Position numbers and translations under genes: made by a program. Below are positions 1 through 64,000 of a stretch of 64,000 nucleotides of DNA, piece after piece. Location of the stretch: contig JAFRHI010000015.1 of NCBI GenBank assembly GCA_017433415.1, positions 1-64,000 on the forward strand. The letters run 5' to 3'. The notes beneath the pieces are model-generated. The model searched no databases and was not told the DNA's origin. It saw only the letters and a list, made by a program, of their open reading frames with translations. The stretch comes from Bacilli bacterium. Lineage in GTDB: Bacteria; Bacillota_I; Bacilli_A; RF39; UBA660. How positions within the stretch are numbered: the first letter of the stretch is position 1; each line of letters starts with the position of its first letter.

Positions 1-1
1 T

Positions 2-1780
2 GGTACATTAACATATGGAACGAACGGAACAAGTACAATAACGACAAATAGTGATGGAACACTAAGTTGTAAGAGTAGTGATGAAAGTGTTGCAACCTGT
101 AGTGTCAGTGGAAAAACATTAACGATTATTCCACAAAAAAATACAGCAGATAATAAAACAGCAACAATAACAGTAAATCAGGGTGTAGGTACAAACTACT
201 TAGCAGGAAGCACAACATATTCTGCGACAGTAAATAGAAAAACATTGACATGTCCAAGTAGTCCAAGTAATAAAGAATATACTGGAAATGAAATAAATAG
301 CGGAATAACTTGTCCAACAGGAAGTACAGCAGACGAAACAACAAGTGCCACAGATGAAGGAACTTATTATCAAAAATGTATAGCAACTAGCGGATATAAA
401 TTTTCAAATGCTTGTAGAGTAAGTTGGATTATAGAACTTGTAAATTATAGTATTACATATGACTTAAAGGGAGGTTCAGTAACTGGAAATCCGAATAGTT
501 ATAATATGAAAAGTAATAATATAACTTTAAATAATCCTACTAGAACTGGTTATACATTTACTGGATGGACAGGCTCAAATGGAAACACTCCCCAAAAAAG
601 TGTAACAATAGCCAAAGGATCATCAGGAGATAAAACATACACAGCTAATTGGTCAATAAATACTTTAACAATATATTATAAAGCTTCTAAAGGAAGCCTA
701 ACATCTGGATCTCAAAGCAGAGGTTATAGTATTGAATCATCAACTAAGCGAATTAAGAAAGATGGTTCATATTTGAAAACAGTTGCTAATTATGGTGGTG
801 AATTACCAGATACAGGATTAGATAACTATAACAATAGTTCCTATCTTGAGGTTACATACACAGATAGTTCTAATACATACGTTGGTGTAAAATTTAAAGA
901 ATGGAAATGTGTTTCTGGTTGTACAACTAGTACTGTCTATTACAACCAAGGAAGCAAAGATAGTTGTATTAAAAACTGTGATGATGCTAATGATGAAAAT
1001 GAAGATGATGTTAAGTTTGCTGGTTATAAAGCTTCTGACTTCTGTGATCTTAGTAATGGAAGTTGTACGGTTGAAGTTGATATCAACTGGGCTCAGAAGA
1101 TTAATGACTGGCGTTGTTCAAAAGATAATAATCACGATTATTATGTTGACTATTGTTTAATTGATCAAGCTGGAAGCTTAAATGAAAATTATTGTCATTA
1201 TAGTAAAGATGGTTACTTTAAAGGTACTAATAAAGATGCAACAGTAGATGAAACTGATGATCATGTTTTAAGAAGTGATCTAGTATCAGGAACAAGTTGC
1301 TTCACTGATACACGACCACAAAATACAGATGCCGGTAATCGTTGTACTAGAAATCTTCAAACATCTCAATATTCAGAAAATCAAATATTTGTTGTTAATA
1401 GTTGTAGTGGGGCACGTTGTAAAAATAGTTCAGGAAGTATTATCTTGCGTAAGAACTTAAGAATGGCAAATGTTGTTCCATCATATTGTACAAGTTACAG
1501 TAGTGGGTCATCTCAATGTACATCTTGGGGTTGTCCAAGTGGTTATACATACAGTAATGGAACGTGTAGGAAATCAATTACAAGAGGACCATACAAAACT
1601 CAAAGTATGTGCTGGAATAACTGTAGCGATGGACGATGTGCCTATGGAGATAGTGGCTCAACACCCGCAAAACCATATGTTTGTCTAACAGCAACTTATA
1701 CAAGTAGAATTTGTACAAATTCATCTTGGGTAGAAGGAAGTTGTAACGGCTGGAGTGGAACACAATATAAATGTAATTAA
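2..1780 (+). CDS. Cysteine-rich surface protein with Ig-like and InlB-type repeats (3' part)
   Basis: The reading frame is open from the left window edge to TAA at 1778-1780, so the start lies outside. The visible ~592 residues begin with a Big2/Ig-like beta segment, then a cysteine-framed repeat around TCPSSPSNKEYTGNE. A Listeria-Bacteroides (InlB B-type) repeat follows, with YDLKGGSVTGNP, GYTFTGW and YTANW at about nt 450-655. The last ~300 residues hold about 24 cysteines, many in short C-x(3-8)-C spacings. I see no LPXTG-like motif or membrane segment at the C-terminus, so anchoring must lie upstream or be absent. The family role is usually adhesion or surface display; the exact function is unknown. 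Confidence 0.75.
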   Translation, partial: GTLTYGTNGTSTITTNSDGTLSCKSSDESVATCSVSGKTLTIIPQKNTADNKTATITVNQGVGTNYLAGSTTYSATVNRKTLTCPSSPSNKEYTGNEINSGITCPTGSTADETTSATDEGTYYQKCIATSGYKFSNACRVSWIIELVNYSITYDLKGGSVTGNPNSYNMKSNNITLNNPTRTGYTFTGWTGSNGNTPQKSVTIAKGSSGDKTYTANWSINTLTIYYKASKGSLTSGSQSRGYSIESSTKRIKKDGSYLKTVANYGGELPDTGLDNYNNSSYLEVTYTDSSNTYVGVKFKEWKCVSGCTTSTVYYNQGSKDSCIKNCDDANDENEDDVKFAGYKASDFCDLSNGSCTVEVDINWAQKINDWRCSKDNNHDYYVDYCLIDQAGSLNENYCHYSKDGYFKGTNKDATVDETDDHVLRSDLVSGTSCFTDTRPQNTDAGNRCTRNLQTSQYSENQIFVVNSCSGARCKNSSGSIILRKNLRMANVVPSYCTSYSSGSSQCTSWGCPSGYTYSNGTCRKSITRGPYKTQSMCWNNCSDGRCAYGDSGSTPAKPYVCLTATYTSRICTNSSWVEGSCNGWSGTQYKCN

Positions 1781-1790
1781 TAAAATAATA

Positions 1791-1814
1791 AAAGGTGGCA
1801 GAAGCTACCTTTTT
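1791..1814 (+). terminator. Intrinsic terminator
   Basis: A 9-bp stem (AAAGGTGGC / GCTACCTTT, one G-U pair) with an AGAA loop and a following T-run ends the surface-protein gene. Confidence 0.8.
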
Positions 1815-1816
1815 AT

Positions 1817-1845
1817 TTGACTGAAAAAAACAAATATGATATAAT
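1817..1845 (+). promoter_or_regulatory. Sigma-A promoter of the dnaG-sigA operon
   Basis: TTGACT (1817-1822), a 17-nt spacer and TATAAT (1840-1845), with an extended -10 TG at 1837-1838. It lies 24 nt upstream of the first gene of the dnaG operon and just after the previous terminator. Confidence 0.85.
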
Positions 1846-1869
1846 ACCTACGCGTAGAGGGCGATATAT

Positions 1870-2415
1870 ATGAAAACAGTAGAAGAAATTGAAAAAGAAT
1901 ATAAAGAATTTAAAACTACAGGTCCTGAAATTATATCATCAACATCACTTGCAGCATACCTAGAATTTAATTTAGATGAAAGGGAACACTGTAGAAATGA
2001 AGTTTTAAGCGATAAAAGAAGTACCTACTTTGCTGAAAAATTAGTTAAAGCAGTAGATTTTGTCACTTTTAAATCATTAAATTTTGATATGGATTATTTT
2101 ACAAAATATCAAATAATATTGGATAGAATATTTGAACTAGAAGCAATTACAACTTTATATTTTAGTAAAATACAAAATAGTATAACGGATAATAATTATC
2201 AAGAATTATTTCATTTAGTAAGATTTATTGAAAAATATCATAATGAAATTTTAGGATACTACGAAAGTGAAAAACATGTTCTTGAAGCTAGTTATGAAGG
2301 AATTTCTATTGAAAATTTCTCAGATAATAATCTAGAGATATTCAAAGAATTTTGTAATAAAAAACTAGATGAATATTCTCCTTTAAAAAGAGTAGAAAAA
2401 ATTAAACAAATGTGA
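1870..2415 (+). CDS. Hypothetical protein, first gene of the dnaG operon
   Basis: A 181-residue, mostly helical, soluble and acidic/lysine-rich protein with no signal peptide or membrane segment. I do not recognise a family. The ATG at 1870 follows GAGGGCG and is the first start after a strong promoter. It precedes dnaG by 36 nt and probably shares its transcript, which ties it to replication and transcription genes only by position. No catalytic motif is visible. Confidence 0.7.
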   Translation: MKTVEEIEKEYKEFKTTGPEIISSTSLAAYLEFNLDEREHCRNEVLSDKRSTYFAEKLVKAVDFVTFKSLNFDMDYFTKYQIILDRIFELEAITTLYFSKIQNSITDNNYQELFHLVRFIEKYHNEILGYYESEKHVLEASYEGISIENFSDNNLEIFKEFCNKKLDEYSPLKRVEKIKQM

Positions 2416-2451
2416 TAGAATAATTAATGTATTGTTAAGGTGGTGGTATCA

Positions 2452-4176
2452 ATGAATGAAAATATTGCGAATACAATTCGTAGTAAAGTAGATATAGTTG
2501 ATATCATCGGTGAAAGAATACCACTTGTTGCTAGGGGCAAAAACTTCTTCGGAGTTTGCCCCTTTCATGATGATACAAATCCTTCAATGAGTGTATCAAG
2601 AGAAAAACAAATTTATACTTGTTTTTCCTGCCATGCAACTGGTAATGTTTATACATTCTTAATGAATTATGAACATATGGACTTTAGAGAAGTATTAAAA
2701 TATTTAGGTGATAGAGTTGGTATTGATACTGGCTCAGTTCACGTCACTAAAAAAACTACTAAATATGATAAATTATATGAAGCATATAATTTAACTTTAA
2801 AGTATTATCAAAACAATCTTAATAGTAACATTGGCAAAATTGCCAAAAAGTATTTAAGAGAAAGAAAAATCACAGAAGAATTAATCAAAGAATTTGAAAT
2901 AGGATTATCCCTAGATTCAAAGGATGACTTAACTAAGTTATTAACTTCTAAAGAATATGATTTAGTTACACTAAATAGAATAGGCCTATCTAGTGATAAT
3001 CATGATATCTATAATAATAGAATTATGTTTCCTCTGTATGATATTAATGGCCGAGTAGTTGGTTTTAGTGGTCGAATATATGATAATTCAAATCAGAATA
3101 AGTATTTGAATACTAAAGAGACAGATATCTTTAAAAAAGGAGAATTATTATATCACTACCATATTGCTAAAGAAGAATGTCGCATAGCAAAATCAGTTAT
3201 TGTTATGGAAGGTTTCATGGATGTTATAAGAGCATCATCAATTGGAGTAAAAAACACTGTGGCTTTAATGGGTACAGCTCTAACTAAAGAACAAATTAAT
3301 TTATTAAAGAGATTATCAAAAAATATAGTATTATGTTTAGATGGTGATGATGCCGGTGTAAAAGCAACCCTAAGTATTGGTAATACTCTACTTGAACAGG
3401 GAATAGAAGTAAAAGTAATATCTCTACCAAATCCAGATGACCCAGACACATACATTTTAAATAATGGTAAATCTAAATTTTTAAATTTACTTTCTTCAGC
3501 AGAAAATTTTTCAGATTATCGAATGAATCAACTTCGTAAAAATGTAAATTTTAAAAGTGATGAAGAATTAGCAACATATATTAATAAAGTACTAGAAGAA
3601 ACTGCTAAAATAAATGATGAAATTAGAAGAGAAGTAATATTGAAAAAGCTTGCAAAAGAATTTGATATAGGGTATAATACTTTGGAAATGCGTATTAATA
3701 GCTTGCTTAAAAAGGAAGCTAAACAAGAAGAGGTAATTATACCTAAAAAAAGTATAGTTAAAAAGGATAAATATACTAAAGCTTTTGAACAAATAATATA
3801 CTTCATGTTAAATAATGATTGGATAATAACAAAAGTAGAACAAGAACGTTTAATTTTTCCTAATGAAGCAATGCGTTCAATCTGCAATGAAATAATTTAT
3901 TACTATAAGAAAAATGGTAATATTAATGTTGCAGATTTTTATACTTATATCCAAGGAAAAGACAACTTAGAAAAGGTTATTAGTGACATTTTGGCTGATA
4001 GTTATAATGAGACTACAAATGAAGAGGAGCTTAATCTTTATTTTAATGTTATTAAAGAATATAGTACAAAACAAGAAATAAAGAGACTCACAAATTTAAT
4101 GAAAAAAGAAATAGATCCATTAGAACAAGCTAAAATAGTTGAAAAGATTAGAAAGCTCAGGTTAGGAGATAATTAG
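2452..4176 (+). CDS. dnaG: DNA primase DnaG
   Basis: Makes RNA primers for the replication fork. From the ATG at 2452 the protein has 574 residues, near the family norm. A CHC2 zinc ribbon is formed by C36, H39, C57 and C60. The TOPRIM catalytic core follows, with the EGFMD and LCLDGDDAG motifs that bind metal. The C-terminal ~150 residues fit the DnaB-helicase-binding region. An in-frame GTG at 2440 lies inside the ribosome binding site AAGGTGGTG (2438-2446), so the ATG is preferred. The gene sits 1 nt ahead of sigA, as in many Bacilli (the macromolecular synthesis operon). Confidence 0.97.
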
Positions 4177-4177
4177 T

Positions 4178-5272
4178 ATGGTTGAAGAGATAAAGACAAT
4201 TGAAGAAAGAAAAGAAAAATTAATTGCTCTAGGAAAAAAACAAGGTTATGTAACTTATGAACAATTGGCTGATCAATTAAAAGGTTTAGATATTGATAGT
4301 GATACTCTAGATGAATTGTATAATGCCCTAGTAGAAGCAAATATTGATATTGTTACTGAAGATGGATCTGATGATGAAGCTAGTGGAGAAGAAATAACTA
4401 GTGACATGTCAGTAGAAAATCTAACTCTATCAAAAGACGTAAAAATAAATGATCCAGTTAGAATGTATTTAAAAGAAATTGGTCGTATTAACTTATTAAC
4501 TTCAGATGAAGAGTTTGAATATGCTAAACGAGCTGAAGCTGGAGACGAAGAAGCTAAACGTTTACTTGCGGAATCTAATTTACGTCTAGTTGTAAGTATT
4601 GCCAAAAGATATGTTGGTCGAGGAATGCTTTTCTTAGATCTTATTCAAGAAGGAAATATTGGTTTAATGAAAGCTGTTGATAAATTTGATCCAACAAAAG
4701 GATATAAATTTTCTACTTATGCAACTTGGTGGATTCGTCAAGCCATAACAAGAGCTATAGCCGATCAAGCAAGAACGATTCGTGTTCCAGTTCATATGGT
4801 AGAAACAATTAATAAATTAGCTCGTGTTCAACGTCAACTAACTCAAGAATTAAATCGTGAGCCAACTGATGAAGAAATAGCTAAAAAACTAGACATAACT
4901 GTTGAAAAAGTTCGTGAGGTATATAAAATATCTCAAGACCCTGTATCACTTGAAACTCCAATTGGTGAAGAAGATGATTCTCACTTAGGTGACTTCATCA
5001 AAGATGAAAGAACTATGGGACCTGAAGAATATGCCACAGTTGAAATGTTAAAAGAAGAATTAAGAGGTGTTTTAGCAACCTTAACTGAAAGAGAAGAAAA
5101 AGTTTTAAGACTTCGCTTTGGTCTAGATGATGGTCAATGCCGAACTCTAGAAGAAGTTGGACAAATATTTGGCGTAACTCGTGAAAGAATTCGTCAAATT
5201 GAAGCTAAAGCCCTTCGCAAATTAAGACATCCATCTCGTTCTCGTAAACTAAAGGATTTCTTAACAGACTAA
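4178..5272 (+). CDS. sigA: RNA polymerase housekeeping sigma factor (SigA/RpoD)
   Basis: Directs RNA polymerase to -10/-35 promoters. The 364 residues fit the compact Firmicutes form. Region 1.1-like N-terminus, region 1.2 ([11 protein letters not shown]), region 2 with [17 protein letters not shown] and the -10-melting [10 protein letters not shown], region 3, and region 4.2 helix-turn-helix ([18 protein letters not shown]) occur in order. It starts 1 nt after dnaG and its TAA overlaps the ATG of trmK by 1 nt, so the three are one operon. The promoters found in this window match the consensus of this sigma class. Confidence 0.97.
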
Positions 5273-5940
5273 TGAAAATAAATGAACGATTAAAAAAAAT
5301 AGGGGATTTAGTGGAAGCTAATTCCTTTTGTTTAGATGTTGGATGTGATCATGCTCTATTAGACATTTATTTAGTAAAGAAAAATAAAAACATTAGAGCA
5401 GTTGCTTCTGATATTGCCGAAGGACCTTTAGAACAAGCAAAAAAAAATATAAAAAGAGAACGATTAGAAAAAGAAATAGAAGTAAGATTAGGTAATGGAT
5501 TAGAAACATACACTGATGAAATAGATACCATTATTATTTCTGGTATGGGTGGTAGAAATATAATTGGTATATGCAAGAATAAACCAAAAGTATTAAAGAA
5601 AGTAAAAGCCCTTATAATAAGTCCTAATAACTATCAAGAAGATGTTAAAAGATACTTATGTAGTAATGGCTTTTATATTGAAAACGAAGAATTTGTAAAA
5701 GATAAAAGATTTATCTATCAAATAATAATCTTTAAAAAAGGAAAGAAAAAATATACAAAAAAAGAATATTTCTTTGGACCTATATTTTTAGTTAAGAAAG
5801 GTCCTTTGTTTAGAGAATATTACGAAAGAGAAATGAAAACTAGAGAAATCTTAATTTCTTTATTACCAAAGAATTACTATTATAAGAAATACATAACTAA
5901 AAAAGAAATTCAAATGATTAAAAATGAAATAGAAGACTAG
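5272..5940 (+). CDS. trmK: tRNA (adenine-22-N1)-methyltransferase TrmK
   Basis: Transfers a methyl group from S-adenosylmethionine to N1 of A22 in tRNA. The 222 residues carry a Rossmann SAM-binding start (CLDVGCDHALLD), the acidic strand end ASDIAEGP, and the family-typical ISGMGG and SPNNYQE motifs. The start overlaps the sigA stop by one base, the usual Bacilli order. In Bacillus an Nif3-family gene follows; here it is missing and an unrelated membrane-anchored protein follows instead. A terminator stem includes the last codons. Confidence 0.93.
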   Translation: MKINERLKKIGDLVEANSFCLDVGCDHALLDIYLVKKNKNIRAVASDIAEGPLEQAKKNIKRERLEKEIEVRLGNGLETYTDEIDTIIISGMGGRNIIGICKNKPKVLKKVKALIISPNNYQEDVKRYLCSNGFYIENEEFVKDKRFIYQIIIFKKGKKKYTKKEYFFGPIFLVKKGPLFREYYEREMKTREILISLLPKNYYYKKYITKKEIQMIKNEIED

Positions 5941-5957
5941 CAATTAGTCTTCTTTTG
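5931..5957 (+). terminator. Intrinsic terminator overlapping trmK stop
   Basis: A perfect 9-bp stem (AGAAGACTA / TAGTCTTCT) with a 5-nt loop, followed by TTTTGTTTT. The 5' arm covers the trmK stop codon. Confidence 0.85.
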
Positions 5958-5987
5958 TTTTATAATGATATTAATCTGAGGTGTAAA

Positions 5988-7358
5988 ATGAAAAAAGTAG
6001 TTTTTATAGTTATATTTATAACACTTGTTTTTACTAACTTCAATGTTTTCGCAAAAGATACAGTTTATTCACTTAATAAGTATGAAGAAGAAAAATATAG
6101 TTTTATATTGGACTCTTATAACGAAGAAGGAAAAAAAGATGGATTACTTGCAGCTGGAGAAGTTTCACTTGGCTCTGTCGACTCTGAAAATAGTGAGTAT
6201 GATGTTTCACATGTTATCTTAGTAAAATACAATTATAATGGAGATGTGATTTGGGAATTATCACAGGGGAAACCATGTCTTAACACATTAGATTATCTAG
6301 AATACACATATGATGAAGCTGGTAAAGTTGATGGCTATTTAATTGTAATGCCAAAGACATATAAAGCCTCAGAAACAGCTGAAAACACTAACAGACAAGA
6401 AACGTTTATTAAAGTAGATTTAAATGGTAAAGTAGTCTGGGAAAAAGATTCTTCAACCGAAGAAATTATATCAATAACAAAAATCATTTCCACACATAAC
6501 AATGAAAACAAAGCTGATGGTTACATTGCTATAGCAAAAACTTTAGATGGCCAGAGTCAATTACTTATAAAATATGATTTAGAATTAAATATTGTTTGGT
6601 TAAAAAAACAAGATAAGGTCACTGAAAAACAGCTAGAGTATCAAGATTTAGAAACAATCTATGAAGAAAAAGAAATAATTGGTTATGCTTTAATAAGAAA
6701 AGTAGTTCAAAGTGATAATACTGAAACTGTTGAATTAATAAAATTTAATTCTAATGGAGAAGAAGAAAATGTTATTAATCAAGAATTAAATAAATATCTT
6801 TCTGTAAAACTAGCTAATACACCTAATGGTATCATAGTATATGGCTTAACAGATGAAGTTAAACTTAAAGAAGATGATGTTAGCTACTATATAATTAAAT
6901 ATAATAATTCTCTAGAAGAAGAGTGGGAAACAATCGGTGAAGAACCACTTTTAAAAGATAAAGTTTTAAAGCTTAAAGCTGTTGAAAAAGATAATGAAAT
7001 AGAAAAGTATATAATTATGTACAACACAAAAAGTACTGATGAAATTAACACTGTAGTTGCTGAAATAGATTTAGATGGTCTTTTTGTCAAAAAAATAAAA
7101 AAGATAACAAGTAGTTATTATACAATTGAAGGATTTAATATTAATGGAAAAACATTATATTTTATAGGACAAATTAACTGCCCAGCAGATGATGATTGTG
7201 AATATAATATGTCTTCATTATTTTTAATAAGTGATGAAGATAAAGTTGTCGAAGTAAAAGATAATACCAGCAGAAACATATTACTAATTATGGCAGCTTT
7301 TGTCACAGTAATTGTGATTGCTATCTTAATAAAGAAGAGAAACACCACAAAAGCTTGA
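5988..7358 (+). CDS. Secreted, membrane-anchored propeller-like repeat protein
   Basis: 456 residues from the ATG at 5988, with GAGGTG 5 nt upstream; an in-frame TTG at 5955 is inside the previous terminator and is rejected. It has an N-terminal signal segment, an extracellular body, and a C-terminal membrane helix (ILLIMAAFVTVIVIAILI) followed by KKRN. The body repeats about six times a pattern like LIKYDxNGxVVWEK, each about 60 residues apart and preceded by a DGYLxxxK strand. That matches beta-propeller blades. No enzyme motif is visible; a surface-binding role is inferred. Weak TATAAT at 5961-5966. Confidence 0.7.
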   Translation: MKKVVFIVIFITLVFTNFNVFAKDTVYSLNKYEEEKYSFILDSYNEEGKKDGLLAAGEVSLGSVDSENSEYDVSHVILVKYNYNGDVIWELSQGKPCLNTLDYLEYTYDEAGKVDGYLIVMPKTYKASETAENTNRQETFIKVDLNGKVVWEKDSSTEEIISITKIISTHNNENKADGYIAIAKTLDGQSQLLIKYDLELNIVWLKKQDKVTEKQLEYQDLETIYEEKEIIGYALIRKVVQSDNTETVELIKFNSNGEEENVINQELNKYLSVKLANTPNGIIVYGLTDEVKLKEDDVSYYIIKYNNSLEEEWETIGEEPLLKDKVLKLKAVEKDNEIEKYIIMYNTKSTDEINTVVAEIDLDGLFVKKIKKITSSYYTIEGFNINGKTLYFIGQINCPADDDCEYNMSSLFLISDEDKVVEVKDNTSRNILLIMAAFVTVIVIAILIKKRNTTKA

Positions 7359-7383
7359 AAAATTTTCAAAAATATGATATAAT
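7355..7383 (+). promoter_or_regulatory. Sigma-A promoter, extended -10
   Basis: TTGAAA (7355-7360), 17-nt spacer, TATAAT (7378-7383) with TG at 7375-7376. The -35 box overlaps the TGA stop of the preceding gene. Confidence 0.8.
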
Positions 7384-7407
7384 TTAGGCAATTTGAGGGG
7401 TGGAAAT

Positions 7408-7611
7408 ATGGCAAAAAGAAGAATATCAATTGGCACAATAGCATTTTTTGTATCAATAGGAGTACTTCGTGGATGTCAAGAATATAGAATAGAGCAACAA
7501 GAAGAAGCTAATAAAATTTATGACGTTCCAGAAATAAAAAGAATTGAAGAAATATATAAACCAGCAGAAAAAAATGATGCTAAAGAATTAAAACTTGTTT
7601 ATAAAAAATAG
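7408..7611 (+). CDS. Small membrane protein or lipoprotein (67 aa)
   Basis: ATG at 7408 follows GAGGGGTGG; it has its own promoter. Residues 5-20 form one hydrophobic segment, ending in VLRGC, which resembles a lipobox but has an unusual Arg at -2. The rest is a charged, helical tail of about 45 residues outside or inside the membrane. I do not recognise a family. It sits between a surface protein and rpmG, neither of which suggests a job. Confidence 0.6.
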   Translation: MAKRRISIGTIAFFVSIGVLRGCQEYRIEQQEEANKIYDVPEIKRIEEIYKPAEKNDAKELKLVYKK

Positions 7612-7619
7612 AAAATCTT

Positions 7620-7647
7620 TTGCATTATATAAAAAATCTGTTATAAT
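7620..7647 (+). promoter_or_regulatory. Sigma-A promoter of rpmG
   Basis: TTGCAT (7620-7625), 16-nt spacer, TATAAT (7642-7647) with an extended -10 TG at 7639-7640. Confidence 0.75.
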
Positions 7648-7675
7648 ACCTATAGACGTGTAAGGAGGGAAGATT

Positions 7676-7840
7676 ATGGCAAAAGTAGGAAATAGACAAT
7701 ACAAAACTCTAGTATGTAGTGAGTGTAAAGAAGAAAATTACAGAGAAGAAAAAAATGTTAAAAATACAACAGACCGTCTTGAAATGAATAAATACTGTCC
7801 AAGATGTAGAAAACACACTGTACACAAAGAAAAAAAATAA
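7676..7840 (+). CDS. rpmG: Ribosomal protein L33, zinc-binding type
   Basis: A 54-residue protein with AAGGAGGG upstream of the ATG at 7676. It begins [18 protein letters not shown] and has two Cys pairs, C14/C17 and C41/C44, which bind zinc in the C+ form of L33. Length and the C-terminal KHTVHKE match the 50S subunit family. It has its own promoter and terminator, so it is probably monocistronic. The zinc-binding form is usually the default one; cells with a zinc-free paralog switch under zinc limitation, but no paralog is visible here. Confidence 0.93.
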
Positions 7841-7863
7841 AATAAGCTAATAACTTATTTTTT
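7839..7863 (+). terminator. Intrinsic terminator after rpmG
   Basis: 8-bp AT-rich stem (AAAATAAG / CTTATTTT) with a 7-nt loop and T-run; the stem starts in the rpmG stop codon. Confidence 0.7.
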
Positions 7864-7884
7864 AATTTGTTAAGGGGAGATAAT

Positions 7885-8442
7885 ATGATAAGTACAAATG
7901 ATTTAAAAAATGGAATTACTATTGAATATGAAGGAAACATATATGTTGTAATGGAAACTCAACATGTAAAACCAGGAAAAGGTGCCGCAATTGTTAAAGC
8001 AAAATTAAAAAATTTAAGAACTGGTGCAATTTATGAGCAAACATTTAATGCAGGGGTTAAAGTTGCAACTGCTCGTATTGAAAAACAATTAATGCAATAT
8101 TTATACAACATGAACGATGTTTTCTATTTTATGAATATGGATAGTTATGAACAATTAGAAATACCTGCATCTAAAATTGGTGATCAAGCAAAACTATTAA
8201 AAGAAAACTTAGAAGTATATATCACTAGTTTTGAAGGAGAAATTTTAGGTATTGATCTACCTGATAAAGTAGAATTAGTAGTAACTCATACTGAACCAGC
8301 TGTTAAAGGAAATACAACGACAAATGCTTTAAAAGATGCTGAATGTGAAACAGGATTAATGGTTCGTGTTCCATTGTTTATTGAAGAAGGAGAAACTATA
8401 ATAGTTTCAACAGCAGATGGTAAATATGTATCAAGAGCGTAA
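7885..8442 (+). CDS. efp: Translation elongation factor P
   Basis: Binds ribosomes stalled on polyproline and promotes peptide bond formation. The 185 residues span all three OB-like domains. The tip lysine that receives the modification in Bacillus is K32, in the loop KPGKGAA. The ATG at 7885 follows AAGGGGAG; an in-frame upstream TTG codes for the binding site itself. Bacillus EF-P carries 5-aminopentanol on this lysine, which needs ymfF/ymfH/ymfI; two of these lie 4 kb downstream. A terminator overlaps the stop codon. Confidence 0.96.
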   Translation: MISTNDLKNGITIEYEGNIYVVMETQHVKPGKGAAIVKAKLKNLRTGAIYEQTFNAGVKVATARIEKQLMQYLYNMNDVFYFMNMDSYEQLEIPASKIGDQAKLLKENLEVYITSFEGEILGIDLPDKVELVVTHTEPAVKGNTTTNALKDAECETGLMVRVPLFIEEGETIIVSTADGKYVSRA

Positions 8443-8454
8443 AGCTCTTTTTTT
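8433..8454 (+). terminator. Intrinsic terminator overlapping efp stop
   Basis: 6-bp stem AAGAGC / GCTCTT, loop GTAAA containing part of the TAA stop, followed by a T-run. Confidence 0.75.
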
Positions 8455-8500
8455 GTTTAATTTTTAAATAAATCATTAATTTACTAAATGGCATTATACG

Positions 8501-8509
8501 TGTTATACT
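8501..8509 (+). promoter_or_regulatory. Extended -10 promoter element
   Basis: TGTTATACT (TGn plus TATACT at 8504-8509). The -35 match 17 nt upstream (TTACTA, 8481-8486) is weak, typical of extended -10 promoters. Confidence 0.5.
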
Positions 8510-8527
8510 ATTAATAAGGTGATACTA

Positions 8528-9193
8528 GTGAAAAAGAGTAAAAAGAAAATAGAATTATTGTCAGTTTTACCAATAATGCTTGGAATAGCAATAATAGTTA
8601 TAAGCTTATTGTATTCCGCTAAAAGTAAGATTCCATTTACAAATACGGTATATGAAGATGGAACAATTTCGAAGATAGTAGATCAAGAAGTTTATGTAAA
8701 ATATGAAGCTGGTGGCCTTATAAGACAGAAAAAAATAGATATTCCAGCAGATAAAGTTAGTACTCAACAGGTAATAAGGATTTATTATAATAAAAAGAAT
8801 CCAGATAAAATATACATCGATAAAAGTAAGAGTATAGCTCAAAATCTTTTTACTGTAGGAATTTATATAATAGCATTTGGTATAATTTTCTTTATAATCA
8901 GATCTAGAAGGAAGGAATATCAAAATAATTTAAGAAGTTCTGGAAGAAGAATATCTGCTACTATAAAAGAAATAAAAGTAAACAAAAATGTTACTAAAAA
9001 TGGTAAAAATCCACATATAGTTGTCTGTAGTTGGACAAATCCAGAAGATAATAAAACATATACATTCAACAGTCCTAAAATCTGGGAAAATCCAGGAGAA
9101 TTAATTAGTATGAAGAATATTACTACTTTAACTGTATATGTTGATAAAAAGAATTTTAATAGGTACATTGTCGATATTAATCAACTTAGATAA
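8528..9193 (+). CDS. DUF3592-like membrane protein
   Basis: 221 residues from GTG at 8528, chosen because AAGGTG (8516-8521) sits 6 nt upstream; a GTG at 8519 is inside that site. Two membrane helices (about residues 10-30 and 105-125) enclose a beta-rich domain, and a second similar domain follows the second helix. Both end in a strand like IRIYYNKKNPDKIYI / LTVYVDKKNFNRYIV, the pattern of the DUF3592 family. Function of that family is unknown. It is flanked by its own promoter and the ftsK promoter. Confidence 0.65.
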   Translation: MKKSKKKIELLSVLPIMLGIAIIVISLLYSAKSKIPFTNTVYEDGTISKIVDQEVYVKYEAGGLIRQKKIDIPADKVSTQQVIRIYYNKKNPDKIYIDKSKSIAQNLFTVGIYIIAFGIIFFIIRSRRKEYQNNLRSSGRRISATIKEIKVNKNVTKNGKNPHIVVCSWTNPEDNKTYTFNSPKIWENPGELISMKNITTLTVYVDKKNFNRYIVDINQLR

Positions 9194-9244
9194 TTAAATA
9201 TGTAAAATAATGACTAATAATTAAGAAAAATAATACTTTTAGTG

Positions 9245-9250
9245 TATAAT
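9245..9250 (+). promoter_or_regulatory. -10 box of ftsK promoter
   Basis: TATAAT at 9245-9250; a partial -35 (TTAAGA, 9221-9226) lies 18 nt upstream. Confidence 0.5.
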
Positions 9251-9276
9251 AAACATGTAAAGATAGGAGTATGATT

Positions 9277-11520
9277 ATGGCAAAAAGAAAAAGAAAAAGA
9301 GTAAAAAAAGAAAAAGTAACCATTTCAATAGAATTATATGCAATCCTACTTGTTATAGCCTCTATTTTTGGTATTAGCAGATTAGGTCCGGCAGGTAGAT
9401 TAATTGCGTCTTTTAGCTTGTTTTTAACAGGCTCAATTTATATGGTATTCTTATTTGTCTTATTTATCATCGGAATATATGCTTTTATAAAAAGAGAGTG
9501 GCCAGAATTTTTTACTACTAAAATGTTTGGTATTTACTTATTTGTAATAGGTATTTTAACCTTTATGCATTGGGATTTTGTCTCATTAAATAATGGTAAT
9601 AGTAATATCATTTTTAGAGAAACTATGGATAAGTTAGTTGAGGGATTTAATTCAATTATGGCAACAGGTAATTTAAGCGAATCTATATCAGTTGGTGGTG
9701 GCTTAGTTGGTGCTGTCTTTGCTTTAGTATTTACAAAATTGTTTTCTTATACAGGTTTACAAATAATTACAATAATTTTAATAATCGGTGGAGTATGTAT
9801 GTTTACTGGTTTTTCCATAGTTGATTTTATGAAAGAAAAAATAGAAGTAGCTAAAGAAAATAGATTACAAAAACAAGAAGATCAAGAGCCACAGAAAAAA
9901 GTTAAGATTAGTAATGGCAATGACGAAGAAGAAGATGGCGACAAGCAAATAATCAAAAATATAGATGAATTAAAAAAATTACAAGTCAATGCTGCTGACA
10001 ATAATCAAGAAAATGAAACTAAACCACAAGCCCAACAAAATGTTATAAATCCAAGTTATAAATTACCACCATTGAGTATTCTAAATCAACCAAAGAAAAA
10101 GAGTTCAGAGACTAATAATGCTCAAATAGAAGCCAATATCGTTAAACTTGAAGAAGTGTTAAAGAGTTTTGGTGTAATAGCAAAAGTAGTTGAAGTTCAT
10201 GTTGGACCAACAGTTGCCCAATATGAATTAGAAATTGCTAGTGGTACAAGAGTTAATAAAATAACAACATTGAGTAGAGAAATTGCCTTAGCTTTATCAA
10301 AAAAGGATGTTAGAATTGAAGCTCCAATTCCAGGTAAAAGTACAGTAGGAGTTGAATTTGCTAATGATGATCCTCAAGCTGTTAGTTTCTATGAAATAAT
10401 GTCCAGCAAAAAAATGCTTCAAGAATCTGAAAAAAAATTATTAGTTCCTCTTGGAAAGAGTATTATGGGAGATATTGGTACATGTGAAATAAATAAAATG
10501 CCTCATTTACTTATCGCTGGAACTACTGGTTCAGGTAAATCTGTTTGTGTAAATGGTATTATCTGTTCTATATTGATGCGTGCTAGACCTGATGAGGTAA
10601 AACTAGCTATGGTTGATCCAAAAGTTGTTGAACTTAATGGTTACAATGGAATTCCACACTTAATTTGTCCAGTTGTTAACGATCCAAAAGAAGCATCTAT
10701 ATTGCTAAAGAAAATGGTTAATGAAATGGAAAAAAGATACCATATGTTTGCCAGCACTGGAACTAAACAAATAGAAGGCTATAACGAATATGTAAGAAGA
10801 AATAATAAAGTTCATCCAGATGAACAACTAGATAAAATGCCATATATCGTTATTATTATTGATGAGTTATCTGACTTAATGATGGTTGCTGCAAAAGAGG
10901 TTGAAGATTCAATTTTAAGAATTACTCAAAAAGCTCGTGCAGCTGGAATTCATTTAATAGTCGCAACACAAAGACCATCAACAGAAGTAATTACAGGTTT
11001 AATTAAAGCTAATATTCCATCTCGTATTTCTTTTGCTGTAGGATCAGGAATCGATTCAAGAACTATTCTTGATCAAATTGGTGCTGAAAAACTATTAGGA
11101 AAAGGTGATATGTTATTTTTACCAATAGGAATGAATTCACCAATTCGTATTCAAGGATCATTTATAACAGATTCTGAAATAGAAAAAATTATTAAATTTA
11201 CAAAAGAGCAACAAGAAGCCCAATATGATGATTTGTTTATGAAACTAGAAGAAGAAAAACCAGAAACATCAGAGGAAGATGTTAATGTAAAATCTACAAA
11301 TAGTGATGATGCATTATATGATGAAATAGTTAGTTTCGTAGTAAAAACACAAAAAGCATCAGCATCACTATTACAAAGAAAGTTTAAAATTGGTTATAAC
11401 AAAGCAGCTACAATGATTGACCAATTAGAAGAAAATGGCATAATTGGTCCACCTACAGGTAATTCTAAACCTCGAGAAGTTTTAGTTAAGTTTAGTGAAG
11501 AACAAGAAGATTCAGAATAA
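9277..11520 (+). CDS. ftsK: DNA translocase FtsK/SpoIIIE
   Basis: Membrane-anchored ATPase that pumps chromosomal DNA through the division or sporulation septum. 747 residues: four or so membrane helices in the first ~185, a charged linker of about 100, then the motor. Walker A is GTTGSGKS (residues 415-422), Walker B ends in D529-E530 (IVIIIDELSD), and the C-terminal ~65 residues form the winged-helix gamma domain (SLLQRKFKIGYNKAATMIDQLE) that reads KOPS/SRS sequences. ATG 9277 is preferred over 9271, which is only 1 nt from AGGAG. The window cannot tell FtsK from SpoIIIE use; with gpr and spoIIP present a sporulation role is possible. Confidence 0.95.
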   Translation: MAKRKRKRVKKEKVTISIELYAILLVIASIFGISRLGPAGRLIASFSLFLTGSIYMVFLFVLFIIGIYAFIKREWPEFFTTKMFGIYLFVIGILTFMHWDFVSLNNGNSNIIFRETMDKLVEGFNSIMATGNLSESISVGGGLVGAVFALVFTKLFSYTGLQIITIILIIGGVCMFTGFSIVDFMKEKIEVAKENRLQKQEDQEPQKKVKISNGNDEEEDGDKQIIKNIDELKKLQVNAADNNQENETKPQAQQNVINPSYKLPPLSILNQPKKKSSETNNAQIEANIVKLEEVLKSFGVIAKVVEVHVGPTVAQYELEIASGTRVNKITTLSREIALALSKKDVRIEAPIPGKSTVGVEFANDDPQAVSFYEIMSSKKMLQESEKKLLVPLGKSIMGDIGTCEINKMPHLLIAGTTGSGKSVCVNGIICSILMRARPDEVKLAMVDPKVVELNGYNGIPHLICPVVNDPKEASILLKKMVNEMEKRYHMFASTGTKQIEGYNEYVRRNNKVHPDEQLDKMPYIVIIIDELSDLMMVAAKEVEDSILRITQKARAAGIHLIVATQRPSTEVITGLIKANIPSRISFAVGSGIDSRTILDQIGAEKLLGKGDMLFLPIGMNSPIRIQGSFITDSEIEKIIKFTKEQQEAQYDDLFMKLEEEKPETSEEDVNVKSTNSDDALYDEIVSFVVKTQKASASLLQRKFKIGYNKAATMIDQLEENGIIGPPTGNSKPREVLVKFSEEQEDSE

Positions 11521-11534
11521 AAAGGAGGAAGATT

Positions 11535-12248
11535 ATGGCAACAGCTCATATAGAAAGTAAGTTAGAAGATATTGCTCCAATAGTTTTAATGCCAGGAGAT
11601 CCCTTAAGAGCTAAATATATTGCCGAAAATTTTCTAGATGATTATAAGTTAGTAAATCAAGTTCGCAATATGTTTGGATATACTGGTTATTATAAAGGAA
11701 AAAAAGTAACAGTATTTGCTTCAGGAATGGGAATACCTAGTATTGGAATTTATTCCTATGAATTATATAAATTTTATAATGTAGAGAAAATAATTAGAAT
11801 AGGTACTTGTGGCTCATTCAATAAAGATATTAAATTATTAGATGTTATATTATCATCTGGTGCTTATTGTAAAAGCTACTTTGATGTCTTACTTGATGGT
11901 GTTGATGTAGATTTTATTAAATCTAATGCAGAACTAAATAGACAAATTATGAATACTGCCAAAAAAGAAAACATTACTTTAAAATATGGAAAAACTATAA
12001 CAAGTGATGTTTTTGACTTATACTGTGATGATGCTGAAAGATTTCGTGATAATTTTCCCGATATGAACTTTTTATCAGTAGAAATGGAAGCCTTTGGACT
12101 TTTCTATATCGCTAATAAATTAGGAAAAGAAGCAGCATGTTTAATGACAGTTGTTGATTCTCTTTACGATAAAAGAAGTCTCAGTAGTGAAGAGAGAGAA
12201 ACATCACTTAATGATATGATTAAAACAGCATTAGAATCTATAATATAG
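11535..12248 (+). CDS. deoD: Purine-nucleoside phosphorylase, DeoD type
   Basis: Cleaves purine (deoxy)ribonucleosides with phosphate, for purine salvage. 237 residues, the usual size of the hexameric DeoD class. Visible signatures are LMPGDPLRAKYIAENFL near the N-terminus, the phosphate/ribose motif SGMGIPSIGIYSYEL, RIGTCGSF, and FLSVEMEAFGLF near residue 180 which binds the ribose. It starts 14 nt after ftsK with AAAGGAGG, so it is likely cotranscribed. Confidence 0.94.
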   Translation: MATAHIESKLEDIAPIVLMPGDPLRAKYIAENFLDDYKLVNQVRNMFGYTGYYKGKKVTVFASGMGIPSIGIYSYELYKFYNVEKIIRIGTCGSFNKDIKLLDVILSSGAYCKSYFDVLLDGVDVDFIKSNAELNRQIMNTAKKENITLKYGKTITSDVFDLYCDDAERFRDNFPDMNFLSVEMEAFGLFYIANKLGKEAACLMTVVDSLYDKRSLSSEERETSLNDMIKTALESII

Positions 12249-12283
12249 AATTATTGGGGTATAATAAAATATGAGGTGATAAA

Positions 12284-13555
12284 ATGCACTATATAAAAAA
12301 AGATTTAGCAGCATATAATTTGCACTTGATAAAGACAAAAAAGTTCAAGACTATATCAGTAAGAATAGTTTTTCATACACCAATAAAAAAAGAAGAAATA
12401 ACTTCAAGAAATATTTTGACTGATCTTCTTCTTCAATCATCAAAAAAATATAAATCAAGAAGAGAATTAACAATAAAATCTGAGGACTTATATGCTGCAG
12501 ATATTTCAACAAGTAATCGTCGTTTGGGGAACTATATTTTTACAAGCTTTTCTCTTCAAACACTAAGTGATGAATATACAGAAAAAGGAAATCTAGAGGC
12601 AACCCTAGAGTTTTTGAGTGAAATAATATTTAACCCAGATATTACAAATAAAGAATTTAATTTTGAAAAGCTTGGAATAGTAAAAAATAATGCCACAGTT
12701 GCTTTAAACTCTCTTAAAGAGGATGCTACTGGATATAGTTTAATTAGAATGACAGAAGCTTATGATAAAAACAGTCCCGTTTCTTATCGGATGATTGGTT
12801 ATGATAAAGATTTAGAAGCTATTACTACAGAAACAATATATAATACTTATAAAAAAATGTTAAATAATGACTATGTTGATATTTTTGTAGTTGGTAATTT
12901 TGAAACAAAAGAAATGACTGAATTAATCAAAAAACATTTTAAGTTTAGAATGCTTAAAAAGAAAAAAGAAGAGTATATTTTACCTGCTAAAAAGCCACGA
13001 AAAAGGCGACTAATTGCTAAGGAAACAATTGATAATACCCAGTCAAAATTAGCTATTGCCTGTTCTCTAAACAAGTTAACAGATTATGAGAGACATTATG
13101 CGCTAATACTTGCTAATATTATTTTTGGTGGCGGAACAGATTCTAAATTATTTAAAGAAGTACGAGAAAAAAACTCTCTTTGTTATACAATAAGATCATC
13201 ATATAATAAATTAGATAATTTGCTTTTAATAACAGCAGGTATTGATAAGAAAAATTTTGAAAAAGCAACAGATTTAATAACTAAAAATTTAAATAATATG
13301 AAAAAAGGTAAATTTACAAAAAAAGATATAGATATGGCCAAAGAATTTTATAAAACTTCTGCTGAAGAAGTAGAAGAAAGAGAAGATAGAATTATTAATG
13401 AATATTTATTAAGAGAAATATTAAAAACAGAAGAATTAAAAGAAAGAGTAGAAAAGATAAATAAGGTAACTAAACAAGAAATAGTAAAAGCTTGTAAAAA
13501 AATAAATATGGATACTATCTTCCTATTAGAGGGGGTTAAAGATGAAAGCAATTAA
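12284..13555 (+). CDS. ymfF: M16-family protein YmfF, inactive subunit
   Basis: 423 residues with the two-domain M16 peptidase fold pattern (VVGNF, GGGTDSKLFKEVREKNSLCYTI) but no HxxEH zinc motif in the N-terminal domain, so it should be a non-catalytic partner. In B. subtilis YmfF acts with YmfH and the reductase YmfI in maturing 5-aminopentanol-modified EF-P. It lies downstream of ftsK, as in Bacillus, and overlaps ymfH by 14 nt, implying coupled translation and a heterodimer. No ymfI is seen in the window. Confidence 0.85.
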   Translation: MHYIKKDLAAYNLHLIKTKKFKTISVRIVFHTPIKKEEITSRNILTDLLLQSSKKYKSRRELTIKSEDLYAADISTSNRRLGNYIFTSFSLQTLSDEYTEKGNLEATLEFLSEIIFNPDITNKEFNFEKLGIVKNNATVALNSLKEDATGYSLIRMTEAYDKNSPVSYRMIGYDKDLEAITTETIYNTYKKMLNNDYVDIFVVGNFETKEMTELIKKHFKFRMLKKKKEEYILPAKKPRKRRLIAKETIDNTQSKLAIACSLNKLTDYERHYALILANIIFGGGTDSKLFKEVREKNSLCYTIRSSYNKLDNLLLITAGIDKKNFEKATDLITKNLNNMKKGKFTKKDIDMAKEFYKTSAEEVEEREDRIINEYLLREILKTEELKERVEKINKVTKQEIVKACKKINMDTIFLLEGVKDESN

Positions 13556-14804
13556 TTTGAGTGGTCTAGATAAAGTTTGCTATAGCGAACAATTAAAAAA
13601 CGGGCTCGAAGTATTCATGATTCCCTATGATAACAAGAAAAACTATTTTATTTCTTTCGCAACTAGATTTGGAAGTGACATTTTAGAGTGGACTAAAAAC
13701 CATAAGAGTTTTAAACCACCTTTGGGAGTTGCCCATTTTCTAGAACATAAAATGTTTGAACAAGAAGATGGAATTGATCCATTTACTTTTTTCTCTGAAA
13801 GTGGAACTGATGCTAATGCTTCTACATCATTTGATAATACTCAATATATCTGCTCTGGAACTAAGAATTTTAATGAAAACTTAAAATTTTTACTTCGCTT
13901 TGTCAACAATCCATATTACACAGAACAAAATGTTGAAAAAGAAAAAGGCATAATTGCCGAAGAAATAAAAATGTATGAAGATATACCAGATTTTAAATTA
14001 GAAATGCATCTTCGTGAAAATATATATAAAAACAGCCCTAGAAGATTAGATATAGCTGGTACTGTTTCTGAAATAAAAAAAATAACTAAAGATGATTTAT
14101 ATAGTTGTTACGAAAGTTTTTATATTCCTAATAATATGTTTATCTTAATAGTAGGTAATTTTGACCCAGATATGGCTGTTTCTATAATCAAAAACGAATT
14201 AGACTACAAGGAAAGAAAAGAATTACCAAAAGTAAAAGAAATAAAAGAAATAAAAACTGTCAATGTCAAAGAAGAAACTATTAAAGCCAATATAGAAACA
14301 CCTAAAATTGCCATAGGGTTAAAGGTGCCAACTAAAGATATTGATATTGAAGATCTTGAATTAGATTTATATCTCAATATGTTAACAACAATCCTTTTCG
14401 GTTCTTCTTCAGAGTTTAGAGAAAATGCTAGAACAGATAAGTTATTAAATAGTATATATCTCGAATGGGAAAGTATTCCCGATACAAAAGTTTTCTATTT
14501 AATGGCTTCAACTCAAAAGCCAGATTTACTAATAGACAAAATAAAAGAAGAGTTAAAAAATATAAATATATCGGAAAGTACTTTTAACAGAATAAAAAAA
14601 GTCTGGATTGCAAACGAAGTAAAAATGATTGATTCGATAGATGCCACTGTAAGTAATGTTTTTGACGATATCATAAGATATGGAACTATTGTCCCTAAGA
14701 AATTAGATATAATTCGAAAAATGAAAGTCAGCATTTTAGAAGATTTAATTAAAAATATTAATTTTGACAACTTAAGTATTGTTAAAATGCTTAAGAAAAA
14801 ATAA
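13542..14804 (+). CDS. ymfH: M16-family zinc peptidase YmfH
   Basis: 420 residues. It keeps the inverted zinc motif HFLEH (in GVAHFLEHKMFE) and the downstream glutamates in EKGIIAEEIKMY, so it should be the active member of the YmfF/YmfH pair. Homologs in B. subtilis are required for EF-P 5-aminopentanol modification; the exact substrate is not evident here. The GGGGG-type site before ATG 13542 lies inside ymfF, and the two genes overlap by 14 nt. A strong terminator begins at its stop codon. Confidence 0.87.
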   Translation: MKAINLSGLDKVCYSEQLKNGLEVFMIPYDNKKNYFISFATRFGSDILEWTKNHKSFKPPLGVAHFLEHKMFEQEDGIDPFTFFSESGTDANASTSFDNTQYICSGTKNFNENLKFLLRFVNNPYYTEQNVEKEKGIIAEEIKMYEDIPDFKLEMHLRENIYKNSPRRLDIAGTVSEIKKITKDDLYSCYESFYIPNNMFILIVGNFDPDMAVSIIKNELDYKERKELPKVKEIKEIKTVNVKEETIKANIETPKIAIGLKVPTKDIDIEDLELDLYLNMLTTILFGSSSEFRENARTDKLLNSIYLEWESIPDTKVFYLMASTQKPDLLIDKIKEELKNINISESTFNRIKKVWIANEVKMIDSIDATVSNVFDDIIRYGTIVPKKLDIIRKMKVSILEDLIKNINFDNLSIVKMLKKK

Positions 14805-14831
14805 AAGAAATATAAAAACTATATTTCTTTT
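14803..14831 (+). terminator. Intrinsic terminator after ymfH
   Basis: Perfect 12-bp stem (AAAAGAAATATA / TATATTTCTTTT), loop AAAAC, starting inside the ymfH stop codon. Confidence 0.8.
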
Positions 14832-14873
14832 ATAATGATTTATGATATTATATATATAATAGAGGTGATTATA

Positions 14874-15770
14874 ATGAACTTCAAAATAAGTGAGGAAGAA
14901 GAGGTAAAAGTAAAAAAATCACATAAGATTAAGATGAGTGAAAAATTTATGATAGTTATTATCATAGCAATTTCCCTAGTCTCTGGAGTAACCGTATATT
15001 TAATCAGTAATACCATTTTTGGTAAGAAAAAGCCAGTAGAAGTGACCGATACTAAAATAAGTACTAATGATGAAAATGTTCAAATTCTTTATTACTATGT
15101 TTCTCATAATCGAGAAACAAAACAAGATAATATATTTGTAACAAAAGAAAATGTAACTATAAAAGATTTTAATATTGAAGAAAAGTATTATTATGCATTA
15201 CAATTTGTTCAACCAGAAGATTTAAAATTTACTGGAGAATTAACAGAAGATAATGAAAAGATTTATTTACTTAGTGATGAAAAAATCAAAGGCTATATGC
15301 AACGCTTTTTTGGATCACAAATAATCTATAGTAGTCAAAAAAGTTTAACATATGTATTTGACTTTAGTATTAATAATAAAAACCTAGCTGTATTAGAGTA
15401 TTCATCAAGAAATAAAGGCTATAATGTCCATTTTATTGATAAAGAAAATAATGAAGAAAATCCTGATTTGATTGAACCATACTATACAGAACTTTCTGAA
15501 GCAATAAAAAAAGCAGATGCATCATTAATTATAAAAGAAAAAGTAATTTATACTGAATTAAAAGAAAATGCCGGTGTCTACGAATTAAATATTTATAAAG
15601 ATTATCAAAAAACAAAGCTAATTGAGAAAAAAAGTGGTCTTTCATTAGATGACTTAAAAAATAATCCTATCAATATGAAAAAGTATAAAGATACAGCAGG
15701 AACAATTACCTATATATTTAGAGTAGATAATACAAAATACTATTTTTATAATAGTTCAATTGCAAATTGA
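14874..15770 (+). CDS. Single-pass membrane protein of unknown function
   Basis: 298 residues from ATG 14874, with AGAGGTGAT 4-5 nt upstream; an in-frame ATG at 14835 is before the binding site. A short charged cytoplasmic head is followed by one membrane helix (MIVIIIAISLVSGVTVYLIS, about residues 26-46) and an extracellular beta-rich domain of ~245 residues with no cysteines. No family recognised. It is monocistronic between two terminators. Confidence 0.65.
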   Translation: MNFKISEEEEVKVKKSHKIKMSEKFMIVIIIAISLVSGVTVYLISNTIFGKKKPVEVTDTKISTNDENVQILYYYVSHNRETKQDNIFVTKENVTIKDFNIEEKYYYALQFVQPEDLKFTGELTEDNEKIYLLSDEKIKGYMQRFFGSQIIYSSQKSLTYVFDFSINNKNLAVLEYSSRNKGYNVHFIDKENNEENPDLIEPYYTELSEAIKKADASLIIKEKVIYTELKENAGVYELNIYKDYQKTKLIEKKSGLSLDDLKNNPINMKKYKDTAGTITYIFRVDNTKYYFYNSSIAN

Positions 15771-15774
15771 TTAT

Positions 15775-15797
15775 AAAAGTACTTTTTAGTACTTTTT
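15775..15797 (+). terminator. Intrinsic terminator
   Basis: Perfect 9-bp stem AAAAGTACT / AGTACTTTT with TTTT loop, a few bases after the preceding stop. Confidence 0.75.
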
Positions 15798-15803
15798 GTT
15801 TTA

Positions 15804-15812
15804 TGATATAAT
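15804..15812 (+). promoter_or_regulatory. Extended -10 promoter of lepA operon
   Basis: TGATATAAT (TATAAT 15807-15812 with TG at 15804-15805); no good -35 box is visible 17 nt upstream. Confidence 0.6.
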
Positions 15813-15832
15813 AAGCTAACAGGAGAAAAAAT

Positions 15833-17626
15833 ATGAAACAAGAAAATACTAGAAATTTTTGTATAATAGCCCATATTGATCATGGTAAGAGTACATTGGC
15901 TGATAGAATTCTAGAACTAACAGGTGCGATTGATAAAAGAGAATTAAAAAGTCAAATGCTTGATTCTATGGATCTTGAACGTGAAAGAGGTATAACTATA
16001 AAATTAAATGCTGTTCAATTGACTTATAAAAAAGACAATGAAGAGTATAAATTAAACTTAATAGATACACCTGGACATGTCGATTTTTCTTATGAAGTTT
16101 CTAGAAGCCTAGCTGCTTGTGAAGGTGCTTTATTGGTGGTTGATGCAGCACAAGGGATAGAAGCTCAGACTTTAGCCAATCTATATTTGGCTATAGATAA
16201 TGGACTTACTATTATACCAGTTATCAATAAAATAGATCTACCAAGTGCTGATGTTGCTAAAGTGCTTACTGAATTAGAAAATATTGGTTTTAGTAAAGAT
16301 GAAGTTATTTTGACAAGTGCTAAAACAGGAGTAGGAGTAGATAAACTGTTAGAGCGAATAATTGAGGTTATTCCAGCTCCCTCTGGTACAAAAAAGGCCC
16401 CATTAAAAGCTCTAATATTCGATAGCTTATTTGACCCTTATCGTGGGGTAATAACAAGTATTAGAGTTGTTGATGGTGAAGTAAAAGTGGGAGATATAAT
16501 TAAAATGATGGAAACAAATGCTACTTATGATGTGGTTGGCCTTTCCATAAATACTCCAAAAGAAGAGAAAGTTGATATGTTAACAGCTGGGCAAGTTGGT
16601 TATTTGTATGCTTCAATAAAGAGTATCAATGATGTCCATGTTGGCGACACAATTACTTTAGAAAATAATCCAGCTAAAGAAAAATTACCAGGATATAAAC
16701 CAATGAAACCAACTGTGTATTGTGGCTTATACCCGATAGAAGCCAATAAATTTGAAGATTTACGTGAAGCTTTAGAAAAATTAAAACTAAATGATGCTGC
16801 TCTAACATTTGAACCAGAAACATCAAAGGCCTTAGGATTTGGTTTTCGTTGTGGTTTTTTAGGTCTTTTACATATGGAAATAATTGAAGAAAGAATAGAG
16901 AGAGAGTTTAATATTGACTTAATCGCCACATCACCTTCAGTTATTTATGAAGTACTACTAACAGATAAGACAAAAGTATTAGTTGACAATCCTACCAAAA
17001 TGCCACGTAGAGAAATAATTGATAAGACATTAGAACCATATGTAAAATGTAGTATCTTTTCGCCAAGTGAATATATTGGTCCATTAATGGAATTATGCCA
17101 AGATAAGCGCGGAACTTTTATAAATATTGATTATTTAGATACTGAACGCGTAACAATTAATTATGAATTACCACTATCAGAAATAGTATATGACTTTTTT
17201 GACCGTTTAAAGAGTTCAACCAAAGGATATGCTTCATTTGATTATGAACTAATTGGTTATAAAGAGAGTAATCTTGTTAAGATGGATATCTTATTAAACG
17301 GAGAAATAGTTGATGCCTTAAGTGTTATTGTTCATAAAGATTTTGCTTATTCACGTGGAAGAGTAGTAGTAGAAAAACTAAAAGAAATAATTCCAAGACA
17401 ATTATTTGAAGTTCCTATCCAAGCTGCAATTGGCAGTCATATTATTGCCAGAGAAACAGTTAGAGCTTTAAGAAAAGATGTTTTAGCAAAGTGTTATGGT
17501 GGAGATGTAACTAGAAAGAAAAAACTATTAGAAAAGCAAAAAGAAGGTAAAAAAAGAATGAAACAAATTGGTAGTGTCGAAGTACCACAAGAAGCTTTCC
17601 TATCAATTTTATCTACAAAGGAGTAA
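15833..17626 (+). CDS. lepA: Elongation factor 4 (LepA)
   Basis: Ribosome-associated GTPase that remodels elongating or initiating ribosomes. 597 residues, exactly the family length. G1 is AHIDHGKST (residues 13-21), G3 DTPGHVDF, and G4 NKID. The LepA-specific C-terminal domain ends [23 protein letters not shown] plus [10 protein letters not shown]. It heads an operon with a SpoIIID-like regulator (2-nt gap), hemW and an HD-domain gene. lepA-hemW order is common in Firmicutes. Confidence 0.97.
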
Positions 17627-17628
17627 TT

Positions 17629-18081
17629 ATGAATATTAGCAAGTATGAAGATGAAGCAATAGTTTATTTAAATTCCGATAAAACAATAGCTGAAACAGCT
17701 AATGATATTGGAATAAGCAAAAGAACACTACAATTACATTTAGGAAAAATAGAAGATATAAATCCCGAATTATATAAATTGCTTTTAGCCAAAAAAAAAT
17801 TACAAATGAAACAAGGCCGAATAAAAGGTGGGACTATTGGAAAACGAGGCACTTCACATAGTGAAGAAGAAATTAGAATGATTGCTGAAACTATGATTAA
17901 AGAAGAATTAAGTTATGCTGAAGCTGAAATAAAATTTTCCATACCCAAGTCAACTATTTATGAGTTGTTACATAAGCCATCAGTACCAATAGAAACAAGA
18001 AATATGCTAGATACTCTAGCTGATGCTAATCAAAAAAATATGACAATAGCTGAATATATTGAAAGTAAGAGAAGAAATTAA
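17629..18081 (+). CDS. SpoIIID-like double helix-turn-helix protein
   Basis: 150 residues with two helix-turn-helix units. The first (residues 18-39, TIAETANDIGISKRTLQLHL) is followed by INPELYKLLLAKKK and GRIKGG. This order closely resembles Bacillus SpoIIID, where the HTH is followed by INPDLA...RHLRGG. The second HTH is residues 93-115 (LSYAEAEIKFSIPKSTIYEL). It is nearly twice SpoIIID length, so it may be a duplicated or fused form. It lies between lepA and hemW, overlapping the hemW ATG by 1 nt. A DNA-binding role is well supported; a sporulation role is inference. Confidence 0.65.
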   Translation: MNISKYEDEAIVYLNSDKTIAETANDIGISKRTLQLHLGKIEDINPELYKLLLAKKKLQMKQGRIKGGTIGKRGTSHSEEEIRMIAETMIKEELSYAEAEIKFSIPKSTIYELLHKPSVPIETRNMLDTLADANQKNMTIAEYIESKRRN

Positions 18082-19184
18082 TGCCAAAGTTTTGTTATAT
18101 TCATATCCCTTTTTGTAAAAGTATTTGTTCATATTGTGATTTTTGTAAATTATATTATAATGAAGAATTAGTAGATAAGTACTTAGATGCTCTAGCAGAA
18201 GAAATAAACAGTAAATACAAAAATGAATCCCTAGAAACAATCTATATAGGTGGAGGAACACCTAGTTCTTTGAATATTAAACAATTAGAAAAACTATTTA
18301 AAATATTAGAAAGATTAACTAAAAGTAATAACATTGAATATACAATAGAAGGTAATATAGAAAGTACTGATATTAATAAACTAAAGCTATATAAAGAAAA
18401 TGGTATCAACAGATTAAGTTTTGGTCTTGAAACTATTAATAAAAACAATCTAAATTTCTTAAATAGAACACTAAATATAAAAAAAGTCCAAACTATTATT
18501 AATCAAGCTCGAGAAATTGGCTTTCAAAATATAAATCTCGATTTAATGTATGCTCTTCCAAAAGAAACAATAACTGATTTAGAAAAAGACCTTGATTATA
18601 TATTATCGCTTGACATAGAACATATTTCTACATACTCTTTAATAATAGAAGAACACACAAAAATATATCTCGAGAAAGTAAAAAACATTTCTGAAGATCT
18701 CGATGCCAAAATGTATAATTATATCTGTCAAAGACTAAATACTAATGAGTATGAACATTATGAAATAAGCAATTTCTCTAAAAAAGGATACCAATCAAAG
18801 CATAATACTTGCTATTGGAGTAATGAAGAATACTATGGTTTTGGTTTAGGCGCTAGTAGTTATATAGATAATGAAAGAATTACTAATACCAGGTCAATAA
18901 ATAAGTATCTAAATAAAGAATATATTAAAGAGAAAGAAAAAATAACATCCAAAACAAAAATTGAATATGAAATAATGCTTAATTTAAGAAAAAATACTGG
19001 TATAGATTTAAAATGTTTTAAAGATAAATATCAGAAAGAATTAAAAGATTTATATGATTATAAAAATTTAGTTAAAAATAAATTACTAATTGAAAGCAAT
19101 AACAAACTTTTCATTCCAGAAGATAAATGGTATATTAGTAATGAAATAATTGTTAGATTATTAGGAAGTGAAATAAATGAGTAG
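18081..19184 (+). CDS. hemW: Radical SAM heme chaperone HemW-like
   Basis: 367 residues. The radical SAM [4Fe-4S] cysteines are C12, C16 and C19 (HIPFCKSICSYCDF), with C22 next. GGGTPS binds SAM. The HemN C-terminal-like segment SKHNTCYWSNEEYYGFGLGA matches HemW, not coproporphyrinogen dehydrogenase. HemW homologs bind heme and load it on proteins; no heme pathway gene is in the window. The ATG overlaps the previous TAA by one base, and the end overlaps the next gene by 8 nt. Confidence 0.88.
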   Translation: MPKFCYIHIPFCKSICSYCDFCKLYYNEELVDKYLDALAEEINSKYKNESLETIYIGGGTPSSLNIKQLEKLFKILERLTKSNNIEYTIEGNIESTDINKLKLYKENGINRLSFGLETINKNNLNFLNRTLNIKKVQTIINQAREIGFQNINLDLMYALPKETITDLEKDLDYILSLDIEHISTYSLIIEEHTKIYLEKVKNISEDLDAKMYNYICQRLNTNEYEHYEISNFSKKGYQSKHNTCYWSNEEYYGFGLGASSYIDNERITNTRSINKYLNKEYIKEKEKITSKTKIEYEIMLNLRKNTGIDLKCFKDKYQKELKDLYDYKNLVKNKLLIESNNKLFIPEDKWYISNEIIVRLLGSEINE

Positions 19185-19758
19185 AGAAGAAATGTTTTTA
19201 GATGAACTTAGTTATATAAGTAGTGATGAGTTAGGTGAAGCTCTTGTAAATATTATTAATATGTTACCAGAATATTGGTTAGAAAAACCTGCTTCATCAA
19301 CAGGAAAATATCATCCAGATTATGCTTTAGGAGAGGGCGGTTTATTAAGACATTCTAAAGCGGCCATGCGAATTGGATACGAATTATTAAGTAACCCCGT
19401 TATAGGAGAAAAATATACTCCTAGAGAAAAGGATTTATTACTTATGAGTTTGTTAGTACATGATGGCCTAAAGTTGGGTAATCCTGAAGAAAAATACACT
19501 CGTTTTGATCATCCTATTCTTATGGCTGATTTCATTGTTGAAAACCAAGAAGAGTTAGGTTTAACTAAAGAAGATGCCAAATTTATGGCAGAAGTTATTA
19601 AAACTCACATGGGAGCTTGGACTACTGATTATAATGGTAATGAAGTACTAGAAAAGCCAAAAACAAAATACCAAAATTTTGTTCATATGTGTGATTTTTT
19701 AGCAAGTAGAAAGTGTATATTAGTACCATTTGACAAAAATAATAACATAAGTGTCTAA
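19177..19758 (+). CDS. HD-domain phosphohydrolase-like protein
   Basis: 193 residues with the HD superfamily pattern: H59 (LLRHSK), H95-D96 (LLVHDGLKLG) and later conserved H112 (RFDHP) and the THMGAW segment. Such proteins hydrolyse phosphate esters, often nucleotides, using a metal pair. The substrate cannot be named. It overlaps hemW by 8 nt and ends the lepA operon in a strong terminator that covers its stop codon. Confidence 0.75.
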   Translation: MSREEMFLDELSYISSDELGEALVNIINMLPEYWLEKPASSTGKYHPDYALGEGGLLRHSKAAMRIGYELLSNPVIGEKYTPREKDLLLMSLLVHDGLKLGNPEEKYTRFDHPILMADFIVENQEELGLTKEDAKFMAEVIKTHMGAWTTDYNGNEVLEKPKTKYQNFVHMCDFLASRKCILVPFDKNNNISV

Positions 19759-19777
19759 TAGACACTTATTTTCTTTT
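19747..19777 (+). terminator. Intrinsic terminator overlapping stop codon
   Basis: Perfect 10-bp stem ATAAGTGTCT / AGACACTTAT with AAT loop, then a T-rich run (TTTTCTTTTT). Confidence 0.85.
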
Positions 19778-19834
19778 TAATGATTGTTTTAAATTGTAAA
19801 CGTTGATAATATTATTATATAGGAGGGTGATATT

Positions 19835-20368
19835 GTGGCTAAGAAAAAGAAAAAAAAGAACAAAAAGACACATCATTATATAAGAACACTTTGCATGATT
19901 GTTCTAGTACTTGTTCTTGCCTATTTCATCTTTTCGCATGACTTGCTAAGCCCTCACTTAAATGAACTAACAACAAGTTATATTTCATTTAATAATTCCT
20001 ATAGTACGGATATGCTTAAAATAAATAATATCCAAAAAATGAAAGATGAAAAAGGAGCCTCTACTAAAAACAAAGGAAAGCTTACTATAAAAATAACAGG
20101 CTCTAATAAAAATAAATATGAATTAGTTGTTTATCCAATTAGTAATGAAGTAAATCCAGAATATGTTAAATTTAGTTTAAATGATGGTAAAAATACTATT
20201 AATAACAAACTATCAGAAATGCCTACTAGTAAAGATGGTGGGATAATTATTTATACTAATAATATTAATAAAGATAATAATATAACCCTTAATATGTGGA
20301 TTTCTACAGAATATAATGATAAAATAAAAAACAACTCTTACGAAGTGAAAATCTTGGAGAAGGTGTAA
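19835..20368 (+). CDS. Single-pass membrane protein, lysine-rich N-terminus
   Basis: 177 residues from GTG at 19835, 7 nt after AGGAGGG; no in-frame ATG is near. The first 12 residues are almost all lysine, then one membrane helix (TLCMIVLVLVLAYFIF, about residues 18-33), then an extracellular beta-sandwich-like domain. No family recognised. It ends 3 nt before tmk and is probably cotranscribed with it. Confidence 0.6.
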   Translation: MAKKKKKKNKKTHHYIRTLCMIVLVLVLAYFIFSHDLLSPHLNELTTSYISFNNSYSTDMLKINNIQKMKDEKGASTKNKGKLTIKITGSNKNKYELVVYPISNEVNPEYVKFSLNDGKNTINNKLSEMPTSKDGGIIIYTNNINKDNNITLNMWISTEYNDKIKNNSYEVKILEKV

Positions 20369-20371
20369 TGT

Positions 20372-21040
20372 ATGAAAGGTAAAATTATTGTTGTAGAAGG
20401 AACAGATTGTTCGGGGAAAGAAACCCAAACACGTTTATTAGAAAAGAAACTAAATGAAGCTGGCAGAAAGTGTATTCGTTTTAGTTTTCCAATGTATGAC
20501 ACACCAACTGGAAAAATAGTCGGTGGTCCATATCTTGGCAATCCCGAAATAGGTAAAGGTTTTTTTGAAGAGGGAGCAACAAAAGTTGATCCCCATGTTG
20601 CTTGTCTTTATTATGCGGCTGATAGAAAATATAATTTACCTAAAATAGAAAAATATTTAAATGAAGGATATTATGTAATCTTAGATCGCTATACCACATC
20701 TAACTTAGCGCATCAAGGTAGTAAAATAAAAGATAAAGATGAAAGATTTAATATGTATCAATGGATTGATAAATTAGAATATTGGCTTTTGCAACTTCCT
20801 AAACCAGATAAATCAATTTTTCTTCATGTACCATATCAACACACAATTGAATTATTAAAAAACAGGGAATATCAAGATGAAAACGAAAAAAACCCGGAAC
20901 ATTTAAAAGCTGCAGAAGATGCCTATTTAGAGTTAGCTGAATTATACAATTGGGAAAAAATAGAGTGTGTAAAAGAAAATAAATTAAGAAGTATTGAAGA
21001 TATCAATGAAGAAATAATAGAAATAGTTAATAAGATATAA
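20372..21040 (+). CDS. tmk: Thymidylate kinase
   Basis: Phosphorylates dTMP to dTDP for DNA synthesis. 222 residues, P-loop EGTDCSGKETQ at the N-terminus, the DRY motif in VILDRYTTSNLAHQ, and a LID-like segment near residue 160 (REYQDENEKNPEH). Slightly longer than the ~210 typical, and closer in style to eukaryote/Clostridium-type dTMP kinases with the PMYDTPTG and GGPYLG segments. ATG 20372 follows GGAGAAGGTG. A bidirectional terminator separates it from the convergent pilB-like gene. Confidence 0.9.
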   Translation: MKGKIIVVEGTDCSGKETQTRLLEKKLNEAGRKCIRFSFPMYDTPTGKIVGGPYLGNPEIGKGFFEEGATKVDPHVACLYYAADRKYNLPKIEKYLNEGYYVILDRYTTSNLAHQGSKIKDKDERFNMYQWIDKLEYWLLQLPKPDKSIFLHVPYQHTIELLKNREYQDENEKNPEHLKAAEDAYLELAELYNWEKIECVKENKLRSIEDINEEIIEIVNKI

Positions 21041-21075
21041 AAAAAGAGATTGCCAAATAAGCAATTTCTTTTTTT
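21041..21075. terminator. Bidirectional intrinsic terminator
   Basis: Stem AAAAAGAGATTGC / GCAATTTCTTTTT (one G-U pair), 7-nt loop, A- and T-runs on both sides. It serves tmk (+) and the convergent ATPase gene (-). Confidence 0.8.
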
Positions 21076-21079
21076 ATTA

Positions 21080-22825
21080 CTAATTATTAGAAGGTGTTGT
21101 ATAAGCAACTCCTTGTACATTTGCTTGAATACTAATTGGTGCTTGCTGAGGTGTTTGTACAGACTGTTGAACAACTTGTTGCTGAGGAATCTGTTGTGCT
21201 GTTGCAACTTGTTGAGGTGCTTGTGGTTGTTCTACTGGTGTAGCAGCTACAACAGTAGTAGGTTGTACAGGTTGTGGAGCTTCTGCCTGTGGCATAGGAA
21301 CCTCATTTTGTTGAACAACAACAGAACCAGTTTGACTAGCAAGTTGTTGATTATTTGCTTGAACTTCTCCAGTAGCAACTTGCGCTTGAGCTTGTTGCTG
21401 AGTAGCATTCACATCTAAAGAAGGATCATAAAAATCAGCAGCAGAGAATGTTTGTGGAACCGCAACATTTGATGAATTGTCAATTGGTGTCTCTAATAAA
21501 TCATCACTTACTTCAGAAAACACTTCTTTAGGAATAGATTCAACTATTTCTGTAGCCATTTCATGCTCATAGTTATCATCATCTTCATTTTCAATTTCAA
21601 TAACTCTATATATTTCTTCAAAAGAAGTTTTTGCTTCCAAACATTTAATTAAGGCATCTTGTAACATTGTAATTGTGTTTCCAGAGTATACCATCTTTGC
21701 TAATTCTTTTTTTTCGAGTTTTTCATTACTAAGTGCCATACGTAAATCATCATCAATTTCCAAGACTTCATGAATAGCAATACGCCCTTTATATCCATTA
21801 CGACAATGTTCACAACCTTTAGGATTAGCATCCCAAACTTGAGGAACATCCATATTTAAATATTTTTTAAATACTTTTTTCTCGTATTTAGTTGTTTCTC
21901 TTTGATATTTACATTCTTGACATAGCATTTTAGCAAGTCTTTGAGAAATTATTCCTGATAGGGCAGTAGATAACAAATATCTTTCAACATCCATATCTAG
22001 CAAACGTTCAACAGTTGCTAAAGCATTGTTTGTATGGATAGTCGATAAAACTAAGTGACCTGTAATAGATGCACGAACAGCAATCTGTGCTGTTTCAGAG
22101 TCACGAATTTCTCCAATTAGAATAATATTTGGGTCTTGACGTAAAATAGATCTAAGTGCCGCCGCAAATGTCATTCCAATTTCTGCATTAACTTGAACTT
22201 GATTAATACCCTCAATATTCATTTCTATCGGATCTTCGACAGTAATTATATTAGTTTCTGGTTTATTAAGACCTTGCAAAATAGAATAAGTAGTTGTACT
22301 TTTACCAGAACCAGTAGCTCCAGTAGTTAAAATAATTCCATTAGGAATTCCCATCATTCTCTTTACTTTCTCTAAGTTATTTGGATGAAATCCCAAAGAA
22401 TCAAGTCCTTGTAAACTACGTGTATAATCTAAAATACGAATAACTACTTTCTCTCCATAATTAAGTGGAAGTGAAGAAACACGCATATCTAAATACTGAT
22501 CTCCAAACACACCTTTAATAGCCCCATCTTGTGGAAGACGCGACTCAGTAATATTCATATTAGCTAATAATTTAAGTCTTGTAGTTAAATTTTTTTCATA
22601 TGCTTTTGGTACTTGTGTATAATCTTGACAATCACCATCAATCCTAAAACGCACCATCATTCCATCTTCTCGAGGATCGAAATGAATATCTGAAGCATTA
22701 TGCTTAGAAGCTGCAATAATAATATAGTCTACTATCTGAGTTACTGGTGACTTTGTAAAATCAAAAGAAACCATGAAACTTTCGGTTCCATTTTGAACTC
22801 GCTTGACATCAAATTGAACCATCAT
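21080..22825 (-). CDS. PilB/GspE/ComGA-type secretion ATPase with glutamine-rich tail
   Basis: Powers assembly of a type IV pilus-like or DNA-uptake pseudopilus. 581 residues. The core lacks the N1 domain of GspE and resembles ComGA: ASDIHFDP, Walker A GATGSGKST (169-177), Walker B with ILIGEIRD, His box, and a four-Cys zinc site (C302, C305, C338, C341). The core ends near residue 410. Residues 411-581 form an acidic then Gln/Ala/Pro/Val-rich tail; about 30 of the last 111 residues are Gln and no Lys, Arg or His occurs after residue 433. The start ATG follows GAAGGGG. Divergent from two prepilin genes. Confidence 0.9.
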   Translation of the reverse strand: MMVQFDVKRVQNGTESFMVSFDFTKSPVTQIVDYIIIAASKHNASDIHFDPREDGMMVRFRIDGDCQDYTQVPKAYEKNLTTRLKLLANMNITESRLPQDGAIKGVFGDQYLDMRVSSLPLNYGEKVVIRILDYTRSLQGLDSLGFHPNNLEKVKRMMGIPNGIILTTGATGSGKSTTTYSILQGLNKPETNIITVEDPIEMNIEGINQVQVNAEIGMTFAAALRSILRQDPNIILIGEIRDSETAQIAVRASITGHLVLSTIHTNNALATVERLLDMDVERYLLSTALSGIISQRLAKMLCQECKYQRETTKYEKKVFKKYLNMDVPQVWDANPKGCEHCRNGYKGRIAIHEVLEIDDDLRMALSNEKLEKKELAKMVYSGNTITMLQDALIKCLEAKTSFEEIYRVIEIENEDDDNYEHEMATEIVESIPKEVFSEVSDDLLETPIDNSSNVAVPQTFSAADFYDPSLDVNATQQQAQAQVATGEVQANNQQLASQTGSVVVQQNEVPMPQAEAPQPVQPTTVVAATPVEQPQAPQQVATAQQIPQQQVVQQSVQTPQQAPISIQANVQGVAYTTPSNN

Positions 22826-22916
22826 TTCAACCCCTTCGTCTACTTTCTATGGTATTTTATATAAATATATTATATAATAACTTTATGATAATAGCAAGGA
22901 GAGTGAGTGTAAAAAT
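22826..22916. promoter_or_regulatory. Divergent intergenic region, pilB-like / prepilins
   Basis: 91 nt between divergent genes. TATAAT on the + strand at 22873-22878, and TATAAT-like boxes on the reverse strand in the same AT tract. -35 boxes are poor, so the exact start sites are uncertain. AAGGAG for the first prepilin is at 22896-22901. Confidence 0.4.
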
Positions 22917-23510
22917 ATGACGAAAATTAATAAAAAGGGCTTTGTATTAGCAGAAATGTTAATAGTAACAGTATTCTTAATGGTAATATTTTCAATACTT
23001 TATAGTAATTTTTATCCTTTATTAGCAGAATATGAAATAAGAGAAGAATATGATGATGTTGACAGTAAATATGAAGTATACTGGATTAAAAAAATGATCG
23101 AAGATAGTACCTATACAGAAGACCTTAGTGTATTGACCCCACCAGACCCTTCTGTTGCATCAGAACCAACATTCATTCGTTTTAATTGTAATAAAGTATC
23201 CACAGAAAATGAAAAACAAGCCACTTGTAAGGCCTTAGTAAAAAGTTTGGAAGTTGCTAATTGTGATGATGACGGTAATAACTGTCAAATATATATTACC
23301 AACTATCAATTAGAAAGATTTAAAAACACACTAAAAGAGGATGATACTGATACTTTTACTACTGAATTTAAATCTTATATTAACACCTTACCAGATTTTA
23401 AAACACCATCTTTAAATGACGCTAAGTATCGTGTTATTACAGTATTTAATCATACTATGGCAAACAGTGAAACATATACTTCTTACGCAACAATAGAGGT
23501 GAGAAAATGA
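22917..23510 (+). CDS. Prepilin-like protein 1
   Basis: 197 residues. It starts with a short basic leader ending KKG, then FVLAEMLIVTVFLMVIFSIL, the class III prepilin signal: cleavage after Gly, Phe at +1 and Glu at +5, followed by one hydrophobic helix. The ectodomain has a Cys pair (NCDDDGNNC). It is probably a minor pilin or pseudopilin processed by a PilD/ComC peptidase, which is not in the window. AAGGAG lies 15 nt upstream of the ATG, longer than usual. It overlaps the next gene by 4 nt. Confidence 0.8.
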   Translation: MTKINKKGFVLAEMLIVTVFLMVIFSILYSNFYPLLAEYEIREEYDDVDSKYEVYWIKKMIEDSTYTEDLSVLTPPDPSVASEPTFIRFNCNKVSTENEKQATCKALVKSLEVANCDDDGNNCQIYITNYQLERFKNTLKEDDTDTFTTEFKSYINTLPDFKTPSLNDAKYRVITVFNHTMANSETYTSYATIEVRK

Positions 23511-24121
23511 TAAAAATATTAAATAACAAAGGTTTTACAACTATTGAAGTAATACTATGCTTCGTTTTAGTAGTCATAATTACTACTTCACTTTATACAA
23601 CAATAACTTCATTTAATGAAAAAAGGATAACTGAAGAATACAAATCTAAAATATATACTTATAAAAACCTTCTTACAAAAGAAATTCAAGATGATATTTT
23701 AAAAAAGGGGTTAATCGCAGCAGAAGCCAAAACAACAAATGAAGATAAACAAACATTAGAGGTATTATTTAGTTTTAAAGATGGTTCTAAAAAAACATTG
23801 CTTGTTGAAATAATACAGGCTCAATCACCTTACCATCCTCTTGGATCTACAACTGAAAATGACTATTACATGATTAAATATGGTGCTCCTGGAGAATTAA
23901 TTGAATATCCATTACCTGAACTAGGGGAATACGTTAATGAAGATAATGGCTTAACAATAAAAGACTTAAGCATTAGTAGTGCTACATGTCAAACAGATAA
24001 TAATATTTTAAGATTACATATTAATTTATATCATCCTGATTTAGGATATAGATATTCAATTAATATTATTTGCCCAATTAATTATATAGATTCAGGAAGC
24101 TTAAATTCAGGAGTTATTTAA
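23507..24121 (+). CDS. Prepilin-like protein 2
   Basis: 204 residues with leader NNKG and then FTTIEVILCFVLVVIITTSL: Gly at -1, Phe at +1, Glu at +5. The ectodomain has two cysteines near the C-terminus (SATCQTD, NIICPIN) that could form a disulfide. Overlaps the first prepilin by 4 nt (ATGA), so translation is coupled. It ends by overlapping the convergent ylbJ-like gene by 4 nt. Confidence 0.8.
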   Translation: MIKILNNKGFTTIEVILCFVLVVIITTSLYTTITSFNEKRITEEYKSKIYTYKNLLTKEIQDDILKKGLIAAEAKTTNEDKQTLEVLFSFKDGSKKTLLVEIIQAQSPYHPLGSTTENDYYMIKYGAPGELIEYPLPELGEYVNEDNGLTIKDLSISSATCQTDNNILRLHINLYHPDLGYRYSINIICPINYIDSGSLNSGVI

Positions 24122-25005
24122 AGTAATACTAATATTAAAAAAATACAAATAGAAAGAAACAATCCCAACAGTCTTCCTCTTAGAAAGTTTCTATATTTAA
24201 TACCAGTATTATTTATAATACCGTTAACTTGCATATGAATAGTTAAACTACCAAAACTAATAAATATTAAAATACACAGGGCTCTAATAGTATTATTACT
24301 CACAACTATTGTTGAAAAAACTCCTTGTGTCAAATCAAACATCCCAGAGACTAAAATATAAATTAGCGGAGAAGACTTTACATATTTGGTAATAATTGCT
24401 GAAATAAGATAAAAAAATAAAGATATACCATAAATTAAAAACATAACTTGAGAACTATCATTGATAGCTTTAATCAAACAATATGAAAAACTTTCTGGTG
24501 CACTATAAGTAAAAGTAGCTGCACCAGTTTTATTTTTTGTAACTAAATAGATAATAAAATTACTTATTAGTATAGAGAAAAGAAGTTTAAGAGAAAGTAA
24601 ATAATCATGTAATATCATATTTACAGATCCAAGTACAAATAAAGGATTAGGAAAATGACTAAACATAATACTTTTATTAGCTGTCTCTATATCTATTAAT
24701 CCTTTATTGTATAAGTCAACTATATATTTAGCTCCACTAGGAAAACCACTAATCATACTTATAAAAAAAATATAAAATCTAGAAATATTAATTCTTAAAT
24801 AAGTGCTTAAAAACTCAATAAGACCATAATCAATTAATAAATTTGATATAATAAAAAAAACAAAACTAACGGGAAACAATTTAGTTAAAAACAACTTAGA
24901 ATAATTAATAATACAGGTAATAATAAATTGTGCATTAATTAAATATAATAATAAAATAATAATTAAAGTGACAAGTAATAGTCTACTTTTATAAGTTTCT
25001 TTCAT
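24118..25005 (-). CDS. ylbJ: YlbJ/SpoVV-like integral membrane transporter
   Basis: 295 residues, about eight membrane helices with nucleoside-recognition/gate-domain features: SGFPSGAKY in the first half, HFPNPLFVLGSV, and GSLTIHMQV near the C-terminus. B. subtilis YlbJ (SpoVV) moves dipicolinic acid across the outer forespore membrane. The divergent neighbour is ylbL, and ylbJ and ylbL are neighbours in Bacillus too, which supports the call. Somewhat shorter than the ~400-residue Bacillus protein. Function in this organism is inference. Confidence 0.7.
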   Translation of the reverse strand: MKETYKSRLLLVTLIIILLLYLINAQFIITCIINYSKLFLTKLFPVSFVFFIISNLLIDYGLIEFLSTYLRINISRFYIFFISMISGFPSGAKYIVDLYNKGLIDIETANKSIMFSHFPNPLFVLGSVNMILHDYLLSLKLLFSILISNFIIYLVTKNKTGAATFTYSAPESFSYCLIKAINDSSQVMFLIYGISLFFYLISAIITKYVKSSPLIYILVSGMFDLTQGVFSTIVVSNNTIRALCILIFISFGSLTIHMQVNGIINNTGIKYRNFLRGRLLGLFLSICIFLILVLL

Positions 25006-25047
25006 ATTTTTCCTTTTTGTCTGTTATAATTATTTTAAGGTGATACA

Positions 25048-26058
25048 ATGCGTAAAATAAAAGAAGCAATAAAACGAACCCTTAAAGAAGATTATAAATT
25101 TATAATATTTATAATCATTCTCTATATTATATTACAATACCCTCTAAATTATTATATAACAGTAGGTGGAGGTATAAGTGACATATCTAGTCGAATTAAA
25201 GTTGAAGATGCCTATAATAGTGAAGGTAGTTTAAATATTAGTTATGTAACCCAATTACCTGGAACTATCCTAACTTATGGACTTAGTTATATAATTCCAA
25301 CGTGGGAAAGAGAAAGTGTCAATTTGTATAAATATAATGAAGAAGAAAGTCTTGATGATATAGAATTTAGAAGTAATTTGGATTTAACTACTGCTAATGG
25401 AACAGCCACATATTGGGCTTATACTCTCGCTAATAAAAAAATAGATTTAACAAGTCAAAAACTCTACGTAATAACAACATTTAGTGAATATGAAACACCA
25501 CTAAAAGTAAAAGATCAAATCCTAAGTATTGATGATAACTCATTTTCAACGATTAATGAATATAAAGAATATTTACAAACAAAAAATATAAATACTCCAG
25601 TAACAGTAAAAGTAATTAGAAATAATAAAGAACAAGATCTTGAAGCTAAACTTCATGAGATAGATGGAAAACTATATTTAGGAGTAGGACTCCAATATGT
25701 CAAAGAATATAATACAGATCCAGAAGTTAAAATCAAATTTAAAAGCGATGAATCTGGCCCATCTGGAGGTTTGATTACTACCTTGGAAATATACAATCAA
25801 CTTACTGAAAAAGACATAACAAAAGGTAAAAAAATAGCTGGAACTGGAACAATAGAAGAAGATGGAACAATCGGAAAAATAGGCGGTATAAAGCATAAAA
25901 TACTAGGAGCATCAAAAGAAAAAGCAGATATATTTTTAGTTCCAAGTGCTAATTATAAAACGGCAGAAAAATATAAAGAAGAAAGAAATTTAGATATCAT
26001 CTTAATAGAAGTAAAAACTGTTGAAGATGCTATTAAAAAATTAGAAAATTTAAAATAG
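25048..26058 (+). CDS. ylbL: YlbL-like PDZ/Lon-type serine protease
   Basis: 336 residues: one N-terminal membrane helix (about 18-36), a PDZ domain (about 150-215), then a Lon-type proteolytic domain. The Ser-Lys dyad is S239 (GPSGG) and K282 (GGIKHK), 43 residues apart as in Lon. KGKKIAGTGTIEEDGTIGKI is the typical Lon stretch between them. It acts outside the membrane; Bacillus YlbL degrades cell-division inhibitor YneA. AAGGTGA upstream. Head-to-head with ylbJ. Confidence 0.92.
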   Translation: MRKIKEAIKRTLKEDYKFIIFIIILYIILQYPLNYYITVGGGISDISSRIKVEDAYNSEGSLNISYVTQLPGTILTYGLSYIIPTWERESVNLYKYNEEESLDDIEFRSNLDLTTANGTATYWAYTLANKKIDLTSQKLYVITTFSEYETPLKVKDQILSIDDNSFSTINEYKEYLQTKNINTPVTVKVIRNNKEQDLEAKLHEIDGKLYLGVGLQYVKEYNTDPEVKIKFKSDESGPSGGLITTLEIYNQLTEKDITKGKKIAGTGTIEEDGTIGKIGGIKHKILGASKEKADIFLVPSANYKTAEKYKEERNLDIILIEVKTVEDAIKKLENLK

Positions 26059-26090
26059 AATAATTAAATGTAGGAAGGAATTGATTAATT

Positions 26091-26885
26091 ATGAAAAAAA
26101 TATCTTTACTAATTATAGTTTTACTAATGACTTTTATACCAGTAAACGCAGCAAATTACGAAATGCGAGAATTAATACCAATCAACATTGAAAACACAAT
26201 TGTTACAAATAACTTTAGCTATAAGTCTTTTGTATATGTTGATAATAAAGAAGGTGTTGATAAATCTAAAAATCATTCTATTGTTTTTAGAGGTATTAAA
26301 AACTTAAGCGATGAGGCAAAACCAATTACCATCAGCATTGGTTTGTTTAACAGTGAGAAAAGAAATATTGGAACAATTAATTATTGTGCTGATTCTCTTC
26401 AATCAAAAGAAGAAAAAGATTATGAAATAAAAGTTACTAAAGATTATTTAGCTAAAGAAAATACAGTTAATGACATAAAATATATAGCTGTTCTTAGTGA
26501 AAATATTAATTGTCGTAAAGATGGCGAACTTGATTATGTAGGTCAAAAAGTAGAAGATATTGGTATGAAAAAAAATAATACCCTTAGTACAGATGCTACT
26601 TTCTTACTAAAAGTTTTTGGAGCTGTTTTTGGGGTTATTTTCTTAATATTCCTTTATGAATTCGTCTTTACAAGTTATTACACAAATTTTGATGGTAAAG
26701 ATATAAGAACAGATTATAAAAAATACAATAAAGAATTAAAAGCTAGAAGAGAATTTGAAGAACGTATTCATCCAACTCCACCACCAGTAAAAAAGAAAAC
26801 AAAAACAGATGAAGTTTTAAAACAAGAAGCTGAAGCTGCTAAAGAAGGAAGAGACGAAACAGAACTACATAATATGTATAAATAG
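26091..26885 (+). CDS. Signal-peptide membrane protein of unknown function
   Basis: 264 residues. Cleavable-looking signal peptide (cut near VNA-AN), an extracellular beta domain of ~150 residues with two cysteines, one membrane helix (about 168-190, LLKVFGAVFGVIFLIFLYEF), and a charged cytoplasmic tail of ~70 residues with a short PTPPP stretch. No family recognised. AGGAAGG 9 nt before the ATG; 32 nt after ylbL, so possibly in the same transcript. Confidence 0.65.
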   Translation: MKKISLLIIVLLMTFIPVNAANYEMRELIPINIENTIVTNNFSYKSFVYVDNKEGVDKSKNHSIVFRGIKNLSDEAKPITISIGLFNSEKRNIGTINYCADSLQSKEEKDYEIKVTKDYLAKENTVNDIKYIAVLSENINCRKDGELDYVGQKVEDIGMKKNNTLSTDATFLLKVFGAVFGVIFLIFLYEFVFTSYYTNFDGKDIRTDYKKYNKELKARREFEERIHPTPPPVKKKTKTDEVLKQEAEAAKEGRDETELHNMYK

Positions 26886-26904
26886 AGGGTAACCTCTTTT
26901 TTTT
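26884..26904 (+). terminator. Intrinsic terminator
   Basis: 5-bp stem AGAGG / CCTCT with a GTAA loop and an 8-nt T-run, right after the stop codon. Confidence 0.75.
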
Positions 26905-26933
26905 GTAAAATATTAAAAATAAAGATCGTAATA

Positions 26934-26963
26934 TTGTTTAAAAAATACTATATATGATATAAT
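26934..26963 (+). promoter_or_regulatory. Promoter of ABC transporter operon
   Basis: TTGTTT (26934-26939), 18-nt spacer, TATAAT (26958-26963), extended -10 TG at 26955-26956. Confidence 0.7.
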
Positions 26964-26988
26964 AAATTAGAATAGGGTTGATGTGTAT

Positions 26989-27783
26989 ATGGATAATAAT
27001 ATTGCTGATTCTAAAGAATTTTCTCCAAGTACAAATGATAAAGAACTTGCTGAATATCAAGAGGCTTTAGAAAATAAAAGAAAAAATTTTATTGTTTTTG
27101 ATAATGTAACAAAAGAATATAAAAATGAAGAAGTTAAAACAGTAGCACTTTCAGAAGTTTCCTTTGTAATACCAGAGGGAGAACTTGTTATATTTTTAGG
27201 TCACTCTGGTGCTGGAAAAACAACAGCTCTAAACATGCTAGGTGGTATGGATATTGTTACTTCAGGAACAATAACTGTCGATGGAAAAAGAATAACAGAT
27301 TATAATATTGATCAGTTAACTGAGTATAGAAAAAATGATATCGGTTTTGTATTCCAATTCTTTAACCTAATTCAAAATTTAACAGTAAAAGAAAATATTG
27401 AACTTTCAACAGAAATAAAAGGAACAACACCAGATGTAAAAGCCCTTTTACAAAAAATAGATCTTGAGAATAAAATTGATAAATTCCCATCTCAATTATC
27501 AGGAGGAGAACAACAAAGAGTCTCTATAGTTAGAGCTATTGCTAAAAAACCAAGAATACTATTATGCGATGAACCTACAGGATCACTTGATTATAAAACA
27601 GGAAAACAAATACTAAGTTTAATTCAAAAAACATGTCGCGAAGAAAAAGTAACAACAATTATTATTACTCATAATAGATTAATCGCTGACATGGCAGATC
27701 GAATAATAAGTTTTAACAGTGGAAGAGTTGTTGATGTAAAAGTAAATGAAAATCCAACTCCTGTTGAGGATTTAGAATGGTAA
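26989..27783 (+). CDS. ABC transporter ATP-binding protein, MacB/LolD type
   Basis: 264 residues from ATG 26989; GTG 26983 is an alternative. An unusual ~35-residue charged N-terminal extension comes before the usual FDNVTKEY start. Walker A GHSGAGKTT, Q-loop FQFFNL, signature LSGGEQQRV, Walker B ILLCDEPTGSLD, and the His switch ITHN are all present, so it should be active. It overlaps the permease by 7 nt, forming one transporter. Substrate unknown; the FtsX-type partner points to export of lipids or peptides or to mechanotransmission. Confidence 0.9.
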   Translation: MDNNIADSKEFSPSTNDKELAEYQEALENKRKNFIVFDNVTKEYKNEEVKTVALSEVSFVIPEGELVIFLGHSGAGKTTALNMLGGMDIVTSGTITVDGKRITDYNIDQLTEYRKNDIGFVFQFFNLIQNLTVKENIELSTEIKGTTPDVKALLQKIDLENKIDKFPSQLSGGEQQRVSIVRAIAKKPRILLCDEPTGSLDYKTGKQILSLIQKTCREEKVTTIIITHNRLIADMADRIISFNSGRVVDVKVNENPTPVEDLEW

Positions 27784-30752
27784 AAAGAAATAAGACTTTA
27801 AGAAAAGAATTATTATCCACAATAAAAATAAACATCAAAAGATATGTTTCATTAATCGCAATAATTTTTTTAGGAGTAGCATTTTATGTGGGAATGGGAA
27901 TTAATGCTAGAGTATTACAAAATACTATGTCCAAATTTTTTGATGAATATAATTACAGTGACATAATAATTTCATCAATATTTGGATTAACTAATAAAGA
28001 ATTAGAAGAATTAGAAAAATCTCTACCAGAAATAGAAAGATTAGAAGGAAAATATTATGTAGAATCAATTGTTCAATTAAAAGATACAAACAAAAAAAAT
28101 CAAGAGAAAGTAGTAGCAATTCATTCATATAACAGTAATGATAAAATAAATATTTCTGAAATTGTTTCAGGACGAAAAATTGAGAATACTAACGAGATGT
28201 TGGCTGATTTTACTTTGGCCGAATTAGGGTATAAATTGGGCGATAAAATAGAATTAAACGATGAAACAATAAATAAACAAGAATATACTATAGTTGGCTT
28301 TATCAAAAATCCTCAGTATATATCTGTTAACAAAGGTTCTAGTAATCTTCTAAATGGAAGAATAGATTATTTTGTATATATTTCTTTAGAAAACTTTGTC
28401 CAAAAAGATATGTATAATGTAGCTGAAATAACACTAAAAAATAAATACAAACCTTTTTCTGAAGAATATATTAATTACAGTGAAAGTATAAAAGAAAAGA
28501 TTACTGAAAAAGCTAATGAAATTTCAGCTGAAAGAAAAAACAATATCATCGAAGAAAAAACAAAACTATTATCTGATATAGAAAACCAGTATAATCAAAA
28601 AAAGGTTGAAGTAGAAGTCGAATTAGAAGAAGGAAGTAAAAAACTTCTTCAAGCTGAAGAAGAAATAAAAAAAGCAGAAGATAATTTAATGACTGATGAA
28701 GAAATAGATGAATTAACTTCGGCCTTAAAATTAAAACTCGACTCTCTAAAATTAGAGTTAGATGTTTTAAGACAAACAATTGACGTATCAAAAAAAAGAG
28801 ATGTTTTTAATACCAATCAAGATAATATTCATAGTTTAGAAATTAAATATAATGAATTATCAACCGAATATAATCAAACTTCATACCAATATAATGAGGC
28901 CCTTGGCTTAAAACAAAAAATGGCTGATGCCCGAGTAACAATTCCCCAAAAAAAAGAAGAATTAAAAGCTGCTAAAAAAACATATGAAGAAAGTAAAAAA
29001 ACAGCATATGAAGAATTAGATAAAAACTATAAAAAAATCCAAGAGAACAAAAGAGCATTAGAAAATTTAAAAGCATATGGTTGGAATGTTTATAACAGAA
29101 GTGATAGCTATGGCTATGGTAATTATTTAGATGACACAAAAAGAATTGATAATCTATCAAAAATACTGCCTTTAATATTCTTTATAGTTGCTTCACTAGT
29201 AACCATGACATCAGTTACAAGAATGATTCAAGAGGAAAGAAAAAAAATAGGAATACTGAAATCTCTTGGTTATAATAAAAAACAAATAAATTCCAAATAT
29301 TTTAAGTATACAATTACCGCTGCAATAATAGGTTTAACATTTGGAATAGTAGTTGGCATATTTTTATTTCCATTAGTATTTTCCAAAATATATTCAATAT
29401 TATATTTTATTCCCAAAATAGTATATGAAATACCATACAAAGAAGCATTTGTAACAAGTATATTGGCCTTTGCTTCATCAACTCTAGTTGCCTACATAAT
29501 TGTCACAAAATCAACAACAGAAATGCCAGCTATGTTAATGCATAAAAAAACATTTCAAAATTACAAAATTGCTTCGAATCCAAGTAGCATGAAAATTCTA
29601 AAAGATTTAGCACCTGAAAAACGAATTGCTTATAGGAATATTATTCTTAATCCAGGTAGAAGTTTCATGACAGCAATAGGAGTTGCTGGATGTACAGCAC
29701 TAATTGTAACTAGCTTTGGTTTTAGAAGTTCCCTTAGAAAAATAGTTGATTTACAATTTAAACACATAATTGATATGAGTGCCCAGTTCTTTTACAAACC
29801 AACATTAACACAATATGATATAAATGAAGACTATTTGGCAGTTACTGACATGTCAGAGGTAGAAAGTGCATCATTAAATAGAGTAGAATTGACTAGTGTA
29901 CATGCCAATAATAAAACATATGATGTTCGTACAATCATCCCTGAAGAAGTAGAAAAATTCAATCAAAATATTCACTTAACAAGTACAATAACAAAAGATA
30001 TGATAGATTTATCGAACTTAGATGGGGTAGTGGTAACTGAAACATTAGCAAAATCTGCTAATTTAAAGAAATCAGATATAATTACCTTTGTAGATGGTTC
30101 AAATATTAGTCATACTGCTAAAGTCAGTGATATTACTGAAAACTATGCTTATCATTACATATATATGAATAAAGATACATATAAAAAAATATATGGTTAT
30201 GAATCACTAGATAATGCTATTTATATCAAATATAAAGATGAAAACAATGATAAGAAAATAAATAATAAAATTAATAGTAGAAATATGTATTCATTTTATA
30301 ATTCAATGAGTACCACAAAAAGAGAAACAAAATTAATTTTAGGGAGATTTGATGCAATACTATATGTCATATTAATCTCTGCTGGGTTATTAGCGTTCAT
30401 TGTTTTATATAATTTTGCTAAAATTAATATCGGAGAAAGATTAACAGAAGTTGCTACACTAAAAGTATTAGGATATGATGCTGATGAAGTTAATATTTAT
30501 ATAAATTATGAAATTAGAATATTAACAATTATTGGTATATTTATTGGATTATTCTTTGGTTATTTTCTAACAAATGCTGTAATTAAAACTTGTGAAGTGG
30601 ATTCTGCTTTAACGTTTTATAAAGGAGTATCAGTAATAAGCTATATCATGGGAATAATACTAACAATCCTATTTTCTATAATAATTAATAAATTTGTAAA
30701 AAAAGATTTAAAAAAGATTAGTATGACAGAATCATTAAAAGAAGCTGACTAA
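27777..30752 (+). CDS. FtsX-family ABC transporter permease with coiled coil
   Basis: 991 residues. One membrane helix at the N-terminus (YVSLIAIIFLGVAFYVG), a periplasmic-type MacB domain, a Glu/Lys-rich coiled coil (about residues 245-430), an FtsX domain with three helices (about 460-610), a second MacB-like domain, and a second FtsX domain (about 855-980). Both FtsX units carry the ERKKIGILKSLGY / ERLTEVATLKVLGY signature. Large two-FtsX permeases are common in gut Firmicutes. ATG 27777 overlaps the ATPase stop. Substrate unknown. Confidence 0.9.
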   Translation: MVKRNKTLRKELLSTIKINIKRYVSLIAIIFLGVAFYVGMGINARVLQNTMSKFFDEYNYSDIIISSIFGLTNKELEELEKSLPEIERLEGKYYVESIVQLKDTNKKNQEKVVAIHSYNSNDKINISEIVSGRKIENTNEMLADFTLAELGYKLGDKIELNDETINKQEYTIVGFIKNPQYISVNKGSSNLLNGRIDYFVYISLENFVQKDMYNVAEITLKNKYKPFSEEYINYSESIKEKITEKANEISAERKNNIIEEKTKLLSDIENQYNQKKVEVEVELEEGSKKLLQAEEEIKKAEDNLMTDEEIDELTSALKLKLDSLKLELDVLRQTIDVSKKRDVFNTNQDNIHSLEIKYNELSTEYNQTSYQYNEALGLKQKMADARVTIPQKKEELKAAKKTYEESKKTAYEELDKNYKKIQENKRALENLKAYGWNVYNRSDSYGYGNYLDDTKRIDNLSKILPLIFFIVASLVTMTSVTRMIQEERKKIGILKSLGYNKKQINSKYFKYTITAAIIGLTFGIVVGIFLFPLVFSKIYSILYFIPKIVYEIPYKEAFVTSILAFASSTLVAYIIVTKSTTEMPAMLMHKKTFQNYKIASNPSSMKILKDLAPEKRIAYRNIILNPGRSFMTAIGVAGCTALIVTSFGFRSSLRKIVDLQFKHIIDMSAQFFYKPTLTQYDINEDYLAVTDMSEVESASLNRVELTSVHANNKTYDVRTIIPEEVEKFNQNIHLTSTITKDMIDLSNLDGVVVTETLAKSANLKKSDIITFVDGSNISHTAKVSDITENYAYHYIYMNKDTYKKIYGYESLDNAIYIKYKDENNDKKINNKINSRNMYSFYNSMSTTKRETKLILGRFDAILYVILISAGLLAFIVLYNFAKINIGERLTEVATLKVLGYDADEVNIYINYEIRILTIIGIFIGLFFGYFLTNAVIKTCEVDSALTFYKGVSVISYIMGIILTILFSIIINKFVKKDLKKISMTESLKEAD

Positions 30753-30768
30753 AAGGAAGGTAATATGA

Positions 30769-31641
30769 ATGAGTAGAATTGAGAATAAAACAACTAAAAG
30801 TATAATAAATATTATAATTCTAACAATAGGGACACTAATAGCTGCATTCTCTTTAGAATGCTTCTTAATACCCAATACCATTCTTGATGGTGGAATAACA
30901 GGTGTTTCAATTATTATCTATAAACTATTCAAGATTCCTTTAAGTATACTTGTTATTACATTAAATATACCATTTGTATATATTGGCTATAAGAACTTAG
31001 GAAAAAGATTTTTAGCAAGAACTATATATTCTATGGTGTGTTTTGCAATATTTTTATCATTCTTTGAAATGTTTGATCCATTTACTGAGGAAATATTACT
31101 TGCCACAGTCTTTGGTGGTGCTATCTTAGGTATGGGAGTAGGTTTAGTAATTCATTTTGGTGGTTGTGTAGATGGTACAGAAAGTGTTGCTATAGTTATC
31201 AGTAAAAAAACAAACTTAAGCGTAGGACAAGTAGTCTTAGTATTCAATTTAGTAATATATACTGCTGCTGGTTTCATATTTGGTTTTGATAGAGCCATGT
31301 ATTCATTACTTACATATTTTATAACTTTTAAAGTAATAGACTTTGTTTCAGAAGGCCTTGAGCAAGCAAAGGCAGCCATGATAATAACTGAAAAAGGAAC
31401 GTCTTTATCTTCTGAAATATATAAACGGCTAGGTAGAACCACCACTACAATTAAAGGAAAGGGCTTAATCAGTGGAGAAAAAGAAGTACTTTACTGTGTT
31501 TTGACAAGAATTGAAATATATGAATTAAAACACATTGTCGAAGAAATGGATAAAAGTGCCTTTATAACTATTTTAGATGTATCAGATATTATAGGTAATC
31601 ATATAAAATCTAAAAATAAAATACGGAAATTAAAAAATTAA
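30769..31641 (+). CDS. YitT family membrane protein (DUF161-DUF2179)
   Basis: 290 residues. Five or six membrane helices over residues 12-190 with the family-typical IPNTILDGGITGVS and GGCVDGTESVAI, then a cytoplasmic DUF2179 domain (about 205-285, AMIITEKG, TIKGKGLISGEKEVLYCVL). The family's transport role is unproven. ATG 30769 follows AAGGAAGG; an ATG four bases upstream hits TAG at once. 16 nt after the permease, likely the same operon. Confidence 0.9.
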   Translation: MSRIENKTTKSIINIIILTIGTLIAAFSLECFLIPNTILDGGITGVSIIIYKLFKIPLSILVITLNIPFVYIGYKNLGKRFLARTIYSMVCFAIFLSFFEMFDPFTEEILLATVFGGAILGMGVGLVIHFGGCVDGTESVAIVISKKTNLSVGQVVLVFNLVIYTAAGFIFGFDRAMYSLLTYFITFKVIDFVSEGLEQAKAAMIITEKGTSLSSEIYKRLGRTTTTIKGKGLISGEKEVLYCVLTRIEIYELKHIVEEMDKSAFITILDVSDIIGNHIKSKNKIRKLKN

Positions 31642-31643
31642 CG

Positions 31644-31685
31644 AAATAAATATACTTTTTTCTAAGGATAAAAGTATATTTATTT
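31644..31685 (+). terminator. Long intrinsic terminator hairpin
   Basis: Perfect 16-bp inverted repeat (AAATAAATATACTTTT and its complement) around a 10-nt loop, followed by TTTT. It ends the ABC/yitT operon. Confidence 0.75.
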
Positions 31686-31781
31686 TGAAATAAAAAGATT
31701 TATGTAAAATAGAAAAATATTTTATCTAAAATTGTCTAATTAATGTTATAGTAGTAATGTAGGTTAAAAAGGAGTGAGTTT

Positions 31782-32891
31782 ATGAATGGTCGCAAGTTGA
31801 AGTTGTTAGTCATGCCTAATTGTTATGAATTAGGAGAAAAAGTTGACAAAGAATTAAAGAAGTTAAATAAAACAGAGGAAAATTTCCTAATTGATTTTAA
31901 ACCAGATCGCTTTAGTAATGGAGAAGGAAAAGTTAGAATTAATGAAAATGTTAATAATACAGATTTATATATTCTAAGTGATGTTGGTAATTATGACATA
32001 ACATATAATTATCATGGAAGAGATCATCATATGGCTCCTGATGAACACTTTGAAGACATTAAAAGATCTATAGGGGCTATTAGTGGACATGCGGCTAAAA
32101 TAAATGTTGTTATGCCTCTTTTGTATGAATCACGTCAGCATAAAAGGAGAGGAAATGAGTCACTAGATTGTGCAATTTCTCTTCAAGAATTAGAAAGTAT
32201 GGGTGTTAAGAATATCATCACCTTTGATGCACATGACCCTAGTATTTGTAATGCAATTCCTAGACTTCAATTTGAAAATTTTTATCCAACACATAGAATA
32301 TTAGAAGAAATAATTGATAAAGAAGAAATAAAAGACCTATTAGTAATTTCACCAGATATGGGGGCAATGGAAAGAGCTAGATATTATGCAGATATGTTAG
32401 GTGTTGATGTCGGAGTATTCTATAAAAGACGTGACCTAAGTAAAGTAGTAAATGGTAAAAATCCTATTGTTGAACACATGTACATGGGTGCTAACCCCGA
32501 AGGAAAAGATGTAATGATTGTTGATGATATGATCGCAAGCGGTGGCTCAATTCTAGAAGTTGCCAAGTCTTTGAAAGAAAAAGGCGTTGGTAAAATTTAT
32601 TTAATCGCAACATTCTCTTTATTTACAGAAGGAATAGATAACTTTAATGAAGCATATGAGAACAAACTATTCCATAAAATTTATTCAACAAATTTAACCT
32701 ATGTACCAGAAGAAATAAAAGAAAAAGAATGGTATCAAGATGTTGATTGTTCAAGATACCTTGCTAAAATTATAAACACATTTAATAAACATGGAGATAT
32801 AGAAGAACTTTGGAATGGTAAAAAGAAAATCATAAATAAAATAAAAAAGAAAAAAGAAGAAGAAGAAAAACAATTACAATTAGATATATAA
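31782..32891 (+). CDS. prs: Ribose-phosphate pyrophosphokinase, long form
   Basis: Makes PRPP from ribose 5-phosphate and ATP for nucleotide synthesis. 369 residues, against ~315 for classical Prs. Visible motifs: DRFSNGEGKVRI (N-terminal ATP site), SPDMGAMERARYY, the flexible loop FYKRRDLSK, and the PRPP loop MIVDDMIASGGS. The extra length is partly an insertion at YHGRDHHMAPDEH and a lysine/glutamate tail of ~40 residues. It matches the divergent PRPP synthetases of gut Firmicutes. AAAGGAGTGAG site. Confidence 0.9.
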   Translation: MNGRKLKLLVMPNCYELGEKVDKELKKLNKTEENFLIDFKPDRFSNGEGKVRINENVNNTDLYILSDVGNYDITYNYHGRDHHMAPDEHFEDIKRSIGAISGHAAKINVVMPLLYESRQHKRRGNESLDCAISLQELESMGVKNIITFDAHDPSICNAIPRLQFENFYPTHRILEEIIDKEEIKDLLVISPDMGAMERARYYADMLGVDVGVFYKRRDLSKVVNGKNPIVEHMYMGANPEGKDVMIVDDMIASGGSILEVAKSLKEKGVGKIYLIATFSLFTEGIDNFNEAYENKLFHKIYSTNLTYVPEEIKEKEWYQDVDCSRYLAKIINTFNKHGDIEELWNGKKKIINKIKKKKEEEEKQLQLDI

Positions 32892-32900
32892 GGAGAAAAT

Positions 32901-33368
32901 ATGCAACAACTTATAAAAAAATTACAAGAATTAAATAAAACCATCTCGACTATGGAATCATGTCTTGGTGGTGGTTTGGCAAATGAAATAACAAATATCG
33001 AAGGTGCTAGTGAAGTTTATAAGTTTAGTGCTATTACATACTCTAATGAGTTTAAGATAAAGATGGGAGTATCCAAAGAAATAATAGAAAAATATAGTGT
33101 CTATAGTATTGAAACAGCTGATGAAATGAGCTTAAAAATATCTAAATATACTAATAGTAATTATGGAGTAGGTATAACTGGTAAATTAAATAGAATAGAC
33201 CCAGCAAATCCTCATGGAGAAAATAATATTGTTTTTATAAGTATTTATGATAATGACAATGAAAAATTTTATCATGATGAAATAAGAGTCAATAAACCTA
33301 GTCGCAAAGAAAATAAAAAAATAATTATCGAAAGAGTAAAAGAAATGCTACAAACTATTGTTAAGTAG
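32901..33368 (+). CDS. CinA C-terminal domain (PncC-like) protein
   Basis: 155 residues, the stand-alone size of nicotinamide-nucleotide amidohydrolase. Motifs STMESCLGGGLANEIT near the N-terminus and GVGITGKLNR near residue 95 match the CinA-C family, which deamidates NMN. The Leu in ESCLGG replaces the usual Thr. It begins 9 nt after prs with AAGGAG, likely in operon; both concern pyridine/nucleotide supply. Confidence 0.8.
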   Translation: MQQLIKKLQELNKTISTMESCLGGGLANEITNIEGASEVYKFSAITYSNEFKIKMGVSKEIIEKYSVYSIETADEMSLKISKYTNSNYGVGITGKLNRIDPANPHGENNIVFISIYDNDNEKFYHDEIRVNKPSRKENKKIIIERVKEMLQTIVK

Positions 33369-33385
33369 TATTTTTTTTTACTGCA

Positions 33386-33394
33386 TGCTATAAT
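33386..33394 (+). promoter_or_regulatory. Extended -10 promoter element
   Basis: TGCTATAAT (TATAAT 33389-33394). A T9 tract just upstream (33372-33380) may also end the cinA transcript. No clear -35. Confidence 0.5.
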
Positions 33395-33420
33395 AAATTC
33401 AATTTAGAAGGAGTGATACT

Positions 33421-33933
33421 GTGATTGGTATAGTAAATAATCCATTAGAATCGTTTATCATAACTGAAGAAATAAGAAAAATATATCCAAAATGCAATAT
33501 TTATATTTGCAATATAGAAAAAATAAATCAAGCAATTGAAAAGCTAAAAGCTCAGGGCTGTAAAATAATTATTGTACCAGCAAACAGTATAATATCTAAA
33601 TTACGCAAAATTCATAAAGAAATAGTATTACTACCAATACCAGTTATTAATAAAAAAGAATTATTTCTTTTGGATAATAATGATTTAATTAATGAAGTTG
33701 TTAAGGGCAATATTAAAAAAATTGAAAAAATACTTAAACAAATAAAAATAGAAAAAACTAAGTCAATTTTAATAAATGATCCAAAACTATTATTAATAAA
33801 AGAATATTTATATTCTATATTTTCCAATAAAATAATAACATCAATCGATTATCTAATGATTGAAATAAAAAAAACAATAATTGAACAAAAAATCAATTGT
33901 GGAAACAAAAAAATTACTATTACAATATATTAG
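33421..33933 (+). CDS. Glutamate racemase-like protein lacking catalytic residues
   Basis: 170 residues, from GTG 33421 after AAGGAGTGAT. The N-terminal half parallels MurI (IGIVNNPLESFIITEEIRKI; then AIEKLKAQGCKIIIVPANS). In MurI these read FDSG...LTVL and ACNT; here the Asp is Asn and the Cys is Ala. The second catalytic Cys (GCTH) is absent too, and the protein is ~90 residues shorter. It should not racemise glutamate. It may be a structural or regulatory remnant. It could also be an unrelated Rossmann protein; the resemblance is moderate. Confidence 0.5.
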   Translation: MIGIVNNPLESFIITEEIRKIYPKCNIYICNIEKINQAIEKLKAQGCKIIIVPANSIISKLRKIHKEIVLLPIPVINKKELFLLDNNDLINEVVKGNIKKIEKILKQIKIEKTKSILINDPKLLLIKEYLYSIFSNKIITSIDYLMIEIKKTIIEQKINCGNKKITITIY

Positions 33934-33996
33934 TAAAGTTAAAAAATTTTTATTTAGTTATAATATAAAAAGAGTTATAATAAAACTGGTGATATT

Positions 33997-34593
33997 ATGA
34001 AGATAAAAGATACAATTTTTTATAAAATAATAAGACCATTAGTAACTTTATATATTAAATTTTTTTATCGGCCAACCGTAATAGGAATAGAAAACATTCC
34101 TAAAACAGGAAGAGTAGTTTTAGCCGGAAATCATACTAAGTGGCTAGATCCCGTAATGTTAGTAGGAATAACTAAACGTCAAATTCATTTTTTAACTAAA
34201 GATGAATTGTTTCATGGTGTAACAAAACCAATAATTAAAGCAATGGGATGCATTCCAGTTAATCGTAAAATTCATGACCAAGACGCTTTACATAAAACAT
34301 ATGAATTTTTAAGTAAAGATTTATGTATTGGTATATTTCCAGAAGGGACAATTAATAGGACTAAAGATGTTATTATGCCATTCAAATTTGGCGCTGTAAA
34401 AGCATCTAATAAGACTAACGCTCCATTAGTTCTATTTATAATAACTGGTGAATATAAATTATTTAGGAGAACAATAAAAATTGAATTTTTAAAACCCCTA
34501 AGTATAAGCTCTGATTTGGAAAAAGAGAATAATAGAATAATGGAAATAGTAAAAGATAAACTAATTAGTGGAGGTAAAAAATATGAAAAATAG
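33997..34593 (+). CDS. plsC: 1-acyl-sn-glycerol-3-phosphate acyltransferase (PlsC-like)
   Basis: Transfers a second acyl chain to lysophosphatidate in phospholipid synthesis. 198 residues. The HX4D block is NHTKWLD, and FPEGTINRTKD is block III. One hydrophobic N-terminal segment holds it at the inner membrane face. GGTGATATT upstream. The 3' end overlaps a second plsC-like gene by 11 nt. Confidence 0.88.
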   Translation: MKIKDTIFYKIIRPLVTLYIKFFYRPTVIGIENIPKTGRVVLAGNHTKWLDPVMLVGITKRQIHFLTKDELFHGVTKPIIKAMGCIPVNRKIHDQDALHKTYEFLSKDLCIGIFPEGTINRTKDVIMPFKFGAVKASNKTNAPLVLFIITGEYKLFRRTIKIEFLKPLSISSDLEKENNRIMEIVKDKLISGGKKYEK

Positions 34594-35404
34594 ACTTCCT
34601 GTTTACACTATATTTCGTGCCTTGTTAAGTTGGATATATAAATTATGGTATAATCCGACAATAATTGGTTCAGAAAACATTCCTGATTCTGGAAAGTGTA
34701 TAATTGCAAGCAATCATATCCATATATTAGATCAATGTAATCTTATTATTAAAACCAAAAGATACATCCGTTATATGGCCAAAAAAGAATATTTTGAAGG
34801 ACCTTTTTCTTGGTTTTTTAAAGGAGTTGGATGTATTTGTGTTAAAAGAGATCATCAAGATGATGAAGCAATAAATACAGCAAAATACCTTTTGCTTGAA
34901 AACCAATGTCTAGGAATATTTCCTGAAGGAACAAGAAATAATTTAAAAGAAGAAAAAATAAAAGAGTTATTTGAAAAGTATTTATCAGATACTAATTATT
35001 CAGAATTTTTAAAAAAAGCCAAGACAATTAAATTGTCTCAAATAAATTATCTAGAAGAATTATATAGTAAAGAAATAATAACAAAAGACGAATTAAAAAA
35101 TAATATTACTAAAGTAGATTTATTTCTAAAAGAACTAGTCAAAGAACAGAAAATATCAGATAATGATTATTATGATAATTTATTATTACCACTTAAACGA
35201 GGAACTATAAAACTAGCCTATGAAACAAATAGTAAGATAATACCCGTCGCTGTAACAGGTAATTATAAATTTAGAAGTAAGGATTTAACTATAAGAATAG
35301 GTAAACCATTTAATGTAGAAGAAAATAAAGAAAAAGCCAATGCCCAACTACGAAAAGAGATTACCAATCTTCTAAAAGAAAATCTAAATAATAGTGGTAA
35401 ATAG
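34583..35404 (+). CDS. Second PlsC-like acyltransferase with internal insertion
   Basis: 273 residues. HX4D is H45-D50 (NHIHILD) and FPEGTRNN is at 113-120. About 80 extra residues (120-200) are inserted before the next core strand (LPLKRGTIKLAYETN). The insert is helical and contains LEELYSKEIITKDEL, a SHOCT-like pattern. ATG 34583 follows GGAGGT; an in-frame GTG at 34568 is upstream of that site. It is translationally coupled to the first copy and so may act in the same step or on another lysolipid. Confidence 0.82.
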   Translation: MKNRLPVYTIFRALLSWIYKLWYNPTIIGSENIPDSGKCIIASNHIHILDQCNLIIKTKRYIRYMAKKEYFEGPFSWFFKGVGCICVKRDHQDDEAINTAKYLLLENQCLGIFPEGTRNNLKEEKIKELFEKYLSDTNYSEFLKKAKTIKLSQINYLEELYSKEIITKDELKNNITKVDLFLKELVKEQKISDNDYYDNLLLPLKRGTIKLAYETNSKIIPVAVTGNYKFRSKDLTIRIGKPFNVEENKEKANAQLRKEITNLLKENLNNSGK

Positions 35405-35414
35405 TGTAAAATTG

Positions 35415-35445
35415 AGAAGCTAACTATTTATAGCTTCTTTTTTTG
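35415..35445 (+). terminator. Intrinsic terminator
   Basis: Perfect 8-bp stem AGAAGCTA / TAGCTTCT, 8-nt loop, T-run. Confidence 0.8.
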
Positions 35446-35469
35446 TGCTATCATTAAAGTGGTGATGTT

Positions 35470-36285
35470 ATGGCAAAAAATGAATTTGATAAAGATATAA
35501 ATTATCGCTTATATAGAAGTGTAAAAGAATTATTACACCCAACAATTTCAAAGAAAAACATAAGTGAATATAAGATAATAATAAAAGAAGATTTATTACC
35601 AGTATATGTCTATTATCCTAAAAAAATAAGTAATATAAATACAGTATTTATATATATTCATGGTGATAGTAAAATAACTGATTGTGAAAACAAATATCCA
35701 AGTATTTGTAGTAAGTTAGCTATAAAGACAGATAGTATTATTATGGCAATCGATTATAATTTAAAAAAAGATTATGAAAAAACATATTCAGAAATTTATA
35801 AAACAGTTAAACATATTTATAATGAATTAAATGATACAGATGAAAATATTAGTATAGTATTAGCTGGAGATTCAACTGGGTGTAATATAATTAATGGTAT
35901 TAATTACTTAAATAGTAATGAAATAAGTATTCCTATAGAAATCCTTTTCTATCCAGTTTTAAGTACAAAAAAAGTATCAGTTCCTTCTGAACATGAAATG
36001 TTTAATCCAAGATTATTGTTGGATATAGAGGAATATTTTAAAAAATTATCCAAAGAAAATCAACAACATTCTGAAATGTTAAATTACACTGGCGACATAC
36101 CAAAAACTTTAATCATTGTCGGTAATGTAGATCCTCTAAATAGTACAATTAAAGAATATTCAAATAAACATTCCAATGTAGAATTAGTTGAAATAGTTTT
36201 TGCTTCACACGGGTTTTTAAAAAATCCTGATAAAGAAACAGAAAATGATGTTTATAATGCTATAAATAAATTTTTAAATAAATAA
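35470..36285 (+). CDS. Alpha/beta hydrolase, HSL-like
   Basis: 271 residues, cytoplasmic. The nucleophile elbow is GDSTG (in VLAGDSTGCN), the oxyanion side IYIHGDSK, the acid is likely Asp in GNVDPL and the base His in SHGFL. The layout matches carboxylesterase/hormone-sensitive-lipase type enzymes. It lies after lipid acyltransferases, so an ester or lipid substrate is plausible but not shown. GTGGTGATG upstream. Confidence 0.8.
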   Translation: MAKNEFDKDINYRLYRSVKELLHPTISKKNISEYKIIIKEDLLPVYVYYPKKISNINTVFIYIHGDSKITDCENKYPSICSKLAIKTDSIIMAIDYNLKKDYEKTYSEIYKTVKHIYNELNDTDENISIVLAGDSTGCNIINGINYLNSNEISIPIEILFYPVLSTKKVSVPSEHEMFNPRLLLDIEEYFKKLSKENQQHSEMLNYTGDIPKTLIIVGNVDPLNSTIKEYSNKHSNVELVEIVFASHGFLKNPDKETENDVYNAINKFLNK

Positions 36286-36314
36286 ATATGTGATATAATT
36301 TTAGTGGTGATATT

Positions 36315-36833
36315 ATGGAAAAGACAAAAACAAAAAAAGAAATAGTTCAGATGCTTTTAAGAAATAGTGAACTTAATTCTAAAGATGAAAAAGAATTGAT
36401 TGATTTATTAATTGATCAGCCAATTAGTATTGATGTAGACAAGCAAGAAGAAGCTAAAATGACATTTGGTGATAGAGTTGCTGATAGAGTTAGTGAAATA
36501 GCTGGTTCTTGGGGATTTATTTTAGGATTTACATTATTTTTAGTAGCTTGGGTTGTCCTAAATGCCATTATTTTGACAGATGAAAGTGCTATGGATCCCT
36601 TTCCATTTATTTTATTAAATCTTGTTTTATCATGTATAGCTGCTCTTCAAGCACCAATAATCATGATGAGTCAAAATCGTCAAGCAGCTAAAGATAGTTT
36701 ACGAAATCAAAATGATTATCGAACTGATTTAAAAAGTGAAATAATTCTTGAAGCATTACATGATCAAATAGAAGTGCTTATTAAAAATCAAGAGAAAATA
36801 ATGCAAAAACTGGAGGAAAAAGATGAAAAATAA
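36315..36833 (+). CDS. DUF1003 membrane protein
   Basis: 172 residues. Two membrane helices (about 60-80 and 92-115) with the family-typical FPFILLNLVLSCIAALQAPIIMMSQNRQ and a following DYRTDLKSE. Helical, charged ends face the cytoplasm. The family has no known biochemical role. Overlaps the next gene by 11 nt. Confidence 0.85.
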   Translation: MEKTKTKKEIVQMLLRNSELNSKDEKELIDLLIDQPISIDVDKQEEAKMTFGDRVADRVSEIAGSWGFILGFTLFLVAWVVLNAIILTDESAMDPFPFILLNLVLSCIAALQAPIIMMSQNRQAAKDSLRNQNDYRTDLKSEIILEALHDQIEVLIKNQEKIMQKLEEKDEK

Positions 36834-37323
36834 AGTATTAATAGCTTTAGTTATCCTATTCCTAGTTTGTGGATGTAGTAGTAAAGAAAAAGTAGAAATA
36901 AGTGGTGAAAAAATAAATACTAATAAAATGGGACATAAACATTGTGTTAGAAATGCAACTGCAGGTAGTGGTGTAACTGCTGATTTAGAATATGAAGTTT
37001 ATTATACAGGTGATACTTTGAATTTGCTTCAAGCTACAGAAAAGGTGCTTTCTACAAGTAACGAAACACTAGATAAATATGAAAATGCCTATAGAAGTAT
37101 TCATGAGCATTACAAAGGATTAGACAACTATGAAGCAGAAGTTGTTAGAACTGAAACAACAGTAACTTCAACAGTAAATATTAATTATGATAAAATAGAT
37201 ATTGATGAATTAATTGCTATTGAAGGTGCAGAAGATAATATTTTTGATGATAAAGTCCCTAAATTGTCTAAATGGTTAGAACTTGCTAAAAAAGTAGGGG
37301 CAACATGCGAAGAAGTTGAATAA
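36823..37323 (+). CDS. Lipoprotein, YehR/DUF1307-like
   Basis: 166 residues. Signal peptide with lipobox FLVCGC; C18 would be lipid-modified. The mature part has a single alpha/beta domain with conserved order EVYYTGDTLN, and YDKIDIDEL near the end, as in DUF1307 lipoproteins. Function unknown. Its stop codon is 10 nt upstream of a tRNA gene. Confidence 0.75.
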   Translation: MKNKVLIALVILFLVCGCSSKEKVEISGEKINTNKMGHKHCVRNATAGSGVTADLEYEVYYTGDTLNLLQATEKVLSTSNETLDKYENAYRSIHEHYKGLDNYEAEVVRTETTVTSTVNINYDKIDIDELIAIEGAEDNIFDDKVPKLSKWLELAKKVGATCEEVE

Positions 37324-37333
37324 CTTCTTATTT

Positions 37334-37409
37334 GTTCGGGTAGTGTAACTGGATAAAATAATTCCCTCCGACGGAATTGATAGGGGTTCGAGTCCCCTCC
37401 TGAACACCA
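37334..37409 (+). tRNA. tRNA-Arg (anticodon CCG)
   Basis: 76 nt with encoded CCA. Acceptor GTTCGGG pairs CCTGAAC (one G-U). Anticodon stem ATTCC/GGAAT with loop CTCCGAC, so the anticodon is CCG (37368-37370), reading CGG. T-stem AGGGG/CCCCT with loop TTCGAGT. A15-T48 Levitt pair is present. The D-stem is poor: G10-T25, T11-A24, G12xA23, T13-A22. No promoter lies between it and the lipoprotein gene. Followed by an intrinsic terminator. Confidence 0.9.
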
Positions 37410-37413
37410 AAAT

Positions 37414-37437
37414 ACAATCTAAATGATTGTTTTTTTT
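37414..37437 (+). terminator. Intrinsic terminator after tRNA-Arg
   Basis: 6-bp stem ACAATC / GATTGT, TAAAT loop, T-run of 8. Confidence 0.85.
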
Positions 37438-37457
37438 GTATTAAAGTGTCAACTAAG

Positions 37458-37486
37458 TTTACATCATATCTGAATTAATATATACT
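37458..37486 (+). promoter_or_regulatory. Probable sigma-A promoter
   Basis: TTTACA (37458-37463), 17-nt spacer, TATACT (37481-37486). A second -10 (TATAAT 37487-37492) overlaps. Confidence 0.55.
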
Positions 37487-37507
37487 TATAATAAGGAGAT
37501 GAAATAA

Positions 37508-37969
37508 ATGGTTGATTATATTGTAGAAAGAAAAAAATTATATGCTGGTAGATTAATAAAAGGTAGTAGAGTAAGTTATCCAGTACTATTTAAAATAGAT
37601 GAATTTGATTTTGCTGATGATTTATTATCAGATCCACCTAAAAAATATCAAATAAAAGAAAAAACATCTAATGAGGATTATATAGGGGTATTTGTTGAAA
37701 ATCCTTTTAAATTAGAAAAATTACTAAAATATCTTGGATATGGTAAAGAATTAACAAGATGTGATTTAATAGATATTTTTGAAAACTTAATATTAGATGA
37801 TGAGTGGTTATTAAATAACAAGGAATTATTTGGTTGGACAAAACACAATTTAGGATATGTAGATGGAAGCTGTCAAGCACTTCCCTATGACTTGTTTTTA
37901 GATTTAGAAGATCTTAGTCGTACACCACAAAAAGAACAAGGCATAGAATATGTTAAAATAATGAAATAA
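37508..37969 (+). CDS. Hypothetical cytoplasmic protein
   Basis: 153 residues, soluble, acidic, no signal or membrane segment. It starts with a beta strand (VDYIVERKKLYAGRLIKG) and has two cysteines. No family recognised. It has its own promoter and an overlapping terminator, so it is monocistronic between the tRNA and the MoxR/VWA pair; a link to that pair is only positional. AAGGAGATG upstream of ATG. Confidence 0.6.
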   Translation: MVDYIVERKKLYAGRLIKGSRVSYPVLFKIDEFDFADDLLSDPPKKYQIKEKTSNEDYIGVFVENPFKLEKLLKYLGYGKELTRCDLIDIFENLILDDEWLLNNKELFGWTKHNLGYVDGSCQALPYDLFLDLEDLSRTPQKEQGIEYVKIMK

Positions 37970-37990
37970 AGGAAAGAAGTTTCCTTTTTA
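37968..37990 (+). terminator. Intrinsic terminator overlapping stop codon
   Basis: Perfect 8-bp stem AAAGGAAA / TTTCCTTT with GAAG loop and T-run. Confidence 0.8.
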
Positions 37991-38061
37991 TTGTGCAATA
38001 AAATATTTATTTTATTGAATAATTATGATATTATATTAAATACTTATTTAGGGGGAATATC

Positions 38062-39909
38062 ATGCATATCAATAAAATAGATCTTTTAGATGAAAAACAT
38101 TTAAGAGGAGAGAGAAAATTAAAAAGTATTCAAGAAAAAGGTACAGAAAGTAAAGCAACTGATCTTGCTCGTTTATTAGGAGTTAATTATAATTCTGCAG
38201 GTATCGGTGATTATTGGTATAGATGCCAAGCAACTGACAACAAAAAAAGTAAAGGTGAAATGTATTATGTTATGAGTAGTAGTTTTAAAGTTGCTTATCG
38301 CTCAGATGCAAAATCTGGAGTTAGAATCGCCATAGCACTTAGTGAAATAGAAGGACTAGACCCTGAAAAAACAGTTGCCGAAAATATCGCAGCCTTAAAT
38401 TTAGAATATCCACAAACAGTTATTGGCGATTTAGCTGGAGAAACAATTGCTAAACTTTTAGAAACTAATAGTGACGTTATATTAAGAACTGGTAAAATCC
38501 ACGATATAGCTGGGCAAAAGTACAATGAATATGAAATCTTTGGAACTAAGTTTATCCGTATGCATCCTAAAACAAAAGAGGCGAATAAATATTTAACTAA
38601 TGGTGAAGTTATTGATCCTGATAAAGAATACTACCTTCGCATTGAACCAATTAGTTTTACATTGGATGAAGATAAAGGCTTAATTTATTCTGATGATATC
38701 ATAAGTTGTAGTATTTATGATAGTCATAAAAGTAAATATGAAAATAGTCAAATATATCGTGATTTAAATGGCGATTTCTTACGTGATTTAAACAATGAAT
38801 TATTAAAAGAAATTGATCAAACTACATTTAAAGAAATAAAATCTGAATATAAAAATCGTTATGGCTTTGATTTTAAACCTTTAACAGAAGAAGAAATAAT
38901 CGAAATATGTATTAATTGTAATATAGCTGTATTTCTTCACGGAAAGACAGGTACTGGAAAAACTGAAAGAATGTTAACTTTAGATAGAGATTTAGAATTA
39001 ATTGATTTTGGTTGTACATCAGCAGATGGTTTTACTGGTATTATTGCTAAAGATTATAATTCTCAAGAATTAAAATTATATGAACCATATTGGTATAAAA
39101 GTTTATGCAAAAAATGTGCAGAAAAGCCAAATAAAATTCATATCCTTTTTCTTGAAGAGTTAACTAATGCTAAAAGTGATATTCAAAAAGTAGCTTTTGA
39201 AGTTACTCTAGCTAAAACTTTAACAAATAGTGGCTTTCGTCTTCACTTACCAAAAAATGCCGTTGTTTGTGCAGCTGGTAATGAAAGTGATGAATCAAAA
39301 TCTGCATCTCCATTAAGCGAACCACTATTTGGAAGATTTGCTCATGTCTATATAGATACCGATTCTGAAAGCTGGATTCATTGGGCACTTGATAGGAAAA
39401 AAAATAATAAAGAACTATTATATAGCGCTAAAAAGAAACCAGAAGAAATTCATCCAGCTATAATTGAATATATAAAAATTAGAGGTAATACTGTTTTACG
39501 TACTCCATATAATGGAAAAACTCCAAATGCTGATCCTAGAAAATGGGCATTAGCATCACAAGCCCTATATGAATGTGGGAATCCTCAAGTACTTAGAGCT
39601 TTTGTAGGCAAAGAATTAACCCAAGATTTTATAAAATTTTCTCAATTATCACTGATATCAGTAGAAGATATAATTATGGGTAATGCTGATCCAAAGCAAA
39701 TATCTACCAACGCTGATGATCGTTGGGCTCAAATAATATATTTAACTTCAGTTGATGATGAACATGTTGATATAGTAAGAGATTTTTTAAGAAATCTTGA
39801 TAAAGAATACTTAAGTGTCTTTGACTATGAATGGTCTAAAAATAATCCTGAAAGAGTTATGCGTTTGTATACTGAAGAAAAAGCTGTTCAAAAAAGGATT
39901 ACAAAATGA
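38062..39909 (+). CDS. MoxR-like AAA+ ATPase with N-terminal permuted DUF6273-like domain
   Basis: 615 residues. Residues 270-480 are a MoxR-type AAA+ module: Walker A GKTGTGKT (294-301), Walker B ILFLEELTNA with Glu364 where Asp is usual, and an AGNESDES sensor-1 region. Residues 32-245 resemble the DUF6273 fold, but with its halves reversed: the end-type part (TDLARLLG, DYWYRC, SGVRIAIAL; 33-93) comes before the start-type part (EYPQTVIGD at 115, LRIEPISF, IYSDD, YENSQIYRDLNGDFL at 226-240). It overlaps the next gene by 4 nt. MoxR-VWA pairs act as metal-dependent chaperones. The start is ATG 38062 after AGGGGG. Confidence 0.8.
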   Translation: MHINKIDLLDEKHLRGERKLKSIQEKGTESKATDLARLLGVNYNSAGIGDYWYRCQATDNKKSKGEMYYVMSSSFKVAYRSDAKSGVRIAIALSEIEGLDPEKTVAENIAALNLEYPQTVIGDLAGETIAKLLETNSDVILRTGKIHDIAGQKYNEYEIFGTKFIRMHPKTKEANKYLTNGEVIDPDKEYYLRIEPISFTLDEDKGLIYSDDIISCSIYDSHKSKYENSQIYRDLNGDFLRDLNNELLKEIDQTTFKEIKSEYKNRYGFDFKPLTEEEIIEICINCNIAVFLHGKTGTGKTERMLTLDRDLELIDFGCTSADGFTGIIAKDYNSQELKLYEPYWYKSLCKKCAEKPNKIHILFLEELTNAKSDIQKVAFEVTLAKTLTNSGFRLHLPKNAVVCAAGNESDESKSASPLSEPLFGRFAHVYIDTDSESWIHWALDRKKNNKELLYSAKKKPEEIHPAIIEYIKIRGNTVLRTPYNGKTPNADPRKWALASQALYECGNPQVLRAFVGKELTQDFIKFSQLSLISVEDIIMGNADPKQISTNADDRWAQIIYLTSVDDEHVDIVRDFLRNLDKEYLSVFDYEWSKNNPERVMRLYTEEKAVQKRITK

Positions 39910-41279
39910 AAGAAGACATTAAAAAAATTGCCACAAGAGCAACATACCGTTATCCACTGTTTGCACCTACAATAGTTTCTATTAATTATGAATATACAAC
40001 ATTACCAGTTCCAGCTCCAGCTTTTACAGATGGAAAAACTTTTTATTATAAAGATTCCTTTTGGAGAGATTTTACATCAGAAGAAAGATTATTCATTTTT
40101 TGCCATGAAATACTCCATATAGTGTTAGCTCATATTTTCCGTAATGCAGGTAAAGATAAAGCGGTTCTAAATTGGGTTGAAGATGCCATAATAAATCAGT
40201 TTTTAGCAAGAGATGGCCTACCTATTCCTGCTGGGGCTGTTAATATACCGGATGCTCTAGATTATTCTGTTGAAGAACTTTATGAAAAATATTATCAGCT
40301 AAAAGCAGAAATTGCTGACTATATGCGACAATTTACATTTCATGTTGATTTAAAAACTTTAAAAGGTAAAATAACAGATCAAAATGGTAATGAAATAGAA
40401 ATTGATTTTTCAAAAGGAACACCAATGATTCCAATGAATGATAATCCAAAAACACAAGCAAATGACACATCTCTAAGTAATCAAAAAATTAAAGAGGAGA
40501 TTAATTCAATAATGGAAGCTAATAAAGATCTTCGTGATGAGATAGTAAAAGATGCCGAAAATGAATTAAGAGAAAAAGCTTATTCTGATAACCCTGGATT
40601 TAATCCTGAATTATATTCTTTAGGACAGGAATTAAGTGAAATGGAAGTCGGATTTCAAAGAGATTTAGTAGACTGGAGAAAATATTTAAAGTTAACTACT
40701 TCATCAGGAGAAAAGAGAGTTCTATATTATGAAATAGACCCCGACGGAGTTTTACAAAAACAATATAGTAGTGCTGAGCCAGATGAAACAGAAAGTGAAA
40801 TAGTTATTGATAGTAGCGGATCAATGGATATTGATACATTAAAAACAGTACTTCGTGAAGTTAAAAATATTTTAAATACCGGTGAAGTAAAAATGGGTTT
40901 TTGTGATACTAAATTTAGTGGTTTTCAAAATATCTATAGTGACAGTGATATCGATAAAGTAAGAATAGTAGGACGTGGAGGAACTGATTTTGAAGCTATG
41001 GCTGCAGCTTTCTCTCCTAATGCTGAAAATAAAATAGTTATAACGGATGGTTGGGGCTTTTTCCCAGATGGTTATAATGATGTCTTATGGGTAATAATTG
41101 GTTGGTTTGAACCACCATTTTTAAAAACTCTAAAGGAAAGAAATATTGAATATGCATTTATAGATTTATCAAATCCTGTAATTAGAAACAAAGTAAGAAA
41201 TGCCCATAAAATAATTAGAGAAGAGCCAGAAGAACTAGAAACTGAAACTTATAAAGTATTAGAAAAAATGATAAGTTGA
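39906..41279 (+). CDS. Metallopeptidase-like / VWA protein (DUF2201 type)
   Basis: 457 residues. N-terminal zincin-like domain with H67-E68-I-L-H71 (HEILHIVLAH), then a charged helical linker, then a VWA-like domain from about 290. The MIDAS is complete: D302-x-S304-x-S306 (IDSSGSM) plus the GRGGTDF threonine and TDGWG. It is the usual partner of a MoxR AAA+ gene and overlaps it by 4 nt, so a two-protein complex is inferred. Whether the HExxH site cuts protein is unknown. Ends in TGA. Confidence 0.85.
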   Translation: MKEDIKKIATRATYRYPLFAPTIVSINYEYTTLPVPAPAFTDGKTFYYKDSFWRDFTSEERLFIFCHEILHIVLAHIFRNAGKDKAVLNWVEDAIINQFLARDGLPIPAGAVNIPDALDYSVEELYEKYYQLKAEIADYMRQFTFHVDLKTLKGKITDQNGNEIEIDFSKGTPMIPMNDNPKTQANDTSLSNQKIKEEINSIMEANKDLRDEIVKDAENELREKAYSDNPGFNPELYSLGQELSEMEVGFQRDLVDWRKYLKLTTSSGEKRVLYYEIDPDGVLQKQYSSAEPDETESEIVIDSSGSMDIDTLKTVLREVKNILNTGEVKMGFCDTKFSGFQNIYSDSDIDKVRIVGRGGTDFEAMAAAFSPNAENKIVITDGWGFFPDGYNDVLWVIIGWFEPPFLKTLKERNIEYAFIDLSNPVIRNKVRNAHKIIREEPEELETETYKVLEKMIS

Positions 41280-41308
41280 TTGTTAAAAGAAACACTTTAT
41301 GGTATTAT
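41280..41308 (+). promoter_or_regulatory. Sigma-A promoter of ybaK-cutA
   Basis: TTGTTA (41280-41285), 17-nt spacer, TATTAT (41303-41308), extended -10 TG at 41300-41301. It begins one base after the VWA stop. Confidence 0.7.
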
Positions 41309-41330
41309 GAAAAAGGTAATAGGAGGATTT

Positions 41331-41801
41331 ATGTCATTAGATAAAGCAAAAGAATATTTAAAAAAATATAAATTAGATAAAGATATTTTAGAGTTTCCAG
41401 TATCATCCGCAACAGTAAAAGAAGCAGCTGAAGCAATTGGTTGTGAAGAAAATGCAATTGCTAAAACGCTATCATTTATGGTAGGTGATAAACCAATTGT
41501 TATTGTTGTTGCTGGCGCAGCTAAAATAGATAATAGTAAATATAAACAAGAATTTCACACAAAAGCAAAAATGCTAGCTTTCGATGATGTTGAAGAATTA
41601 ATTGGTCATGCCGTAGGTGGAGTATGTCCATTTGGTGTTAATGAAGGTGTAGATATCTACCTTGACGAATCATTAAAAGATAATGAAATTGTTTATCCAG
41701 CCTGTGGTAGTTCTAATAGTGCTATAAAATTGACAGTAGATAAATTAGCTGAAATAACTGATCACATCAAATGGATAGATGTTTGTAAAAGGGCTGAATA
41801 A
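41331..41801 (+). CDS. ybaK: YbaK/ProX-type aminoacyl-tRNA deacylase
   Basis: 156 residues from ATG 41331, with AGGAGG 4-5 nt before. An in-frame TTG start at 41280 would include the promoter and is rejected. The protein has the YbaK core: EAIGCEENAIAKTLSFMV with the catalytic Lys, GGVCPFG, and PACGSSNSAIKLT. It hydrolyses mischarged tRNA (such as Cys-tRNA(Pro) or Ala-tRNA(Pro)). Coupled to cutA by a 1-nt gap. Confidence 0.85.
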   Translation: MSLDKAKEYLKKYKLDKDILEFPVSSATVKEAAEAIGCEENAIAKTLSFMVGDKPIVIVVAGAAKIDNSKYKQEFHTKAKMLAFDDVEELIGHAVGGVCPFGVNEGVDIYLDESLKDNEIVYPACGSSNSAIKLTVDKLAEITDHIKWIDVCKRAE

Positions 41802-41802
41802 T

Positions 41803-42135
41803 ATGAAAAAATATCTATTAATCACAACCGCAACCAACTCAGAAAAAGAAGCTAATAAACTAGCTAGAATATTACTAGAAGATAGATTAATAAGTTGCTG
41901 TCAAATAAGTAAAATTAAAAGTTCCTATTGGTGGAATGGAAAAATAGTAAATGATAATGAATACTTATTACAAATGAAAACAAAAAAAGAATTATATAAG
42001 GAAGTAGAACAAGTAATAAAGAAAAACCATTCTTATGACTTACCAGAAATAGTAGCTTATGAAATAGAGAATGGATCAAATGAATTCTTAAATTGGATTT
42101 CTACTGAAACAAGGGGTAAAACTGAAGCAATATAA
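41803..42135 (+). CDS. cutA: CutA1 divalent-ion tolerance protein
   Basis: 110 residues. Trimeric CutA pattern: LITTATNSEKEANKLARILLE, LISCCQI, SYWWNGKI, and SYDLPEIVAYEIENGS. Implicated in copper tolerance, though the true role is unsettled. It follows ybaK directly; AAAAGGG upstream of ATG 41803. Confidence 0.9.
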   Translation: MKKYLLITTATNSEKEANKLARILLEDRLISCCQISKIKSSYWWNGKIVNDNEYLLQMKTKKELYKEVEQVIKKNHSYDLPEIVAYEIENGSNEFLNWISTETRGKTEAI

Positions 42136-42151
42136 TTATTAGGGGGATAAA

Positions 42152-43108
42152 ATGGAAGTTTTACGAGAAATACAAAGTCTTTCAGATTCAGAAGTAGAAG
42201 AATATTGTCATAAAAGAATTCAATTACTAGAAGAATATTATAAAGACTGTCGAGGACAATCACTAGGATATCAAGCTGACTGTAACCCATCATTTTTATA
42301 TTTACGTGAAAGTGACTATTTAATATTAGAAACAAAATGTTTATATAATGGGTACATACCACTAGGTACTAAAATTATTTTTGGTTTTATATGGAATGGT
42401 AGTGACTATATAAATGCTGGACTATATTACTATCTAGATGATACAAGCTATATAACAGATTTTGTTAAATTTATAAAAGATCAGGAAATAGACACTGAAA
42501 ATGAACTGTTTGATTGTATCTTGTGTTTTTTAAAGCTCTATTTTGCCCAAAGTGAGTTTAAAAAGATTGACTTTGTAGATAGAGAAAAGATGTTTAAATT
42601 AATCTCTAAAACAAAAACGTCTTATTATGAACCTATCAAAGAACATAGTAATAAGATGTTTAAAGGCCAAGGTAATGCTCTTTGCACGGAGAATAGTGTT
42701 TTAGCGCAAAATATCTTATCTTTTTTTAATATTGATTCATATATTGCAATTGGTTTAGTAGATACCGATGGAAAAGGTGGCTCAGAACATGCCTTTAATT
42801 TAATAACTTACACTGATTTAGAAACTGGAAAGAAAATAAATTCATTAATTGATTTTTCAACTTATATTAATATAATGGATATAAATCACAATACAATAGC
42901 TCAACAACCGTATAAGATTAAAGTAAAAGATTTAGATGAAGACTTTATTCATAAATTTTTATCTGGAAAATCAATAATAGAAGAATATAAATATGCATTT
43001 TTAGAATTAGATGAAATATCTTTGCGATTACAAGAAGATTCAAAGATTAAATACTATATTGTTGATGATAATACAGATAAAAACAAGGTAAAGGCATTAG
43101 AAAAATGA
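42152..43108 (+). CDS. Cytoplasmic transglutaminase-like protein
   Basis: 318 residues, no signal peptide or membrane segment. I do not recognise the whole family, but residues 170-240 carry a papain/transglutaminase-like triad: C178 (ALCTENSVLAQ), H213 (SEHAFNLI), D234 (LIDFS). The spacing (35, then 21) is typical of transglutaminase-core proteins. The N-terminal ~165 residues are of unknown fold. It lies between cutA and csaA. Could act as a protease, amidase or crosslinker; no substrate is visible. Confidence 0.65.
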   Translation: MEVLREIQSLSDSEVEEYCHKRIQLLEEYYKDCRGQSLGYQADCNPSFLYLRESDYLILETKCLYNGYIPLGTKIIFGFIWNGSDYINAGLYYYLDDTSYITDFVKFIKDQEIDTENELFDCILCFLKLYFAQSEFKKIDFVDREKMFKLISKTKTSYYEPIKEHSNKMFKGQGNALCTENSVLAQNILSFFNIDSYIAIGLVDTDGKGGSEHAFNLITYTDLETGKKINSLIDFSTYINIMDINHNTIAQQPYKIKVKDLDEDFIHKFLSGKSIIEEYKYAFLELDEISLRLQEDSKIKYYIVDDNTDKNKVKALEK

Positions 43109-43120
43109 GAGGTGAAACAA

Positions 43121-43450
43121 ATGGCTACAATTGATGATTTTTTAAAATTAGATATTCGCGTAGGTACTATAGTAGACGCAAAAGTCTTTGAAAAAGCTAA
43201 AAGACCAGCTTACCAATTAAAAGTTGATTTTGGTAAGGAAACAGGTCTTAAAAAAACTTCTGCTCAAATAACAGATGTATATAAGCCAGAAGAATTAATA
43301 GGTAAACAAGTACTTGGTGTTGTTAATTTTCCACCTAGACAAATTGCTGACTTTATGTCGGAAGTTTTAGTACTAGGAACATATAGTAAAGATGGAGTAG
43401 TATTAATTAAGCCCGATAAAGAAGTAGAAAATGGAGATAAACTAGGATAG
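43121..43450 (+). CDS. csaA: tRNA-binding chaperone-like protein CsaA
   Basis: 109 residues from ATG 43121 (GAGAGGTG upstream; an ATG-like start at 43112 sits in the site). An EMAP/OB-fold tRNA-binding domain: LKLDIRVGTIVDAKVFEKAKRPAYQLKVDFG, SAQITD, and NFPPRQIADFMSEVLVLG. CsaA is a secretion-related chaperone in Bacillus and binds tRNA-like RNAs. Confidence 0.92.
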   Translation: MATIDDFLKLDIRVGTIVDAKVFEKAKRPAYQLKVDFGKETGLKKTSAQITDVYKPEELIGKQVLGVVNFPPRQIADFMSEVLVLGTYSKDGVVLIKPDKEVENGDKLG

Positions 43451-43452
43451 AT

Positions 43453-43478
43453 AACTGCTAAAATTAGCAGTTTTTTTT
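43453..43478 (+). terminator. Intrinsic terminator after csaA
   Basis: 8-bp stem AACTGCTA / TAGCAGTT, AAAT loop, T-run of 8. Confidence 0.85.
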
Positions 43479-43507
43479 ACGTGTGATCTCCAAGTGTACA
43501 AAAAAAC

Positions 43508-43542
43508 ATTTGCTTGCAAACGGCAATTGAAACTAGTATAAT
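43508..43542 (+). promoter_or_regulatory. Promoter with inverted repeat over -35 box
   Basis: TTGCAA (43514-43519), 17-nt spacer, TATAAT (43537-43542). The -35 sits in ATTTGCTTGCAAA (43508-43520), arms ATTTGC/GCAAAC, an operator-like inverted repeat with a 2-nt centre. The same element precedes the paralog downstream. Confidence 0.7.
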
Positions 43543-43579
43543 TAAGTTGAATTGTATGCAAATAATTTGAGGAGGAATT

Positions 43580-45055
43580 ATGAAAAAAAAGATCCTATTG
43601 TATATAATTGTTTCTGTTGCATTGTTTTTTTCTCCAAACAAAGTCTATGCTATTAATCAAGAAGATTGCACAATAACCTGCGATTGGGGTAGTCCAGAAA
43701 TTAGTGAAACAAGAGTTTTAGAAGATACGATTTTGAAGCAATATGAAGATAATGCTAATCAAACAGAAGCAGTTTTTACATTAAGAGATATAAATGATAA
43801 GTTACATGTAAATTATAATAAAATTGGTGATTATTATAATTTGTCCATAAAGGCGACCAAATGCTATTGTCCTATTGCTCCTTCTGCTTATAATGGAAGT
43901 GATGTAAAAGTTGAAAAATTAGCTCAAACAAACATAGTATCCGAAACAGAAGCCTATGACAAAATAGAAGAATTAATTTTAAATCAATTTTCTAATTTTA
44001 ATAGCAGTAGTCAAATAGAAAATGGTATTCCAGAAATATATTGTAGTAATAGCAGAGTTAGTATTGATAAAGACTCAACAAATAATATTGTAAAACCTCT
44101 TGCTGCTGTTCCAACACCATCCTGTAGATACTATTATAAAAGTATAGTTTATCCAATGATAGTTGAAGAAATAACATCACCACCAGGATATAAGAAAGCT
44201 GATAAATATGTAGTTTTAATTTTTGGTGTAATAAGTTTTAAATACTCTATGAGTTCTTCATCATATATCAAAGAATTTGAAGTCTTTAATACTGATGAAA
44301 GTTATGGTTATTATAGATATGATCAGTTTTATGACTATTCTAAAATGTATAAATTAACCTCATCTGAACGGACAAAGTTTATGAATAGATATAAAGTAAA
44401 TCTACCAACAGTTGCAACAGATATTTGTCATGAAGAAAAAGATGATAATTGTTATTTATATGATGATGACTATGATAGTTGTCCAACACACACAGTATGT
44501 AATAATGCCAACACAATAGTAAACAATAAAAGCAGAGTAGATTTAAAAATAGATAATTATATTGAAGATACTTCTATAGTAACAGCTAAAAAAGGAGACA
44601 AATTAAAATATAAAGTAGTAGTAACAAATCAAGGTGGAGATATTTCACATAGTAATGTTATAACATCAGTCATACCAGATGAATTAACATATGTAACAGG
44701 TTCTGCCAGTGGAGGTGGTGTCTATAGCAAAACCACCAAAACAATTACTTGGCTAGTTTCCGAATTATATCCAAACACTCGTAAAGAATTAACATATAAT
44801 GTCACAGTAAATAATGATATAGCTGATATCAATACTATTCAAATGCGTTCTAGTATCGCAAGTGATGAAATTACAGAAATACAATCTACTCCTGTCACAG
44901 TAACAGTTGAAGAAAAGAATTCTAGTAATGTCATCCCAATTTTTGATAGTCCAAAAACAGGAGCCCTTCTATCAATAATAATGTTAATATCTTCACTAGT
45001 AATAGTAGCTATTTTAACAATTAGATATTTTAAAAAGAAACCAATAGGTATGTAG
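43580..45055 (+). CDS. Surface protein with DUF11-like domain and SPKTG anchor (paralog 1)
   Basis: 491 residues. N-terminal signal peptide (VALFFSPNKVYA), a cysteine-bearing body of ~290 residues of unknown fold, then a DUF11/CARDB-like beta domain (about 330-440, KKGDKLKYKVVVTNQGG, VIPDELTYVTGSASG), and a C-terminal SPKTGALLSIIMLISSLVIV followed by a KKK tail. SPKTG in this place resembles a sortase motif with Ser in place of Leu. Own promoter and terminator. The paralog follows directly. Confidence 0.75.
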   Translation: MKKKILLYIIVSVALFFSPNKVYAINQEDCTITCDWGSPEISETRVLEDTILKQYEDNANQTEAVFTLRDINDKLHVNYNKIGDYYNLSIKATKCYCPIAPSAYNGSDVKVEKLAQTNIVSETEAYDKIEELILNQFSNFNSSSQIENGIPEIYCSNSRVSIDKDSTNNIVKPLAAVPTPSCRYYYKSIVYPMIVEEITSPPGYKKADKYVVLIFGVISFKYSMSSSSYIKEFEVFNTDESYGYYRYDQFYDYSKMYKLTSSERTKFMNRYKVNLPTVATDICHEEKDDNCYLYDDDYDSCPTHTVCNNANTIVNNKSRVDLKIDNYIEDTSIVTAKKGDKLKYKVVVTNQGGDISHSNVITSVIPDELTYVTGSASGGGVYSKTTKTITWLVSELYPNTRKELTYNVTVNNDIADINTIQMRSSIASDEITEIQSTPVTVTVEEKNSSNVIPIFDSPKTGALLSIIMLISSLVIVAILTIRYFKKKPIGM

Positions 45056-45085
45056 AAAGTTTGTTAAATAACAAACTTTTTATTT
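45056..45085 (+). terminator. Intrinsic terminator
   Basis: 10-bp stem AAAGTTTGTT / AACAAACTTT, AAAT loop, T-rich tail. Resembles the terminator of the next paralog. Confidence 0.8.
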
Positions 45086-45105
45086 TGTATGATAACAATC
45101 AAACG

Positions 45106-45140
45106 ATTTGCTTGCAAATAATAAGCTTACTTAGTATAAT
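45106..45140 (+). promoter_or_regulatory. Promoter with perfect inverted repeat over -35 box
   Basis: TTGCAA (45112-45117), 17-nt spacer, TATAAT (45135-45140). The -35 lies in the 14-nt palindrome-like ATTTGC-TT-GCAAAT (45106-45119), matching the upstream paralog's element. Confidence 0.7.
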
Positions 45141-45176
45141 TAAATTAAATAATATAAAGAAAATTCGGGAGAAATT

Positions 45177-46673
45177 ATGAAAAAGAAATATATATTGTAT
45201 ACAATAATTGTTCTTATGCTTTTTTTCATTACTAATAAAGTCTATGCTCATTCTGACCCTAATTCATATGAAATAGACTGTTCACGGTCATGTTATGGAA
45301 CTAACGAATACAAAACTGTTGATGAGAAAATAGTTTTAGAAGATAGTATTTTAAAACAGTATGAAGGTAATACACCACAACAAGATGCAACATTTTCGCT
45401 TAAAGATATCAATAATCAAATACAAATTAATTATAGTAAAAGAAATACTTACCATTATATAGCTGTTAAAAAAATAACCTGTAGTTGTGGTATACGTAAC
45501 GTGTCATCTGCTGACTCTGATGTCCAAGTTGAAAAACTTGCCCAAACAACTATTAATGTTGATGATGCTTATGATGTGATAGAAGAATTGATATTAGAAC
45601 AATTTTATTCCATAACAACATATGAAAAATTAGAAGAAGAATTTCCTGATTATTCTTGTTTGGGGACTGGAGGATCAGTCCAAGGAAGAATAGTATCTAA
45701 AACAAAAGGTCAAGAAATAATTGAAAAGCTTGCAGAACGTGGTGCTAGTCACTGCACACCATATATAAATATAGTTTATCCAATGATAGTTGAAGAAACA
45801 AAATCTCCACCAGGGTATAAGAAAGCTGAAAAATATGTAGTATTAATTTCTGGTAAAATCATATTTTCAGAATCAAATAATCAATTAAAAAGATCATTTG
45901 AACCAGATGAAACTTCAGAAGACTACGGTTATTACAGATATGATCCAGACTATGATTATTCTGAAATGTATAAATTAACAGAAGAAGAATTAACTAGTTT
46001 TAAAAACGAATATAAAGTAGAGTTGCCAAAAGTAGAAACTAATATTTGTCATGAAGAAGAAATATGTGAATATGATGAAGAATGGGGCTATTATTATAAC
46101 TGTTCAATGCAACCAGTATGTAATTCCGCAAATGTAATAGTAAACAGTATAAGTGGCGTAGATTTAAAAATAGAAAATTATATTGAGGATACCTCTGTAG
46201 TTGCTGCTAAAAAAGGAGATAAATTAAAATATAAAGTAGTTGTCGCTAATCAAGGTGTTGATACTTCTCATAGTAATGTTATAACATCAGTAATACCAAA
46301 GGAATTAACATATGTAGAAGGATCAGCTAGTGGAAATGCTACTTATAACAAAATAACAAAAACAATTACTTGGACAGTTTCTGAATTAGATCCAAATGCA
46401 AGTGAAGAATTAACATATGATGTCACAGTAAACAACGATATCGCTGATATTAGTACTATTCAAATGCGTTCTAGTATAACAAGTGATGAAACTACAGAAT
46501 TAAAATCAATGCCAGTAACAGTAACAGTTGAAGAAAAAAATTCTAGTAACGTTATCCCAATTTTTAACAGTCCAAAAACAGGAGCCCTTTTATCAATAAT
46601 AATGTTAATATCTTCACTAGTAATAGTTGGCTTCCTAACAATTAAGTATTTCAAGAAACAACAAAATAATTAA
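45177..46673 (+). CDS. Surface protein with DUF11-like domain and SPKTG anchor (paralog 2)
   Basis: 498 residues, a close paralog of the preceding gene. Signal peptide (FFITNKVYA), unknown cysteine-containing body (CSCGIR, CHEEEICEY), DUF11-like domain (KKGDKLKYKVVVANQGVD) and C-terminal SPKTGALLSIIMLISSLVIV then KYFKKQQNN. Only the DUF11 and anchor part is near-identical to paralog 1; the body diverges. Promoter, terminator and gene are repeated together, so it is a tandem duplication. GGGAGAAATT site. Confidence 0.75.
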   Translation: MKKKYILYTIIVLMLFFITNKVYAHSDPNSYEIDCSRSCYGTNEYKTVDEKIVLEDSILKQYEGNTPQQDATFSLKDINNQIQINYSKRNTYHYIAVKKITCSCGIRNVSSADSDVQVEKLAQTTINVDDAYDVIEELILEQFYSITTYEKLEEEFPDYSCLGTGGSVQGRIVSKTKGQEIIEKLAERGASHCTPYINIVYPMIVEETKSPPGYKKAEKYVVLISGKIIFSESNNQLKRSFEPDETSEDYGYYRYDPDYDYSEMYKLTEEELTSFKNEYKVELPKVETNICHEEEICEYDEEWGYYYNCSMQPVCNSANVIVNSISGVDLKIENYIEDTSVVAAKKGDKLKYKVVVANQGVDTSHSNVITSVIPKELTYVEGSASGNATYNKITKTITWTVSELDPNASEELTYDVTVNNDIADISTIQMRSSITSDETTELKSMPVTVTVEEKNSSNVIPIFNSPKTGALLSIIMLISSLVIVGFLTIKYFKKQQNN

Positions 46674-46680
46674 TACTTAT

Positions 46681-46706
46681 AAGTTTGTCTTTATGACAAA
46701 CTTTTT
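46681..46706 (+). terminator. Intrinsic terminator
   Basis: 9-bp stem AAGTTTGTC / GACAAACTT, TTTAT loop, T-run. Confidence 0.8.
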
Positions 46707-46707
46707 A

Positions 46708-46736
46708 TTGGCTTAATTTTATTTGTAAGTTATAAT
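46708..46736 (+). promoter_or_regulatory. Promoter of ClpX-like gene
   Basis: TTGGCT (46708-46713), 17-nt spacer, TATAAT (46731-46736). Confidence 0.7.
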
Positions 46737-46755
46737 AAGTAACTAGGTGATTTCA

Positions 46756-48378
46756 ATGGAAACAACTAAGAAAGAATATGATTATGGTATAAGATATTAT
46801 GTCTCAAATATACGAGATAATCTTTATGAATTATATCCAATTGGACTTATAAAAGGGGAAATATCATATATTGATAGTCAGTTTATAACAGATAGTGATA
46901 TCTTACCAATCCTTGTTGATAAGCATAGTTTAACTGATTTAGAAATAGTAGGAAATGTTTATTCAGAAGATGATTTAAGAAAACTATATGACTATCAAGA
47001 TGATGATCTTTCTTTTTTAGAAAACTATTTTTATAGTGAATATAAAGATTTAATTCTTATAATTGTAACAGAAAATGATAGTGATTATTTCAGAAAAAGT
47101 GAAATAAATATTGCTCCTCTTTTATCAAGAGATACCGTTATATCTTGTTCTCTAAACAACGGAGAACCAACAATTGCCTTAAATAATGAAGCACTTAATG
47201 AATTATTAAATGCAGATTCTAGAGAAGAATTAATAGAATTATTAAAGCGTTATCAAAAATTTATTAGTAAATTTAAAGATATGCAAAAAAGAGATGGTGT
47301 AACTAAAGTATCACTAGAAAATGGTAAAGTAATTGGTGTTGAAACCACAAAAAAAGTATCTGACATGGCTAAAGAAATAGGAATAAGCACTTTAAAAAAA
47401 CAATTAGAAACAACTAGAGATATTACCTATTCTGGCTTAAAGAAAGCTATTAAAGAAGAAATATTTGGTCATGATAAAGAAATAGATACTTTTGCTCAAA
47501 GAATGTATATGAATTATACTGCAATCGATGGCGAGCCAGTAGAGTCAATTCTTTTAGTAGGACCAACTGGAACCGGAAAAACGGAAACAGTACGTGTTGC
47601 CTGCCGATATTTAAATATTCCTTTTTTTGAAACTAATGCATCCAATTTAGTTCCTCAAGGTATTAAAGGTACAAGTATTGAAGATGTCATAGTAGGATTA
47701 TATGAACAGGCAAATTGTGATTTAGAAAGAGCTGAAAGAGGTTGTATCTTTTTAGATGAATTTGACAAGTTAAATGACTCTGAATTAGAAATAAAAACAG
47801 CTATAAAGAATATTTTATTGACATTTACTGCTGGTGGAACATTTCCAATAAACAATGATCGTTTCTATTTCGATTTCAATTCAGCAATGGCGATAAAAGT
47901 TTACGCTGGCGTATTTGATAAAGTTAATGGAATAACTACAACAATTGGCTTTAGTAGCAACTTAGAGCATAAGGTAATATTAAAAACAGAAGAAGAATTA
48001 CGCAAAAGTATTATTAAAAATAATTATTTTAGTGATGAAGAATTATCTAGAATAAGTAAAATATTATTCTATAAAGAATTATCCAGAGAAACCAGAAAAA
48101 ATATTCTCCTATATGCAAAATCAAGTGAATTTGCCAAGAAAAAAGCTCGCTATAAAAGGCAATTTGGTTTAGAATTGATTGCTACAGAAGATTTTGTTGA
48201 AGAAATTTTAGATAGCATCCCAACAGATACTCAAGGAATGAGAAATGTTAACAACAAATTAAAAAGTGTTTTAGATGAAGCTGAAAAAGCTTTATTAGAT
48301 GATGAAGAAAAAGGACATAAGAGATTAGTTCTTACAAAAGAAACAGTAACTAATCCCAAGAATTTCGATTTAAGGTAG
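46756..48378 (+). CDS. ClpX-like AAA+ ATPase with unique N-terminus
   Basis: 540 residues from ATG 46756 (AGGTGA upstream). Residues ~235-520 match the ClpX core: Walker A GPTGTGKT (269-276), Walker B FLDEFDKL (D334-E335), AGVFDKV, and sensor-2 GMRNVNNKL. The ClpP-docking tripeptide is I397-G398-F399, in the ClpX place. The pore loop is G302-I-K-G305 instead of GYVG, so the pore Tyr is lost. The ClpX zinc domain is replaced by ~230 residues of unknown fold rich in acidic residues. Substrate recognition must differ from ClpX. Not the housekeeping clpX. Confidence 0.8.
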   Translation: METTKKEYDYGIRYYVSNIRDNLYELYPIGLIKGEISYIDSQFITDSDILPILVDKHSLTDLEIVGNVYSEDDLRKLYDYQDDDLSFLENYFYSEYKDLILIIVTENDSDYFRKSEINIAPLLSRDTVISCSLNNGEPTIALNNEALNELLNADSREELIELLKRYQKFISKFKDMQKRDGVTKVSLENGKVIGVETTKKVSDMAKEIGISTLKKQLETTRDITYSGLKKAIKEEIFGHDKEIDTFAQRMYMNYTAIDGEPVESILLVGPTGTGKTETVRVACRYLNIPFFETNASNLVPQGIKGTSIEDVIVGLYEQANCDLERAERGCIFLDEFDKLNDSELEIKTAIKNILLTFTAGGTFPINNDRFYFDFNSAMAIKVYAGVFDKVNGITTTIGFSSNLEHKVILKTEEELRKSIIKNNYFSDEELSRISKILFYKELSRETRKNILLYAKSSEFAKKKARYKRQFGLELIATEDFVEEILDSIPTDTQGMRNVNNKLKSVLDEAEKALLDDEEKGHKRLVLTKETVTNPKNFDLR

Positions 48379-48382
48379 TGTA

Positions 48383-48406
48383 AAGGAAGATAGATATCTT
48401 CTTTTT
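48383..48406 (+). terminator. Intrinsic terminator
   Basis: Stem GAAGAT / ATCTTC extended by G-U and A-T pairs, AGAT loop, T-run. Confidence 0.65.
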
Positions 48407-48409
48407 CTT

Positions 48410-48438
48410 TTGAGAGTCATACTTATAAATGGTATAAT
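48410..48438 (+). promoter_or_regulatory. Sigma-A promoter of P-type ATPase gene
   Basis: TTGAGA (48410-48415), 17-nt spacer, TATAAT (48433-48438), extended -10 TG at 48430-48431. Confidence 0.8.
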
Positions 48439-48459
48439 ATATAAGAATAGGTGATTTGG

Positions 48460-51084
48460 ATGAAAGAAAATAGATACTATGCTATGTCTCTTGAAGAAAT
48501 ATATCAAAAATTTAGAACAGATGAAGTCGGACTATCTTCTAAAGAAGTAGAAAAAAGAATTCAAAGAGATGGAGAAAACGCTCTTCCGGTAAAAGAAACT
48601 GATAGTATTTTAAAGGTTTTTATTAATGAATTATTAGATCCAATTGTTTTATTATTAATAATTGCAATTATTGCTTCTTTATTAGTAGGAGAAACAGTTG
48701 ATGCAATAGCAATTTTCTTAATAGTTTTAGTTGATCTTATTATAGGAACAATTCAAGAAAATAAAGCTAATAAAACAGTTGAATCTTTATCAAAATTAGT
48801 ACCAGAAACAGTTATCGTTGAAAGAGATGGAAAAGAAGTAGAAATAGATGCCAAAGAATTGGTTGTGGGTGATTATGTTCATATTACATCTGGTGATAAA
48901 GTACCAGCTGATCTAAGAATAGTTAATTCTCATAATTTAACAGTAGATGAGTCAATATTAACAGGTGAAAGTGTTAATGTGGAAAAAAACTCCAAAAAAT
49001 TAGCTAATAAAAATCTAGGTATTTCATCAAGAATAAATATGTTATTTGCTGGAACCAATGTTATAACTGGAAGGGCAGAAGCAATCGTTGTAGGCACAGG
49101 ATTAAATACCGAGATAGGACATATTGCTGATACATTAAATAACACAGAAGAAGAAAAATCACCTTTAACTATAAGGGTAGAAAAATTTTCTAAGCAAATA
49201 AGTGTTTTAATTGGAATATTAGCTATAATAATTGCCATAATTTTAATAAAACATGGCATGCCACTAGAAGAGGTCTTAGTTTCAGTAATAGCATTAGCTG
49301 TATCAGCTATGCCAGAAGGATTACCACTTGCTTTAACTATGGCTTTAACAATTGCTTCAAACAAAATGGCCAGTAAAAAAGTTGTTGTAAAAAAACTATA
49401 TTCAGTTGAAGCTCTTGGTAGTTGTACAACAATCGCAACTGATAAAACAGGAACGCTAACAGTAAATGAACAAACTGCTAAAAAAATTGTTTTACCAAAC
49501 AACTTAGAATATATAATAACTGGCTCTGGATATTCACTAAATGGAAATATCGTTGGAGAAAAATTAGAAAAAGCCAGGGAGTTAATTGAACTGGGAGTAA
49601 TTAATAATGAAGCAAAACTTACAAAAGATGAACATATTGGAGATTCCATTGATTTAGCCTTCTTAGTTCTAGGCGAAAAAGGTAAAATAAAAACACATGA
49701 TATTGAAATAATAGAAACAATTCCTTATGAATCAGAAAATAAATATTCTGCAGTATTTTATAAAAAAGGCAAAGACACATATTGCACAATCAAAGGATCA
49801 CCAGAAGTAGTATTATCATTCTGTAATAGCGCTAATCTAAAAAAAGAGTTTAATAAAGAAGCAATTTTTGAGCAAAACGAAGAATTATCAAAAGATGGTT
49901 ACCGAGTTATTGCTTTAGCCAATGGCAAAATTAATATTGATTCTTATACGGAAAAAGATATTAAAGAATTATGTTTTATGGGACTAGTAGGCTTCATTGA
50001 TCCTATTAGAAAAGAAGTAATATCTGCAATTAAGAACTGTGAAAAAGCTGGTATTAACGTTTTAATGATAACTGGAGATCAACCTTTAACTGCCTATAAA
50101 ATTGCTAAAGATTTGAAGTTAACAAATAAATATAGTGAAGTAACAGAGGGAAATGAAGTAGAGGAAAAACTTCGTGGAACAAAAGCTTCATTTGATAGTT
50201 TCGTTAAAACAAAAAAAGTTTTTGCAAGAGTAACACCTATCCAAAAACTAAAAATAGTTGAGTCACTAAAAAGAACAGGTGAGTATGTTGCTGTAACAGG
50301 AGATGGAGCGAACGATGCTCCAGCGCTAAAAGCTGCTAATATTGGTATTGCTATGGGAAGTGGTACAGATATTGCTCATGAAGCTAGTAAAATGATTGTT
50401 ATGGATGATAATTTTAAATCTATCGTAAATGGTATTCTAGAAGGAAGAGTAGCTTATTCTAATATTCGAAAAATAACATACTTCTTAATATCTTGTGGTC
50501 TTGCTGAAGTGTTGTTCTATCTACTATCAATACTATTTAATTTACCTATGCCTTTAGTTGCTATTCAACTTCTGTGGCTAAATGTTGTAACAGACGGAAT
50601 TCAAGATATCGGATTATCATTTGAAAAAGCAGAAGACGATATAATGAAAGCCCCCCCTAGAAATCCTAAAGAAAATCTTTTTGATAGAAATTTAATAGAA
50701 GAAATACTAATATCTGGAATCACAATTGGTATATTAGTATTTGCTCTTTGGTATTATTTAATAAAAGTATCTTCAATGGATATCAAATTAGCACGTAGTT
50801 ATATTATGGCTTTAATGATTATTATCCAAAATGTTCATGCTTTCAACTGTCGTAGTGAAAAAACAAGTTTATTTAAATTGAAGATAAATAGTAATCCATT
50901 ATTTATAATTGGAGTTATTTCATCAGTATTATTAGGAATAGCAGTTTTAGAAATTAGAGGCTTATCCATATTCCTAAAAACAACGCATTTACCATGGATT
51001 TCATTATTGGCATTAGTAGTTCTAAGTTCTTTCATAACTATAGTAATGGAGGTCTATAAAAAAATAAAATACCATCATAAATAA
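48460..51084 (+). CDS. Calcium-type P-type ATPase
   Basis: 874 residues from ATG 48460 (TAGGTGA upstream; GTG 48451 is in the site). P2-type cation pump: actuator TGES (in ILTGESVNVE), M4 PEGLP, phosphorylation DKTGTLT, KGSPE in the N-domain, hinge TGDGANDAPALK, and M6 NVVTDG. The order and length match SERCA/PMR1-like bacterial Ca2+ exporters. M6 reads NVVTDGIQD, where calcium pumps usually have a Pro-Ala pair, so the ion is not certain. Own promoter. Confidence 0.88.
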   Translation: MKENRYYAMSLEEIYQKFRTDEVGLSSKEVEKRIQRDGENALPVKETDSILKVFINELLDPIVLLLIIAIIASLLVGETVDAIAIFLIVLVDLIIGTIQENKANKTVESLSKLVPETVIVERDGKEVEIDAKELVVGDYVHITSGDKVPADLRIVNSHNLTVDESILTGESVNVEKNSKKLANKNLGISSRINMLFAGTNVITGRAEAIVVGTGLNTEIGHIADTLNNTEEEKSPLTIRVEKFSKQISVLIGILAIIIAIILIKHGMPLEEVLVSVIALAVSAMPEGLPLALTMALTIASNKMASKKVVVKKLYSVEALGSCTTIATDKTGTLTVNEQTAKKIVLPNNLEYIITGSGYSLNGNIVGEKLEKARELIELGVINNEAKLTKDEHIGDSIDLAFLVLGEKGKIKTHDIEIIETIPYESENKYSAVFYKKGKDTYCTIKGSPEVVLSFCNSANLKKEFNKEAIFEQNEELSKDGYRVIALANGKINIDSYTEKDIKELCFMGLVGFIDPIRKEVISAIKNCEKAGINVLMITGDQPLTAYKIAKDLKLTNKYSEVTEGNEVEEKLRGTKASFDSFVKTKKVFARVTPIQKLKIVESLKRTGEYVAVTGDGANDAPALKAANIGIAMGSGTDIAHEASKMIVMDDNFKSIVNGILEGRVAYSNIRKITYFLISCGLAEVLFYLLSILFNLPMPLVAIQLLWLNVVTDGIQDIGLSFEKAEDDIMKAPPRNPKENLFDRNLIEEILISGITIGILVFALWYYLIKVSSMDIKLARSYIMALMIIIQNVHAFNCRSEKTSLFKLKINSNPLFIIGVISSVLLGIAVLEIRGLSIFLKTTHLPWISLLALVVLSSFITIVMEVYKKIKYHHK

Positions 51085-51090
51085 ACAATA

Positions 51091-51099
51091 TGATATAAT
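51091..51099 (+). promoter_or_regulatory. Extended -10 promoter of tkt
   Basis: TGATATAAT (TATAAT 51094-51099); -35 weak. Confidence 0.55.
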
Positions 51100-51121
51100 A
51101 AATACAAATAGGAGTGATAAT

Positions 51122-53110
51122 ATGCCTAATGAACTTATTCAAGAAGAAATTAACCAATCAAAAATAATTGATCAAATTAGATGTCTTGCTATTGATATGA
51201 TTAGTGAGGCCAAAAGTGGTCACCCTGGAATTGCTTTAGGAGCAGCCCCTATAGTCTATGCTTTATATGCTAATCATTTAAGAATAGACCCCAAAAATCC
51301 TAATTATTTTAATAGAGACCGCTTTATTTTGTCTGCAGGACATGCTTCAGCATTATTATATGCAACGCTATATATGGCTGGTTATGATTTAACACTTGAT
51401 GATTTAAAAGCTTTTCGCCAAATAGATTCAAAAACACCAGGTCATCCTGAGTATGGGATAACACCGGGAGTCGATTGTTCTTCTGGACCACTTGGGCAAG
51501 GTTTAGCAACAGCTATTGGTGTTGCTATGGCAGAGGCTAATTTAAGAGCCAAATATAATAAGGGTAAAAATCCATTGATTGACTTTAATACTTATGTCTT
51601 ATGCGGTGATGGAGACTTAATGGAAGGAATATCTTATGAAGCTGCATCACTTGCTGGAACATTGAAACTAAACAAATTAATTGTTTTATATGATTCAAAT
51701 AATATTTGCCTAGATGGCCCAACTTCTTTAACATTTAATGAAAATATCGCAATGCGTTTTATTTCTCAGGGCTGGAATGTTATTAGTGTAGAAGATGGTA
51801 ATAGTTTTGAACTTATTTCAAAAGCTATTGAAGAGGCTAAAACAAGTACTGAAAAACCAACCTTAATAGAAATTAAAACAACTATTGGCAAATACTCAGA
51901 AAATGCTGGAACAAACAAAGTACATGGCGCACCTTTATCAAAGGAAGATATATCTAATATTAAAGAAACTCTAGGTATTAGAGATATACCATTTGCTATA
52001 TCACAAAATACTTGTGAGGAATTTCGTCAAATCATCAATGACCGCTGTCAAAATTTATCAGCTGAGTTTGACAGAAAAATTCTTTCTTTAGATGATAAAA
52101 CTCTAAATGAATTGCGCTATTTTATGGAACCAGACAAAAAACTTCAAATGAACAGTTTTACTTATGATCCACCAGAAGATAATTTAGAAGCTACTAGAGA
52201 TACATCACAAAAGATTTTAAACTATATGTCAAAATTATATCCATTTATCATAGGTGGTTCTGCTGACTTGTTTGCCTCAAATAAGACATATATCAAAGAT
52301 GGTTGTAACTTCCAAGCAGATAATTATTTAGGAAAAAACATTTACTTTGGTGTAAGAGAACATGCTATGGGAGCAATCTTAAATGGACTTAGTCTTTGCG
52401 GATTTAGACCCTATGGCTCAACCTTCTTAGTATTTTCCGATTATCTAAAACCAGCGATTAGAATGGCTGCTTTGATGAATCTTCAAAATATATATGTATT
52501 TAGTCATGATTCAATAAGTGTCGGAGAGGATGGACCAACTCATCAACCTGTTGAACAATTATTAGCTTTAAGAAGTTTACCTAATTTAGAAGTATTTCGT
52601 CCCGCAGATGCTAATGAAACAATAGGTGCATATAAAGCAATTTTTGCTAAAAGTAATGGTCCAAGTGTAATTTCTCTTGCTAGAAATAAAACAAAAATAT
52701 TAGAAGTTACAAAAGCAAACGAAGTAGAAAAAGGTGGCTATATCTTAATAGATCCAATAAAAAAAGCAGATGCTATCCTAATATCTAGTGGCGAAGAATT
52801 ACATTTAGCAATAGAAGTTGCTAATAGATTAAAACCAAAAGGTATAGATTTAAGAGTTGTATCAATGCCAAACTTAGAGAGATTTTTAAAACAAACTCCA
52901 GAATATATTGAAGATGTATTACCAGTAGAAATAAGAAAAATAGTAATAGAAGCATCATCAAGTTATTCATGGAATAAACTTATTTATAATAGTAAATATT
53001 TAATTACTTTAGATAAATTTGGAGCTAGTGGAAAATATCAAGATGTATATAAAAAATATGGCTTTGATGTAGACTCATTAGAAGAAAAAGTAGAAGAATT
53101 ACTTAAATAG
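51122..53110 (+). CDS. tkt: Transketolase
   Basis: Thiamine-diphosphate enzyme of the pentose phosphate pathway. 662 residues, standard length. N-terminal SGHPGIALGAAPI, ThDP/Mg motif GDGDLMEG, HGAPL, then the pyrimidine domain with FGVREHAMGAILNG and DSISVGEDGPTHQPVEQL. Followed by sirA-like and yneF, as in Bacillus (tkt-yneE-yneF). AGGAGTGAT site. Confidence 0.97.
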   Translation: MPNELIQEEINQSKIIDQIRCLAIDMISEAKSGHPGIALGAAPIVYALYANHLRIDPKNPNYFNRDRFILSAGHASALLYATLYMAGYDLTLDDLKAFRQIDSKTPGHPEYGITPGVDCSSGPLGQGLATAIGVAMAEANLRAKYNKGKNPLIDFNTYVLCGDGDLMEGISYEAASLAGTLKLNKLIVLYDSNNICLDGPTSLTFNENIAMRFISQGWNVISVEDGNSFELISKAIEEAKTSTEKPTLIEIKTTIGKYSENAGTNKVHGAPLSKEDISNIKETLGIRDIPFAISQNTCEEFRQIINDRCQNLSAEFDRKILSLDDKTLNELRYFMEPDKKLQMNSFTYDPPEDNLEATRDTSQKILNYMSKLYPFIIGGSADLFASNKTYIKDGCNFQADNYLGKNIYFGVREHAMGAILNGLSLCGFRPYGSTFLVFSDYLKPAIRMAALMNLQNIYVFSHDSISVGEDGPTHQPVEQLLALRSLPNLEVFRPADANETIGAYKAIFAKSNGPSVISLARNKTKILEVTKANEVEKGGYILIDPIKKADAILISSGEELHLAIEVANRLKPKGIDLRVVSMPNLERFLKQTPEYIEDVLPVEIRKIVIEASSSYSWNKLIYNSKYLITLDKFGASGKYQDVYKKYGFDVDSLEEKVEELLK

Positions 53111-53169
53111 TAATTCTTTTTTCAACAAAAATAGACTTATCATTTTGTTACTATTGATTTGGTGATAAA

Positions 53170-53601
53170 ATGAAAACTTATTATATCTTTAAAATAAAAA
53201 AAGAATTTGTAAATCTATATAAGGATACTCCTAGTGTTCTATATAATATTTTAAAAAACATATACTATTTAGAAAGAGAAGAAGCAGATTATGGCTACAA
53301 TCTATTTAAACAATTAACAATTCCATTAAATAAAAATAAGTTAGATAGAGATATATTTTTAAAATTTCATCAAGATATTCCTTATTCTAAAAGAAAGAAT
53401 ACTCATTACATTAATAATTTATATCGTAATGAAATAAGTAGATTAACAATTAATAATTCTTATTTGAAACTTGAAGTAGAACAAAATTTTTCAACATTCT
53501 TTAAAATATTAGAAGAAGAATCAGATGATCTATTTGCCTGCCCATTTAAGAAAGTCGACTTTTTCTTTTTGAATGAATATAATAGAAAAATCCTTGTCTA
53601 A
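53170..53601 (+). CDS. sirA: SirA-like replication-initiation inhibitor
   Basis: 143 residues, no membrane segment. Resemblance to B. subtilis SirA (148 aa) is at both ends: YYIFKIKKEFVNLYKDTPSVLYNIL (compare YYTYLIKEEFAN...RESVMFRLF) and LFACPFKKVDFFFLNE-YNRKILV at the C-terminus. SirA blocks DnaA at the onset of sporulation. The call rests on partial similarity plus exact gene order tkt-sirA-yneF. GGTGATAAA site. Confidence 0.65.
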   Translation: MKTYYIFKIKKEFVNLYKDTPSVLYNILKNIYYLEREEADYGYNLFKQLTIPLNKNKLDRDIFLKFHQDIPYSKRKNTHYINNLYRNEISRLTINNSYLKLEVEQNFSTFFKILEEESDDLFACPFKKVDFFFLNEYNRKILV

Positions 53602-53643
53602 ATCTAATTATTTATGTAAAATAAAGAAGAAGGAGATGAATTT

Positions 53644-53853
53644 ATGTTACATGACATTTTAATATTATTAGTTGGTCTTCTACTAGGAGCAGTAATTGGC
53701 TTCTTTGGTGCTAGACTTTTTATGAAAAAATATTTAAAGAAAAATCCACCAATCAATGAGGATATGATTAAAGCATTAATGATGCAGATGGGTAGGAAAC
53801 CAAATCAAAAACAAATTAATCAAATGATGAAAGCCATGGAGAAATACCAATAG
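53644..53853 (+). CDS. yneF: YneF, UPF0154 membrane protein
   Basis: 69 residues: one membrane helix ([21 protein letters not shown]) followed by [19 protein letters not shown] and [18 protein letters not shown], the family signature. Function unknown; sits after sirA as in Bacillus. AAGGAGATG site; terminator overlaps the stop. Confidence 0.93.
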
Positions 53854-53867
53854 TGTTTCTCTTTTTT
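53839..53867 (+). terminator. Intrinsic terminator overlapping yneF stop
   Basis: 9-bp stem GAGAAATAC / GTGTTTCTC (one G-U), CAATA loop, T-run. Confidence 0.8.
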
Positions 53868-53875
53868 ATTTAATG

Positions 53876-53884
53876 TGATATAAT
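53876..53884 (+). promoter_or_regulatory. Extended -10 promoter of uvrC
   Basis: TGATATAAT (TATAAT 53879-53884). Confidence 0.55.
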
Positions 53885-53910
53885 CAAAGAGATTTTAAGG
53901 GGTGATTACC

Positions 53911-55671
53911 ATGAAAGATTTTAAAGAAAAATTAAGTTTAGTACCAAATAAACCAGGTAGTTATCAAATGAAAAATAAAGATGGTATTATAATCTACGTT
54001 GGAAAAGCTAAAAATCTTCAAAGAAGACTTAGAAGCTATTTCACTAGAACAGTAACAGGTAAAACAAAGATGCTAGTAGATGATATTGATGACTTTGAAT
54101 ATATTGTCACATCATCTGAATTAGAGAGTTTAATACTTGAAATAACCTTAATAAAAAAATATGACCCTAAATATAATATTTTACTTAGAGATGATAAATC
54201 ATACCCTTATATTGAATTAACTAATGATAAATATCCGACTTTAAAAGTAGTTAGAAACGTAAAAAGAAAGAAAAATAAAAACCATTTATATGGTCCGTAT
54301 CCTAATGTTAATGCTGCTAGGAAAACAGTAAATATTGTTAATAGAGTATATCCATTAAGAAAATGCGATAAGTTAAAAAAAGAGTTATGTCTTTATTATC
54401 ATATCCATGAATGTCTTGGCTATTGTGAAAAAGAAATACCAGAAGAGACAATAAATAAAATGAAAAAAGAAATAATTTCATTTTTAAAAGGAGATCCAAC
54501 AATTATTTCTAAAAAGATTGAACAAGAAATGGATAAAGCATCAAAAAATATGAATTATGAAAAAGCTCTTGAATTAAAAAAGATGCTTGATGATATAAAA
54601 ATAACATTAAAGAAACAAAAAATAGATTTAAATAAGAGTTATAATTTTGATCTTGTTAATTACTATTATGATAATAATTATTTAGGAATAGAAATATTCT
54701 TCATTAGAGATGGCTTATTATTTGGCCGTCATAATGAAATAATTGCTTCACTTGGTGATATTGAAAATGAAGTTGTTGAATACTTAGTTAAATTTTATGC
54801 TAAAGGATTAATGCCAACAGAATTGGTTATTCCTAAAGAATTAGATAAAAATCTTTTAGAAGAATATTTTCAAATAAAAGTATTTATACCGCAAAGAGGT
54901 AAAATTAAAAGTCTTTTGAAACTAGCCAGAGAAAATGCTAAAGAACAATTAGATTTAAGAGGAGAAACTTTAAAAAGAGATAATGATGAAAGATTAAAAG
55001 CTATTGAAGAGTTAAGAAATCTTTTAGGATTAGAATCTTTACATCGAATGGAATCTTTTGATAACTCACATTTATTTGGTACATTCTATGTTGGTGGAAT
55101 GGTCGTTTTTGATGATTTTTTACCAAATAAAGATTTATATCGAAAATATAAAATATCTACCGAAGTAAAAGATGATTTAAGTGCCATGAAAGAAGTAATT
55201 TATAGAAGATATTTTAAAACTATAATGGAAGAATCATATAAACCAGATTTAATAGTAATGGATGGTGGAAAACTTCAAATAAGCGTTTGTAAAGAAGTAT
55301 TAGACTCATTAAATTTGAAAATACCTATAATAGGTTTAGTAAAAGATAAAGCACATAAAACTAATCATATTATGACTGAAAATTATGAACTATTAGAAGT
55401 AGAAAAAGATTCAAAATTATTCTTATTCTTAACTAGAATTCAAGAAGAAGTCCATCGATATGCCATTACATATCATAGAAATATAAAAGCAAAAGGAGCA
55501 TTATCTAGTTTACTTGATCTTGCCCCAGGAATAGGTGAAGTTAGAAAGAAAGAACTATTAAAAAAATTTGGTTCTCTAAAAAGAATAAAAGAAGCAAGTA
55601 TTGAAGAACTAGAAGAAGTATTAAACAAGGATGTAGCAGAAAAACTACATGAATATTTAAAAGAGATTTAA
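53911..55671 (+). CDS. uvrC: Excinuclease ABC subunit C
   Basis: Makes both incisions in nucleotide excision repair. 586 residues from ATG 53911 (AAGGGGTGAT upstream). GIY-YIG domain: PNKPGSYQMKNKDGIIIYVGKAKNL; a UvrB-binding UVR motif near residue 200 (NYEKALELKKML); RNase H-like C-domain with FDNSHLFG; and helix-hairpin-helix pairs (LAPGIGEVRKKELLKKFGS). Two cysteine-type residues near C158-C163 are typical. Followed by mutL. Confidence 0.96.
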   Translation: MKDFKEKLSLVPNKPGSYQMKNKDGIIIYVGKAKNLQRRLRSYFTRTVTGKTKMLVDDIDDFEYIVTSSELESLILEITLIKKYDPKYNILLRDDKSYPYIELTNDKYPTLKVVRNVKRKKNKNHLYGPYPNVNAARKTVNIVNRVYPLRKCDKLKKELCLYYHIHECLGYCEKEIPEETINKMKKEIISFLKGDPTIISKKIEQEMDKASKNMNYEKALELKKMLDDIKITLKKQKIDLNKSYNFDLVNYYYDNNYLGIEIFFIRDGLLFGRHNEIIASLGDIENEVVEYLVKFYAKGLMPTELVIPKELDKNLLEEYFQIKVFIPQRGKIKSLLKLARENAKEQLDLRGETLKRDNDERLKAIEELRNLLGLESLHRMESFDNSHLFGTFYVGGMVVFDDFLPNKDLYRKYKISTEVKDDLSAMKEVIYRRYFKTIMEESYKPDLIVMDGGKLQISVCKEVLDSLNLKIPIIGLVKDKAHKTNHIMTENYELLEVEKDSKLFLFLTRIQEEVHRYAITYHRNIKAKGALSSLLDLAPGIGEVRKKELLKKFGSLKRIKEASIEELEEVLNKDVAEKLHEYLKEI

Positions 55672-55698
55672 AAAACTTTATTTTAAACTCTTTTTTTT
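55663..55698 (+). terminator. Probable intrinsic terminator after uvrC
   Basis: GAG-A-TTTAAA / TTTAAACTC imperfect stem with a bulge, then T-run of 8. Confidence 0.5.
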
Positions 55699-55706
55699 GT
55701 TATAAT
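55698..55706 (+). promoter_or_regulatory. Extended -10 promoter of mutL-miaA
   Basis: TGTTATAAT (TATAAT 55701-55706) immediately after the uvrC terminator T-run. Confidence 0.55.
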
Positions 55707-55723
55707 ACTCCTAGGTGAAGTGT

Positions 55724-57517
55724 ATGAGTAAAATACAAGTAATGGATGAAGCTTTAGCGAATAAGATAGCAGCTGGAGAAGTTGTTGAAAAAACAATGAA
55801 TGTTGTTAAAGAATTAGTTGAGAATTCAATAGATGCTGGAGCTAACGAAATAAGTATTAAATTGCTTGACTCTGGTGTCAAAGAAATAGAAGTAAGTGAT
55901 AATGGAATAGGCATGGATGAGGTTGATGCCAAAATGGCTTTTGAACGTCATGCTACGTCTAAATTAAAGAATCTTGATGATTTGTTCTATATCGAATCCC
56001 TTGGTTTTCGTGGTGAAGCACTACCATCTATTGCTAGTGTTTCTAATGTCAGATTAAAAACAAGTAATGGAAAAGTTGGTACATTAGTTACTATATCCGG
56101 TGGCAAAGACATGAAAGTTGAAAGATGTGACTTAACTAAAGGAACAACAATCACTGTATCTGACTTATTTTATAATACTCCAGTTCGTCTAAAATATTTA
56201 AAAAACTTATACACTGAACTTGCTTATACAGTTGAATATCTAAATAAAATGGCTTTATCATATCCTAATATTAAATTCACTCTAATAAATAATGATAAAG
56301 TGCTTCTGCAAACTGATGGTAATGGCGATTTATTAAAAGTAATTTATGAAATATATGGAGTAGATATTACTAAAAAGATGATTCCAATTAGTGGCGAAAA
56401 TGATGACTATTACATTAGTGGATATATTTCATATCCTGAAGTTAATAAAGGTAATAGAAATTCTATAACTACTTTAGTAAATGGCAGAGTAATTAAAAAT
56501 AATGAGCTTAACAAATGCATTATAGATTGCTATCACACCTATATGCATAAAGGCCGTTATCCAGTAATTGTTCTAAACATTGATGTTGATCCAATATTAG
56601 TAGATATTAATATTCACCCAACTAAAATGGATATTAAATTTTCTAAGATTGATACTTTAAAAGAATTAGTAACAAAACTAATAACTAAAAGATTAGAAGA
56701 AATAACATTAATTCCTGAAGTATCAGTACGTGATAATTATTCTCTTAGTGAAGTAAATAGGCAAATAAGAAGTACTGAAGAAAAACATGATATTAAACCA
56801 AAAGAAAAAAACTATGAAGAGATGAAATTAGATTTTGAAGTCCAAGAAGAAAAGAAAAACTATGAGAAAAAAGAATCTAAAAAATTAAAAGAAGAATTAC
56901 CATTTGAAGTAGAGCAAGAAGACGAAAAAGTATCTAGAATAAAGAAAATGATTCCTCGAGGAGTAGTACTTCTAACATATATAGTTGCCGAAAATGAAGA
57001 TGGTATGTATTTAATTGATCAACATGCCGCTGCTGAGAGAATTAATTATGAAAAAATTCTTAAAAAAATGAAAGAAAAACCAATAATAATAGATTTATTA
57101 GTACCTATAAAAATAGAACTTCGTACGGATGAATACATCCTAGCTAAAGAAAGATTAACTCTTCTTGAAGAGTACGGTTTTACTACTGAAGAATTTGGTT
57201 TTAATACTTTAATTATTAGATCACATCCTAATTGGATACCTGAAGAAAATGCTGAAGATTGTATCCGTAAAATAGTAGATTTAATTATTGAAAAAGGTTC
57301 ATTTGATTTTGATCAATTTATTTGGCGTATGGCCGCCACAACAGCCTGTAGAATGTCTGTTATGGCAAATACTTATATCTCAAAAGAAGAAGAAGAGTGG
57401 ATTTTAGAAAATATTCGTTATTGTGATAATCCATTTACTTGTCCACATGGCAGACCCACTATTATAACTTATACTAAATATGAACTTGAAAAGTTATTTA
57501 AAAGAACATTAGATTAA
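55724..57517 (+). CDS. mutL: DNA mismatch repair protein MutL
   Basis: 597 residues from ATG 55724. N-terminal GHKL ATPase: KIAAGEVVEK, ENSIDAGA, DNGIGM, FRGEALPS. The C-terminal domain has the endonuclease motif DQHAAAERINYE and CPHGRPT, so it is the nicking type as in most non-E. coli bacteria. mutS is not in the window; the usual mutS-mutL-miaA order is shortened to mutL-miaA. Confidence 0.97.
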   Translation: MSKIQVMDEALANKIAAGEVVEKTMNVVKELVENSIDAGANEISIKLLDSGVKEIEVSDNGIGMDEVDAKMAFERHATSKLKNLDDLFYIESLGFRGEALPSIASVSNVRLKTSNGKVGTLVTISGGKDMKVERCDLTKGTTITVSDLFYNTPVRLKYLKNLYTELAYTVEYLNKMALSYPNIKFTLINNDKVLLQTDGNGDLLKVIYEIYGVDITKKMIPISGENDDYYISGYISYPEVNKGNRNSITTLVNGRVIKNNELNKCIIDCYHTYMHKGRYPVIVLNIDVDPILVDINIHPTKMDIKFSKIDTLKELVTKLITKRLEEITLIPEVSVRDNYSLSEVNRQIRSTEEKHDIKPKEKNYEEMKLDFEVQEEKKNYEKKESKKLKEELPFEVEQEDEKVSRIKKMIPRGVVLLTYIVAENEDGMYLIDQHAAAERINYEKILKKMKEKPIIIDLLVPIKIELRTDEYILAKERLTLLEEYGFTTEEFGFNTLIIRSHPNWIPEENAEDCIRKIVDLIIEKGSFDFDQFIWRMAATTACRMSVMANTYISKEEEEWILENIRYCDNPFTCPHGRPTIITYTKYELEKLFKRTLD

Positions 57518-57533
57518 TAAAAAAGGTGATTAT

Positions 57534-58412
57534 ATGCAAGATATTATAGTAATTATTGGTCCAACTGGCATAGGAAAGACGAAACTTAGCATTGAACTTG
57601 CTAAAAAGTTAGATGCTGAAATAATAAATGGCGATAGTGTTGCTATCTACAAAGGACTAGATATAGGTAGTGCTAAACCAACCAAAGAAGAACAAGAAGG
57701 AATACCTCACCATTTAATTGATATAAAAAATGTTACAGAGGATTATTCAGTTTTTGATTATCAAAAAGATGCTAGAAAAAAAATAGAAGAAATAACATCT
57801 CGAGGAAAACGTATAATAATTGTTGGCGGAACAGGTCTTTATATTAAAGCAGCTCTTTATGATTATAAATTCATTGAAAACAATAATTATAATTCATACA
57901 ATGAGTTATCAAATGAGGAATTATTAGAAACAATAAAAAGTCATCCTAATTTTAAAGATATAGAATTACCAAATATAAATAATCGTCAAAGATTAGTAAG
58001 AATATTAAATAAATTAAATAATAATGAACCCTTTACTAATAATAAAGATAAATTATTATATCCAGTAAAGGTCATTTCCTTAACCGCTCCAAGAGAAATA
58101 ATTTATGAAAGAATAAATAATAGGGTAGATAAAATGCTAGCTAATGGTTTATTAGAAGAAATTGAATCATTAAAAGATTATTATCCCAAATCAAGGATTT
58201 TAAATAGTGGCATAGGTTATAAAGAATTTTCAGATTACTTATTTAAAAACAAGTCATTGGATACAGTAATAGAAGAGATAAAAAAAGACTCTAGGCATTT
58301 TGCCAAGAGACAATTTACATTTAATAAACATCAATTTTCAGCTAAATGGATTACTGTAGACCTAAATAATTTTAATAATACAGTAGAAGAGGTTTTAAAT
58401 TACATAAAATAA
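57534..58412 (+). CDS. miaA: tRNA dimethylallyltransferase MiaA
   Basis: Adds a dimethylallyl group to A37 of tRNAs that read UNN codons. 292 residues. P-loop GPTGIGKTKLS, DSVAIYKGLDIGSAKPT, HHLIDI, and GGTGLYIKA are the family marks. Follows mutL by 16 nt with AAAGGTGAT. Confidence 0.96.
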   Translation: MQDIIVIIGPTGIGKTKLSIELAKKLDAEIINGDSVAIYKGLDIGSAKPTKEEQEGIPHHLIDIKNVTEDYSVFDYQKDARKKIEEITSRGKRIIIVGGTGLYIKAALYDYKFIENNNYNSYNELSNEELLETIKSHPNFKDIELPNINNRQRLVRILNKLNNNEPFTNNKDKLLYPVKVISLTAPREIIYERINNRVDKMLANGLLEEIESLKDYYPKSRILNSGIGYKEFSDYLFKNKSLDTVIEEIKKDSRHFAKRQFTFNKHQFSAKWITVDLNNFNNTVEEVLNYIK

Positions 58413-58432
58413 GGAGCTAATAAGCTCCTTTT
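58411..58432. terminator. Bidirectional terminator between miaA and transglutaminase
   Basis: Perfect 8-bp stem AAGGAGCT / AGCTCCTT, AATA loop; starts at the miaA stop and includes the stop of the convergent gene. Confidence 0.85.
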
Positions 58433-59346
58433 AATTCTGAATAAATGTCTTGATCAAAAATATGTTTATTTTGTTCTTTACCTTGATCCGCATTAAATAA
58501 CTGTTGTGTATCTACAATAAAGTAATCATATATTAAATAATCCTTCCCATCAGTCGCAACAGGATCATCCCAAGTAACATCTAAATGATACCATGTATTA
58601 TCAAGATATATAGCATTCCAAATATGATTATCACTAGAAATTCTATAACTCTTAATATTTAATCTTTCTAAAAACAATTGCATTAAATCAGTATAACCAC
58701 CACAAATTCCATATCCTTCAAATAACGGTCCATATGCAATATCAGAACGATAATTAATAGTACCATAATCAGTTCTTGCTGAATCATATTTTGTTGTATT
58801 AACAATATAATCATGAATATTTTTAATATTATCTCTTGCCGAAAGATTTTCATTAACTAATTGTGGATATAATTCATCAACTTTAGCATTAATCATTTCA
58901 ATATCTTCTTCTGAATAGTTTTTAGTTACACTTAAAGTAACTCTACCTAATGAATCATATTCAGTTTCAATATTGGAAAAACCATTGAATGGATGAACAT
59001 AATTATTAATATCTGATAATCTACTTTGATTATTTGCTAAACTTCGAATATCAAAAAGACAATTTTCATATTCTTTTGGACAATAAAATGTAAAAGAAGT
59101 TTTTCCTGCATTAATAGCAGTATAGTAAATATTTAAAATATCTTGAATATTATTTGGAGAAAAATTATCAGTGTTTTGTACAAAATTAAAATCATAATCT
59201 CGATAGTAATTATTAACCTCTCCTAGAGTAATATTTTTATATTCCTGTAAAATATATGTATCAATAAGAGCTTTGATATCCTCTTTTTTAAAAAAAGCCA
59301 CAACAGCAAGTATTAATAATAATACAAGAGTAACAATTTTTCTCAT
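58417..59346 (-). CDS. Exported transglutaminase-like protein
   Basis: 309 residues with an N-terminal membrane anchor or signal segment (IVTLVLLLILAVVAFF). The C-terminal ~150 residues are a transglutaminase core: C215 (GYGICGGYTDLM), H241 (SSDNHIWNAIYLD), D256 (WYHLDVTWDDP). Such secreted TG-like domains in Firmicutes act as peptidases or crosslinkers on the wall; the substrate is unknown. The remaining N-terminal part is unassigned. Convergent with miaA; divergent-side neighbour is rpsT on the same strand. Confidence 0.85.
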   Translation of the reverse strand: MRKIVTLVLLLILAVVAFFKKEDIKALIDTYILQEYKNITLGEVNNYYRDYDFNFVQNTDNFSPNNIQDILNIYYTAINAGKTSFTFYCPKEYENCLFDIRSLANNQSRLSDINNYVHPFNGFSNIETEYDSLGRVTLSVTKNYSEEDIEMINAKVDELYPQLVNENLSARDNIKNIHDYIVNTTKYDSARTDYGTINYRSDIAYGPLFEGYGICGGYTDLMQLFLERLNIKSYRISSDNHIWNAIYLDNTWYHLDVTWDDPVATDGKDYLIYDYFIVDTQQLFNADQGKEQNKHIFDQDIYSELKGAY

Positions 59347-59391
59347 ATAATCACCTATAATAATTTTACATTAAAAGAAAATTAAAGTAAA

Positions 59392-59415
59392 TAAAAACCA
59401 ATTATTTATAATTGG
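59392..59415 (-). terminator. Terminator of rpsT
   Basis: On the minus strand: CCAATTA / TAATTGG, loop, then TTTTTAT. Confidence 0.75.
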
Positions 59416-59420
59416 CTTTA

Positions 59421-59681
59421 CTACATATTATTTTTCATCTTTGTTAATCTTGATTTTAATCTAGCAGCTTTGTTCTTATGAACTAATCCACTAGTTACAG
59501 CTTTATCAATTCTTTGTAATGCAATGTTTAAGTTGTTACTAGCAGCTTCTTTTTCTCCGGTTTTAACTTCTTTTTCAAATTTTTTGATAGCTGTCTTCAT
59601 ACTTGAAGAAACTAAAGTGTTAACTTCTGCTTTTTTAGCATTTGAACGCATACGCTTTTTTGCGCTTTTAATATTTGGCAT
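59421..59681 (-). CDS. rpsT: Ribosomal protein S20
   Basis: 86 residues, very basic and helical. MPNIKSAKKRMRSNAKKAE at the N-terminus and NKAARLKSRLTK near the C-terminus are S20 features. Divergent from gpr, as in Bacillus where rpsT lies beside gpr-spoIIP. AGGTGA upstream. Confidence 0.97.
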   Translation of the reverse strand: MPNIKSAKKRMRSNAKKAEVNTLVSSSMKTAIKKFEKEVKTGEKEAASNNLNIALQRIDKAVTSGLVHKNKAARLKSRLTKMKNNM

Positions 59682-59780
59682 TTTTTCACCTCACTTTTGT
59701 AAACACATTAATTCTATCAAACAATTGCAAAAAAAGCAAATAAAATCATTATTTTTGAAAATATTATTAATGGTGATTCT

Positions 59781-60569
59781 ATGCAAAATAAAAAAATTAG
59801 TAATAAAGAAATTAGAACAGATTTAATAATTGAACAAAAATTAATGAAAGATGCATATATTCAAGAAGAACGAAAAGAAGATATAATAATTACTACATCA
59901 AAAATTAATTCTAATTATTATACAACCATTAGTTTTAGAGATATTACTGATAAAGATAATTTTAATTCAGTATTAAAAATATTAGTTAATGAATTAAAAA
60001 AGTATTTAAAAGTAACAAAAACAGATACTATTTTAGTGATTGGACTTGGAAATTCTAACTCAACACCAGATTCCTTAGGTCCACTTGTCGTGAATCATGT
60101 TCTAGTAACTAGATATTTATTTATTCTAGGAAATGTTGAATCTGGTTATAGTAATGTCTGCTCTTTTAAGCCAGATGTAATGGGAAATACAGGAATAGAA
60201 ACAACAGAAATTATAAATTGCATTATTAAAGAAAGTAATGCTACTAAAGTAATTATAATTGATTCTTTAAAGGCCAGTAATTTAAAGAGATTAACAAAAA
60301 CAATTCAAATAACAAATAAAGGAATTTCTCCTGGTAGTGGATTAAATAGTAAATATAAAGAGATAAGTAAAAAAACTACTGGAGCAGAAATTATAGCCAT
60401 TGGAGTTCCAACTGTAGTTGATATAAAGACAATTTCAAAAAAAGAGAAAAACTTAATAGTAACACCAACAGATATAGACTTTATAATTGAAAAATTATCT
60501 ATATTAATAGGTGAAGCTATTAATATTTCTTTACATAAAAACTATATTCGACAAAATAATAATAATTAA
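59781..60569 (+). CDS. gpr: Germination protease Gpr
   Basis: Degrades small acid-soluble spore proteins when spores germinate. 262 residues, shorter than ~370 in Bacillus. Family marks: IRTDL near the N-terminus after a short propeptide-like head, VIGLGNSNSTPDSLGPLVV, LVTRYLF, VMGNTGIETTEII, IIIDSLKAS, GISPGSGL and AIGVPTVVD. Loss of some C-terminal residues is possible. Next to rpsT and spoIIP as in spore formers. Confidence 0.88.
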   Translation: MQNKKISNKEIRTDLIIEQKLMKDAYIQEERKEDIIITTSKINSNYYTTISFRDITDKDNFNSVLKILVNELKKYLKVTKTDTILVIGLGNSNSTPDSLGPLVVNHVLVTRYLFILGNVESGYSNVCSFKPDVMGNTGIETTEIINCIIKESNATKVIIIDSLKASNLKRLTKTIQITNKGISPGSGLNSKYKEISKKTTGAEIIAIGVPTVVDIKTISKKEKNLIVTPTDIDFIIEKLSILIGEAINISLHKNYIRQNNNN

Positions 60570-60595
60570 TTAGTTATATTAAATTTGGTGATAAA

Positions 60596-61510
60596 ATGAA
60601 AAATAGATTTATTACTAGAAAAAACAAAAGAAAAAGAAAATTAAAACACTTTTTCCTTTTTGTTATGTTTATATCTGGTTTAGTTATTAATTACAAGATA
60701 TTTGAAAAAAGCAAGTATACAATAACGGATAAAGAATTTACAAATTTAATAATAAATACAACCTTTACTAGTGATAAAGATATATTAGAAAAAGTAACAA
60801 ATAAAATTATTGAACTAAGTAAGCCAATTAAACTGTTAAATAAAGAATATACTAAAAGTATTAATATTATTAAAACAAGTAAAGAGGAAGAAAAACCAAT
60901 AATATATTTATATAATACCCATCAAACAGAAGAATATAAACCAAGTGATTTTATTGAATTTAGTATTAATCCAACAGTAATAATGAATAATTATATTTTA
61001 GAAGATATTTTTAATAAAAATGACTACAAAACTTTAGTGGAAGAAGAATCCATAAGAGATATATTAAAAGAGAATAATTGGAAATATGTTAATAGTTATA
61101 AAGCCAGTCGCATCCTCCTGGAAAGAAGAATAGTTGAAAATCCAACTCTTAAATATTTTATAGATATTCATAGAGATAGTTTACCAAAAGATAAAACAAC
61201 TATTACGATAGAAGGGAAAGATTATGCTAAGGTGGTATTTATTGTAGGTATGGAAAATAATAACTATCAAAGCAATTTGGAATTTACTACTAGAATTAAT
61301 AATAAAATAGAAGAGAAGTATCCGGGTCTAACTAAAGGTATCTATAAAAAAGGTGGTAATGGCGTAAATGGTGTATATAATCAAGATTTTTCACCTAAAA
61401 CAATACTTATAGAAATAGGTGGCTATGAAAACAATACTACAGAAGTATTAAATACATCTATTGCTTTTAGTAAATGCTTTTTGGAGGTTATTAATGAAGA
61501 AAATATTTAA
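60596..61510 (+). CDS. spoIIP: Stage II sporulation protein P (SpoIIP)
   Basis: Peptidoglycan amidase/endopeptidase that drives engulfment with SpoIID and SpoIIM. 304 residues: basic head, one membrane helix (FFLFVMFISGLVINYK), linker, and the amidase domain. Zinc-ligand type motifs are YLYNTHQTEEY (H109), FIDIHRDS (H192) and ILIEIGGYENNT. YPGLTKGI is also typical. Order gpr-spoIIP is that of Bacillus. GGTGATAAA site. Its end overlaps the next gene by 17 nt. Confidence 0.88.
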   Translation: MKNRFITRKNKRKRKLKHFFLFVMFISGLVINYKIFEKSKYTITDKEFTNLIINTTFTSDKDILEKVTNKIIELSKPIKLLNKEYTKSINIIKTSKEEEKPIIYLYNTHQTEEYKPSDFIEFSINPTVIMNNYILEDIFNKNDYKTLVEEESIRDILKENNWKYVNSYKASRILLERRIVENPTLKYFIDIHRDSLPKDKTTITIEGKDYAKVVFIVGMENNNYQSNLEFTTRINNKIEEKYPGLTKGIYKKGGNGVNGVYNQDFSPKTILIEIGGYENNTTEVLNTSIAFSKCFLEVINEENI

Positions 61511-61790
61511 ATTAATAATGTTAATCTTAATAATATTCTTTTTATCACTTTATTTTAGTAGGATTAATTATTATCAAGAAAATAAAACTATATTAACTGA
61601 TAAAGCTATTAAACAATTTGAAAAAGATTTACAAGAAGGACGTCAAATAGATTCAAAAAACTATATTGAAGAAGAAAAAAATTATAATAACAAACCCTCA
61701 AAAATAGCCCGAAAGACATCTCACTTCATAGAAAATAGTTTTTCCAAAAGTTTAAAATATCTAATGCACTATCTTGAAACGCTTGAATAA
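61494..61790 (+). CDS. Small membrane protein downstream of spoIIP
   Basis: 98 residues from ATG 61494 (GGAGGT 5 nt before; upstream TTG is in spoIIP). One N-terminal membrane helix (FKLIMLILIIFFLSLYF) followed by a charged, helical domain ending in an aromatic helix. It occupies the yqxA position of Bacillus, but I cannot show homology. Overlaps spoIIP, hence coupled. Confidence 0.6.
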   Translation: MKKIFKLIMLILIIFFLSLYFSRINYYQENKTILTDKAIKQFEKDLQEGRQIDSKNYIEEEKNYNNKPSKIARKTSHFIENSFSKSLKYLMHYLETLE

Positions 61791-61800
61791 TATAGTATAC

Positions 61801-61829
61801 TTGCATTTTTAGGCATTTTATGGTATAAT
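61801..61829 (+). promoter_or_regulatory. Strong sigma-A promoter
   Basis: TTGCAT (61801-61806), 17-nt spacer, TATAAT (61824-61829), extended -10 TG at 61821-61822. Confidence 0.85.
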
Positions 61830-61853
61830 ATAGAACCAATTAGGAGGGGGATT

Positions 61854-63170
61854 ATGGAAAAATTAAAGCCAACAGTTAATTTAGTAGTTGAAACCCTAAT
61901 AGATGAATGTTCAATAGGTGATTTACCAAAAGAAGATCACTATGCAACATTTGATTTAAATAACAGAGTAAACATTTCGGATATATTTCGCTATAAAAAA
62001 TTTAAAAATGATTTCGCAAGTTATTTGACATGCTATAATGATGGAAAAAATGCCATTGGTATTATAAGAAACTCATATGCAGAATTTCTTAGTTGTTTAG
62101 TTAAATATCTAAATATCCAAGAGGGAGAAATAATTGATGATGATAATCTTACCAAAAAATTCTATCAAAAGATTGAAGAATTATCTAAAATAAAAACAGA
62201 ACAAGAATTACGTGAAAAATTTCGTTGGATTTGGGGAGATTTAATAGCTGGTCGAGAATACATGCAAATAACAAGAAAATTAGAAAAACTAGATCCACGA
62301 TATGCAGAAGAATGTGAAAGAAGAAGACATTATTTCTACTCTTGTGGTATGCGTGAACGACTAAAAGCATTTATAAAAGTTCAAACAGAAGTGTATAGTA
62401 GATTCGTTAATTATCGTGAAGAATATAAAGAAAAATTAGAATCTAAAAACTATAATGGTTATTTAAGAAAGCATTTTGATTTAGATAAAATTGCAATTTA
62501 TACCGCTCATGAATATTTAAAAAAATGTGAAGAAACAACTGATAAAAAAACGATAGAAGAATATCTAAATTTAGTTAAAAATTACCTAGATTCAAATTAT
62601 GATAAAGGTGTTTCGATAAAAGTAGATAGAACTATAATTGATATAAAAAACATTATCAGCCGTTATGAAAAACAAAAGAAAAGATTATTACCAAAAGTTA
62701 GCCACGTTGATTGGATAATTATTCCAAATTCTAAGGGAGAACAAGTAAAACAACATGTAAAAGCAAGAAAATTATCAATGAGTGTTGAAAAATTAAATAA
62801 TTTAAAAGCTCATGGTCAAAGAAAAGAAGATTTTTATGAAAGTACTGATTATGTTGCTGAAATAGTAGGAGTACTAAGTAATAAAGGATATATTGGATAT
62901 TTATATGAAAATGGTGAAATAATCTTTGATCGTGAATATGTTTCTTGTCATCCATCAACCGCAACAGGTAATGCAATCTATAATTTACGAATATATGATT
63001 TTGAAACACTTAGTAAGCTAAATAAGGCAAAATTAAAAAATCATCCAAAAGCAAAAAAGATTGTTCATTCTAAAAAATGGGAAGAAAAAGTCTCAGAAAT
63101 AATTGAGAGAGAAGCAACAGAGAAAGAAAAAGAAGACGTTAAACAATTTATTAAAAGATTTCAAAAATAA
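61854..63170 (+). CDS. Hypothetical protein with strong promoter
   Basis: 438 residues, soluble, basic, mostly helical in the first 290 residues with several Tyr/Arg-rich segments. The last ~150 residues include GKVxx-like LYENGEIIFDREYVSCHPSTATGN and a C-terminal helix. Only a few cysteines, no recognisable family, no signal peptide. RBS AGGAGGGGG is very strong, so it may be highly expressed. A conserved-type small fold around residue 330-390 may be a beta-barrel domain. Confidence 0.65.
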   Translation: MEKLKPTVNLVVETLIDECSIGDLPKEDHYATFDLNNRVNISDIFRYKKFKNDFASYLTCYNDGKNAIGIIRNSYAEFLSCLVKYLNIQEGEIIDDDNLTKKFYQKIEELSKIKTEQELREKFRWIWGDLIAGREYMQITRKLEKLDPRYAEECERRRHYFYSCGMRERLKAFIKVQTEVYSRFVNYREEYKEKLESKNYNGYLRKHFDLDKIAIYTAHEYLKKCEETTDKKTIEEYLNLVKNYLDSNYDKGVSIKVDRTIIDIKNIISRYEKQKKRLLPKVSHVDWIIIPNSKGEQVKQHVKARKLSMSVEKLNNLKAHGQRKEDFYESTDYVAEIVGVLSNKGYIGYLYENGEIIFDREYVSCHPSTATGNAIYNLRIYDFETLSKLNKAKLKNHPKAKKIVHSKKWEEKVSEIIEREATEKEKEDVKQFIKRFQK

Positions 63171-63194
63171 AAGCGGAACACTCCGCTTTTATTT
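63165..63194. terminator. Bidirectional terminator
   Basis: Perfect 13-bp stem AAATAAAAGCGGA / TCCGCTTTTATTT with ACAC loop, overlapping the stop of the upstream gene. Confidence 0.9.
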
Positions 63195-64000
63195 ATTGAT
63201 ATAGTTCTTGTTTTATTAATTCCAAATTGTTTTTCATAATTGATATATAATCTTCTTTTTCGCTTCTTTCTTCTCCAGAAAGATTATCAAGTTTATGTAA
63301 CTCTATTGTTTTTAAGTTAGCATATTTATCCATTAGATTTTTAGTATTTTCATTAATAGTATCACCCTTAAAAATCATAATATAACTAATAGATCCAGAT
63401 TTAATTAGGTTTTCAGCATCTACCAAAGTTTTTTGCGTGGCATCACTATCTATACAAATAACCTCAAGACCAAATTTTTCTAAATATTTTAAGGCACTAT
63501 TTGCCACAACAATAGTTTTATTATTAGTGCTATCAACTGCAAATCGATAATCAGCATCTACTTCTGATAATTTAATCTTAAGTTCATTATAGTTCTCTTC
63601 AATTTCATCCTTTAAAATTGTACTACTGACATATTCATTAAGACTTAATCTTACATTTTGACTCATCATTAATAGTGATGAAGGATTCAACCATAATTCC
63701 TCTGGAGAATAATCAGTCTCCAAAACATAAGCTGTATCAATAATTTTTAAATCAGGATTAATTGCTAATAAATCAACAGCTAAATTTCTTTCTTTTTCTA
63801 ACAGACCATTATAAACAAATAAATCTTTTCTGGAGTATTCCTTTTTCTGCTTATTACTAACTTTATAATCGCTAGTATCTACACCATCAGGATAAATTGA
63901 TGTTATAGTAGCATGCTCTCCATATAAATTTTTTACCACGTATTCGTTAGGATAATTAGTAACAATAATTTCAATATTATCCATACTATCATTAGTACAT
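63193..64000 (-). CDS. ZnuA/AdcA-like metal-binding lipoprotein (5' end outside window)
   Basis: The frame stays open upstream of ATG 63984 to the right window edge; the extra codons read C-T-N-D-S, so the Cys is a likely lipobox residue and the true start lies beyond. The body follows ZnuA layout: GEHATITSIYPDGVD, DLFVYNG, ELWLNPSSLLMM, SALKYLEKFGLEV. The His residues that bind zinc in ZnuA are replaced (VDTSDY for VDTHDY; no His in the WLNP or SALKY segments). Could bind another ligand or be a non-metal form. Member of a metal ABC transporter system by family. Confidence 0.75.
   Translation of the reverse strand, partial: CTNDSMDNIEIIVTNYPNEYVVKNLYGEHATITSIYPDGVDTSDYKVSNKQKKEYSRKDLFVYNGLLEKERNLAVDLLAINPDLKIIDTAYVLETDYSPEELWLNPSSLLMMSQNVRLSLNEYVSSTILKDEIEENYNELKIKLSEVDADYRFAVDSTNNKTIVVANSALKYLEKFGLEVICIDSDATQKTLVDAENLIKSGSISYIMIFKGDTINENTKNLMDKYANLKTIELHKLDNLSGEERSEKEDYISIMKNNLELIKQELYQ

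Follow-up and report, generated by a model that had tools for sequence, protein, structure and literature searches.

It is already known that the DUF6273 domain has a C-type lectin fold and serves as a target of DGR retroelements (PMC10743442, PMC11792537), and that DGRs are linked to MoxR-vWA systems, whose diversified lectin domains were proposed to act as antigen sensors (PMC10907252). DGR targets near-universally carry the variable region at their C-terminus (PMC8144416). Here, a MoxR/VWA gene pair was analyzed that lies in a stretch of 64,000 nucleotides of Bacilli DNA (hereafter the window). The ATPase of this pair was confirmed to carry a complete DUF6273 (C-type-lectin-like) domain whose two halves are swapped.

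The first gene of the pair (38062..39909, + strand) encodes a MoxR-type AAA+ ATPase of 615 aa with the circularly permuted domain at its N-terminus, an assignment based on the open reading frame, Pfam, profile matches and full-length homologs. Its MoxR-type AAA+ module (38887..39906, + strand) was delimited by Pfam, invariant columns in the alignment of relatives and motif counts. AAA_5 was matched above cut-off (residues 290-426, 25 bits against a cut-off of 22), and the protein contains a Walker A motif (GKTGTGKT, residues 294-301), a Walker B motif (ILFLEEL, 361-367), sensor 1 (N407), sensor 2 (R493) and a candidate arginine finger (R425). The Walker-B exchange of Asp to Glu, noticed in a preliminary description of this DNA, is also found as LEEL in 11 of the 77 relatives counted, most of the others having DE. 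The ATPase had no match in NCBIfam, its sequence has no signal peptide, and in Pfam its DUF6273 match stays below the gathering score (16.3 of 23.5 bits), covering residues 207-262 and profile positions 5-69 only. The second gene (39906..41279, + strand) was assigned by Pfam, motifs and adjacency in relatives to a partner of 457 aa with a zincin-like DUF2201_N domain and a DUF2201 VWA domain, both above the Pfam cut-off. Just as had been described, this partner combines an HExxH motif (HEILH, residues 67-71) with a complete MIDAS (DSSGS, 302-306), and its gene overlaps that of the ATPase by 4 nt (39906..39909, + strand), which makes translational coupling probable. Since HExxH is present in 58 of 65 partners counted and missing in the remaining 7, peptidase activity does not appear to be universal among the partners of relatives. 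Upstream of the pair lies an orphan gene of 153 aa (37508-37969) that gave no Pfam or NCBIfam match and is not kept beside related pairs.

The preliminary description had placed two DUF6273 halves in reversed order at residues 33-93 and 115-240 of the ATPase. A canonical profile built from three canonical DUF6273 proteins of other families of the same class (L011, L093 and L094) agreed with this: model positions 30-164 were matched to residues 115-256 (E 5.7e-11) and model positions 204-272 to residues 26-95 (E 0.006), so that the halves stand in reversed order. Reciprocally, a profile of 40 permuted regions matched L011, L093 and L094 as segments in reversed order. Profile-profile comparison by hhalign of the 40-sequence permuted alignment with a 26-sequence canonical alignment gave two matches without overlap, one of query 107-270 to template 28-177 (probability 99.0, E 9e-18) and one of query 4-102 to template 208-299 (probability 96.7, E 4e-10). 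When the permuted alignment was rotated back, a single hhalign match over 219 columns was obtained (score 191, E 2.4e-27), as against scores of 160, 159 and 101 for wrong cuts at residues 60, 160 and 200. In canonical proteins, the position of the break is in the long loop behind the WLN helix, directly before the LLSY/TDYA segment. The HMMER scores of rotated canonical sequences discriminated poorly, the match being split by insertions, and in the PDB the ATPase sequence matched only dUTPases, and these weakly (E about 0.2).

The C-terminal half of the domain, now N-terminal, was thus located by the canonical profile, hhalign and the structural model at residues 4-95 (38071..38346, + strand; TDLARLLG, YWYRC, SGVRIAIAL), and the N-terminal half by the canonical profile and hhalign at residues 107-262 (38380..38847, + strand; EYPQTV, YYLRIEPISF, YRDLNGDFL). 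Both halves are present and homologous to DUF6273, in an order that is not the canonical one. A search of relatives and a profile of eight N-terminal regions gave the same arrangement, namely a first block ending in GVRP and a second block that starts with YPQ and ends in a WLN-like helix, and the reversed order is found in the window protein and in all of its full-length relatives, of which there are dozens. Chance similarity and a half-match artefact were ruled out by the reciprocal profiles and the rotation controls. A second copy in normal order also fails as the source of the pattern, as there are stand-alone permuted proteins, about 270-300 aa long, that contain a single domain (for example L012, L036 and L039).

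Structure prediction was applied to both forms. AlphaFold2 modelled residues 1-262 of the window protein from a 40-row alignment as one compact domain (pLDDT 89, pTM 0.87), and the canonical domain of L187 with a pLDDT of 92.8 and a pTM of 0.89. The canonical model runs from the YPQ strand through a helix, strands, the WLN helix, further helices, the TDYA-type helix and the WWLR strand to a hairpin and the GVRP-type strand. The permuted model starts with helices, the TDLA helix, the YWYR strand, the hairpin and the GVR strand and continues with the YPQ strand, a helix, strands and the DLN helix. As predicted, the two models therefore contain the same elements in rotated order. With the canonical model, Foldseek matched PDB 9qa6 (252 columns, E 1.2e-7), the structure of an IgA peptidase from Thomasclavelia, in which DUF6273 forms the N-terminal domain (PMC12402451). 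Foldseek returned nothing usable for the permuted model; because Foldseek is order-dependent, this outcome is consistent with the permutation and does not prove it. The fusion of a permuted DUF6273 domain to a MoxR AAA+ module, as originally proposed, is hence borne out by profile, structure-prediction and comparative evidence.

The search of relatives yielded two homologs about 54% identical to the ATPase over its full length, and a scan of genome contigs added further full-length homologs. The full-length ATPase was matched in 11 of 99 relatives, a patchy distribution. The contig scan comprised 78 loci, nearly all from MAGs, whose named sources include the gut of rabbits and ruminants; nearly all loci encode the permuted-domain/AAA fusion followed by a DUF2201-VWA gene, so that fusion and partner gene recur together in dozens of gut MAGs. 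The record titles of these loci name Bacilli, Tenericutes, Clostridia, Oscillospiraceae and others, and the records titled Clostridia reflect either a wider spread or mislabelled bins. Among the 346 class genomes sampled, full-length permuted matches were confined to the window's family, two other matches being half-matches to canonical proteins, and a sample of 344 genomes of the phylum gave no additional permuted matches. A search of viral contigs with the full ATPase returned one contig, and phage and plasmid records gave no match. A contig filed as viral (L234, IMGVR_UViG_3300006217_003178) encodes a reverse transcriptase (RT), split Avd-like frames, a permuted-domain ATPase, a P-loop-less mini-AAA protein and the VWA gene.

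The two genes of the pair are all that is conserved between the window locus and its nearest relatives, and no conserved third gene was found around the window pair. The main third gene in sister lineages encodes the mini-AAA, an AAA-like protein of 120-140 aa without a P-loop and with a weak Pfam AAA match, which is present in 44 loci, usually between ATPase and partner (for example L182:6925-7314, L118:2080-2478 and L170:1235-1627), and is perhaps a regulatory pseudo-subunit. It is missing at the window locus. No effector or VMAP-like third gene was found to be conserved. Neither the ATPase nor the partner nor the mini-AAA matched a PADLOC defence model, and the matches of the RT from relatives were to generic RT models. 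Other settings of the permuted domain are stand-alone proteins, tandem arrays and fusions to ankyrin repeats (L026:799-3816, two tandem genes), to a Clp-like AAA domain (L044:1411-3228) or to a second MoxR type. In L037:1486-3255 it is followed by a long C-terminal region with no confident Pfam match, and in L031:2501-3610 and L035:1297-2337 it is present together with the C-terminal tail of the ATPase, the AAA core being missing. Arrays of as many as six consecutive stand-alone proteins, each of about 300 aa, were seen in G156:C24 (L215), G282:C2 (L216) and G237 (L217-L219); G156 and G282 gave no RT match.

According to sequence comparisons, the permuted domain in relatives is a DGR target, a feature absent from the preliminary description. 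An RT is encoded directly upstream in 14 of the 78 loci. Every RT gene that includes the region concerned encodes the DGR hallmark GNQ[ST]SQ, and many of these loci also contain an Avd-like gene. The template repeat (TR) precedes the start of the target by about 1.3-1.4 kb, and in the ATPase fusion the variable repeat (VR) covers residues about 69-113. Of the 125 mismatches between the repeats of ten distinct loci, 107 arose at template adenines and 3 went the other way; an eleventh case is the IMG/VR contig. Changes to C, G and T were all seen in the seven TR/VR pairs examined, distributed over codon positions 1, 2 and 3 as 21, 45 and 12. The template is identical in L175, L176 and L177, and each of these three loci has a different variable repeat. 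RT, Avd-like gene and adenine-biased repeats are thus all present in relatives, and complete cassettes aimed at the permuted domain of the ATPase were found in L182 (RT 3819-4934, Avd-like gene 2894-3535, TR 3629-3708), L117, L119, L141 and L175-L177. A second, deeper MoxR type is also accompanied by an RT (L025 and L084). Repeats in loci without an RT showed no adenine bias and were discarded. In the same class, RT or Avd-like neighbors were also noticed beside DUF6273-type proteins of canonical order (L047, L062, L195, L198 and L199), and the DGR association may have originated from such loci.

Mapped onto the window protein, the variable repeat corresponds to residues 55-92, the hairpin between YWYR and GVR (38224..38337, + strand), as judged by mapping, the TR/VR pairs and a peak of variability in close pairs. 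Close relatives differ most at window residues 57-84, and in close orthologs the differences are mainly at positions 70-84. Over 66 close pairs, dN/dS of the AAA part was mostly 0.03-0.2, and that of the domain reached 0.4-1.7 in many pairs of the mini-AAA lineages. Between L180 and L183, 24 nonsynonymous and 4 synonymous differences were counted in the domain, versus 6 and 29 in the AAA part (Fisher p 4e-8). Several close pairs have discordant synonymous distances between domain and AAA, which suggests recombination. Tandem ATPase copies are mostly 95-98% identical in the AAA part and, in most cases, 45-89% identical in the domain; an exception is L147 with four copies and near-identical domains. 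At this locus (L147:419-9878) the four copies surround one VWA gene, and three of the permuted domains are identical, unlike in other tandem sets.

The window copy itself is without these elements. No RVT_1 match was obtained in the window genome (91.5% complete), which contains neither a second copy of the variable-segment DNA of the window gene or its contig-truncated paralog nor a template repeat. This paralog, a second permuted-domain/AAA gene (G000:C20:23866-24929; L214:18867-19928), is ended by the contig just past Walker A, and no RT was found upstream in the stretch read. No RT is carried by any of the 7 window-like loci whose upstream sequence extends over 2.5 kb or more; the corresponding counts are 10 of 28 loci in the mini-AAA group and 0 of 10 in the L145-L161 type. 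The dN/dS of the domain is likewise low in the window-like trio (0.13-0.27) and in the L145-L161 type (0.16-0.26). In the AAA tree, the window belongs to a clade of 11 members (support 1.00), whose sister L116 (support 1.00) has an RT and a mini-AAA. Since this sister lineage and the deeper MoxR type carry an RT, the simplest reading is that the retroelement was likely lost in the window clade, and the window copy probably descends from ancestors that were diversified by a DGR, its own specificity now being fixed.

The permutation, the intact AAA+ motifs, the conserved pairing and, in relatives, the hypermutated hairpin on a strongly constrained ATPase, together with a domain predicted to be compact, make it likely in our view that the pair is a recognition-and-remodelling machine, in which a ligand-binding, permuted lectin-like head on a MoxR motor is coupled to a VWA/metallopeptidase partner. 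An ATP-driven ring is suggested because the AAA+ motifs are intact and because of known MoxR biology; each subunit would carry an N-terminal permuted head, so that several heads would be displayed per ring. Ligands, presumably cytoplasmic, would be bound via the hairpin around residues 55-92, as in DGR-variable proteins. Binding would be coupled through ATP hydrolysis to the partner, the likely receiver, which would then act on the bound target, possibly as a metallopeptidase, or would itself be activated. The pair may thereby serve in conflict or defence. That the domain recognizes a target, as the preliminary description suggested, has become more credible because the equivalent hairpin of relatives is hypermutated by DGRs; that the metal-dependent partner acts on this target is a step that we infer. 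The lack of RVT_1 and a template in the window genome, the RT-free window-like loci, the low dN/dS of the window trio, the missing PADLOC match, the want of a conserved effector or VMAP-like gene and the HExxH gaps count against a machine of this kind.

The rival that deserves most attention is a pair with a housekeeping role as chaperone or in metal insertion, as in NorQ/NorD or RavA/ViaA, in which the domain docks one host client, the VWA protein is an adaptor and there is no conflict or immune role. MoxR/VWA pairs of known role serve as chaperones in maturation (PMC9976466, PMC3893208). In addition, the window clade has no DGR and a domain under purifying selection in the measured trio, and conservation between loci is limited to the two genes. 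One fixed client is nevertheless a poor fit to the DGR hypermutation, the tandem diversified copies and the raised dN/dS of the sister lineages, and a housekeeping role to a patchily distributed ATPase. Overall we regard such a pair as unlikely, though the explanation stands for the window clade in particular. The halves might instead be a tandem DUF6273 remnant that pairs between neighboring subunits or genes by domain swapping, in which case no true permutation would exist. Tandem duplication is a known route to permutations and tandem copies do occur (L024, and one open frame of 960 aa in G220), but isolated single-copy permuted proteins are common and a single chain was predicted to fold into one compact domain, so that swapping is already disfavoured and appears very improbable.

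Equally hard to credit is an action outside the cell, with the domain as a surface or adhesion module diversified by a DGR and fused to the ATPase by chance. DUF6273 was rightly said to be usual on secreted or surface proteins: canonical relatives of the same class are mostly secreted or lipid-anchored, with visible signal peptides and lipoboxes, and cellular DGR targets are mostly membrane-bound (PMC8144416). The ATPase, however, has no signal peptide, AAA+ motors need cytoplasmic ATP, and the fusions to ankyrin repeats and Clp-like AAA also indicate the cytoplasm. Returning to the recognition-and-remodelling machine, a more specific form of it is a receptor inside the cell whose AAA+ motor itself bears the binding site rewritten by a retroelement, an arrangement that the permutation would have made possible by moving the variable hairpin to the N-terminus. 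We give this form an even chance. If true, gut Bacilli with small genomes, which are presumably unicellular, and their relatives would be capable of adaptive sensing in the manner of an antigen receptor, with some clades, such as that of the window, having one frozen specificity.

Compared with described DUF6273 proteins (PF19789; tentaclins and the N-terminal domain of the Thomasclavelia IgA peptidase, 9qa6), the halves, motifs and secondary-structure elements are homologous, and in phage DUF6273 proteins DGRs mutate the same hairpin segment (PMC10743442, PMC11792537). Unlike in the canonical domain, the halves are swapped, the protein is cytoplasmic by inference, the domain stands ahead of an AAA+ motor and its score stays under the Pfam cut-off. 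Neither a circular permutation of DUF6273 or of a lectin-fold DGR target, nor an ATPase as the variable protein, an N-terminal variable region or the mini-AAA was found in the literature searched, which was mostly without subscription papers and preprints. RavA-ViaA and NorQ-NorD share the AAA+ gene beside a VWA gene and the intact MoxR motifs, but the N-terminal recognition domain, the zincin-like (HExxH) domain on the VWA protein and the DGR in relatives set the present pair apart. Typical DGR targets (PMC8144416) have in common with the relatives a C-type-lectin variable domain, adenine-specific TR/VR differences and a nearby Avd-like gene and RT; here, however, the target is an ATPase and the variable repeat lies at residues about 70-110 of about 640, its N-terminal position being due to the permutation of the domain. 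By analogy, the system looks like the DGR-diversified MoxR-vWA conflict systems, and the protein like an intracellular receptor of the kind proposed for bacterial immunity. MoxR ATPase, VWA partner and, in relatives, a DGR-made hypervariable C-type-lectin domain are shared with the ternary conflict systems (PMC7159879, PMC10907252). In those systems the vWA protein or a separate target carries the variable lectin and the third component is VMAP, iSTAND or FtsH, whereas here the variable domain is on the ATPase, permuted and variable near the N-terminus, and the third gene, where present, is the P-loop-less mini-AAA. The hosts also differ, being small-genome gut Bacilli and record-titled Clostridia and not the multicellular bacteria in which MoxR-vWA conflict systems were described. 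A diversified site on the motor itself provides a minimal and testable architecture for the coupling of binding to AAA+ activity.
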